A stretch of DNA of 40,813 bases from Geobacter sp. (lineage in GTDB: Bacteria; Desulfobacterota; Desulfuromonadia; Geobacterales; Pseudopelobacteraceae): assembly GCA_009886055.1 (NCBI GenBank), contig VFJM01000042.1, positions 1 through 40,813 on the forward strand, read 5' to 3'. How positions within the stretch are numbered: the stretch's first letter is position 1; every line of letters begins with the position of its first letter. Both the position numbers and the translations under genes were made by a program. Shown here piece by piece: positions 1-40,813 of this stretch. The notes beneath the pieces are model-generated. The model saw only the letters and a program-made list of their open reading frames with translations, did not search any database and had not been told where the DNA came from.

Positions 1-243
1 ACCGGAAGTCTTGTTATTGTTCTTGCTGCCGCTGGTTTTGCGGCAGCTGCCGTAAATGTTGATGTAAACACTCCCAATGCCAGTGTTCATGTCGGCCCAC
101 GTCAACCCGCACCACAAGTGACTGTAATTGAGAGGGAACGGGTTATCGTACAGGAGCACGATAATGAGGGTAGAAAAGACAATGGAAAACATAAAGGACA
201 AAAGAAGCATAAGAAACACAAAAAAGACCGGCATGATAGGTAG
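1..243 (+). CDS. Small exported Lys/His-rich protein, 5' end missing
   Basis: Frame 1 is open from the first base to a TAG at 241-243, giving 80 residues of a protein whose start lies upstream of the window. The visible N-terminal part is hydrophobic and Ala-rich, like the end of a signal peptide. It is followed by a Val/Pro/Gln-rich middle and a very basic tail of Lys, His and Asp repeats. I recognise no family. A good intrinsic terminator follows about 50 bases downstream, which supports a real gene end. Confidence 0.6.
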   Translation, partial: TGSLVIVLAAAGFAAAAVNVDVNTPNASVHVGPRQPAPQVTVIERERVIVQEHDNEGRKDNGKHKGQKKHKKHKKDRHDR

Positions 244-294
244 GGAAAAGTATCATTAGGTGGCAAAACGGCATAAATTTGCTATGTTTCGAGA

Positions 295-331
295 GGAGTT
301 ACAGTTAAATGCTGTAACTCCTTTTATGTTT
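295..331 (+). terminator. Rho-independent terminator of the first gene
   Basis: GGAGTTACAG (295-304) and CTGTAACTCC (312-321) form a perfect 10-bp stem with a 7-base loop, followed by TTTTATGTTT. It sits 50 bases after the stop codon at 243. Confidence 0.85.
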
Positions 332-427
332 CGGGTACAAAGTGTTTGACCCCACCCCGGCAACAGCACCTATGCCCCGGATAAGCCCACGGCACCCTCA
401 ATTGGTCAGCAAAGAAGTCTGTTTATT

Positions 428-471
428 GATAATGATTTTCACTTGCATTTATTGGGCGAATCGATTATATT
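428..471 (+). promoter_or_regulatory. Promoter with Fur-box-like operator
   Basis: The 19 bases at 428-446 match the classical Fur box at 14 positions, starting with a perfect GATAATGAT half. They overlap a possible -35 TTGCAT (443-448), which lies 17 bases before a near-consensus -10 TATATT (466-471). A repressor bound here would block the promoter of the gene starting at 512. Fur control is inferred from the match only. Confidence 0.55.
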
Positions 472-511
472 ACAAATCATTGGAAGGCAAATACAGAAAA
501 AGGAGTTGGCC

Positions 512-826
512 ATGAGACACATTATACGCAGAATTACGTTGTTAGCCGCCGCTCTAATGATAATTGCGGTACCTGTACTGGCAGATGACGGGGCTTTAAG
601 ACCGGGGATGGAGCCTGAAGGGAAGAGCGGTAAAAATGAGTGTTTGCTGGTAGCTAAGAACTGCGACAACCTGGTGTTTTCGAGCGAAGAGGCCAGGGTT
701 AATCGGATTCAGAACGAGATTAGCAGGGGAACGGATGTTTACACCAAAGATGAGCTCAAAATATTAAAGGACAGACTTGATGATGCGAACAGGTCCCTTA
801 ATGAATCAAGGGTTGGAGGAGCATAG
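512..826 (+). CDS. Small exported protein of unknown function
   Basis: A 104-residue protein. I chose the ATG at 512 because an AGGAG at 501-505 lies at ideal distance and because translation from it begins directly with a signal peptide: basic MRHIIRR, a hydrophobic stretch of about 15 residues, then a likely cleavage near VLA-DDG. The longer frame from 443 adds 23 residues that overlap the promoter. The mature part has two Cys (in NECLLVAKNCDN) and a charged, helical C-terminal half. No family recognised; probably periplasmic. A Fur-box-like promoter lies upstream and a terminator downstream, so it is a single-gene unit. Confidence 0.75.
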   Translation: MRHIIRRITLLAAALMIIAVPVLADDGALRPGMEPEGKSGKNECLLVAKNCDNLVFSSEEARVNRIQNEISRGTDVYTKDELKILKDRLDDANRSLNESRVGGA

Positions 827-868
827 CAGCATCACAGCATGTTTTGCTGGTTGATACATGAGAATACC

Positions 869-905
869 GGGTCACGCAATGAGGAATCGCGTGACCCTTT
901 TCTTT
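869..905 (+). terminator. Rho-independent terminator
   Basis: GGGTCACGC (869-877) pairs perfectly with GCGTGACCC (889-897), followed by a T-rich run. It separates the small exported protein gene from the catabolic promoter at 923. Confidence 0.85.
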
Positions 906-922
906 GCGCTAATATTAACCTC

Positions 923-950
923 TTGACAATAAAACAGGTAATGAAGTACT
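923..950 (+). promoter_or_regulatory. Catabolic promoter/operator, site 1
   Basis: A TTGACA -35 (923-928) is followed after 8 bases by GGTAATGAAGTACT (937-950). This is the least conserved copy of a 14-base element (best form GGTATTGTAGTACC) also found at 2275, 17402 and 39210 and in reverse at 17292-17305. The element has GGTA/TACC dyad symmetry and covers the spacer and -10 zone, as expected for a repressor site. No good -10 is visible. Confidence 0.65.
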
Positions 951-965
951 TAATTACCTATTATA

Positions 966-980
966 GTCAGGTTTCCTGAC
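966..980 (+). promoter_or_regulatory. Leader hairpin before the thiolase RBS
   Basis: GTCAGG and CCTGAC form a perfect 6-bp stem around TTT, ending 4 bases before the AAGGAG ribosome binding site (985-990). There is no T-run, so it is not a terminator. It could affect translation or mRNA stability; function unknown. Confidence 0.4.
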
Positions 981-997
981 CAGGAAGGAGAAGAGTT

Positions 998-2203
998 ATG
1001 AGCGAAGCATATATCTGTGATGCGGTCCGCACTCCGATCGGCAGTTATGGCGGATGCCTGTCCGGCATTCGGACTGATGATCTGGCGGCACTCCCCATCA
1101 AGGCCCTTATTGAGAGGAACGTCTCCGTCGATTGGGAGAAAGTGGACGATGTCATGTATGGCTGTGCCAACCAGGCCGGAGAGGACAACCGGAACGTCGC
1201 CCGTATGGCCGGCCTGCTGGCGGGTCTTCCTGTCGGCGTGGGGGGGGTGACCCTCAATCGCCTCTGCGGTTCCGGAATGGACGCGATCGGTACCGCCGCC
1301 AGGGCGATCAAGGTGGGAGAGGCACAGTTGCTGATAGCCGGCGGAGTGGAAAGCATGTCGCGGGCGCCGTATGTACTCAGCAAGGGAACCGCACCTTTTG
1401 CCCGTGACGTTCAGCTCTTTGACAGCACCATCGGCTGGCGCTTCGCCAATCAGCTCATGAAGGAGCAGTACGGCATCGATTCCATGCCCGAAACCGCCGA
1501 GAACGTGGCTGCCGAATACAACATCACCCGTGCCGACCAGGACGCCTTTGCCCTGCGCAGCCAGCAGCGGGTCGCCCGGGCCGTTGCCGCCGGCAACTTC
1601 TCGGACGAGATCATACCGGTCGTCATCCCCCGGCGAAAAGGGAGCGCACTGGTAATCGACCGCGACGAATTTCCCCGCCCCGAGAGCACCCTTGAGGATC
1701 TGGCCAGCTTGAAAGCCCCATTCAGGGCCAATGGCTCCGTGACTGCCGGCAATGCCTCAGGGGTCAATGACGGTGCCTGCGCCCTACTGATCGCTTCAGA
1801 GGGTGCGACGAAGCAGTATGGCCTGACTCCCAAGGCGCGGATTATCGCCATGGCTGCAGCCGGTGTCCCACCCCGGGTCATGGGGATCGGCCCTGTCCCC
1901 GCCACTCTCAAGGTACTGGCTCTGGCCGGTCTCAGGCTGGAGCAGATGGATATCATCGAATCGAACGAAGCCTTTGCCGTCCAGGCACTGGCGGTACTGC
2001 GCGGACTGGGACTGCCTGATGACGCTCCCCATGTAAACCCGAACGGCGGAGCCATTGCGTTGGGGCACCCTTTGGGGATGAGCGGCGCACGCCTCGTCAC
2101 CACCGCAACATACCATCTGCTCCGCACCGGTGGCCGTTATGCACTCTGCACCATGTGCGTCGGTGTGGGACAGGGGATTGCGATAATTATCGAACGGGTC
2201 TGA
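998..2203 (+). CDS. Acetyl-CoA C-acyltransferase (thiolase, PcaF-like)
   Basis: A 401-residue thiolase of normal length. Nucleophile Cys90 is in NRLCGSGMDAI, and His357 (GHPLG) and Cys387 (CVGVGQG) complete the active site. The N-terminus resembles 3-oxoadipyl-CoA thiolases, which suits cleavage of a dicarboxylic 3-oxoacyl-CoA such as 3-oxopimelyl-CoA to glutaryl-CoA and acetyl-CoA; that substrate is inferred from context. Acetoacetyl-CoA is the other possibility. AAGGAG at 985-990 supports the ATG. It has its own promoter with operator site 1 and appears to be a single-gene unit, since a new promoter follows at 2262. Confidence 0.93.
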   Translation: MSEAYICDAVRTPIGSYGGCLSGIRTDDLAALPIKALIERNVSVDWEKVDDVMYGCANQAGEDNRNVARMAGLLAGLPVGVGGVTLNRLCGSGMDAIGTAARAIKVGEAQLLIAGGVESMSRAPYVLSKGTAPFARDVQLFDSTIGWRFANQLMKEQYGIDSMPETAENVAAEYNITRADQDAFALRSQQRVARAVAAGNFSDEIIPVVIPRRKGSALVIDRDEFPRPESTLEDLASLKAPFRANGSVTAGNASGVNDGACALLIASEGATKQYGLTPKARIIAMAAAGVPPRVMGIGPVPATLKVLALAGLRLEQMDIIESNEAFAVQALAVLRGLGLPDDAPHVNPNGGAIALGHPLGMSGARLVTTATYHLLRTGGRYALCTMCVGVGQGIAIIIERV

Positions 2204-2261
2204 ACGACTCTGCTGCTGAAATCCATAAAAAGAAGTTTGCTCGTGATATCTTTTTATACGC

Positions 2262-2300
2262 TTGACATATAAATGGTATTGTAGTACCGGTTTACGTAAA
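2262..2300 (+). promoter_or_regulatory. Catabolic promoter/operator, site 2
   Basis: TTGACA (2262-2267), seven bases, then GGTATTGTAGTACC (2275-2288), identical to the core of site 3 before the bam reductase operon. A second palindrome, TTTACGTAAA, follows at 2291-2300, at the place where the other sites carry related ATTAC or TTGC sequences. It drives the bamQ operon starting at 2388 with a leader of roughly 90 bases. Confidence 0.75.
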
Positions 2301-2387
2301 TACTGTCTGTGATGATTTCAAGATGAGTGCACGGACGGATCAGGCGCTCCGGGCACCGGACAAAACTATAACAACCAGGGGGGATAT

Positions 2388-3470
2388 ATGACTAAACAAC
2401 CGTATCGCTGGGCTATGACGACCATGGGGGAACCTATGGCGAGAAACGACTTTGATCCATTTCCGCCGGGAGATGGTGAAGTAGTGGTTGAGGTTGCCGG
2501 GTGCGGAGTCTGCCACACGGACCTTGGCTATTTTTATAATGGCGTGCGGTTTAATCACGAGCTGCCGTTGACTCTCGGCCATGAAATCAGCGGCCGGGTC
2601 GTCGCCGCCGGCCCGGGGGCTGAGGCATGGCAGGGGAAAGCGGTTATTATTCCCGCCGTGGTGCCGTGCGGGGTGTGCGATCTCTGCCTATCCGGGCACG
2701 GCACAATTTGCCGCAAGCAGCAGATGCCGGGTAACGACATCCAGGGTGGTTTTGCTTCGCACATCCGTGTGCCGGCCCGCGGCCTCTGCCCGGTGGATGA
2801 ACAGCGCCTCGCCGCCGCAGGCCTGCAACTGGCTGACGTTTCGGTTGTCGCCGATGCCGTGACCACACCGTATCAGGCGGCGCTTCAGTCCGGCATAAAA
2901 GCCGGTGACCTTGCAATCGTGGTGGGAATCGGCGGAGTTGGCGGGTATGCGGTCCAGATCGCCAATGCCTGGGGCGCCACGGTGGTGGCGCTGGACGTGG
3001 ATCAGGGCAAACTGGACAACATGTCCGCATACGGGGCCGCCCTGACGATCAACGTCAGGCAGGTGCAGGGGCGCGACCAGAAGAAGGCGGTTCAGGCATT
3101 TGTTACAGAGAAGGGACTCCCCGAAACGGGATGGAAAATCTTTGAATGTTCCGGCACGGCAGCCGGCCAGGAGGCGGCATATAACCTGCTTACCTACGGC
3201 GCAACCTTATCGGTTGTCGGCTTCACCATGGATAAGATTGAACTGCGCCTGTCGAACCTGATGGCCTTCCATGCCCGGGCGCTCGGCAACTGGGGCTGCC
3301 TGACCGAACTTTATCCGGCGGCGCTTGACATGGTGCTGGACGGGAAAATCTCTCTGGCACCCTTCATCGAGAAGCATCCCCTGGATGACATCAACGAGGT
3401 CTTTGCCGATGCCCATGCTCACAAATTAACGCGCCGGGCGATTCTGGTTCCCAGCCAGGGAGGGGTCTGA
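2388..3470 (+). CDS. bamQ: 6-hydroxycyclohex-1-ene-1-carbonyl-CoA dehydrogenase
   Basis: A zinc alcohol-dehydrogenase family protein of 360 residues. It oxidises 6-hydroxycyclohex-1-ene-1-carbonyl-CoA to the 6-oxo compound with NAD+, the step before BamA in the benzoyl-CoA pathway (Had in Thauera). Visible residues: catalytic-zinc ligands Cys42 and His65-Glu66, structural-zinc Cys94, Cys97, Cys100 and Cys108, and the nucleotide motif GIGGVG at 180-185. The gene is followed after 2 bases by bamR, the preceding enzyme of the pathway, which makes this assignment much firmer than the fold alone. An AGGGGG stretch lies before the ATG. Confidence 0.93.
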
Positions 3471-3472
3471 AT

Positions 3473-4243
3473 ATGAGCGAACAGCCTCTCAACGTATCCC
3501 TGGAGCGGGATGGCCGGCTGTTGCGGCTGACCCTGGCACGTCCGAAAGCCAATATTATCGATGCCGCCATGATCGCGGCTCTGCAGGGAGCGCTCTCCGA
3601 GCATCTGCCGGATGCCCGGCTTCGGGCTGTTCTGCTGACGGCGGAAGGGCCGCACTTCAGTTTCGGCGCCAGCGTGGAGGAGCACCTCCCCGAGTCGTGC
3701 GCCGGGATGCTGCGGCAGCTGCACGCCTTGATCCTGCAGCTGGTGGAAAGCCCGGTCCCCGTGCTGGTGGCAGTCCGCGGGCAGTGCCTGGGGGGCGGTC
3801 TCGAGGTGGCGGCGGCCGGTCATCTGATATTCGCCGCGCCCGGCGCAATGATGGGGCAGCCCGAGGTCAAGCTGGCGGTATTTGCCCCGGCAGCCTCCTG
3901 CCTGCTGCCGGAACGCATCGGTCAGGCACAGGCCGAAGATATTCTCTTCTCCGGCCGCAGTATCACTGCGGAGGAGGCCCTCCGGATCGGCCTGGTTACC
4001 GCAGTCGCCGACGACCCGGATCTGGCGGCGCTCAATTATTTCGATCAGTATCTGGCACCGCTGAGCGCCAGTACCCTGCGGTTTGCGGTACAGGCCGCCC
4101 GGGGTGACATGATGCAGCGCGTCAGGGAGAAGCTGGCCCGCGTGGAAAAGCTGTACCTTGACGAACTGATGTCGACCCATGACGCCGTGGAAGGATTAAC
4201 GGCATTCATTGCCAAGCGTCCCGCCGTGTGGCAGGACCGCTGA
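3473..4243 (+). CDS. bamR: Cyclohexa-1,5-diene-1-carbonyl-CoA hydratase
   Basis: A crotonase-fold protein of 256 residues that adds water to the dienoyl-CoA product of benzoyl-CoA reductase (Dch in Thauera). Recognisable parts: FSFGASVEEH (62-71) in place of the usual AGADIKEM, oxyanion-hole region RGQCLGGGLEV (102-112), and GQPEVKLAVFAP (128-139). The SFGASVEEH and GQPEVKLAVFAP patterns are typical of dienoyl-CoA hydratases rather than general enoyl-CoA hydratases. It starts 2 bases after the bamQ stop, so the two are co-transcribed and probably translationally coupled. Confidence 0.92.
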   Translation: MSEQPLNVSLERDGRLLRLTLARPKANIIDAAMIAALQGALSEHLPDARLRAVLLTAEGPHFSFGASVEEHLPESCAGMLRQLHALILQLVESPVPVLVAVRGQCLGGGLEVAAAGHLIFAAPGAMMGQPEVKLAVFAPAASCLLPERIGQAQAEDILFSGRSITAEEALRIGLVTAVADDPDLAALNYFDQYLAPLSASTLRFAVQAARGDMMQRVREKLARVEKLYLDELMSTHDAVEGLTAFIAKRPAVWQDR

Positions 4244-4285
4244 ACGACTAACTTAAACATCATTTAACAACAGGAGACCATACCC

Positions 4286-5476
4286 ATGCTAACAAAAGCA
4301 TTCATTCCGTACCGAGGTTACTACAGCACCCCGTTTGCCCGCTGGCAGGGGACCCTTTCCAATGAACATTCCATTGTATTGGGCGCCGCCACCTCGAAGC
4401 GCTTCTTCGCGTCAAAAGGGTGGGATCCCGCCATGATCGAATACGTTATGGTCGGCAGCACCGTTTACCAGCAGCAGTGGTTCTACAGCGGTCCCTGGGC
4501 GGCCGCGATGATGGGCGCGGAGAAGGTTCCCGGCGTGCTCATCACCCAGGCCTGTTCCACATCCGCCTTTTCAATCTTTCAGGCCGCAATGGGAGTCGAG
4601 ACCGGTCTGTTTGAAAACAGCTGGTGCCTCCTCGCGGACCGCTGCTCCAACGGTCCGCATGCCGTCTGGCCCAATCCGGGCGGTCCCGGCGGGAAGGTCA
4701 TCGCCGAAGACTGGTTTCTGGACAACGTCAACAAAGACCCCTGGGCCGGTGACGCCATGATCCAGACCGCCGAGAATGTCAGCAGGGAATACGGCGTGAC
4801 CCGCGAAGAGTGCGACGACCTCACGGTCCGCCGCTATGAACAGTACCAGGATGCGCTGGCCAACGACCGCGAATTCCAGAAGCGCTACATGTTCCCGGTT
4901 GAAGTACAGATCTCCCGGAAGAAGACCATCACGCTTGAGGCGGACGAAGGGGTCACCGCCACGACCAGAGAAGGGCTGGCCGGACTCAGACCGGTACTCC
5001 CCGACGGTGTACTCACCTTCGGAACCCAGACCTACCCCGCTGACGGCAACTGCGGCATCTCCGTAACCACCCGCGACAAGGCCCGGGAACTCAGCTCCGA
5101 TGCAAACATCCCCGTACAGATCGTTTCCTATGGCTACGCCCGCACCAAAAAGGCGTACATGGCCGCCGCCGTGGCACCTTCCGCACAGATGGCGCTTGCC
5201 GATGCCGGCATCAAGGCTTCCGACCTCTCTGCCATCAAGACACACAACCCGTTTGCCGCCAACGACATCGCCATGGCGAAGACCATGGGGCTGGATGTAA
5301 ACAGCATGAACAACTACGGCTCTTCCCTGATCTACGGCCATCCCCAGGCCCCCACCGGTGCCCGCCTGATCATGGAAGGGATCGAGGAACTGGCGATGAA
5401 AGGGGGCGGCTACCTGCTCTTTTCCGGCTGTGCCGCCGGCGATACCGCAGCGTCCGTCGTCATAAAGGTCGGCTAA
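4286..5476 (+). CDS. Thiolase-family acyltransferase
   Basis: A 396-residue thiolase-superfamily protein, clearly different from the thiolase at 998. Candidate active-site residues are Cys90 (TQACSTSAF), His352 (YGHPQAPTGAR) and Cys382 (FSGCAAGDTA), so the triad looks complete. A long Trp/Asn/Pro-rich insertion near 115-160 is unusual. It lies in the bamQ-bamR operon, 42 bases after bamR, with AGGAGA before the ATG. Likely role: cleavage of 3-oxopimelyl-CoA or acetoacetyl-CoA. Which thiolase takes which substrate cannot be told from sequence. Confidence 0.9.
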   Translation: MLTKAFIPYRGYYSTPFARWQGTLSNEHSIVLGAATSKRFFASKGWDPAMIEYVMVGSTVYQQQWFYSGPWAAAMMGAEKVPGVLITQACSTSAFSIFQAAMGVETGLFENSWCLLADRCSNGPHAVWPNPGGPGGKVIAEDWFLDNVNKDPWAGDAMIQTAENVSREYGVTREECDDLTVRRYEQYQDALANDREFQKRYMFPVEVQISRKKTITLEADEGVTATTREGLAGLRPVLPDGVLTFGTQTYPADGNCGISVTTRDKARELSSDANIPVQIVSYGYARTKKAYMAAAVAPSAQMALADAGIKASDLSAIKTHNPFAANDIAMAKTMGLDVNSMNNYGSSLIYGHPQAPTGARLIMEGIEELAMKGGGYLLFSGCAAGDTAASVVIKVG

Positions 5477-5511
5477 CAACATTACTATCTCAGCACACAT
5501 GGAGTAGCACT

Positions 5512-6294
5512 ATGGCATACCAGTTTATCACCATGAACAAAGAGGGGCGGGTTCTCACCATCATCCTCAACCGTCCGCCGACAAATCCGCTCAATCGCGA
5601 ATTCGGCCAGGAACTTTTCAACGCATTCAGCGAAGCGGGACAGATGGACGATATTACCGTTGTCGTTATTACCAGTGCCCTGGAAAAAGCCTTCATCGCC
5701 GGCGCCGACATCAAGGAGATGGCGGCCATGGGGCCGGATGAATACGAAGCCTTCTCGAAGCTCCTGCAGGATGCCAACAACATCCTCTCCGGCATGAAAA
5801 AAGTCGTGATCGCGGCCATCAACGGCCACGCCCTGGGGGGCGGCTGCGAGCTGGCTCTGGCGTGCGACTATCGTTTCATGGCGGCCGGAAAAGGGCTGAT
5901 CGGGCTGCCGGAGGCAACCCTCGGCATCCTCCCCGGGGCCGGCGGCACCCAGCGGCTTCCCCGTCTGATCGGGCTGGCGAAGGCGATGGATATCCTCCTG
6001 TTCGGCAAGGTAATGGGAGGAGAAGAGGCGCTTGCCATCGGGCTGGTTGATCGTGTTATCGAGCAGGAAAACTTTCTGCCTGAAGTCATGGCGTTCGCAG
6101 TAAAGCTTGCGGCCGGTGCGGGCAAAGCTCTCGGCTTCATTAAAGTTGCCGTCAACGAAGGCTTCAACCTCCCGCTGGATCAGGCCCTGTCTGTCGAGAG
6201 AAAATACGTAATGGAGAATGTCACCACACACGACGCCAAGGAAGGATTAACCGCTTTTGGCGAAAAACGGAAACCGAATTTTCTGAACAGGTAG
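5512..6294 (+). CDS. Enoyl-CoA hydratase
   Basis: A classical crotonase of 260 residues. It has AGADIKEM (63-70), GHALGGGCELALACD (105-119) with catalytic Glu113, and GLPEATLGILPGAGG (131-145) with catalytic Glu134. Both catalytic glutamates are present, unlike in specialised relatives, so ordinary syn-hydration of an enoyl-CoA is expected. In this operon the probable substrate is crotonyl-CoA, formed from glutaryl-CoA. It sits between the second thiolase and the 3-hydroxyacyl-CoA dehydrogenase; GGAG before the ATG is a plausible RBS. Confidence 0.92.
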   Translation: MAYQFITMNKEGRVLTIILNRPPTNPLNREFGQELFNAFSEAGQMDDITVVVITSALEKAFIAGADIKEMAAMGPDEYEAFSKLLQDANNILSGMKKVVIAAINGHALGGGCELALACDYRFMAAGKGLIGLPEATLGILPGAGGTQRLPRLIGLAKAMDILLFGKVMGGEEALAIGLVDRVIEQENFLPEVMAFAVKLAAGAGKALGFIKVAVNEGFNLPLDQALSVERKYVMENVTTHDAKEGLTAFGEKRKPNFLNR

Positions 6295-6327
6295 ACGCCT
6301 CATATAATCAATAAAGGAGATAAAACC

Positions 6328-7194
6328 ATGAACATTGAAGAGATCACGACAGTCGGCGTATGCGGTGCGGGGAGCATGGGAGCGGGAATCGTCCAGACGG
6401 CGGCTCAGGCGGGATTCAAGGTCAAGGTGGTTGACGTCAGTGAAACGGTCTGGGCGTGGGCATTTAAAACCATTACCACCAGCCTGGAAAGAATGCTGAA
6501 AAAGGAGAAGATAAGCGAGGCGGATATGACTGCTGTGCTCTCCCGGATCAGTTTCTCCACCGATGTCGCGACCCTGGCAGGCGTCCCCTTTATCTTTGAA
6601 GCCGTTTTCGAGAGCGCTGAGGTAAAGAAAGAACTTTTCGGAAAGCTCGACGCCGTCTGCGGCGAAGAGGTCATCTACGCAACCAACACCTCATCTCTTG
6701 CCATTACCGAAATGGCCGCCCTGGTTAAGCGTCCTGCCAACTTCATCGGCATGCACTTCTTTAATCCGGTGCCGATGATGAAACTGGTCGAAGTTATCCC
6801 CGGCATGCAGACCGTTCAGGCGACCACCGATCTGGCCCTGGCGATGGCCGGAAAGCTCGGCAAAACTGCCATTACCTGCAAGGACACCCCCGGCTTTGTC
6901 GTGAACCGCCTGCTGGTCCCCTATTTGCTGGATGCCGTCCGCCTGCTCGAAGAGGGGGTTGCCTCGGCCGCAGACATCGACACCGCCATGAAGCTCGGCT
7001 GCGGCATGCCGATGGGTCCTCTTGAGCTCCAGGATTATGCCGGTACCGATATCGGGTATCATGTCGGGAATATTTTTTACGATTACATGAAAGATGCCCG
7101 CTTCGCACCGCCCGGACTACTGCGGAAGATGATCAAGGCAGGATATCTGGGTCGCAAGAGCGGCAAGGGTTTCTACGACTATTCCGATAAATGA
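6328..7194 (+). CDS. 3-hydroxyacyl-CoA (3-hydroxybutyryl-CoA) dehydrogenase
   Basis: A 288-residue NAD(P)-dependent 3-hydroxyacyl-CoA dehydrogenase of the short, single-function type. The dinucleotide motif GAGSMG is at 13-18. The catalytic region includes the NTSSL serines (122-123), His143 in GMHFFNPVP, and Glu155. The DTPGFVVNRLL segment is typical of the C-terminal domain start. It should oxidise 3-hydroxybutyryl-CoA and possibly 3-hydroxypimelyl-CoA, the BamA product. AAAGGAGA precedes the ATG. It belongs to the operon started at site 2. Confidence 0.93.
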   Translation: MNIEEITTVGVCGAGSMGAGIVQTAAQAGFKVKVVDVSETVWAWAFKTITTSLERMLKKEKISEADMTAVLSRISFSTDVATLAGVPFIFEAVFESAEVKKELFGKLDAVCGEEVIYATNTSSLAITEMAALVKRPANFIGMHFFNPVPMMKLVEVIPGMQTVQATTDLALAMAGKLGKTAITCKDTPGFVVNRLLVPYLLDAVRLLEEGVASAADIDTAMKLGCGMPMGPLELQDYAGTDIGYHVGNIFYDYMKDARFAPPGLLRKMIKAGYLGRKSGKGFYDYSDK

Positions 7195-7258
7195 TGGTAT
7201 CGCAACAAACGGCACGACCGTGCGGAAAGCCGGATTCACATCGGTACAAGGAGGGGCA

Positions 7259-7972
7259 ATGAGCGGCTTTTCAGGTTTCAAGGGACGCAGTGCGGTCGTC
7301 ACCGGCGGCGCGCGTGGTATCGGTCTGGCAATCACCCGGGCATTACTTGAACAGGGTGTCACGGTGCATGTCTTTGATGTCGCCCCCGGAGAGGGAGCGG
7401 AATCGTATCAGTTCCACCACGTTGACATCGCCGATTCCGCCAGTGTCAACGTGGCAGTTGCCGGGTTGACGGACCGGATAACGCTGCTGGTCAATAACGC
7501 CGGCATTACCCGGGACCGGAGTCTGGCCAAGATGACCGATGATGACTGGCTGTCGGTTCTTTCGGTTAATCTGACCGGTGCCTTCAACGTGGTACGGGCA
7601 TTGGCGCCCGCCATGCGCGAAGCCGGTTACGGGCGGATTGTCAACATCACCTCCATCAACGGCATGCGCGGGAAATTTGGTCAGGCCAACTATTCTGCAT
7701 CCAAGGCCGGCCTGATCGGCCTGACCAAGACCCTGGCACGTGAACTGGGGCCCAAGGGGATCACGGTCAATGCCGTGGCTCCCGGCATGGTGCTGACCGA
7801 AATGGCACTGGCCCTGCCGGAAGAGATTCTTGCCAAGGCCAGGAACGAGTGCCTGCTCCCCGAAATGGCGGCACCGGAGGATATCGCCAATGCGGTGCTG
7901 TTCCTTCTGTCGGATGCGGCTCGGATGATCACCGGTGAAGTGATCCGGGTCGATGCGGGGCAGTATATCTAG
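7259..7972 (+). CDS. SDR-family 3-oxoacyl/3-hydroxyacyl-CoA reductase
   Basis: A short-chain dehydrogenase of 237 residues from the ATG at 7259, which is preceded by AGGAGGGG. A frame from GTG 7220 adds 13 residues with no RBS. Motifs: TGGARGIG (15-22), NNAG (79-82), Asn104, Ser132 and Tyr145-x-x-x-Lys149. It resembles FabG/PhaB-type enzymes. Position at the end of the bamQ operon suggests it handles a 3-hydroxy/3-oxoacyl-CoA of the pathway, perhaps the C7 dicarboxylic intermediate, leaving the C4 step to the 6328 enzyme; that split is inference. Confidence 0.88.
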   Translation: MSGFSGFKGRSAVVTGGARGIGLAITRALLEQGVTVHVFDVAPGEGAESYQFHHVDIADSASVNVAVAGLTDRITLLVNNAGITRDRSLAKMTDDDWLSVLSVNLTGAFNVVRALAPAMREAGYGRIVNITSINGMRGKFGQANYSASKAGLIGLTKTLARELGPKGITVNAVAPGMVLTEMALALPEEILAKARNECLLPEMAAPEDIANAVLFLLSDAARMITGEVIRVDAGQYI

Positions 7973-8001
7973 ACATAGTAACGTTTGTTTTTTCGCGCCT
8001 G

Positions 8002-8070
8002 CCCCCTCCCACTCTCCCCTTATCAGGGGAGACTTCACGGTTTCCCCCTGACAAGGGGGGAGTGAGGAGG
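8002..8070. repeat. Intergenic double-hairpin repeat (REP-like)
   Basis: Two GC-rich hairpins in tandem: TCCCCT-TATC-AGGGGA (8015-8030) and CCCCCT-GACA-AGGGGG (8044-8059). The outer flanks CCTCCCACTC and GAGTGAGGAGG are also complementary, so the whole 69 bases can fold as one imperfect palindrome. It lies just after the SDR gene and may also end that transcript, although no T-run follows. The form is that of a dispersed bacterial repeat; its copy number cannot be judged here. Confidence 0.6.
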
Positions 8071-8123
8071 TTGGTTTTAGATGTTACAAAGTACTACTTT
8101 CCGTTCAAAGAGGGAGAAACATC

Positions 8124-8966
8124 GTGCCTGAAATCCAGGAACGAAAGCTGCGGGTCGATTTTCATGTTCACCTGGGGCTGTACACGTTTCATCAGCCCTG
8201 GGTAACCGAGTGGATATGCAAGGCTCACCCGACTGGATACGAAGAGTATATTCAGCGCTATAATGATCCGGGGGCTTTTGAAGAGTTTCTGGCAGCAGAA
8301 GGGGTTGATTACGCGTGTATTCTGGCAGAATTGAGTCCGATTACCACCGGTATGTGCACCAACGAGCAGGTGCAGGAATTCTGCCGGGGACGCAGGATGC
8401 TCATCCCTTTTTGCGATATCAACCCCTATATGTTCACCGACCTTGGAGAAGAGCTGCGCCGCAAGGTCAACGACGAGGGCTTCCGCGGCATAAAACTTTA
8501 TCCTACCTATCAGCATTACTACCTCAACGACCAAAGGATGTACCCGCTGTATCAGGCGGCTCAGGAGCTGGGCATTCCGGTCCTGATCCACACCGGTTCT
8601 TCAGTTTTCAAAGGTTCCCGGCTTAAGTACGGCGACCCTCTGCATCTCGATGATGTCGCCACCGATTTTCCGAACCTGAACCTTATCATGGCTCACTCCG
8701 GCCGCGGTTTCTGGTACGACCGTGCCTTTTTCCTCTCGAAGCATCATGCCAATGTCTATATGGAACTTTCCGGCCTGCCTCCCTCAAAACTGATGACCTA
8801 TTTTCCGGAACTCGCGCGCAACACTGACAAGGTGATTTTCGGCAGTGACTGGCCCGGCATGCCTGCAATCAGGTGCAACATGGATGCGATCAGTCGGCTC
8901 CCGCTGCCGCCGGACGGTATTGAAAAGATTTTGGGCGGCACTGCCGCCAGGTTGCTGAATTTATAA
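8124..8966 (+). CDS. Amidohydrolase-family (metal-dependent) hydrolase or decarboxylase
   Basis: A 280-residue TIM-barrel protein of the amidohydrolase-2 family. Metal and active-site residues look complete: His14 and His16 (DFHVHLG), Lys124 in GIKLYP, His156 (LIHTG), His191 (MAHSG) and Asp242 (FGSDWPG). Relatives include ACMSD- and resorcylate-type decarboxylases as well as hydrolases, so either decarboxylation of a hydroxybenzoate or hydrolysis is possible. The GTG start follows GAGGGAGA. It stands alone between two intergenic repeats and has no operator of the bam type, so its link to benzoyl-CoA metabolism rests on position only. Confidence 0.85.
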   Translation: MPEIQERKLRVDFHVHLGLYTFHQPWVTEWICKAHPTGYEEYIQRYNDPGAFEEFLAAEGVDYACILAELSPITTGMCTNEQVQEFCRGRRMLIPFCDINPYMFTDLGEELRRKVNDEGFRGIKLYPTYQHYYLNDQRMYPLYQAAQELGIPVLIHTGSSVFKGSRLKYGDPLHLDDVATDFPNLNLIMAHSGRGFWYDRAFFLSKHHANVYMELSGLPPSKLMTYFPELARNTDKVIFGSDWPGMPAIRCNMDAISRLPLPPDGIEKILGGTAARLLNL

Positions 8967-8993
8967 CCCGGAATCATGAGAATTGCAGTTTGA

Positions 8994-9114
8994 ATAACAC
9001 AGAGCAGAGAGAGATCAAACCTTGCTCCTGAAGCAGAATTCACCAAATGGATGAATCTCAAAAGGATTTTCATGCAGATCATTTCATGGATTTTACTCCG
9101 TTGCTCCGTGTTAT
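8994..9114. repeat. Intergenic inverted repeat, about 120 bp
   Basis: ATAACACAGAGCAGAG at 8994-9009 is nearly the inverse complement of 9096-9114 (CTCCGTTGCTCCGTGTTAT), enclosing about 85 bases. The style resembles dispersed miniature repeats of Geobacter genomes, but this is a judgement by eye. It fills most of the gap between the amidohydrolase and the Mo-hydroxylase operon. Confidence 0.5.
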
Positions 9115-9159
9115 TTCGTCCGTTTTCTTGGGATCCGCTGTTTTGAAAGGAGTGTTCTG

Positions 9160-10053
9160 ATGCATTGTGAACCGTTTGAATACGAAAAACCAGTCTCGCT
9201 GAGGGAGTTTGAATCCCTGTACGCGGCCAGGGCGGATGACGCCAGGATTCTGGCCGGGGGGACCGATCTGATGGTACTCATCAAGGAAAAGCTGCTGGCA
9301 CCGCGCCTGCTGATCGATATCTCCGATCTTCATGAACTGCGGGGAATTTCCTGGGATCCCCGGCAGGGACTGACGATCATGGCCGGCACCAAGATCGCCG
9401 AGATCGAGCGGAGTACACTCGTCAAAGAGCACGCGCCGGCGCTGGCATATGCCGCCGCCAACCTCGGCTCGAACCAGGTACGCTGGATGGCGACCATGGC
9501 CGGCAATATCTGCCACGCCTCGCCGGCGGCCGAGACCCCCCCGGTCCTCCTGGCGCACGACTGCGAACTGATCATCGGGAGACAGGGTGGAGAACGGACG
9601 CTCCCGATCAGCCGTTTCTTTCTCTCCTACCGCAAGACCGCACTTGAATCAGGCGAGTACGTAAAGGCATTCCGCCTGCCGCCACTGCCCGCGAGAGCTG
9701 CGGTTGCCTACCGCTTTAAAGGACTCAGAAGAGCGATGGAAATCGATATGCTTAACATCGGAGCCTATCTGGAACTGTGCGAGGATGGCCAGACGGTCAG
9801 CGATGTACGCCTTGCAATGGGTTCAGTCGGGCCGACTACCTACCGGGCTGCCGTTACAGAGAAAAAGCTGAAAGGGATGCCGATTGGAGAAGATTTCTTC
9901 GCGGCCGCCTGCGGCGGAGTTGTCCAGGAAGCGACCCCCATCGATGATGTGCGGGCTTCGGCTGAATACCGCAACCGGGTGATCGGAGTATTGACCCGTC
10001 GGGCGCTGGAAGAGTGTCTGGAAATTATCGGCGCAAGGAGGAGTGCAGCGTGA
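9160..10053 (+). CDS. Molybdenum hydroxylase, FAD-binding (medium) subunit
   Basis: A 297-residue subunit of the xanthine dehydrogenase/4-hydroxybenzoyl-CoA reductase family that passes electrons between FAD and the Fe-S subunit. FAD motifs are AGGTDLM (32-38) and TMAGNICHASPAAETPP (112-128). The 40-residue Cys-rich insertion that holds an extra [4Fe-4S] cluster in Thauera HcrB is absent: there are only a few scattered Cys. So, although the operon resembles hydroxybenzoyl-CoA reductases, this subunit is of the ordinary type. AAAGGAG precedes the ATG. Its stop overlaps the next start by 4 bases (GTGA). Confidence 0.9.
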   Translation: MHCEPFEYEKPVSLREFESLYAARADDARILAGGTDLMVLIKEKLLAPRLLIDISDLHELRGISWDPRQGLTIMAGTKIAEIERSTLVKEHAPALAYAAANLGSNQVRWMATMAGNICHASPAAETPPVLLAHDCELIIGRQGGERTLPISRFFLSYRKTALESGEYVKAFRLPPLPARAAVAYRFKGLRRAMEIDMLNIGAYLELCEDGQTVSDVRLAMGSVGPTTYRAAVTEKKLKGMPIGEDFFAAACGGVVQEATPIDDVRASAEYRNRVIGVLTRRALEECLEIIGARRSAA

Positions 10054-10541
10054 AAAAGCTTGTCAAACTTGAAATTAACGGTGAAAACTTCGATGTGGCG
10101 ATCACACCCACGGCTTATCTGATCGATGTAATCAGAGAAACGGTCGGCCTCTGTGGTACGAAGAAAGGGTGCGGCATCGGTGATTGCGGGGCCTGCACGG
10201 TCCTGATCGACGGCAAACCGACGCTTTCGTGCATCACACTGGCAGTGGCCTGCACCGGCAAAGCCATCACCACTATTGAAGGACTGAGCAAAGGTACTGA
10301 ATTGCACCCGGTCCAGAGGGCATTTATCGACAAGGGCGCCGTTCAGTGCGGTTTCTGCACTCCGGGGATGGTGCTCTCCTCCAAAGCTCTGCTGGACGAG
10401 AATCCGCACCCGACCCAGGACGAGATCAAGAGCGCACTGGCCGGTAACCTCTGCCGCTGTACCGGCTACGCCAAGATTATCGAGGCGGTCGAATATGCCG
10501 GTCAGCTTCTTTCCGGGGAGGTTGTTCATGAGCAGGCATGA
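10050..10541 (+). CDS. Molybdenum hydroxylase, 2x[2Fe-2S] (small) subunit
   Basis: A 163-residue subunit starting at GTG 10050, after AAGGAGG and overlapping the previous stop. The frame from 10014 would add 12 residues inside the upstream gene. The plant-type cluster is bound by Cys41, Cys46, Cys49 and Cys61, and the helical cluster by Cys100, Cys103, Cys135 and Cys137 (CGFC...CRC). All eight ligands are present and the length is standard. It relays electrons between the Mo site and the FAD subunit. Confidence 0.93.
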   Translation: MKKLVKLEINGENFDVAITPTAYLIDVIRETVGLCGTKKGCGIGDCGACTVLIDGKPTLSCITLAVACTGKAITTIEGLSKGTELHPVQRAFIDKGAVQCGFCTPGMVLSSKALLDENPHPTQDEIKSALAGNLCRCTGYAKIIEAVEYAGQLLSGEVVHEQA

Positions 10542-12837
10542 TTTCGACGTAATCGGTAAAGACCAGAAAAGAAAAGATGGTCCCAAAAAGGTCAAGGGTG
10601 AACACGAGTTTGCCGATGACATCCAGTTCCCGATGATGCTCCATGGAAGGATCAAGCGCTCCGACATCGGCCACGCCAGAATAATCAGTATCGACACTTC
10701 AAAAGCAGAAGCGTTGGCGGGTGTAAAAGCCGTATTGGTAGGTTCCGAGGCGCCGATCAAATACGGCATCGTCCCGCAGATGCCGACCGAGTACGCCCTG
10801 GCATACCAAAAGGTACGCTTTTACGGCGAACCGGTTGCAGCCGTGGCAGCGGTTGATGCTGAAACGGCTGAGAAGGCGCTTGACCTGATTGAGATCGAAT
10901 ATGAGGCACTGCCGGTCTATACGACTCCTGAACAGGCCTTGGCCGATGGTGCGGTGAAAATTCACGAGGATAACAAATTCCCCGGCAATATCGCCTACGA
11001 ATCAGACCAGAATTTCGGTGATGTGGATGAGGCCTTCAAGAACTCCCATTATGTTCTGGGAAAAGTATTCAAGACCAGTTATGTCAACCACGTATTCATG
11101 GAACCGCATTGCGCCATATCGAAATTCGATACCAATGGTGAGCTCTTCATCTGGTCCACAACACAGATTCCGCACTACCTGCACAACCACCTTTCCAAAG
11201 TTCTCCAGATGGATATGAACAAGATCCATGTCAAAGTTACCGGTGTGGGTGGCGCTTTCGGCGGCAAAGGTGAAGTCTCCAATAATGAGCTTATATCTGC
11301 CCTGCTGGCCCGCAAGGCGGGGCGGCCTGTCAAGGTACTCTACTCTCGCAAGGATGTGTTCCTGCAGCACCGAGGTCGCCATCCGATCGAAATGAGGGTC
11401 AAGGTTGGTGTGGACAAAGAAGGAATGATTACCGGCATCGACTACGACGGCACGATGGACGGCGGAAGCTATGGCGGCTGGGGGCTGGTCATACTCTTCT
11501 ATACCGCCGCCATGCTTCATCTGCCGTACAATGTAAAGAATGTGCGTTTTAACGCCCGCAGAATTTACACCAACAAACCGACTTGCGGCGCCATGCGTGG
11601 TCTGGGAGGTGTCCAGCCCCGGTTTGCCCTGGAAAGCCTGTTGGACCAGATTGCCATAGACATCGGCATGAGCCCATACGAGCTCAAAAAGAAAAACGCC
11701 ATCGGATTCAGCCACGAGACGGTCAGCGGTCAGGTGGTCCGTCACAGCGAATTCAGAAAATGCCTCGATCAGGCTGTGGAAAACTCCGGTTACCTGGAGA
11801 AACATGGCAATCTCCCTTTTGGCAAAGGGATCGGGTTGGCTGGAGGATATTACATCTCCGGTACCGCCTACACACTCTATATGGCCTACAAACCACACTC
11901 ATCAGCAATGATCAGGGTCGATAACGAAAGTGGAGTAACGGTCTATTGCGGCGCTACCGACATCGGCCAGGGTTCTGATACGGTTCTCGGCATGATGGCG
12001 GCTGAAAAATTCGGGCTGCCCTTCGAAACAATTCACGTTGTCAGTGGTGACACCTCACTGGCCCCTTTCGATCTTGGCACATTTGCCAGCCGTGTAACGG
12101 TAGCGGCCGGGAGTGCCGTCTGCAAAGCCGCCGATAACGTCCTGAAAAAGCTTAAGCCTGTTGCGGCCATCCAGCTGGGCGTCAGTCCGGAGCAGCTTGA
12201 GGCACGACATGGAAAGTTCTACTCAGTCTTTGAGAAGAGTAGGGAGATCGATTTCTGGAAGGTAGTAGAGAAGTACATTGATGCCCATGGCCCGCTGACA
12301 GCCACCGGCGACTACACTCCGCCGCGCCGTACCGGTGACTTCAAGGGCGCCAATATCGGACACAGCCCAACCTATGGCTTCTCGGCCCAGTGCACCGAAG
12401 TGGAAGTCGATGTCGAAACCGGCGAAGTACGGGTCATCCGGGTCACCGAGGCGGGAGATTGCGGTCAGCCGATCAATCCTGTCAGTGTTGAGGGTCAGGT
12501 CGAGGGTTCGATCATAATGGGTATGGGACAGGCGCTGTACGAAGAACTTAAAGTCGGAAAGGACGGCCGTCTGCTCAACCCCTCCCTGCACGACTACAAG
12601 ATTCCGACCGCAGCCGACATTCCTGAGCTGAAAACCACCTTTGTGGACAGCTATGATCCCGAAAGCCCCTTTGGGGCTAAGGAAGCCGGAGAGGGGCCGA
12701 TTCAACCGGTTATTCCGGCAATATTCAACGCCGTTTACGATGCCATCGGAGTACGTTTTACCGAGATGCCGATTACACCGGAAAAGGTGCTGAAGGCCCT
12801 TGATGAAAAGAAAAAACAGGAGGGAATACGTTCATGA
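10528..12837 (+). CDS. Molybdenum hydroxylase, Mo-cofactor (large) subunit
   Basis: A 769-residue catalytic subunit from ATG 10528, overlapping the small-subunit gene by 14 bases; GGGGAGG lies before it. Mo-pterin motifs: GGAFGGKGE (241-249), CGAMRGLGG (353-361), GATDIGQGSD (475-484) and GAKEAGEGP (716-724) with the conserved catalytic glutamate Glu722. Length and motifs fit HcrA/HbaC-type 4-hydroxybenzoyl-CoA reductases, which remove a ring hydroxyl, but xanthine dehydrogenase-like hydroxylases share them. With YqeB and YqeC downstream, a selenium-dependent cofactor is plausible. Substrate not determinable; an aromatic CoA ester is the best guess from context. Confidence 0.9.
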   Translation: MSRHDFDVIGKDQKRKDGPKKVKGEHEFADDIQFPMMLHGRIKRSDIGHARIISIDTSKAEALAGVKAVLVGSEAPIKYGIVPQMPTEYALAYQKVRFYGEPVAAVAAVDAETAEKALDLIEIEYEALPVYTTPEQALADGAVKIHEDNKFPGNIAYESDQNFGDVDEAFKNSHYVLGKVFKTSYVNHVFMEPHCAISKFDTNGELFIWSTTQIPHYLHNHLSKVLQMDMNKIHVKVTGVGGAFGGKGEVSNNELISALLARKAGRPVKVLYSRKDVFLQHRGRHPIEMRVKVGVDKEGMITGIDYDGTMDGGSYGGWGLVILFYTAAMLHLPYNVKNVRFNARRIYTNKPTCGAMRGLGGVQPRFALESLLDQIAIDIGMSPYELKKKNAIGFSHETVSGQVVRHSEFRKCLDQAVENSGYLEKHGNLPFGKGIGLAGGYYISGTAYTLYMAYKPHSSAMIRVDNESGVTVYCGATDIGQGSDTVLGMMAAEKFGLPFETIHVVSGDTSLAPFDLGTFASRVTVAAGSAVCKAADNVLKKLKPVAAIQLGVSPEQLEARHGKFYSVFEKSREIDFWKVVEKYIDAHGPLTATGDYTPPRRTGDFKGANIGHSPTYGFSAQCTEVEVDVETGEVRVIRVTEAGDCGQPINPVSVEGQVEGSIIMGMGQALYEELKVGKDGRLLNPSLHDYKIPTAADIPELKTTFVDSYDPESPFGAKEAGEGPIQPVIPAIFNAVYDAIGVRFTEMPITPEKVLKALDEKKKQEGIRS

Positions 12838-13253
12838 TCGATTCCAAAGCCGTTATGGCACTTGTCAATGACCCCGGACGGGTCGGCGTTCTGGCCACTA
12901 CCGACCGGAAGGGGTACCCCAATGTGGCGGTGTTCGGTTCGGCACATATGCCGGATGAGTTGACCCTGGTGATTGCCATGGGGGAGACCCGCAGCGCCCA
13001 GAATCTGCTGGAGACCGGCCGGGCCGTATTCATGAGTGTCGTGCCGGATGAAAACCCGATGAATACCCAGGGGTGCAGGGTGTACCTCAAACTCCGCAGC
13101 ATGGAGAAGGACGGCCCCAACCTGGACAGCGTCAAGGAACGTGTCGCGGCAATTGCCAACGAAAAAGCGGCCCGGATGATCAAGTACGCCGTCTTCTTCG
13201 ATATTGATTCCACCCGCCCCCTGATCGACTGGAGCCCAAAACAACCGGAGTAG
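12834..13253 (+). CDS. Pyridoxamine 5'-phosphate oxidase-like FMN-binding protein
   Basis: A 139-residue single-domain protein with the split-barrel pattern of the PNPOx-like family: an N-terminal GVLATTDRKGYPNVAVFG strand pair, a central TRSAQNLLETGRAVF segment and a C-terminal barrel strand. Such proteins usually bind FMN or F420 as dimers. The start overlaps the Mo-subunit stop by 4 bases (ATGA), so it is tightly coupled to the hydroxylase. A role as electron carrier or in cofactor handling is possible but unproven. Confidence 0.8.
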   Translation: MIDSKAVMALVNDPGRVGVLATTDRKGYPNVAVFGSAHMPDELTLVIAMGETRSAQNLLETGRAVFMSVVPDENPMNTQGCRVYLKLRSMEKDGPNLDSVKERVAAIANEKAARMIKYAVFFDIDSTRPLIDWSPKQPE

Positions 13254-13260
13254 ACTGCTT

Positions 13261-14022
13261 ATGTGGGACTGGATAGGAAAACTCGACGAACTCAGGCGTC
13301 AGAATCAGCTGGCCGTACTGGTAACGGTCATTAGAAGCAGTGGTTCGACCCCGCGCAAGCAGGGTGCCAAAATGATCGTCCTGCCCGACGGAACTTTTTT
13401 TGGAACAGTCGGAGGAGGTGTGCCGGAGTATTATGCCCTCGAAGATGCCCGCAACTGTTTTGTCGGGATGCAGGGGACCACTTCGAATATTCCGCTGCAT
13501 CAGAGGGGAGAGTTCCCGGCATGCGGCGGGACTATGGAGCTGTACATGGAACTGATCAACAACAATCCCTGTCTGTACCTGTTTGGTGCCGGACATATCG
13601 GACAGTCGCTCTGCCGGGTTCTGGAAGGAACCCCTTTCCGGATTCATCTGGTCGACGAACGGGATGAATGGATCAACGCCGCCGCCATTCCGGACTGCGT
13701 CATCCGCCACCACTGCCACTGGAGCGAGTTTATTCAAAATAGCAGCTGGTGTGAGAAACGGACGTTCGTAACCATCCTCACCTACAGCGGAACAGTAGAC
13801 CAGCAGGTGCTTGAGGAAGTGCTGTTCCACCCGGCACGGTTTGTCGGCATGATCGGCAGCAAGGGCAAATGGGCCGGAGTGCAAAAGAACCTGGAGGGCA
13901 AGGGGTTGGACCTTTCCCGGGTCCGCTGTCCGGTTGGACACAAGAACGGGGGCGATTCTCCGCAGGAAATCGCCATCAGCATTGCCAGCCAGCTCCTTGC
14001 CACGAATTACGGCCGTGAATAA
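13261..14022 (+). CDS. XdhC-family Mo-cofactor maturation protein
   Basis: A 253-residue, full-length XdhC/CoxI-type protein. The N-terminal domain carries SSGSTPRKQGAKM (26-38) and GTVGGGVPE, and the C-terminal Rossmann domain starts with LYLFGAGHIGQ (105-115). XdhC proteins bind Mo cofactor, promote its sulfuration and deliver it to the hydroxylase large subunit. It lies 7 bases after the PNPOx-like gene and 1 base before yqeB, within one transcription unit. Confidence 0.88.
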   Translation: MWDWIGKLDELRRQNQLAVLVTVIRSSGSTPRKQGAKMIVLPDGTFFGTVGGGVPEYYALEDARNCFVGMQGTTSNIPLHQRGEFPACGGTMELYMELINNNPCLYLFGAGHIGQSLCRVLEGTPFRIHLVDERDEWINAAAIPDCVIRHHCHWSEFIQNSSWCEKRTFVTILTYSGTVDQQVLEEVLFHPARFVGMIGSKGKWAGVQKNLEGKGLDLSRVRCPVGHKNGGDSPQEIAISIASQLLATNYGRE

Positions 14023-14023
14023 C

Positions 14024-14833
14024 ATGGCTGTCCCGCTGAAAGAGCGCATCATTATTATCAAGGGCGCCGGCGAGATGGCTACCGGGATTGCAGTCCGGCT
14101 GTACCGTTCACATTTCAGACGTATTCTCATGCTCGAAACCGCGTCTCCTCTGGCTGTCAGGAGGCGCGTCTCTTTTTGCGAGGCGATTCACGAAAGTAGT
14201 GTGACGGTGGAAGGAATCGAAGCGGTCAGAGTCGTTAACGAGAGCGAAATCCATGCCGCCTGGAATGCGGGGATAATCGCCGTCCGGGAGGACCCGTCAG
14301 CAGAGAGCGTCACCAGCTGCAGGCCGGATGTACTTATTGATGCCATTCTGGCCAAACGGAATTGCGGTACCGCCATTACCGATGCCCCGTTGGTGGTTGC
14401 ACTCGGGCCAGGTTTCAGGGCGGGAGAAGAGTGCCACTTCGTGGTCGAGACCAACCGCGGACACGATCTCGGACGGTTGATCATCTCAGGATCTGCCGAA
14501 GCAGACACCGGAGTTCCCGGATCCATAGGCGGCTACACGAAAGAACGGGTACTGCGCGCCGTATGCGGCGGGGTATTCATGAGCGAGCGGCTCATCGGTG
14601 AACCGGCACGAAAAGGAGAACTGGTCGGAGTGATCGGCAGCAGTCCGGTGTATGCGCCGATTGACGGCGTCCTGCGCGGTCTTATCAGGCCCGGCTCGCA
14701 GGTGACGGCCGGACTCAAGATCGGTGATATTGATCCCAGGGGGGAACCCGGTTATTGCAACACTATTTCCGAAAAAGCCCGGGCACTTGGTGGAGCGGTG
14801 CTGGAGGCGATCCTGTCTGTGTATAATCGCTGA
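14024..14833 (+). CDS. yqeB: YqeB-family, selenium-dependent Mo-hydroxylase system protein
   Basis: A 269-residue protein from the ATG at 14024, one base after xdhC; a longer frame from 13934 would run 30 residues into xdhC. It opens with a Rossmann-like IIIIKGAGEMATGIA segment (GAGEMATGIA at 14-23) and ends in a biotinyl-like segment (VYAPIDGVLRGLIRPGSQV). This is the EF2563/YqeB family. Together with YqeC it marks genomes and operons for molybdenum hydroxylases that need a labile selenium atom. Its exact biochemical role is not established. Confidence 0.85.
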   Translation: MAVPLKERIIIIKGAGEMATGIAVRLYRSHFRRILMLETASPLAVRRRVSFCEAIHESSVTVEGIEAVRVVNESEIHAAWNAGIIAVREDPSAESVTSCRPDVLIDAILAKRNCGTAITDAPLVVALGPGFRAGEECHFVVETNRGHDLGRLIISGSAEADTGVPGSIGGYTKERVLRAVCGGVFMSERLIGEPARKGELVGVIGSSPVYAPIDGVLRGLIRPGSQVTAGLKIGDIDPRGEPGYCNTISEKARALGGAVLEAILSVYNR

Positions 14834-14836
14834 AAC

Positions 14837-15619
14837 ATGGGAACAATCGAAAACATATTCTGTTCTTCACCTTCGGGAGTACTCAGTTTTGTCGGCGGGG
14901 GGGGCAAGACCAGCCTGATGTTTCATCTGGCCGGACTGCTTGTCCGGTCAGGACGGAGCGTGCTGACGACGACCACCACGAAAATATTTGTTCCCACAGC
15001 GGAGCAGTCAGAGACGGTATTGGTAGACAGCGACCCGCGGGCGGTCCTGAAGTCGGCAGCATCCCGCCACAATTACTCCGGTCATGTTACGGCTGCTGCC
15101 AGACATTACGAAGGGGGCAAGCTGAAAGGTTTCGCTCCGGAGGAGATGGCCGTGTTCAAAGAGTCCGGGCTGTTTGACTGGATTCTGGTGGAAGCTGACG
15201 GCGCGGCCGGTCGCCCCCTGAAAGCGCCGGCGGAACACGAACCGTCCATTCCTTCGCTTACTACTGTTCTGGTCTCGGTCGCAGGTCTGGACGTCCTTGG
15301 CAGGCCGCTGTCAGACCAGTTTGTTTTTCGCTCCCGGCTCGTCGGAGGACTGATGGGGCTGGCGGAGGGTGAAACCATCACCGAATCGGCTCTGGCCGTC
15401 TTCTACTCCCAACCGTCCGGCCCCTTCAAAGGTGCTCCATCCGGATGCCGCCGCTTCATATTCCTCAACAAGGCTGATGATTCCGAACGCAGAACTGCGG
15501 GAGAACGGGTGGCGGGACAACTCCGCCGGACCGGAACTGCCGCAGCGGAAGCCCTCATCGTCGGACAGGCGAGGGAACATATTTGTGTTCACTCCGTGCA
15601 TTCCCTGGTGACGACGTGA
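14837..15619 (+). CDS. yqeC: YqeC-family selenium-dependent hydroxylase accessory protein
   Basis: A 260-residue P-loop protein with Walker A GGGGKTS (20-26), a TTTTTKIF segment near 45-51 and the family hallmark EADGAAGRPLKAPAEHEP at 119-136. It starts 3 bases after yqeB. The family is named for its association with selenium-dependent molybdenum hydroxylases, and the molecular function is unknown. Adjacent yqeB-yqeC next to complete hydroxylase genes is the typical pattern of such a system. Confidence 0.87.
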   Translation: MGTIENIFCSSPSGVLSFVGGGGKTSLMFHLAGLLVRSGRSVLTTTTTKIFVPTAEQSETVLVDSDPRAVLKSAASRHNYSGHVTAAARHYEGGKLKGFAPEEMAVFKESGLFDWILVEADGAAGRPLKAPAEHEPSIPSLTTVLVSVAGLDVLGRPLSDQFVFRSRLVGGLMGLAEGETITESALAVFYSQPSGPFKGAPSGCRRFIFLNKADDSERRTAGERVAGQLRRTGTAAAEALIVGQAREHICVHSVHSLVTT

Positions 15620-16224
15620 CCACCCTTCCCGGCATAGCGGGGGTTATTCTGGCCGCAGGCATAGGTTCCCGCATGGGCGCCGTCAAGCAGATACTCCCTT
15701 TCCGGGGACGTACTATCCTGGAATGCGTGATTGACAGCGCCATTGCTTCGTCACTGGAAAAGGTTGTCGTAGTTATTGGTCACCGGTCAGATCTGATCGG
15801 ACCTATGCTCGCCGGGAAGGATGTGACGGTAGTCATAAACGGGGAGTACACACACGGGCAGAGTTCTTCCATCAAAGCCGGACTACAGGCGCTTCCCGAG
15901 CAGACCGGGGCGGTTCTTTTTCTTCTGGGTGATCAGCCGCTCGTCACTCCGGAGACCATCAACCTGCTGCTGGAAGCATTCCGGGCTTCACAAAGCCGCA
16001 TTGTTCTTCCGCTCTTTCATGGGAAAAGAGGCAATCCTGTTCTTTTCAGCAGGGAGACGTTTTCACGGTTGGAAGCGTTGCAGGGAGACCGCGGCGCCAG
16101 CCCCCTTTTTCAGGAATATGCCGGAGAAATTCTCCAGGTGACGGTCGGCGACGATTCTATCCACTTTGACGTGGATTCTGAAGAGGATTACCGGCAGCTG
16201 CTCGCACGTGAGGCGGAGGGGTAG
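15616..16224 (+). CDS. MobA/MocA-like nucleotidyltransferase
   Basis: A 202-residue protein from GTG 15616, which overlaps the yqeC stop by 4 bases (GTGA); an ATG at 15583 would lie inside yqeC. The nucleotide-binding motif LAAGIGSRMGAVKQ (12-25) and the FLLGDQPLV segment place it with molybdenum cofactor cytidylyl- or guanylyltransferases. MocA-type enzymes make the cytosine dinucleotide cofactor used by hydroxylases, so it probably serves the hydroxylase of this operon. It is the last gene of the unit. Confidence 0.85.
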   Translation: MTTLPGIAGVILAAGIGSRMGAVKQILPFRGRTILECVIDSAIASSLEKVVVVIGHRSDLIGPMLAGKDVTVVINGEYTHGQSSSIKAGLQALPEQTGAVLFLLGDQPLVTPETINLLLEAFRASQSRIVLPLFHGKRGNPVLFSRETFSRLEALQGDRGASPLFQEYAGEILQVTVGDDSIHFDVDSEEDYRQLLAREAEG

Positions 16225-16239
16225 CCGGGCGTTTCCCGG
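16225..16239. repeat. Hairpin in the convergent gap
   Basis: CCGGG-CGTTT-CCCGG directly after the stop codon of the nucleotidyltransferase gene. There is no T-run, so it is a weak terminator candidate only. Confidence 0.35.
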
Positions 16240-16295
16240 ATTCACCGGATCACCGGAGTTCTGGGTATGTCCGTGCGGGAGGTAGTGAGCAGGAA

Positions 16296-16748
16296 TTAAG
16301 AGGTTGAATTCCCCGCCGCTGCCTGGTTCGTCAGCAGTTCAGCGCGGATCCGGGTGTTTTTGAGTGCCGTGGCCAGGGTGATGGTGTCCAGAACCGCCTT
16401 GGTAAGATTGTCTATTTCGCTGGTAATGCTCTGCAGCTCACCGATGATCGGATCGGCGTCACCGCCCCATTTGGGGACATCAAGCTCCGATTCCAGTGTT
16501 TCAAACAGCTGAATGACGTCCAGTATTGTTGTGCGCCTGACATTCCCTGAAAACCGATACCCCCCCCCGGCGCCGCGTACCGCCTGAACCAGTCCTGCGT
16601 GGGTCAGGTTGCGCATGACCTTTGCGAGGTGATGCGTTGAAATGCCGTGTTTTTGAGCGATGTCGGTGGTAGAAAGCTGCTTCTCTGCATCACTGGCCAG
16701 TTCAAGTACCGCAATAAGGGCAAACAGACTCGCCTTGTTAAGTTTCAT
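16296..16748 (-). CDS. Rrf2-family transcriptional repressor, lacking cysteines
   Basis: A 150-residue winged-helix protein of the Rrf2 family: LFALIAVLELA, STTDIAQKHGISTHHLAKV (recognition helix) and a wing with GAGGGYRF. The three Cys that hold Fe-S clusters in IscR, NsrR and similar proteins are missing; the protein has no Cys at all, so it must sense something other than an Fe-S cluster. BadM of Rhodopseudomonas and, as I recall, BgeR of Geobacter bemidjiensis are Rrf2-type repressors of benzoate genes, and this gene is a good candidate for the same role. It follows a GNAT gene by 9 bases, behind an operator copy at 17292. Confidence 0.88.
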   Translation of the reverse strand: MKLNKASLFALIAVLELASDAEKQLSTTDIAQKHGISTHHLAKVMRNLTHAGLVQAVRGAGGGYRFSGNVRRTTILDVIQLFETLESELDVPKWGGDADPIIGELQSITSEIDNLTKAVLDTITLATALKNTRIRAELLTNQAAAGNSTS

Positions 16749-16757
16749 AGTAGAACC

Positions 16758-17204
16758 TCAATCGATCTGTTTTTCAAGTTCAAGGTACTTTCCGGTGCAT
16801 AATCCCATACCGCGGAAAAACGACAACGTCAGCTTGTCGTCACGGTCGACCATGGTGCGCACCGTCGTAACTCCCGCCTGTTTCAGGCGATTCGATATTT
16901 CTTCAAACAACTGTTGGCCAATACCCGATTGGCGAATTTCCGGGGAGACTGCCAGCGCAAACACCCAACCGCAGGGGGGCGAGCCAAACTCCCAGGCGCG
17001 AACTTCCCCAATGATGAACCCCACGACCCTGTTGCCGGATTCGGCGACCAGAAAAAGCCGATCAGTTTTGTCACGACGAACGTAGTGATCAAAGACGTTG
17101 CTCCAATAGGCCGGTTTTTCACCGTGAGGAGCCCACTGATCCAGGGAGATTACGGCATCCAGATCGGATGCTATGGCGTTGCGGATGGAAATCTGCTCTT
17201 TCAT
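16758..17204 (-). CDS. GNAT-family N-acetyltransferase
   Basis: A 148-residue single-domain acetyltransferase with the acetyl-CoA loop SPEIRQSGIGQQLF and a C-terminal FFRGMGL strand-helix typical of GNATs. I take the ATG at 17204; a TTG at 17216 would add four residues, and no strong RBS separates the two. It is transcribed with the Rrf2 gene. In Rhodopseudomonas, the GNAT BadL acetylates aminobenzoates, and the products release the Rrf2 repressor BadM. This pair has the same kind of partners, which suggests a small-molecule acetyltransferase linked to repressor control. Protein acetylation, for example of CoA ligases, is the alternative. Confidence 0.82.
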   Translation of the reverse strand: MKEQISIRNAIASDLDAVISLDQWAPHGEKPAYWSNVFDHYVRRDKTDRLFLVAESGNRVVGFIIGEVRAWEFGSPPCGWVFALAVSPEIRQSGIGQQLFEEISNRLKQAGVTTVRTMVDRDDKLTLSFFRGMGLCTGKYLELEKQID

Positions 17205-17291
17205 AAGTCTGTCCAAGTGTAAATTTCGGTAACTGCAGCACAGGAGTTTATCAAGACGGCACGGGTACTTAGTTGTGTTGATGCATAATTC

Positions 17292-17326
17292 GGTACCTCA
17301 ATACCACTTTAAAATATTTTTTTCAA
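17292..17326 (-). promoter_or_regulatory. Operator/promoter of the GNAT-Rrf2 pair
   Basis: On the minus strand, GGTATTGAGGTACC (17305 to 17292) matches the operator core of the catabolic promoters. A weak -35, TTGAAA (17326 to 17321), lies 17 bases before TATTGA (17303 to 17298), so the operator would cover the -10. This suggests that the repressor controls its own operon. Confidence 0.62.
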
Positions 17327-17387
17327 GCTATATAAATACACCCGGAATAAACGGCAAAATTGTCTCAATAGATTGATAAAAATCTTC

Positions 17388-17415
17388 TTGACATTTAAAT
17401 CGGTATTGTAGTACC
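17388..17415 (+). promoter_or_regulatory. Catabolic promoter/operator, site 3 (bam reductase operon)
   Basis: TTGACA (17388-17393), 8 bases, then GGTATTGTAGTACC (17402-17415), identical to site 2 in the core. It is followed by TAATTACATAATAA, similar to the sequence after site 1. It should drive the tandem-GNAT gene and bamB to bamI; the leader before the first start codon is about 110 bases. Confidence 0.75.
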
Positions 17416-17529
17416 TAATTACATAATAACTTTGTTTGATCATAAAGCAAGGTGTGTGCTGCAGAGAAACATGCCCCCGTTAAATGCTAATAATTGATAT
17501 TGACCCGGCCATTGAAAGGGTAAACAAAA

Positions 17530-18513
17530 ATGTCAGACCTCACACTTCGCTCACTCTATCCGGAAGATATAAATCAGGTTTCAAATATTGAGAGCAGCCT
17601 GACAGGCCGGCCGAGAATGGCTTTTCTGGAAAAGCGCCTCGCTGTCGCAACGGCCATGCCTGACAGCTTCATTACCTGCGCGGTTCTGGATGGTGAGAAG
17701 CTTGCGGGGTATGGATTTGCCAGGGTCCTGGAAGGAGAATTCGGCGCCAGAAGCGCAATCGCGATACTTGATGCCATCGGCGTCGACCCTGACTACCAGG
17801 GGAAGGGGATCGGCAAAAAGATTATGGCCGGCATCGAACAGCGGATGAAAAAAAAGAACATCAGCACCCTGCAGACACAGATTGTCTGGTCGGACCATTC
17901 CATGATCAGGTTTTTCGCATCAGCAGGTTTCTCGCTGGCAACCGGCCAGATCATAGAGCGTGACACCTCGCCCCTGAACGAGGACGTTGCCGAGATTGCT
18001 CCGGTAAAAATGGATGGGAAGTGGCGCGGCCACAGCGGTGCCGGCGGCAACTATTATGACAAGCTGGCCAGGGACGGCGTCCTGGTGCGCTCTCTTAAAG
18101 TGGAAGATCTGGCGGCTGTCGATCGAATAGATGCGAAGCTCACCGGCCTCGACCGTTCTGCATATTATGCCGCCAAGTTCAGAGAGATGCTCGATGAATC
18201 CGGGATCCGCATCTCCATGGTGTCAGAGGACGACGGAATCGTCACCGGCTTCATTATGGCGCGTGTTGATTTCGGCGAGTTCGGTAAAGTCGATAAAGCG
18301 GCAGTGATGGACACGATCGGAGTTCACCCAGCCTATGCCGGTTCCGGTGTCGGTCATGCGCTCCTCTCTCAGCTGCTGATCAACCTTTCCACTCTTCAGG
18401 TCGAATCGGTCCGGACCAAGGTGGAACACGAGAATTTTGGCCTGCGGAACTTCCTGTATCGGCAAGGATTCAAGCCTTCTCAGCGGCTGCTTCTGACCAG
18501 GGAAACTCACTGA
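17530..18513 (+). CDS. Tandem GNAT-domain acetyltransferase
   Basis: A 327-residue protein made of two GNAT domains, about 1-150 and 178-325, joined by a Gly-rich linker. The acetyl-CoA loops are GVDPDYQGKGIGKKI in the first domain and GVHPAYAGSGVGHAL in the second, where Gln/Arg is replaced by Ala, so the second may bind the cofactor less well. Both domains share the pattern of the GNAT at 16758. It is the first gene behind the bam promoter, 39 bases before bamB. Its target is unknown: acetylation of a pathway protein or of an aromatic small molecule are both possible. Confidence 0.85.
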   Translation: MSDLTLRSLYPEDINQVSNIESSLTGRPRMAFLEKRLAVATAMPDSFITCAVLDGEKLAGYGFARVLEGEFGARSAIAILDAIGVDPDYQGKGIGKKIMAGIEQRMKKKNISTLQTQIVWSDHSMIRFFASAGFSLATGQIIERDTSPLNEDVAEIAPVKMDGKWRGHSGAGGNYYDKLARDGVLVRSLKVEDLAAVDRIDAKLTGLDRSAYYAAKFREMLDESGIRISMVSEDDGIVTGFIMARVDFGEFGKVDKAAVMDTIGVHPAYAGSGVGHALLSQLLINLSTLQVESVRTKVEHENFGLRNFLYRQGFKPSQRLLLTRETH

Positions 18514-18552
18514 TTCCAATTCGCACTCATCGCTTAGTAAAGGGGTACAAAG

Positions 18553-20517
18553 ATGGCATTCGCAGAAGCAGGATTTAATTTAGAGATTGATCTGACCCGA
18601 GGAAGCATTGAGAGAGTGGCGACCGACCCAGGTTTGAGCAAGCTTTATCTTGGAGGGCTCGGCACAAACACCAAAATACTTTGGGATAGGGTTCCTCCTG
18701 AAGTCGAACCCTTTTCTCCCGAAAACCTCCTGATATTCGGCACCGGTCTGCTTGTCGGCACACCAGCTCCCGGTTGCAATCGCACCATCGTTTCCACCAT
18801 CTCTCCTCAAACGAAGTTGATGGCTTACTCGATGATGGGGGGATTTTGGGCGCCGGAATTGAAGTATGCCGGTTATGACAAGGTGATCTTTCGCGGCAAA
18901 TCTCCCACGCTGGTGTATCTGTGGATAAACAATGACAAAGTGGAAATACGCGACGCCTCACATCTGGCGGGTAAGGGCGCTGTTGAAACGCAGGAACTTA
19001 TCAGGCAGGAGTTGAAGGAACCGTACGCCCAGGTGGCGGCCATCGGTCTGGCCGGAGAAAACAGGGTCTTTACGGCTTCCATTGAGCAGGGAAGGTCGAG
19101 TGCCAGCCGGCTCGGAATTGGCGCCGTGATGGGAGACAAAGGGATAAAGGCGATTGCTGTCCGGGGCACAAAGGACATCAATATCGCCAGGCCGGCTGAA
19201 TATATGCAGCTGTGCAGCGATGTCCTTAAATATATCAGTGACCGCGAAGAGAAGCCGGTTCCGGGAGTCATGCCCATTTTAGCCGGGCTCGGATCGCCGC
19301 AGGAGATGCTGCATACCGATGAGAAGTGGCACACTGAAAATTTCTCCTGGGGGAATTCCCGTACCCGGAGAAAAGAATTCTGGACCAAAGAAGTTGAAGA
19401 AAAGTGGAAAGAGACCCAGGAAAATGCACGTACTAGGTTAATCAGTTGCTATAACTGCCCGATGAAATGCGGGGCAATAATTTCCCTCCCGGGAATGTCA
19501 ACCTACATGATGAAATGCTTCACAAAGCTTACCTATAACATGGCAGCCTTTGTTGATGACCTGGATTTCGGTTTTAGAATCGCGCAACGGGCAACAGAGT
19601 ACGGGGTCGACGGGTTCTCGACTCCGCAAATCATGGCATTTGCTTTTGAACTCCTTGAAGCCGGTATTTTAACAGACAAAGATTTTGAAGGCTGCCCTAC
19701 AGATAACGAGGGGAAATTTTACTGGCTTCTTGACAAAATTGTCCGGCGGGAAGGAATCGGGGATGTCCTGGCCGATGGTACGCATTGGGCGGCCCAGAAG
19801 ATCGGCAAGGGTGCGGAAGCATATGCTCATAATAACATCAAGAAACATGAACAGCTGCCGCTCAAACTCGGCATGCTGAATCCGGTCTATTTCCTTATGT
19901 ACTGCACCGGAGAGAAGGCAAACATTACACAGATTGAAGGACAGTTCCCCCAGGCGCCTTTCCCTACGATGGAGGAGCGAGAGGATTTTGTCAAAGACTG
20001 GGTCCACGTTCCCGATGAAAAATTCAAGCAGTATCTTCTGGACTGGGAAGTCCGTGGGGAAAAGTCAAACCCCTATTACCCGACTGTTGACATGTCCGTT
20101 GATATCGTCGATTGGCAGGAGAAGATGCACTACATTGATGACGCCCTCGGAATGTGCGCCGGCTTGTCATCTTTTCCCCTGAAGCCCCCCTATCATATCC
20201 ACAACTACCCGGCTTTTATCTCATCAGCGACCGGATTCGACATTGATGAAGCCGGAGTGTCGCTGGCAGCCAAGAGGAGTCGAACTCTTGTGAGAGCTTT
20301 TAATATTCGAAGAGGCTTGAGTAGAGCTGATGAGAAGCCGCCTGAAGACCATTGGCGGAAACGGTTTCCCGAACTCGAAGAACAGCTCCTGGATGCGTAC
20401 TACAAATTCAAGGGGTGGAACAATCAGGGTATACCTACAAAAGAGACGCTGCATGAATTGGGTATGGATTACGTCAGCGAAGATTTGGAAAAGAGAGGGA
20501 TCCTGAGCTATGAGTAA
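18553..20517 (+). CDS. bamB: Class II benzoyl-CoA reductase, tungsten active-site subunit
   Basis: A 654-residue protein of the aldehyde:ferredoxin oxidoreductase family. BamB carries the tungsten bis-pterin where the ring of benzoyl-CoA is reduced to the 1,5-diene without ATP hydrolysis. An N-terminal pterin-binding domain with GGLGTNTKILWDRV (34-47) and GIGAVMGDKGIKA (188-200) is followed by the cluster ligands Cys299, Cys302 and Cys306 in CYNCPMKC, with the fourth Cys expected further on (MCAGLS). Length fits BamB. The stop overlaps bamC by 8 bases. The following bamC to bamI genes are in the order known for Geobacter metallireducens, which makes the call firm. Confidence 0.96.
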   Translation: MAFAEAGFNLEIDLTRGSIERVATDPGLSKLYLGGLGTNTKILWDRVPPEVEPFSPENLLIFGTGLLVGTPAPGCNRTIVSTISPQTKLMAYSMMGGFWAPELKYAGYDKVIFRGKSPTLVYLWINNDKVEIRDASHLAGKGAVETQELIRQELKEPYAQVAAIGLAGENRVFTASIEQGRSSASRLGIGAVMGDKGIKAIAVRGTKDINIARPAEYMQLCSDVLKYISDREEKPVPGVMPILAGLGSPQEMLHTDEKWHTENFSWGNSRTRRKEFWTKEVEEKWKETQENARTRLISCYNCPMKCGAIISLPGMSTYMMKCFTKLTYNMAAFVDDLDFGFRIAQRATEYGVDGFSTPQIMAFAFELLEAGILTDKDFEGCPTDNEGKFYWLLDKIVRREGIGDVLADGTHWAAQKIGKGAEAYAHNNIKKHEQLPLKLGMLNPVYFLMYCTGEKANITQIEGQFPQAPFPTMEEREDFVKDWVHVPDEKFKQYLLDWEVRGEKSNPYYPTVDMSVDIVDWQEKMHYIDDALGMCAGLSSFPLKPPYHIHNYPAFISSATGFDIDEAGVSLAAKRSRTLVRAFNIRRGLSRADEKPPEDHWRKRFPELEEQLLDAYYKFKGWNNQGIPTKETLHELGMDYVSEDLEKRGILSYE

Positions 20518-21040
20518 GGTTAAGAAAAAAATCAAGGTAATCAAGATCGATGTTGATAAATGCAACGGTTGCCGTGCGTGTGAGCTGATCTGTTCCTCCT
20601 TTCACGCCAGCCCGAAATATAGCAGCAATAATCCGGAGAGATCCCGGATCAGGCTGATTCGTGACCCAATAAAAGACATATATTTACCGGTGTACGCCGG
20701 GGAGTACACTCCATCGGAATGTACAGGCAGAAACAAGTATGTGCTTGACGGCAGGGAATATAGCGAGTGTGACACCTGCAGGGCTTCATGTCCGTCCAGA
20801 AGCCTTTTTAAAGAGCCCGATTCCGGCCTCCCTCTGAAGTGCGACATGTGTGATGGCGAGGAAGAACCCTTGTGTGTCACGTGGTGCTTGGCAAAAGCTT
20901 TGACGTACGAAGAACGGGAAGAGGAACGTGAAGAAGAACCGAAGCTTGGTGAAATGGAGATTGGCCTCGAATCATTGGTACACAGACATGGATTGCAGAA
21001 GGTAATGGATACCATTGCCAGATTGTCAAAGAAGGGTTGA
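20510..21040 (+). CDS. bamC: Benzoyl-CoA reductase electron-transfer subunit BamC
   Basis: A 176-residue ferredoxin-like protein of the HycB/DMSO-reductase Fe-S subunit type. Cys clusters: Cys18, Cys21, Cys24 and Cys28 in KCNGCRACELIC, then CDTCRASCP, then CDMC...CVTWC, enough for about three [4Fe-4S] clusters. The C-terminus is very acidic (EEREEEREEEP). BamC binds BamB directly and passes low-potential electrons to it. It overlaps bamB by 8 bases, pointing to equal synthesis of the two. Confidence 0.94.
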   Translation: MSKVKKKIKVIKIDVDKCNGCRACELICSSFHASPKYSSNNPERSRIRLIRDPIKDIYLPVYAGEYTPSECTGRNKYVLDGREYSECDTCRASCPSRSLFKEPDSGLPLKCDMCDGEEEPLCVTWCLAKALTYEEREEEREEEPKLGEMEIGLESLVHRHGLQKVMDTIARLSKKG

Positions 21041-21043
21041 AAA

Positions 21044-22195
21044 ATGGAAACTGTCGCTCCCTTCAAAGAGATTATTGAAGTAATTAAAGAGCAGGGCGGA
21101 GACGCCTTCAAATTCTGCTATCAATGCGGATTATGCGATACGGTCTGCCCGTGGAACAGGGTGAGAAACTTCAGCATGCGCAAGCTGATCCGTGAGGCAA
21201 CGTTCGGATTGACCGACATTGAGAGTGAAGATCTATGGCGGTGTACCACCTGCGGAAAGTGCCCTCAAGCCTGCCCCCGGGGAGTCAAGCAGATAGAATC
21301 CGGGGTGGCACTGCGCAGGATAGCTTCGGAAAATGATGTGTTCCCTGCCCCGGTCGCACCTGTCCGCACCGTGAGTGTCGGACTCATGGGAGAAGGAAAC
21401 CCCTTCAATGAGGAACGAAGCAAACGGGCGGACTGGGCGGAGGGGCTGTCGGTAAAGCCGTTCAAAGAGGGGATGGAAGTGTTGTATTTCTCCTGCTGCT
21501 ACCTGAGCTATGCCCCGAGATTAAAAAAAGTGGCTGCGGCCACTGCCGCCATCCTCAATAAGGCCGGGGTAAAATTCGGGATTCTGGGCTCCAAGGAGAG
21601 CTGCTGCGGAGAAAGCATCCGCAAGACCGGTAATGAGGATCTGTACAAACGCCTGGCCAAAGAAAACATCAAGGCTTTTATCGAAAGCGGAGTGAAGAAG
21701 ATTCTTGTTTCCTCCCCGCATAGCTACCACACCTTCAAAAACGAGTACCCGGAATTCATGGCGAACTTTGAAGTGGTGCATATCTCCCAGTATTTATCGG
21801 AGCTTATCAAAGATGGCAGGCTCAAGCTCACCGGGGAGTACGGGAAAAAAGTTACCTACCATGACCCCTGTTACGCGGGACGACATAACGGCATCTTTGA
21901 CGAGCCGCGGGAAGTGTTGCGGAGTGTTTCCGGCCTGGAGTTGGTTGAGATGCCGGATTCACGGGAAAACAGCCTCTGCTGCGGCGGCGGCGGCGGCAGG
22001 ATTTGGGTGGAGACTCCAAAGGGTGAGCGGTTTTCCGACCTGAGACTGGAACAGGCCATTGCGGTCGGGGCCGAGGTGCTGGTTACTTCCTGTCCCTATT
22101 GCATTACGAACTTTGAAGACAGCAGGTTATCCCTTGATGAGGGCGCAGTCCTTGAGATCAGGGACATCACTGAAATTATCCAGGAATTGATTTAG
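21044..22195 (+). CDS. bamD: BamD, heterodisulfide reductase-like Fe-S protein
   Basis: A 383-residue HdrD/GlpC-like protein. Two [4Fe-4S] motifs come first (CYQCGLCDTVCP, 25-36, and CTTCGKCPQACP, 67-78). Two CCG domains follow, with SCCYLSYAP, KESCCGES, HDPCYAG and LCCGGGGG as Cys-rich marks of the non-cubane cluster site. In the BamB-I complex it links the HdrA-like BamE to the BamBC module. It starts 3 bases after bamC. Confidence 0.94.
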   Translation: METVAPFKEIIEVIKEQGGDAFKFCYQCGLCDTVCPWNRVRNFSMRKLIREATFGLTDIESEDLWRCTTCGKCPQACPRGVKQIESGVALRRIASENDVFPAPVAPVRTVSVGLMGEGNPFNEERSKRADWAEGLSVKPFKEGMEVLYFSCCYLSYAPRLKKVAAATAAILNKAGVKFGILGSKESCCGESIRKTGNEDLYKRLAKENIKAFIESGVKKILVSSPHSYHTFKNEYPEFMANFEVVHISQYLSELIKDGRLKLTGEYGKKVTYHDPCYAGRHNGIFDEPREVLRSVSGLELVEMPDSRENSLCCGGGGGRIWVETPKGERFSDLRLEQAIAVGAEVLVTSCPYCITNFEDSRLSLDEGAVLEIRDITEIIQELI

Positions 22196-22212
22196 CCGGA
22201 CAGGGAAACGAT

Positions 22213-25200
22213 ATGACAGAAAAAAACCTTATAGATGTTTTGGTTGTCGGTGGCGGGATCAGCGGCATTCAAGCATCGCTTGATCTTGCCAATTCGGGAT
22301 TCAAGGTTTACTTGATTGATAAATCACCGGCCATTGGCGGTAAGATGTCCCAGCTGGACAAAACCTTTCCCTCCAATGACTGCTCCATGTGCATTGAATC
22401 CCCCAAATTCAATGAATGCAGCCGGCATCCCAACATCAGCATCCTGACCTACACCGAAGTTGGCACCGTCAAAGGCAAACCTGGCAACTTCAAGGTAACC
22501 CTGGTCAAGAAACCGCGCTACGTCGTCGAGAGCAAATGCACCGGCTGCAACATCTGTGCGGAATACTGCCCGGTCAAGGTTCCCGACAAATACAACCAGG
22601 AACTATCCACGAACAAAGCCGTCCACATCTACTTCTCCCAGGCACTGCCGCTGATTCCCTATATCGATCCGGAGACTTGCCTCTACTTGAAAGACGGCTC
22701 CTGCGCCATCTGCGAAGGGGTCTGCAAACCGGGCGCCATCGACCTGCACCAGGAAGAAGAACTGATCGAAGTAGAAGTGGGCGCCATCGTCCTCTCCCCC
22801 GGCTTTGAAACCTTTGATCCCAAACTCAGGACCGACTTCGGCTACGGCGTCATGGAAAACGTCGTAACCAGCCTCGACTACGAACGCATCCTCTGCTCCA
22901 CCGGACCCTACGAAGGCACCATCAGACGCCCCTCCGACAAGAAACACCCGGAGAAAATCGCCTGGATCCAATGCGTCGGCTCGCGCCAGGTAACCCCCGG
23001 CGGCAACAGCTACTGCTCCGCCGTCTGCTGCGCCTACACCCAGAAACAGGTCATACTCACCAAAGACCACGACGCCGGCATGGAAGCCACCATCTTCCAC
23101 AACGACATCCGCGCCTTCGGCAAAGACTTCGAACGCTTCTACCAGCGGGCGGAAAACCTCCCCGACGTCAGATTCATCAGAAGCTACGTCTCGGTCGGCA
23201 AGGAAATCCCCGGCAGCAAAAACGTCACCATCCGCTACTCTACGACCGATGACGGCGTAAAAGAAGAAGAATTCGACATGGTGGTTCTCTCGGTCGGCCT
23301 GAATCCGCCGTCCGACGTCCAGGGACTGGCAACCACATTCGGCATAGAACTCAACAAACATGGCTTCTGCAAAACCAACCCGGCCAACGCCATTGAAACC
23401 AGCCGTCCCGGCATCTACGTCAGCGGCGCCTTCATCGGCCCGGTCGACATCCCCGAATCCGTCGTCGCCGCCAGCGGCGCCAACGCCCTCTGCAGCGAAC
23501 TCCTCTCCTACCGTCGCGGCGACCTGTCCAAAGAACGGGAATACCCGGTGGAGAAAGACGTATCGGAAGAAGACATCAGGATCGGAGTTGTCACCTGCCT
23601 CTGCGGCGCCAACATCGGCCGGGTTGTCGACACCCCCTCCGTCGCCGCTTACGCCGGCACCCTGCCGAACGTCGTCTACTCAGAGGAAAACCTGTTCGCC
23701 TGTTCCACTGAAAACGCCCAGCTGATAGCCGACGCCATCGTCAAACACAACCTTAACCGCGTCGTCCTCGCGGCCTGCACCCCCCGGACCCACGAACCGC
23801 TCTTCCGGGATACCTGTCGCGAAGCCGGACTCAACCAATACTTCTTCGAATTTGCCAACATCCGGGAACACTGCTCCTGGGTCCACTCCAAAGACAAGGA
23901 AGGCGCAACGGCAAAAGCCAAAGACATCATCCGCATGTCGGTGGCGCGGGCTGCCGAACTGGAGCCGCTGCAGGAATTCGAACTCCCGGTCAACCCCCAG
24001 GTACTGGTAATCGGCGGCGGCCTTGCCGGCATGACCAGCGCCCTCAGCATGGCCAACATCGGCTTTGAAGTATACCTGCTGGAAAAAGAGAACGATCTGG
24101 GCGGCATGGCGCGCAGAATCCACTACACCCTGGACGGCTTCGACGTCCAGCCGCACTTGAAAGAACTCATCCGCAAAGTGTACCGGCACCCGTCTATCCA
24201 CGTCTACCTTGACGCCACCATCACCGATGCCTCGGGCTATGTCGGGAACTTCGTCACCACGGTAAAGACCGAAGGGCAGACTAAAGTCATCAACCACGGC
24301 GCCGCAATCATCGCCACCGGTGCCGAAGAATACAAACCGACAGAATACCTCTACGGACAAGACGACAACGTCCTGACCTCGCTGGAACTGGAAGATCACA
24401 TCATCCGGCGGGATGAGAAAGTCACGGGCTCCCAGAGCATGGTCATGATCCAATGCGTCGGCTGCCGGCAGAAAGACCGGAACTACTGCAGCCGGGTCTG
24501 CTGCAACCAGTCCATCAAGAACGCCCTGAAAATGCGGGAAATGAACCCCGACATGGACATCTACATCCTCTTCCGGGACATGAGAACCTACGGCCTGAAA
24601 GAAGACTACTACCGTGAAGCCTCGGAAAAAGACATCAAGTTCATCCGCTATGAACCGACCGACAAACCGGTCGTCGAAACCGCCGTAGAAGGTGGCCGGC
24701 ACATACTCAGGGTCACGGTGACGGACCCCATCTTGGGGCAGAAACTTGCCATCGACGCCGACCTGCTCACCCTGGCGGCCGCGATAATTCCGGCGCCGTC
24801 AACCCAGAGCATTGCCAAACTGTTCAAGGTTGCCCTGAACCCTGACGGCTTCTTCCAGGAAGCCCATGTCAAACTCCGGCCCGTAGACTTTGCCGCCGAC
24901 GGCGTCTTCATGTGCGGCATTGCGCACTACCCGAAACACATCACGGAAACCATAAGCCAGGCCTACGCCGCCGCCGGGCGGGCCATAAACCTGCTCTCCA
25001 AAGACACCGTCACCGCCTCCGGCGCGGTCTGTGAAGTTGAAGAGAACGACTGCGTCTCGTGCGGAGCATGCATCAGCGCCTGCACCTACGGCGCCATATC
25101 GTTCCACGACACCCCGAAAGGCAAAAAGGCCACGGTCAACCCGGTCCTCTGTAAAGGCGACGGCCTCTGCAACGCCAAATGCCCGACGCAGGCCATCAGG

Positions 25201-25314
25201 TTGAAACACTACACCGACGATGAAATCTTCGCCCAGATTGATGCATCGGTTCCGGATGGCGAACGGACCCAATGCCCGGGTGGAGCGGGATGTTCAGGGT
25301 GCGGGTCGCACTAA
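22213..25314 (+). CDS. bamE: BamE, double HdrA-like flavoprotein
   Basis: A 1033-residue protein composed of two HdrA-like halves. FAD motifs lie near 12-20 (GGGISGIQA) and 600-606 (GGGLAGM). Fe-S regions include NDCSMCIE, KCTGCNICAEYCP, CVGSRQ...CSAVCC, CVGCRQ...CSRVCC, and two C-terminal ferredoxin motifs starting at Cys947 and Cys980. The tail ends in CPGGAGCSGCGSH. In the 1-MDa Bam complex the HdrA-type flavin is the proposed site of electron bifurcation. Codon use changes sharply: about 22440-25260 is strongly C-ending, unlike the start of the gene and its neighbours. Confidence 0.95.
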   Translation: MTEKNLIDVLVVGGGISGIQASLDLANSGFKVYLIDKSPAIGGKMSQLDKTFPSNDCSMCIESPKFNECSRHPNISILTYTEVGTVKGKPGNFKVTLVKKPRYVVESKCTGCNICAEYCPVKVPDKYNQELSTNKAVHIYFSQALPLIPYIDPETCLYLKDGSCAICEGVCKPGAIDLHQEEELIEVEVGAIVLSPGFETFDPKLRTDFGYGVMENVVTSLDYERILCSTGPYEGTIRRPSDKKHPEKIAWIQCVGSRQVTPGGNSYCSAVCCAYTQKQVILTKDHDAGMEATIFHNDIRAFGKDFERFYQRAENLPDVRFIRSYVSVGKEIPGSKNVTIRYSTTDDGVKEEEFDMVVLSVGLNPPSDVQGLATTFGIELNKHGFCKTNPANAIETSRPGIYVSGAFIGPVDIPESVVAASGANALCSELLSYRRGDLSKEREYPVEKDVSEEDIRIGVVTCLCGANIGRVVDTPSVAAYAGTLPNVVYSEENLFACSTENAQLIADAIVKHNLNRVVLAACTPRTHEPLFRDTCREAGLNQYFFEFANIREHCSWVHSKDKEGATAKAKDIIRMSVARAAELEPLQEFELPVNPQVLVIGGGLAGMTSALSMANIGFEVYLLEKENDLGGMARRIHYTLDGFDVQPHLKELIRKVYRHPSIHVYLDATITDASGYVGNFVTTVKTEGQTKVINHGAAIIATGAEEYKPTEYLYGQDDNVLTSLELEDHIIRRDEKVTGSQSMVMIQCVGCRQKDRNYCSRVCCNQSIKNALKMREMNPDMDIYILFRDMRTYGLKEDYYREASEKDIKFIRYEPTDKPVVETAVEGGRHILRVTVTDPILGQKLAIDADLLTLAAAIIPAPSTQSIAKLFKVALNPDGFFQEAHVKLRPVDFAADGVFMCGIAHYPKHITETISQAYAAAGRAINLLSKDTVTASGAVCEVEENDCVSCGACISACTYGAISFHDTPKGKKATVNPVLCKGDGLCNAKCPTQAIRLKHYTDDEIFAQIDASVPDGERTQCPGGAGCSGCGSH

Positions 25315-25366
25315 GTTCACTAAAAGACAACAGCCGGTACTACCGGCTTGGGAAGGAGGCAACACA

Positions 25367-26134
25367 ATGAGTACAGGACTTGAGTATAAACCCAGGGTAG
25401 TCGGCTTCCTCTGTACGTGGTGAGCATACGCCGCGGCGGACTTGGCTGGAGTTTCCAGACTACAATATACAACTGAAACAAAGATTATTCGTGTAATGTG
25501 CTCCGGCAGAGTCGATATGGCATTTGTACTCCGGGCTCTCGCAAATGGATCAGATGGCGTGTTTATCGGCGGATGCTGGCTTGGCGAGTGCCATTACGTC
25601 ACCGAAGGGAACTACGATGCCTTGAGTATGATGCATCTGACCAGAAAAGTGCTTGAGCTGATAGGGGTAAACCCCGGACGGTTGCGGCTTGAATGGATTT
25701 CCGGCTCTGAAGGGATGCGCTATGCAGAAGTCATGAATGATTTTGGCAGGCAATTAAAGGGTTTTGGCCCGATCGGCGAGGGCGAAGGATTAGACCGGAC
25801 TGCCCTGAAACTCAAATTTCTGGCGGTTAAAAAAATACTCCCCTATCTCAAGCTGGTTGAACGGGAGAGATTAAGAGTCCGATTTAAAACTGAAGAAGAA
25901 TACGATAATTATTTCGGCAGCGACGAAGTGAACAGTCTGATTCGTGAATTGGTGGGTGAAAAATTGGCAATAAGCCAGATTACGACACTCCTTGCGACTA
26001 GCCCTCTTTCGACCAGGGAAATATCTGATTCGTTACGTATAAAACCGGCCGAAGTATCAAGACACCTGAACAGCGCGGCACGGCAGGGATTGGTCAGGTA
26101 CGATGAAAGCCAGAAGCGTTATGCGATAGCCTGA
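25367..26134 (+). CDS. bamF: BamF, selenocysteine-containing MvhD-like subunit
   Basis: The frame from ATG 25367 (after GGAAGGAGG) is interrupted only by a TGA at 25421-25423 and then stays open to 26134, giving 255 residues with selenocysteine at position 19 (CTW-U-AYAAAD). The match to MvhD/FlpD, where a Cys stands here, is clear; BamF of Geobacter is known to contain selenocysteine. More Cys follow (VMCSGRVD, GGCWLGECH) for a [2Fe-2S] cluster. Residues about 199-255 form a winged-helix domain (STREISDSLRIKPAEVSRHL). BamF links HdrA-like BamE to the NuoEFG-like module. Automated callers would split or shorten this gene. Confidence 0.94.
25446..25458 (+). promoter_or_regulatory. Candidate SECIS stem-loop for the bamF UGA codon
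   Basis: CTGGA (25446-25450) and TCCAG (25454-25458) form a 5-bp stem with loop GTT. The loop begins 27 bases after the UGA and its first base is G, which agrees with the bacterial SECIS consensus (loop G among the first two bases, 16-37 bases from UGA). The stem is short, so its role is inferred. Confidence 0.5.
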
Positions 26135-26201
26135 TCAGGACTGGCCGGAACAAAAAATATGTGAGACAGACACAAGTACAAACTGAGTGTGATGAGGGGC
26201 T

Positions 26202-26654
26202 ATGACTAACGATACGATCGATCAGATTATTGATAAACACCAGTGCGAAGCCAGTTCGCTCATCCAGATACTGCTTGATATCCAGAGCGAGAATCATTGG
26301 CTCCCCAAAGAAGCTCTGGAGCGGGTCAGTGAAAAACTGAACGTGCCGATGAGCCAGATACAGCATATTACCACGTTCTATAAATCATTCAGCCTGGTTC
26401 CCCGAGGACGTCATGAAGTTCATGTCTGTATGGGAACCGCCTGCCATGTTCGTGGTGCACAGCGTGTTCTTGACACCGTTCAGGAACAGATCGGCATCGG
26501 CCCCGGCGAAACGGACGTCGATTTAAAGTACAGCCTGGAAACGGTGAACTGCATCGGCTGCTGTGCGTTAGGACCGGTAATGGTCGTCGATGGCGAATAT
26601 CATGGCAATATAGCGCCGGCCCAGATAGCAGACACGTTGAAAAACTACGAGTAA
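26202..26654 (+). CDS. bamG: BamG, NuoE-like [2Fe-2S] subunit
   Basis: A 150-residue thioredoxin-fold ferredoxin of the NuoE/24-kDa family. The [2Fe-2S] ligands are Cys76, Cys81 (CMGTAC), Cys117 and Cys121 (CIGCC). An N-terminal helical part precedes the fold, as in NuoE. It pairs with NuoF-like BamH to form the pyridine-nucleotide-interacting end of the complex. It lies 67 bases after bamF and 30 before bamH. Confidence 0.94.
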   Translation: MTNDTIDQIIDKHQCEASSLIQILLDIQSENHWLPKEALERVSEKLNVPMSQIQHITTFYKSFSLVPRGRHEVHVCMGTACHVRGAQRVLDTVQEQIGIGPGETDVDLKYSLETVNCIGCCALGPVMVVDGEYHGNIAPAQIADTLKNYE

Positions 26655-26684
26655 CTCCGACCGAGAGTTGTAAAAGGGAAGATT

Positions 26685-28613
26685 ATGCCACGGATAAACA
26701 CCACAGCCGAGCTGGAAACATTACGGCAGGATATAGTATCAAAAAGGGACCCCGATAAGCCCTGTATCACGCTCTGTTCAGGTTCAGCCTGTCAGGCAAC
26801 CCACTGCAAAAAAGTTGCGGCGGCGCTGGAGCTGGAGCTGGAAAAACAGGGCTTGACGGATACGGTACATTTCAGGAAAACCGGCTGCCACGGTTTTTGT
26901 GAGCAGGGTCCCATTATTGTTATCTATCCGGAAGGGGTCTGTTACCTGAAGGTACAGCCGGGAGACATTCCGGAGATTGTCTCTCAGACTTTGATGGAAA
27001 AGAAGGTTGTAGAGCGTCTGGTCTATGTTGACCCGACCACGGGTGAAAAGGCTGTTACTGAAGACGATATCCCCTTTTATAAGAATCAGCAGCGGCTTGT
27101 TCTTGGTTCCAATACCAAAATAGACCCGAAAAGCCTTGAGGATTACCTTGCCGTTGGCGGTTATCAGGCCTTAACTAAAGTGCTCAACGGAATGAGTCCG
27201 GAGCAGGTCATAGATGAGGTCAAGGCGGCGAGTTTGAGAGGCCGCGGCGGCGGTGGTTTTCCGGCCGGGATAAAGTGGGAGGCCGCCCGTAATGCGAAGG
27301 GTGACACAAAATATGTCATCGTAAACTGTGATGAGGGGGACCCCGGGGCGTATATGGACCGCTCCCTCATGGAAGGAAACCCCTATTGCGTGCTCGAGGG
27401 TTTGCTTATAGGCGCCTATGCCATCGGTGCCCACGAAGGGTATATTTATGTACGGCAGGAATATCCGCTGGCGGTTGAGAACGTGACTGTCGCCATCAGG
27501 ACTGCTGAGGAATGCGGCCTGCTGGGGAAAAACATCCTCGGATCCGGATTTGATTTCGTCATCAAGGTGCATAAGGGAGCCGGCGCATTCGTGTGCGGCG
27601 AGGAAACAGCCCTCATCATGTCTCTGGAGGGCAAAGTTGGCGAGCCCAAATCGAGGCCGCCCTATCCTGCTGTCAGGGGGTTATGGGGTAAACCGACAAA
27701 TATAAATAACGTGGAGACATGGGCCAATATTCCCCTGGTTATTAATAAAGGTGCTGCCGCCTTTACCTCAATCGGTACTGAGGGAAGCAAAGGCACGAAG
27801 ATATTCTCGCTGGTCGGCAAGGTGAACAACACCGGCCTCGTGGAAGTGCCGATGGGAGTGACCTTGCGGGATATTGTCTATAAGATTGGCGGCGGCATCC
27901 CCGGAGGCAAGAAGTACAAGGCGGTGCAGACAGGCGGCCCGGCAGGCGGGTGCATGCCGGAGAGTCTCCTCGATATGGCAGTAGACTTCGATCAACTGAC
28001 CAAGGCCGGCTCGATGATGGGCTCCGGCGGAATGATCGTTCTGGATGAAGAAACCTGCATGGTTGATTTTGCACGGTACTTCCTCGGATTCCTGGCCGAT
28101 GAATCGTGCGGCAAATGTGTCCCCTGTCGCGAAGGCGTGAAGCAGATGCTCAAGATTCTGACCAGAATAACAAAGGGAAAGGGAAGAAAAGGCGATATCG
28201 AACTTCTGGAAGAGTTATCCGAGGTGGCCGGATCGTCCGCTCTGTGCGCTTTGGGCAAGGGGGCCCCTAACCCGGTGCTGAGCACGATACGCCACTTCAG
28301 GAATGAGTATGAGGCACACATCAACGAGGGGAGATGCCCGGCGTTGTCCTGCAAGGAGCTGATCTCGTATTATATTGATCCGGAACTGTGTCAGGCCTGT
28401 ATGAGTTGCGGCAGGAAATGTCCGGCCGAAGCGATTGATGGCGGCAAGAATCTGATTCACGTAGTCATCCAGGATAAATGTACGAAGTGCGGATCCTGTC
28501 TGGAAGCTTGTCCCGCCCGCTTTGGTGCGGTGAAGAAGATTTCCGGCGAACCTGTTCCCGCTCCTCTTCCTCAAGAATCACGAACTGTCGTCAGAAAGAG
28601 TAAACAATCATGA
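26685..28613 (+). CDS. bamH: BamH, NuoF-like flavoprotein
   Basis: A 642-residue NuoF/HydB-type protein. Domain order: an N-terminal [2Fe-2S] thioredoxin-like part (Cys31, Cys36, Cys68, Cys72), an FMN/NADH-binding core with RGRGGGGFP (185-193) and NCDEGDPGAYMDR, an SLBB segment, a [4Fe-4S] site CGKCVPC (475-481), and two C-terminal ferredoxin motifs from about 569. All expected sites are present, so pyridine nucleotide or ferredoxin reactions are possible. Stop and bamI start overlap (ATGA). Confidence 0.95.
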   Translation: MPRINTTAELETLRQDIVSKRDPDKPCITLCSGSACQATHCKKVAAALELELEKQGLTDTVHFRKTGCHGFCEQGPIIVIYPEGVCYLKVQPGDIPEIVSQTLMEKKVVERLVYVDPTTGEKAVTEDDIPFYKNQQRLVLGSNTKIDPKSLEDYLAVGGYQALTKVLNGMSPEQVIDEVKAASLRGRGGGGFPAGIKWEAARNAKGDTKYVIVNCDEGDPGAYMDRSLMEGNPYCVLEGLLIGAYAIGAHEGYIYVRQEYPLAVENVTVAIRTAEECGLLGKNILGSGFDFVIKVHKGAGAFVCGEETALIMSLEGKVGEPKSRPPYPAVRGLWGKPTNINNVETWANIPLVINKGAAAFTSIGTEGSKGTKIFSLVGKVNNTGLVEVPMGVTLRDIVYKIGGGIPGGKKYKAVQTGGPAGGCMPESLLDMAVDFDQLTKAGSMMGSGGMIVLDEETCMVDFARYFLGFLADESCGKCVPCREGVKQMLKILTRITKGKGRKGDIELLEELSEVAGSSALCALGKGAPNPVLSTIRHFRNEYEAHINEGRCPALSCKELISYYIDPELCQACMSCGRKCPAEAIDGGKNLIHVVIQDKCTKCGSCLEACPARFGAVKKISGEPVPAPLPQESRTVVRKSKQS

Positions 28614-29206
28614 GCGAACTACTATTGCAGATAGACGGCCGAGAAGTTACCGCACGATCGGGTGCAACCATTCTGGAGGCCGCCCAGAGCGTGGGGATAT
28701 CCATTCCGACACTCTGTCACCACGAGAAGCTGGAACCACATGGCGGCTGCCGGATCTGTTCGGTAGAAGTTGATGCCCGCGGCAGAACAAGCGTCGTTGC
28801 CGCCTGCCTTTACCCGGTTGAACAGGATCTGGTGGTAAGAACCAGAACCAGTAAACTGGAGCGTATCCGGAAATCACTGGTGGAGATGATGATGGCTCAT
28901 GCCCCGGATTCCGAGCAACTGCAGGCTCTGGCCCTGGAGTATGGTGCGGATAGTGAGCGCTTTGAAAAAGACGCGTCATTCTGCATTCATTGCGGCCTCT
29001 GTGTCAGGTACTGTGCCGAGATCAAGAAGAAGAACGCCGTCGGGTTTATCGACAGGGGACCGCGAAAAGAGATCTGCTTCATTCCCGAGATAGCCTCCAA
29101 AGAGTGCTGGGAGTGCAAGGAATGTTTTCCGCTCTGTCCGACGTCTGCCCTGCAGGCAGCGTTCGTATTAATAAAAGCGCTGTCATTTCCCGATTCAAAG
29201 GAATAG
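28610..29206 (+). CDS. bamI: BamI, NuoG N-terminal-like Fe-S protein
   Basis: A 198-residue protein matching only the electron-transfer start of NuoG: [2Fe-2S] ligands Cys36, Cys47, Cys50 and Cys66, then two [4Fe-4S] motifs (CIHCGLCVRYC near 124-134 and CWECKECFPLC). The molybdopterin domain of real NuoG is absent, as is usual in BamI. It connects BamGH to the Hdr-like part. The start overlaps bamH by 4 bases. Confidence 0.94.
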   Translation: MSELLLQIDGREVTARSGATILEAAQSVGISIPTLCHHEKLEPHGGCRICSVEVDARGRTSVVAACLYPVEQDLVVRTRTSKLERIRKSLVEMMMAHAPDSEQLQALALEYGADSERFEKDASFCIHCGLCVRYCAEIKKKNAVGFIDRGPRKEICFIPEIASKECWECKECFPLCPTSALQAAFVLIKALSFPDSKE

Positions 29207-29281
29207 TAAACCTGAGCCGGACAAACAAGAATCAATTTGTAAAAACACGAGTTTCAAGTGACTTGGCAGAGAGGAGGGGTC

Positions 29282-29719
29282 GTGGGAGACAATTTCCGGT
29301 ATTACCTGCGTGTTCGTTACTCCGAGTGTGATGCCCAGAAGGTTGTTTTCAACGCCCGGTATGCCGACTACGTCGATATAGCAACCACTGAATTTCTCCG
29401 CGCGAGTTGTCCCGACTTCGGGTTTATTGAATATCATCTCGTGAAGCAGACGATAGAATGGAAAGCTCCCGCCCGTTTTGACCAGGTTCTTGAACTGTCA
29501 GTTTCAGTTCAGCATCTCGGCACATCATCGTTCACGATCGCAACCGAATTTCGCGTTGCGGGCCATGAGCAGATCATCGCCAGAGCCGAAACCGTCAATG
29601 TTCTCATCGATGCGGTTTCCATGCAAAAAACAGCCATTCCGGCCGATCTCCGGGCGGCCCTTGAAAAAGGCGCCCCTGGAGCAGCTGTCGACCATGCGGG
29701 GTATTTCAGCCGGGCATGA
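29282..29719 (+). CDS. Hotdog-fold acyl-CoA thioesterase (4-hydroxybenzoyl-CoA thioesterase type)
   Basis: A 145-residue protein from GTG 29282, preceded by GAGGAGGGG; a frame from 29258 lies over that RBS. VRYSECDAQKVVFNARYADY (11-30) is the hotdog active-site segment, with Asp17 as the likely catalytic acid, in the same place as Asp17 of the Pseudomonas 4-hydroxybenzoyl-CoA thioesterase. It is probably co-transcribed with bamI. A plausible role is release of CoA from stalled aromatic or alicyclic CoA esters; the substrate is unknown. Confidence 0.85.
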   Translation: MGDNFRYYLRVRYSECDAQKVVFNARYADYVDIATTEFLRASCPDFGFIEYHLVKQTIEWKAPARFDQVLELSVSVQHLGTSSFTIATEFRVAGHEQIIARAETVNVLIDAVSMQKTAIPADLRAALEKGAPGAAVDHAGYFSRA

Positions 29720-29931
29720 TTTCCTCGTTGGCCATGATTGTCCGTTTTCAAAATTTCCGGCAGATTATACTCCCACCGAACAACCTCCAACTCCCTGTAA
29801 TAAAATCCGATTCACCGAAGGGCCCACCTTTTTGATTTTGAAGATTCTTGGTGTTATTGGTTATTTCCCCAGCGCTCTCTGCGGTTAATGTGCCGTTTAT
29901 AGGAAATTTATAACTAAATACAGGCTGCACG

Positions 29932-29959
29932 TTGAAAAAATGACATTGCCCTGTATACT
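29932..29959 (+). promoter_or_regulatory. Promoter of the ABC importer operon
   Basis: TTGAAA (29932-29937) lies 16 bases before TATACT (29954-29959), a good sigma-70-type pair, 38 bases before the livK start codon. The gap 29720-29997 shows no copy of the GGTATTG operator, so the importer seems to be controlled differently from the bam genes. Nothing else stands out there. Confidence 0.65.
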
Positions 29960-29997
29960 TTTAATTCAATGGGTAAAAATCACTCTTGGAGGTGACT

Positions 29998-31188
29998 ATG
30001 AAAAGGTTATTACTGGATGCTTCGTTACTGTTTCTGCTTGCCCTCCTCCCTTCTTCGCTTTTTGCGGCAAACATCCCGGAAATTGTCATCCCTCTCCCCC
30101 TTACGGGCCAACAGGGGAAATTCGGGGAGATGATGAAGCGCTCCTATCAGATGGCCGCTGAAGAGATTAATGCCAAAGGGGGCATAAAGAAGCAAAAACT
30201 TGTGTTGTCTTTCGAGGATTCCGGGGCTAAACCCGAAACCGCGAGAGCAATCGTCGAAAAACTGATCGATTCCAAAAAACAGCCGATTATTGTCGGCGAA
30301 TACACCTCAGCCTGTGCCAAGGCCGTGGCAGCTGTCGCCGAAGAACGCAAGACCCCCTATCTTATTGTTGCCAGCGCAGATGATGCCATTACCCGCCAGA
30401 ATTACAAATATGTTTTCCGCCAGAATGCCGTCAATGCACATTATGCAGATGGGGTGATCAGTTTCCTCTCGCAGGTCGTGAAGCCGAAGACCATCGCGAT
30501 TCTCTATGAGAGTTCAGCCTTCGGCACCTCCGGAGCCGAAGCCATGGTCAAGGATGCGGAAAAACTCGGCATCAAGGTTTTGCTGAAGGAAAGGTACGAG
30601 TCGGGTTCCATAGACTTCAAGCCGATTCTATCCAAGGTCAAGGCGGCCCGACCGGACCTCATCTACATGGTCTCCTACGTCATGGATGCCTCCCTGCTCA
30701 TGAAACAGATCAAAGAGCTCCGGATCGATGCCAAGCTTTTTGCCGGCGGTGCAGCCGGTTTTGCGATCCCTGAATTTATCGACAATGCCAAGGACGCTGC
30801 CGAATATGTTATCAGCGCCACACTCTGGACTCAGCAGTTGAAATACCCCGGCGCCAAGGAATATGCGGAAAAGTACAACGCCAAATACAAGGATTATCCT
30901 TCCTATCACGGGGCATCGGCATATTCGGCCATTTATGTCGTGAAGGATGCACTGGAGCGGGCAAAGGATTACTCTCCGGAAAAGATCCGCGACGCCCTGA
31001 AAACCACCAATATCTCAACAGCTTTTGGACCGATAAAATTCGAGAACAAGGAAGGTTACCAGAACCAGAATTTCATGGACACGCTGGTCTTTCAGGTACA
31101 GAAGGGGGAATTCGAAACCATCTGGCCTCAGCAGTATGCGAGCAAGAAATATATTTATCCGATTCCGACCTGGAGAGAGCGAAGATAG
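29998..31188 (+). CDS. livK: ABC importer, periplasmic substrate-binding protein
   Basis: A 396-residue Leu/Ile/Val-type (Peripla_BP_6) binding protein. The ATG at 29998 follows TTGGAGG and begins a clear signal peptide (MKRLLLDA, hydrophobic core, cleavage near LFA-AN). The mature start EIVIPLPLTGQQGKFGEMM is typical of the family's ligand-binding hinge. In anaerobic aromatic degraders such proteins often bind benzoate-type acids; here that is inferred from neighbourhood. First gene of a five-component importer operon. Confidence 0.92.
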   Translation: MKRLLLDASLLFLLALLPSSLFAANIPEIVIPLPLTGQQGKFGEMMKRSYQMAAEEINAKGGIKKQKLVLSFEDSGAKPETARAIVEKLIDSKKQPIIVGEYTSACAKAVAAVAEERKTPYLIVASADDAITRQNYKYVFRQNAVNAHYADGVISFLSQVVKPKTIAILYESSAFGTSGAEAMVKDAEKLGIKVLLKERYESGSIDFKPILSKVKAARPDLIYMVSYVMDASLLMKQIKELRIDAKLFAGGAAGFAIPEFIDNAKDAAEYVISATLWTQQLKYPGAKEYAEKYNAKYKDYPSYHGASAYSAIYVVKDALERAKDYSPEKIRDALKTTNISTAFGPIKFENKEGYQNQNFMDTLVFQVQKGEFETIWPQQYASKKYIYPIPTWRERR

Positions 31189-31224
31189 CCTGTAGAACAT
31201 CGAAGAGGGTTGAGGAGACCTGCC

Positions 31225-32139
31225 ATGACATCTGTCCAGCTTGAAGTCCTTCTGCAGACCATTATTTCCGGGATTTTTCTTGGCGGTCTCTATGCGCTGC
31301 TGGCCATCGGCATGACTTTGATAATGGGTGTCATGAAGATCATCAATCTGGCACATGGAGAACTGATGATGGTCGGCATGTACATCGCCTACGCCCTCTT
31401 CTCGTTTTTTAAGATCGATCCCTATATTGCCGTTTTCATTGCCGCACCCGTCCTTTTCGGCCTGGGGGTCCTCCTCCAGAAATTTTTGATCAACCCCGTC
31501 ATGAAAGTGGACTCGATACTGCCGGAAAACCAGGTAATACTGACCGTGGGGATAGGCATGGTGCTGGCTAACCTGGCAACGATCTTTTTTTCCTCCGACT
31601 ACCGCTCTACCCCGGTCACATACGCCACCAAAGCCTGGTATATCAGCGACTTCTGGAAAGATTCGCCCCTGGAGCTTTCCATTTCTTTGCCGTGGTCCGT
31701 TTCTTTTTTCTTTGCCATACTTATCACTGCAGTGCTCTGGTTTTTCCTCACCAAAACCGATCTGGGCAAATCCATCAGGGCAACTGCACAGGATAACGAC
31801 GCCGCCCTGCTCATGGGGGTCAACGTAATGAGGATGCGGATGTTAACCTTCGGTCTCGGCTCTTCCCTGGTCGGGGCAGCCGGCTGCCTCTTTCTTCCCA
31901 TCTACTACCTTTTCCCGGATATCGGCGGGCAATTCACTCTTATCGCATTTGTCATAACCATCCTCGGCGGGTTGGGGTCAACGGTTGGCGCCATCCTGGG
32001 GGGGCTTGTCCTGGGAGTTTTCGAATCCCTGACGGCTACCTATGTCGGCATGGGGTGGGCCCCTGTGGGCAGATTCATTATCTTTATCGCCGTGCTCATC
32101 TTTATCCCCGGCGGCATTGTCTCTCTTTTTAAAAAATAG
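31225..32139 (+). CDS. livH: ABC importer, membrane permease 1
   Basis: A 304-residue LivH-type permease with about eight hydrophobic segments. I chose ATG 31225 after TGAGGAG; a TTG at 31210 would add five residues. Family marks include an N-terminal GIFLGGLYALLAIGMTLI and ANAHGE-like NLAHGELMMVGMY, and the EAA-type loop GKSIRATAQDNDAALLMGV. It pairs with LivM in the inner membrane. Confidence 0.93.
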   Translation: MTSVQLEVLLQTIISGIFLGGLYALLAIGMTLIMGVMKIINLAHGELMMVGMYIAYALFSFFKIDPYIAVFIAAPVLFGLGVLLQKFLINPVMKVDSILPENQVILTVGIGMVLANLATIFFSSDYRSTPVTYATKAWYISDFWKDSPLELSISLPWSVSFFFAILITAVLWFFLTKTDLGKSIRATAQDNDAALLMGVNVMRMRMLTFGLGSSLVGAAGCLFLPIYYLFPDIGGQFTLIAFVITILGGLGSTVGAILGGLVLGVFESLTATYVGMGWAPVGRFIIFIAVLIFIPGGIVSLFKK

Positions 32140-32149
32140 AGGTTTGTAG

Positions 32150-33088
32150 ATGAAAAAAATCGCCCCGACCCTGATTGTTGCCGCTATTGCCGTTCTGCCG
32201 CTCCTCGGCCTCAGTACCTATATTCTCCATGTGCTGATCCTCACCATCATGTGGTCCGTCATAGGTATGGCATGGAACCTTCTCGGCGGCTTTTGCGGGC
32301 AGGTCTCCTTCGGCCATGCCGCATTCTTCGGGGTCGGCGCATATACCTCGGGCATTCTCTACAACAAATTCGGCATATCCGCCTGGTGGGGGATGCCGGC
32401 AAGTATTGGAGTTGTTGCCGTTTTTGCGCTCTTCATCGGCTTCATAACGCTGCGCCTGCGTGGTCCTTTTTTCGCCTTGGGAACCCTGGCCGTGGGGGTT
32501 ATTCTCAGGGTCACGGCAGAAAACCTCCCCGATGTCACTGAAGGAAATCTCGGCATCATGATCAGGGAAAGAAGCTGGGTAGACAAGACCTGGTATTTCT
32601 ACATCATCCTCACTCTTGCCGTCCTGGTTTTCCTGCTGGTAAAAAAGGTCGTCGGCTCCAGGCTCGGCTATTATTTCGTAGCCATCCGGGAAGATCAGGA
32701 TGCGGCTGAATCTCTCGGTATCAACACCACCTACTACAAGACCATTGCCCTCTGCCTTAGCGCAGTTATTACCGGCCTCGCCGGTGCCTTCTATACGAAC
32801 TACATGGGATACATCGACCCGAAGGTCGTCTTCGCCCTGCATGACATTTCGATAGTCGTCATCATGGTGGTGATGGTCGGCGGGGTGGCTACCTTCTGGG
32901 GCCCGGTAGTCGGCTCCGCCATCATGGTGCTGCTGGCAGAACTGATCAGATCCATACCGATGCTCGGCGCCGCCCACCTCACGTTTTTCGGAGTTCTGCT
33001 GATCGTTATCATCATTTTTCTGCCGAACGGCATTATCGGAGACATTCCCAAGTTAAAGCGACTGCTTGGAATCAGGAAGAATTTATGA
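32150..33088 (+). CDS. livM: ABC importer, membrane permease 2
   Basis: A 312-residue LivM-type permease. It has an N-terminal hydrophobic segment, the conserved GGFCGQVSFGHAAFFGVGAY stretch and the cytoplasmic coupling loop AIREDQDAAESLGIN. It starts 10 bases after livH, and its stop overlaps livG by 4 bases, so the two are translationally coupled. Confidence 0.93.
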   Translation: MKKIAPTLIVAAIAVLPLLGLSTYILHVLILTIMWSVIGMAWNLLGGFCGQVSFGHAAFFGVGAYTSGILYNKFGISAWWGMPASIGVVAVFALFIGFITLRLRGPFFALGTLAVGVILRVTAENLPDVTEGNLGIMIRERSWVDKTWYFYIILTLAVLVFLLVKKVVGSRLGYYFVAIREDQDAAESLGINTTYYKTIALCLSAVITGLAGAFYTNYMGYIDPKVVFALHDISIVVIMVVMVGGVATFWGPVVGSAIMVLLAELIRSIPMLGAAHLTFFGVLLIVIIIFLPNGIIGDIPKLKRLLGIRKNL

Positions 33089-33801
33089 CCCCTCTGCTTG
33101 AGTTGAAAGGCATTTCGCGATTTTTTGGCGGCTTGGCTGCGCTGACAGACGTTTCCTTCGAAGTCAGGAAAGACGAGATACTGGGGCTCATCGGGCCCAA
33201 CGGTGCCGGCAAGACAACCCTTTTCAATGTCGTGAACGGCTTCTACGCTCCATCGAGGGGAGAGGTCTTTTTCAAGGGGGAGAGGATATCGGGACTCAAA
33301 CCACATCAGGTCTGCGCGCGGGGCTTGGCAAGGACATTCCAGGTAGTAAAGCCTCTGCAGAGAATGTCAGTACTTGATAATGTCATCGCCTCTGCTTTTC
33401 TGCGGGCAAAGAGTAAAGCCCAGGCCGTACAAATTGCCGGCGAAGTCCTCCACCTGACCGGTCTGTATGATGACCGGGAAGTCATATCCAAGGGGCTTCC
33501 GCTCGGCAAGCGAAAGCGACTGGAAATAGCCCGGGCACTGGCGACAAAGCCTGAATTGATACTGCTTGACGAGTCTTTTGCAGGCCTGAACCCCACGGAA
33601 CAGAACGAGTCGATCGATATCATAAGAAAGATTAAAGAAATCGGCATTACCATCATGATCATCGAACATAACATGAAGGTTATCATGTCCATTTCGGACA
33701 GGATAATTGTGCTCAACTACGGGCAGAAGATAGCCGAGGGGAGTCCGGAGGAAACCAGGAATAATCCTCTCGTGATAGAGGCGTATCTGGGGGAAGCATA
33801 A
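33085..33801 (+). CDS. livG: ABC importer, ATPase LivG
   Basis: A 238-residue ATPase with Walker A GPNGAGKTT (37-45) and Walker B LILLDE (158-163), followed by the family-typical SFAGLNP. The signature motif is unusual: LPLGKRKRLEIARAL (138-152) in place of LSGGQ or the LSYGQQRRLE usual for LivG. ABC dimers have two composite sites, so a weak signature here could still leave one good site with LivF. The start overlaps livM. Confidence 0.92.
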   Translation: MTPLLELKGISRFFGGLAALTDVSFEVRKDEILGLIGPNGAGKTTLFNVVNGFYAPSRGEVFFKGERISGLKPHQVCARGLARTFQVVKPLQRMSVLDNVIASAFLRAKSKAQAVQIAGEVLHLTGLYDDREVISKGLPLGKRKRLEIARALATKPELILLDESFAGLNPTEQNESIDIIRKIKEIGITIMIIEHNMKVIMSISDRIIVLNYGQKIAEGSPEETRNNPLVIEAYLGEA

Positions 33802-33802
33802 C

Positions 33803-34507
33803 GTGCTTGAATTAAGGAACATAGATGTGTTTTACGGTGATGTCCAGGTCGTCTGGGATGTTTCTTTTTCTGTGGGAAGAGGAGAAATAGCCGCCCTTAT
33901 CGGTGCCAACGGCGCCGGTAAATCGACCATACTCAAAACCATTTCCGGCATAGTCAAGCCGGCCGGAGGAAAGATCATCTTCGATGGCAAAGAGATACAG
34001 CATATTGAGCCCTACGAGCTCATCGAAACCGGCCTGGCACACGTGCCTGAGGCTCGGCGGCTTTTTGTCGAGATGACTGCAGAGGAAAATCTTGATATGG
34101 GGTCACTTAAGGGGAACGCGAAAAAAATGCGTGCAGATTCAAAAGCCATGGTCTTTGAATTGTTCCCCCGACTGAAGGAGAGACGCAACCAGCTTGCCGG
34201 AACACTAAGCGGTGGGGAGCAGCAAATGCTGGCTATCGGCCGGGGGCTGATGTCGAAGCCGACACTCATCATGTTTGATGAGCCATCACTCGGATTGGCC
34301 CCCATTCTGGTGCGGGACATCTTCGCGGTGATCAAAAAGGTCCGCGCCGAAGGTACGACCGTCCTCATTGTCGAGCAGAACGTCAAACAGACCCTGGCCA
34401 TTGCCGACAGGGCTTATGTCCTCGCAACAGGCAAGCTTGTCATGGAAGGTACCGGTGCATCCCTTCTTGATGATGAACATGTGAAAACAGCATATCTGGG
34501 GGTTTGA
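33803..34507 (+). CDS. livF: ABC importer, ATPase LivF
   Basis: A 234-residue ATPase with Walker A GANGAGKST (34-42), a canonical signature LSGGEQQML (135-143) and Walker B LIMFDEPSLGLAP. The GTG start lies one base after the livG stop, with GGGGGAAG before it. Together with LivG it energises the importer. Confidence 0.93.
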   Translation: MLELRNIDVFYGDVQVVWDVSFSVGRGEIAALIGANGAGKSTILKTISGIVKPAGGKIIFDGKEIQHIEPYELIETGLAHVPEARRLFVEMTAEENLDMGSLKGNAKKMRADSKAMVFELFPRLKERRNQLAGTLSGGEQQMLAIGRGLMSKPTLIMFDEPSLGLAPILVRDIFAVIKKVRAEGTTVLIVEQNVKQTLAIADRAYVLATGKLVMEGTGASLLDDEHVKTAYLGV

Positions 34508-34528
34508 AGCCCACAGGAGGAGGCAAAG

Positions 34529-34966
34529 ATGACCAGAATTGAACGGTGGATGACCAGGAATCCCGTAACCATTGAAGAGGACGCGTCCATTATCGAGGCG
34601 ATCCACCTGCTGAAGGAGAAGAATATCAGACGTCTTCCGGTCATGAGAAAGGGGGCGTTCGTCGGGCTGCTTACCGAGCGGATGATAAAAGAGTACACCC
34701 CCAGCAAGGCGACCTCCCTCGACACGTGGGAAATCCACTACTTGCTTTCCAAGACCCAGGTTAAGGAGGCCATGAATCGGAAGCCCTTTACGGTAACCCC
34801 GGATACAAACCTTACAGACGCTGCCCAGCTGATCCATGACGAGAAGCTGAATGGGCTTTGCGTGCTGGACAACGAAGGAAAACTGGTGGGGATACTGACC
34901 ACTACCAACATACTTGAGGCACTCATTGCCATATGCAGGAACTCGCCACCAGACAACAACTACTGA
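34529..34966 (+). CDS. Two-CBS-domain protein
   Basis: A 145-residue protein composed of two CBS domains (about 8-55 and 78-135; WMTRNPVTIEEDASIIEAI and EAMNRKPFTVTPDTNLTDA). CBS pairs bind adenosine nucleotides and act as energy sensors. It follows livF by 21 bases with AGGAGG before the ATG, so it is made with the importer. Control of transporter activity by ATP/AMP level is a reasonable but untested idea. Confidence 0.87.
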   Translation: MTRIERWMTRNPVTIEEDASIIEAIHLLKEKNIRRLPVMRKGAFVGLLTERMIKEYTPSKATSLDTWEIHYLLSKTQVKEAMNRKPFTVTPDTNLTDAAQLIHDEKLNGLCVLDNEGKLVGILTTTNILEALIAICRNSPPDNNY

Positions 34967-34972
34967 TATGGG

Positions 34973-35036
34973 CAGTCGCGACTGACGTCAGCGCAAGGTA
35001 CGACAGGAGGTAGTGTGCGTTTGTCGCATGGCCTCC
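34973..35036. repeat. Palindrome cluster in the convergent gap
   Basis: CAGTCGCGACTG (34973-34984) and CTGACGTCAG (34982-34991) are perfect overlapping palindromes. They are followed by a hairpin with outer stem GGAGG/CCTCC (35006-35010, 35032-35036) and inner stem TGCG/CGCA. It separates the CBS gene from the convergent coiled-coil gene and may serve as a transcription end, though no T-run is seen. Confidence 0.4.
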
Positions 35037-35119
35037 CTCTCTCCTGACATGTCCCCGGTTGAGAACATCCCGGCACCAAGCTTTCCCGCCCTGGTTGTGA
35101 GCCTTTTTAAATTTGTAAA

Positions 35120-37033
35120 TCAGGCGGCACAATCCGTGACCGTACGGCAAAAAACAGCAAGTTTATCCAGTTGACCCTGGCGCTTATCCGGGTCTTCCTC
35201 AAGATGAACCCTGTCGATGAGAAAACCGATCCTTTCGAAATAGCCAATTCCTTCACGCAGCATCTGTCGACAGGAGTCATCCCCGTCAGCAGCACGTTCG
35301 GGAAGACAGACCAGCACCTCCCCGCTGGGATTCATCAGCCAGGCCACGTACACCTGAGACTGACCGCCTCCAGTTACCAGACAGACGAAACCATCGCATT
35401 TCTGGGGCTGCTTTCCGGTCGGAGCCGCTTGGATCGTGTTGTAGGACTGATAAATCTCGACTACATCGGTTGGAAAGGAATAAGGGATGCCTTTTAGCAA
35501 TTTATCCGGCAAGAAATCAAGATATTCAGAAGCTTCATCTGATCTGAATTGATCGGAAGCAAAGCTTGCCTGTTGACTGACGAAAGAGATCTCTTTCCGG
35601 TCATCCGTTGAAAGAAAGGAGGCATTACTACCTGGCTGTACCGGCGGCAACCCGGTTGGCGATGCGATAACCGCGCGCGCCAGGGCCAGCTGGCGGATAT
35701 CTTCCTTTAAAGCATTCAACTTTTCTAACGCCGCCTTGCGCTGCGACTGGTTAACCTGCTGCTGCCGCTCGATTTCTTCATGAGCTTTTATTTTAATTTC
35801 CGCCGCACTTTTTTCCAATAGGTGCTTCTCGGCGGTCAGGGAATCAACCTTTTTCTTCAATAATTTGAGTTCGGCTGAGGCATTACGCTCAAGGGCATCC
35901 ATTTCTTGCAATGCAGATCCATTTTTTGCCTTCTCGGCAGACAAAGACACGTTTGCAGCAGCCAGGGCAGCCCGCAAGACCTCAATTTCACCAGTATGTT
36001 CGGAATCGTTTCCGGCCAGTTCAGCCATAAGCCTGTTTATTTCTGCCTTCAGATCACCTGTTGCCGCTTGATGGACGGCTTCAACGTCATCATTAATTGC
36101 CACCCTGTCGTGCAGGGAGGACTCGAGGGCTTCCTGGAGCTCGCGGCGAATAACCTCAGTTTCTTTTCTGGCCTTATCAAGCTCCTTCTGTTCGGATTTC
36201 AACTTTTCGTTTAATAATTCGCTCTCCTGTTTAGAGAGTTTCTGCTCCTTCCTGGCCTGTCTTGCCTCATCTTTGGCGTTCTTCAGGCCTTCCCCGGAAC
36301 TCTTCAGCATTATCTTGACGTTGTTGAGTTCTTCCTGCACCTTCTGTAACTCCTGTTCTGCGCCAACAAGACGAAGGCGAAATCCTTCTCCTTCCTCACG
36401 AAGGGTACGTAAGTCCTCATGCAACGCATCCGGCTCAACCTGCAGAGCAGAACCGGCACTGTTTTCAGCATTGGCAGGCCGTTCAACCATGGAAGCCTGC
36501 TGAACGGCTGTTGCCGCGGCCAGACGTCCCCTGAGAACCTCCATCTCGGTTATAAGCTCCATTTGTTCTTGAGACGCCTTTCGGGTGATCTCCTTATTCT
36601 CGGCAGTCAGACCTTCTAAAGCCATTTTAGCGGCATCAAGTTGCACGGCAAGAGAAGGCTCCCGCATGACCCTGATATCTTTAATGATCACTTCACGGGT
36701 TGCCGAACGAAAATCGATATTGACCTGTTCCATTTCAAAGCCGATGTTTTCAAGAAATCCCTGGGCATCCAGCAAAAGCGCTGCAAGCTTTTCATTATCA
36801 GGCCTGAACGGATCGGCAATAAAAATAAAGTTGGATTTTAACTGCTGGTCATGCAATGCCACGTACACACGATGAAGGTTATATTCATTAACAACACAGA
36901 TGAATGCGTCACAGAGATGTCCCTTGCAGTAATCTGCAGAAGGGACGATGGGATGGGGTGATCGATGGAGCGAAAGAAGGTTTGACTCTTCAATCTTCAG
37001 AAAACTTCTGGTGCGATCAATAGAAAAGGTCAT
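35120..37033 (-). CDS. Coiled-coil protein with similar domains at both ends
   Basis: A 637-residue cytoplasmic protein with no signal peptide and no membrane segment. Residues about 120-465 are rich in Glu, Lys, Ala and Leu and read as a long coiled coil. The globular ends resemble each other: CDAFICVVNEYNLHRVYVAL (41-60) against CDGFVCLV...QVYVAW (546-565), and FLENIGFEMEQV (93-104) against YFERIGFLIDRV (598-609). The family is unknown to me. A GGGGAGG lies before the ATG. A long leader with a riboswitch and a terminator indicates control by a second messenger. Possible roles are scaffold or signalling filament. Confidence 0.85.
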   Translation of the reverse strand: MTFSIDRTRSFLKIEESNLLSLHRSPHPIVPSADYCKGHLCDAFICVVNEYNLHRVYVALHDQQLKSNFIFIADPFRPDNEKLAALLLDAQGFLENIGFEMEQVNIDFRSATREVIIKDIRVMREPSLAVQLDAAKMALEGLTAENKEITRKASQEQMELITEMEVLRGRLAAATAVQQASMVERPANAENSAGSALQVEPDALHEDLRTLREEGEGFRLRLVGAEQELQKVQEELNNVKIMLKSSGEGLKNAKDEARQARKEQKLSKQESELLNEKLKSEQKELDKARKETEVIRRELQEALESSLHDRVAINDDVEAVHQAATGDLKAEINRLMAELAGNDSEHTGEIEVLRAALAAANVSLSAEKAKNGSALQEMDALERNASAELKLLKKKVDSLTAEKHLLEKSAAEIKIKAHEEIERQQQVNQSQRKAALEKLNALKEDIRQLALARAVIASPTGLPPVQPGSNASFLSTDDRKEISFVSQQASFASDQFRSDEASEYLDFLPDKLLKGIPYSFPTDVVEIYQSYNTIQAAPTGKQPQKCDGFVCLVTGGGQSQVYVAWLMNPSGEVLVCLPERAADGDDSCRQMLREGIGYFERIGFLIDRVHLEEDPDKRQGQLDKLAVFCRTVTDCAA

Positions 37034-37092
37034 CGAAATTCCTCCCCGTCTTTCCGGAAAGGACCGGATTGACGGAGACCTTTCGGCACCCG

Positions 37093-37130
37093 AAAAAACG
37101 GGTGACGAAATCTGATATTTCGGGAACCCG
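37093..37130 (-). terminator. Riboswitch-linked intrinsic terminator
   Basis: Read on the minus strand: CGGGT (37130-37126), TCC, CGAAAT (37122-37117), loop ATCAG, ATTTCG (37111-37106), TC, ACCCG (37103-37099), then six T (37098-37093). The 5' arm and loop reuse bases that build the 3' side of the aptamer, so terminator and ligand-bound aptamer exclude each other. A further hairpin, CACCCG-TTTTTT-CGGGTG (37104-37087), could act as competitor. Confidence 0.8.
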
Positions 37131-37199
37131 GCTGTCTCAGAGAGACCCTAAGTTATCCGCCCCGTCATCGCTGACGGTTTAGTCTTATCGTTTATCAGA
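37111..37199 (-). promoter_or_regulatory. GEMM-I-type cyclic dinucleotide riboswitch (GEMM-Ib-like)
   Basis: The 89-base aptamer is closed by a 7-bp stem, TCTGATA (37199-37193) with TATCAGA (37117-37111). CCGTCA-GCGA-TGACGG (37177-37162) is the 6-bp GNRA stem of GEMM-I RNAs, in the AAACC...GG context, with the same 16-base length as in the Vibrio Vc2 aptamer. The 3' part AGCCGGGTT (37133-37125) matches the conserved ligand-binding strand. Aligned to Vc2, position 20 is A (37183) rather than G, the mark of cyclic AMP-GMP sensors. The 21-46 pair is C-G instead of G-C, a compensatory change. A47 (37156) and C92 (37131) are kept. Confidence 0.82.
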
Positions 37200-37227
37200 A
37201 GGTCAAAAGATATGTAGTCATCACCAA

Positions 37228-37254
37228 ATTATAGAATATGTATTAAAAATTCAA
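37228..37254 (-). promoter_or_regulatory. Promoter of the riboswitch-controlled gene
   Basis: Minus strand: a consensus -10 TATAAT (37233-37228), with TTGAAT 15 bases upstream or the overlapping CTTGAA 16 bases upstream as -35. Transcription would start near 37221, giving a leader of about 190 bases that includes the whole aptamer. Confidence 0.6.
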
Positions 37255-37325
37255 GCATTTTTGTTGACACCAAAAGAAGATTCCGCTGATAGCATATATA
37301 CCCTACCAACACCCCAACGCCGAAT

Positions 37326-38671
37326 TCACCCATACACCACATACCCTCGCTGCGGCGCCTCGACCTCGCACCATCCGTCAGCATCCGCAACAACCGAAAC
37401 CGGATTGTAAACAATCTCCTTCCCCCTCCAGGCCAGCGGCTTCAGCGCCTTCCCCGGAAAGGCGGTTTTTACCCGCTGCCTGATCACTCCCCCCGAATTG
37501 TTCAGGGCAAAGACCAACCCCGGCAGATCCCCGAAGCCGCTTCGCTCCATGGCGTAGAACAGGTCATCCGCATACAGGATGTTCGTCCCCCCGCCTGCGT
37601 GGCTCTCGTGAACCTGCACGAGCCGTTCGATCCCGCCCGGCTCCCCCGGCTCACCCAGACCGTAGCGGAAATAATCCTTCCAGTAGACGCACGGATACCC
37701 TTCGTGAGTCAGGATGAAGGCGTAGGCAAGCATCTTGTCGTTGATGATTTCGGGGGGGGAGTCGCCGCCGCGGAAGTCGTGGTTGTCGACGAAGGTGACC
37801 GCCTCGAAGGGACGGTCCTTCATCAGGACGCCGCCGTCAGCTAATGTTCTCAGGCTGAATCCGGGCGTGTCGCAAAGATCTTTCAGCCGGTACCGCAACG
37901 GGAAGTCGAACGCCCCGACCCGGTTATCGGCCCACTTGTTCACCGAGTCGAGCCAGCTGTCGATGAAGTCGTCACCGGCCCAGCATTCCCCGACACCGAA
38001 TAGATCGACCTTAACCTTATCCCGCGTGTACTGCCGGTCGTGGATCGCCCTGACGATCCAGGCGCCGAACCCCTTGACGAAGTCATACCTGAAGCCGTCG
38101 AAGCCGATCTCCTGAATCATCCACTTGGCATGGTTCAGGATGCCGGTTGAGACGCGGGGATTGATGTGGCAGAGGTCCGGCATGCTGCCGAAAGCGACGT
38201 CGTCCAGTTCCCTGTAGGGTGAGGGGTTGAAACAGGTCCAGTCGCGGGTGAAGATGTTGCTTAAGGGGGAAAATTTCGTCCACCGTTTCAGCTGCAGGAT
38301 CGGGTTGAACTCCTCCTCATCGGCGCCGTTGTTGTGATTCAGAACCAGGTCGCCGTACACCTTCATCCGCCGGTCGTGAACCGCTTTGGTCAGCGCTTTC
38401 AGTTCTTCCTTCGAGCCGTACCAGAGGTCCGCTTTTCACCGGGTGTGACACTCTTTTGCGCGAAATCGCCGAGGTCGTAATAGTCGTAGACATCGTACCC
38501 CATCGACATGCCACCGATGTTCGACCCCTTGCTGGCGGGGGGCAGCCAGAGTGCGGTAAAACCGGCGTTCCGGATTTCGTCCAGCTTTGTAGAGACAAAG
38601 TTCCACCAGGCGAACTCCTGCTGATCCTCCCGTGGACAATCCCAATAAAATGACTGCATCAGAACACCCAT
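37326..38671 (-). pseudogene. Alpha-amylase (GH13), frameshifted
   Basis: A cytoplasmic-type alpha-amylase of about 448 residues if one frameshift is repaired. The first part, from ATG 38671 (after GGGAGGG), runs MGVLMQSFYWDCP to GEK. The rest continues in another frame as ADLWYGSKEELKAL and on to 37326. Adding one A at the TTTT run (plus strand 38433-38436) joins them perfectly. Catalytic residues are intact: Asp in GFDGFRYDFVKG, Glu in GVGECWAGD, Asp in FVDNHDFRGG. A single-base loss in a short run with an otherwise intact gene suggests a recent mutation or a sequencing error. Function if active: hydrolysis of internal alpha-1,4-glucans such as glycogen. Confidence 0.85.
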
Positions 38672-39195
38672 AGCTTTTTCCCTCCCTGAAATTTCCGGCT
38701 TTCCGGAACACCAGGGGGGACGATGTTGATTAGTTGTCCAACCCGGCACCTAATCTACAAATAAGCAACGTCCCCTCAAGTCCCTCAAACAAGTGTCGGC
38801 CCCCAGTGTGCACCCTCATGATTTCAGCTGATGACGTAATAAAGTGTCAATTGCTTCATCAACTCCCCTTCCCTGCCATTCAGCCAGCCACCTGTTTACT
38901 TTACCACACAAACGACAAAAGGCCGCACAATCAGCCTGTCAGTTGACCACAGCGACCCAGCAACAAGGGAATGGCCCCTGTGCAGATATCATCACCCTCC
39001 CCCCTTAATCCACAACATTGAATTTTATCTATTTAACTGCGTTTTATTTTTTTGCAAATAAACTTTTAGTCTGTTTTTATAATAATACCGTCATGCTGAA
39101 CGCAGGCGGACAGTGATGATAAAAAAGGCTATTCCCAGAATATCCACCTTACTAACAACTCGTATTAAATCGGATGATAACACTCTACATTTCCC
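38672..39195. other. Long intergenic region before bamA promoter
   Basis: About 520 bases between divergent genes. The part near 39005-39095 is very AT-rich with T-runs. I see no convincing gene, RNA or repeat; a 70-codon frame at 38734-38946 has no RBS and no recognisable protein features. Confidence 0.6.
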
Positions 39196-39223
39196 TTGAC
39201 ATATAAATTGGTATTGAGGTACT
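39196..39223 (+). promoter_or_regulatory. Catabolic promoter/operator, site 4 (bamA)
   Basis: TTGACA (39196-39201), 8 bases, then GGTATTGAGGTACT (39210-39223). The 20 bases from TTGACA on are almost identical to site 2. It drives bamA and probably the following acyl-CoA dehydrogenase gene; the leader before the bamA start codon is about 110 bases. Confidence 0.75.
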
Positions 39224-39343
39224 TATTTGCATGTATAAAAATATAGTTTGATTTTGTAGCCGCCGGCCCTTTTTTGATTCTTCAACAGGTTATGGATCCA
39301 CAGATGTTTACATCAACTATCGGAAAACTTAAGGAGGAGCTTC

Positions 39344-40489
39344 ATGAGCACACCAGACGAGATCATTTCCAGAACAGCCCCATCCCACCTGATCGACCAC
39401 AACCTGATTGACCGCGAGGTAGAAAGTCTCTGTAACGGCATGGTCCTTTACGAAAAGCGCCCGGCCAAACGTCGTGACGGCAGCGTTGCAGACGGACTCT
39501 ACAACGCCTGGATCATCTTCAACAATCCCAAACAGTACAACTCCTATACGACGGACATGGTCAAGGCGACAATCCTGGCCTTCCGGCGTGCCTCAGTCGA
39601 CCGCGAAGTCAACGCCGTCGTCTTCACCGCCGTCGGCGACAAGGCATTTTGCACCGGCGGCAATACAAAGGAATACGCCGAGTATTACGCGGGTAATCCG
39701 CAGGAATACCGCCAGTACATGCGCCTGTTCAACGATATGGTCTCGGCAATTCTGGGATGCGACAAGCCGGTCGTCTGCCGGGTCAACGGCATGCGGATCG
39801 GCGGCGGCCAGGAAATCGGCATGGCCTGCGACTTCACCATCGCCCAGGATCTGGCCAACTTCGGACAGGCCGGCCCAAAACATGGTTCCGCAGCTATCGG
39901 CGGGGCCACCGACTTCCTGCCGGTCATGATCGGCTGTGAGCAGGCCATGGTTTCCGGTACGCTCTGCGAACCGTTCTCGGCCCACAAGGCGGCCCGGCTC
40001 GGCATCGTTGCCGACGTGGTGCCGGCTCTTAAGATCAACGGGGCATTCGTCGCCAATCCGACCGTGATTTCCGACCGGATGCTGGATGAGTATGGCCGGA
40101 TTATTCACGGCGATTTCAAGAGCGGGGCCGAATTTAAGGACGGGCTCGCCCTGCAGAAAAGCGGCGAAGTCGACCTGAGCCTTCTGGACCGGAAAATTGA
40201 GGAGCTCTGCGCCAAACTGCTTGAGACATTCCCGGAATGCATGACCAAGAGCCTTGAAGAGCTGCGCAAACCAAAGCTGGAAGCCTGGAACAAGAACAAG
40301 GAAAACTCCCGTGCCTGGCTGGCTCTCAACATGATGAACGAAGCGCGCACCGGCTTCCGGGCCTTCAACGAAGGAACCAAGGAGACCGGTCGGGAGATCG
40401 ACTTCGTCAAGCTGCGGCAGGGTCTGGCCAAAGGGGTGCCTTGGACCGAGGAGTTGATCGAGAGCCTGATGCCGGGTGTCAAGGGCTGA
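39344..40489 (+). CDS. bamA: 6-oxocyclohex-1-ene-1-carbonyl-CoA hydrolase
   Basis: A 381-residue crotonase-superfamily ring-opening hydrolase (Oah in Thauera). It adds water to the enone and cleaves the ring C-C bond to give 3-hydroxypimelyl-CoA. Marks of the family are FCTGGNTKEYAEYY (about 102-115), RVNGMRIGGGQEIGMACDF (about 146-164) and GPKHGSAAIGGATDFLP, plus a length well above ordinary enoyl-CoA hydratases. bamA is widely used as a marker gene of anaerobic aromatic degraders. GGAGGAG precedes the ATG. Confidence 0.96.
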   Translation: MSTPDEIISRTAPSHLIDHNLIDREVESLCNGMVLYEKRPAKRRDGSVADGLYNAWIIFNNPKQYNSYTTDMVKATILAFRRASVDREVNAVVFTAVGDKAFCTGGNTKEYAEYYAGNPQEYRQYMRLFNDMVSAILGCDKPVVCRVNGMRIGGGQEIGMACDFTIAQDLANFGQAGPKHGSAAIGGATDFLPVMIGCEQAMVSGTLCEPFSAHKAARLGIVADVVPALKINGAFVANPTVISDRMLDEYGRIIHGDFKSGAEFKDGLALQKSGEVDLSLLDRKIEELCAKLLETFPECMTKSLEELRKPKLEAWNKNKENSRAWLALNMMNEARTGFRAFNEGTKETGREIDFVKLRQGLAKGVPWTEELIESLMPGVKG

Positions 40490-40592
40490 TTCCGATCAAG
40501 GGTGAGTTGATGAGATATGAGCATCCGGAAATCGCCGCCTGACACATAGCAGATCAAACGCAGACTATAATTTCTAACCAAAGGAGATAATC

Positions 40593-40813
40593 ATGGGAGT
40601 TACCACGGAGTTGACGGACTACATGGGGTTTCAGGGGCTTCTTACCGACGAGGAAAAGCTGGTACGGGAGACGGCCCGCAAATTCGTCAATGACGAGGTG
40701 CTGCCGATAATCGATGAACATGCCCAGAAGGAGACCTTCCCCGTCCATCTGATCAAAAAAATGGGGGAACTGGGGTTCTATGGCCCCAACCTGCCTGAAA
40801 AGTACGGCTGTGC
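40593..40813 (+). CDS. Acyl-CoA dehydrogenase, probably glutaryl-CoA dehydrogenase, 3' end missing
   Basis: ATG 40593 follows AAGGAGA; 73 codons are visible before the window ends. The start (LLTDEEKLVRETARKFVNDE, then KMGELGFYGPNLPEKYG) is the N-terminal helical domain of acyl-CoA dehydrogenases and most resembles glutaryl-CoA dehydrogenases. In this pathway that enzyme would convert glutaryl-CoA to crotonyl-CoA, filling the step between the thiolase and the enoyl-CoA hydratase. It lies 103 bases after bamA, probably in the same operon. The substrate cannot be confirmed from the fragment. Confidence 0.85.
   Translation, partial: MGVTTELTDYMGFQGLLTDEEKLVRETARKFVNDEVLPIIDEHAQKETFPVHLIKKMGELGFYGPNLPEKYGC

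Follow-up and report, generated by a model that had tools for sequence, protein, structure and literature searches.

The stretch of DNA analysed here (the window) comprises 40,813 nucleotides of contig VFJM01000042.1 from Geobacter sp. (GCA_009886055.1). A reading made from the letters alone (the sequence-only reading) had proposed that the window carries a GEMM-I riboswitch of the cyclic AMP-GMP (cGAMP) type ahead of a gene for a coiled-coil protein. This raises the question of whether the element is a genuine riboswitch and, if so, which ligand it senses, in which direction it switches and what it controls. An Rfam scan returned one riboswitch match in the whole window, a full-length match to RF01051 (c-di-GMP-I) with an E-value of 6e-5. 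Its score of 41.6 bits is above the curated covariance-model cut-off of 35 bits that defines GEMM-I membership, and is among the lowest of the host genome's GEMM-I matches. The three-way junction formed by P1, a GNRA-capped P2 and P3 is present, and the closing stem of 7 bp and the GNRA stem are both as the sequence-only reading had drawn them. The coordinates of all features are collected in Table 1.

Table 1. Features of the riboswitch and its target gene, numbered from the first nucleotide of the window
Feature	Position	Strand	Basis or remark
Target gene, 637 codons; two homologous end domains, coiled-coil-like middle	35120..37033	-	
C-terminal domain, residues 496-630	35144..35548	-	Profile; model pLDDT 88
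N-terminal domain, residues 1-127	36653..37033	-	Profile match to C-terminal domain; model pLDDT 78.6
U6 tract	37093..37098	-	Directly after terminator hairpin
Terminator hairpin, exclusive with aptamer P1 and P3	37099..37130	-	
P1 3' strand, UAUCAGA; doubles as terminator loop	37111..37117	-	
GEMM-I (c-di-GMP-I) aptamer with A20	37119..37193	-	RF01051, 41.6 bits; covariation in P2 and P1
P2 with GCGA (GNRA) loop	37162..37177	-	CCGUCA-GCGA-UGACGG
A20, contacts the variable purine of the ligand	37183..37183	-	Rfam alignment and alignment of relatives
P1 5' strand, UCUGAUA	37193..37199	-	
-10-like TATAAT	37228..37233	-	Read from sequence, upstream of aptamer
-35-like TTGAAT, weak; spacer of 15 to TATAAT	37249-37254	-	Read from sequence

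Position 20 of the aptamer is an adenine, the base that marks the GEMM-Ib (cGAMP) subclass. The Rfam alignment places C21 at 37182, G46 at 37157 and A47 at 37156, with a C-G pair at 21-46 and a U-G pair at 22-45. The numbering relative to Vc2 given by the sequence-only reading agrees with this alignment and with our alignment of 36 A20 aptamers, in which A20, the 21-46 and 22-45 pairs and A47 are invariant. The named base pairs are present in 88% of the cells of the aptamer alignment, with changes on both sides in 10 of the 26 pairs, and covariation is seen in P2 and P1; in a control where the partners were slid, the pairing signal was lost. Every base that is invariant among the 36 relatives is retained in the window. 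These results confirm that the minus strand of the window carries a genuine GEMM-I aptamer.

The sequence-only reading had named conservation ahead of homologues of the 637-residue protein encoded downstream as a check. An A20 aptamer lies directly upstream of the homologue in about 28 of the 43 loci for which the upstream region was read, in three families of one order: f1 (the genus of the window and genera g11 and g12), f4 (genera g4 and g7) and f3 (Geomonas and other genera). About 15 homologues have no upstream GEMM-I element. All of the copies read upstream of homologues have A20 and none has G20. A pattern-based search gave 21 named matches, none of them from a published model species of Geobacter. 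The aptamer in the window shares 80-92% identity with the aptamers of the nearest homologues, but no more than 76% with any other A20 switch in the host genome; switch and gene have therefore been passed on together. We estimate that chance would pair an aptamer with fewer than 1% of genes, given approximately 20 GEMM-I copies and more than 3,000 genes. The A20 switch and the coiled-coil gene are a conserved unit.

We consider it highly likely that this element belongs to the GEMM-Ib riboswitches, senses 3',3'-cGAMP and acts as a transcriptional ON switch for the gene at 35120-37033. In Gmet_0970, selectivity for cGAMP is set by A20, and changing A20 to G switches the preference to c-di-GMP (PMC6456294). 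The C21-G46 pair of the window corresponds to C15-G40 of the Geobacter cGAMP riboswitch, which is the pair at the base of P2 (PMC6274999). The sequence-only reading had taken A20 together with a swapped 21-46 pair as the cGAMP signature; the swap is present, but it is not diagnostic and we rejected it as a marker of cGAMP, since C-G also occupies this position in two G20 aptamers of the host genome (L004 and L007). These two GEMM-I aptamers, which combine G20 with the C21-G46 pair typical of A20 copies, are possibly intermediates between the c-di-GMP and cGAMP types. In the structure 4YAZ, the pocket is formed by G8, A11, A12, U13, A14, C15, A41, A42, G74, C75 and C76 (PMC7288161). The window aptamer retains all of these except for U13, A42 and G74, which are replaced by G, U (U48 in the window) and C, respectively. 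The first two changes also occur in the aptamers of the homologues and the third is found in the window copy only.

A supply of cGAMP may be encoded in the host genome, which has 14 GGDEF matches. Most have the canonical Asp, and two (L107 and L108) have the Hypr-type serine in GHxVGS and are, by this signature residue, candidate cGAMP synthases. L108, with REC and GGDEF domains, is closest to GacA of G. metallireducens, scoring 215.6 bits to GmGacA (6D9M) versus 157.1 bits to PleD. The best solved match of L107, which joins a GAF-like domain to GGDEF, was also 6D9M. The genome contains 21 GEMM-I matches, 20 of which are above the cut-off and 13 of which have A20. The other A20 switches precede genes for an L,D-transpeptidase lipoprotein, DUF4382 lipoproteins, fn3 proteins and an ice-binding-like protein. 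At two loci (L005 and L013) A20 riboswitches occur in tandem, two copies each with their own terminators, ahead of the genes for the L,D-transpeptidase lipoprotein and an fn3 lipoprotein. A published cGAMP-regulated operon of G. sulfurreducens includes an L,D-transpeptidase (PMC6456294), in agreement with the host lipoprotein behind tandem A20 switches.

The strongest competitor is that the same ON switch responds in the cell to c-di-GMP, or to both dinucleotides, such that the gene tracks the level of c-di-GMP. Riboswitches for cGAMP can bind c-di-GMP (PMC9262584), the omcST switch responds to both (PMC6456294), and most of the GGDEF matches in the host have the canonical Asp. Set against this are the uniform A20 of the copies upstream of homologues, the Hypr-type synthases and the effect of the A20 to G change in Gmet_0970, and we regard this alternative as unlikely.

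Sensing of cGAMP would be converted to gene expression by a terminator. As the sequence-only reading had noted, a hairpin followed by six U residues borrows bases from the closing stem: the 5' arm consists of the 3' strand of P3 together with the junction, and the P1 3' strand supplies the AUCAG loop. Because the terminator takes the 3' strand of the aptamer, the two structures cannot coexist, and by sequence and predicted folding this arrangement is that of a transcriptional ON switch. Transcription would start at about 37221. In the absence of ligand, the downstream strand AUUUCGUCACCCG would capture the aptamer's 3' strand CGGGUUCCCGAAAU, forming a hairpin that, with the U6 tract behind it, would stop RNA polymerase. 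When ligand is present, P1 and P3 would keep the 3' strand, no terminator would form, and the single gene at 35120-37033 would be transcribed. For pilM of G. metallireducens this ON logic has been established (PMC9262584), and it is on this model, along with the anatomy of the terminator, that we file the switch as ON. For the RNA as far as the U tract, folding predicts -29.6 kcal/mol for the aptamer and -28.7 kcal/mol for the terminator; the two are so nearly equal that ligand could decide between them.

Taken alone, the terminator of the window is weak, at about -11 kcal/mol with a z-score of about -2, and 3% of shuffled sequences were equally good. In relatives (upstream of target-gene homologues and at the other A20 switches of the host) the same geometry recurs with z-scores mostly of about -3 to -7, which makes the window terminator convincing. 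In nearly all copies upstream of homologues the 5' arm is drawn from the aptamer. No recognisable terminator hairpin was found in the closest relative, L095. This relative, which is 70% identical, has TTGAAT-N15-TATAAG at the same place as the promoter-like element of the window, and TTGACG or TTGACA elements occur at a similar place upstream in L053 and L055. A stricter promoter scan did not report the TATAAT box because the spacer is 15. Folding predicts two further hairpins on the minus strand. One, at 37081-37110 (UUUCGUCACCCG-UUUUUU-CGGGUGCCGAAA, -15.9 kcal/mol), encloses the U tract within its loop and sequesters the 3' arm of the terminator; it could lock the ON fold after the polymerase has passed. 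The other, at 37043-37078 directly 5' of the ATG, overlaps part of the ribosome-binding site GGGGAGGA and may possibly be a second layer of control.

The weakness of the terminator also raises the alternative that the window aptamer is in decay and has lost the ability to switch, leaving expression of the gene constitutive or dead. The low Rfam score, the altered junction bases (U48 and the C at the position of G74) and the unrecognisable terminator of L095 are in keeping with decay, whereas the open reading frame is both conserved and intact, no base that is invariant in the 36 relatives has been lost, and the competing folds are balanced. We judge decay to be still less probable than a response to c-di-GMP. 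A chance match without riboswitch function, for which only the terminator's weakness taken alone could be cited, is refuted by conservation, the same gene being preceded by the aptamer in about 28 genomes, and has the Rfam score and covariation against it as well.

We thus class the element as GEMM-I by the covariance-model test, as probably GEMM-Ib by A20 and context, and as a putative ON switch by anatomy. The proposal of the sequence-only reading, a GEMM-Ib ON switch that brings a further gene into the putative cGAMP regulon, is supported by the covariance-model match, conservation, the upstream promoter-like element, the exclusive folds and the Hypr-type synthases. Weighing against the cGAMP-sensing ON switch are U48, the C at the G74 position, the low score, the weak terminator and the homologues that have no GEMM-I element.

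The target gene begins 85 nt downstream of the aptamer. Its product lacks any long hydrophobic segment, and the middle part has a hydrophobic period of 3.55 residues (p 0.001). Profile comparison showed homology between the N-terminal and C-terminal domains (probability 99.85, E 1.5e-30), and the C-terminal domain was modelled with confidence (pLDDT 88) as a β-sheet with a long helix. By its sequence the product is a soluble coiled-coil protein that carries homologous small domains at both ends. Homologues of the 637-aa protein occur in five or more genera, and with a profile the C-terminal domain was detected in 61 of the 141 genomes from the order and in roughly half of a class sample. Elsewhere in the class, in other families, it makes up lone-domain proteins of about 170-240 residues; three examples (L144, L146 and L147) are standalone proteins of approximately 170-190 aa. 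In the examples fetched, lone-domain genes lie near genes that, judged by their sequences, are purine or methylthioadenosine phosphorylase-like.

Pfam and NCBIfam gave no useful match to the full-length protein, Pfam gave one weak match to a single member among the C-terminal domains, a PDB sequence search with the target returned designed helical proteins only, and no relative was found in viral contigs. The protein belongs to no Pfam family, and has homologues order-wide and single-domain relatives class-wide. We gave the fold no name: the best Foldseek E-value was 0.057, and the best VIA Z-score, 5.5 to PARP2 WGR domains, is in the range that the tool flags as possibly a common arrangement. 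Elsewhere in the window, at 37326-38749 on the minus strand, an alpha-amylase-like gene is apparently interrupted by a frameshift at about 38.4 kb (open reading frames of 346 and 116 aa) and appears to be a pseudogene or an assembly error.

Signalling by cGAMP in Geobacter relatives is known chiefly for outer-surface targets such as cytochromes, pili and lipoproteins. Most likely, the target has a structural or scaffolding role in the cGAMP programme. More speculatively, and with considerable doubt, we suggest that the double-ended coiled-coil family is a conserved cGAMP output in the order, absent from those parts of the published regulon text that were available, and that it may form a cytoplasmic scaffold or filament required on the switch to growth with extracellular acceptors. 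A soluble, unannotated family that keeps its own A20 switch across three families offers a genetic handle on further functions controlled by cGAMP, and Geomonas species, which bear the switch-gene unit, are natural test organisms.

The mechanism proposed here is already known, and what is new is the conserved, uncharacterised target. Vc2 of Vibrio cholerae, a GEMM-I riboswitch for c-di-GMP, has the same overall fold and class as the window aptamer. Vc2 has G20, G21-C46 and C22-G45, whereas the window has A20, C21-G46 and U22-G45. The closer likeness is to the GEMM-Ib riboswitches of Geobacter (pilM of G. metallireducens, GSU1761/pgcA and the structure 4YAZ), with which the window shares A20, the C-G pair at the base of P2, the A in J2/3, the ligand-pairing C, a terminator built from the 3' strand of the aptamer and, as predicted for the window, the ON logic. 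It differs from them in having U48 instead of A, a C where they have G74 and a weaker terminator, and in its target, which is an uncharacterised coiled-coil protein where theirs are pili or cytochromes.
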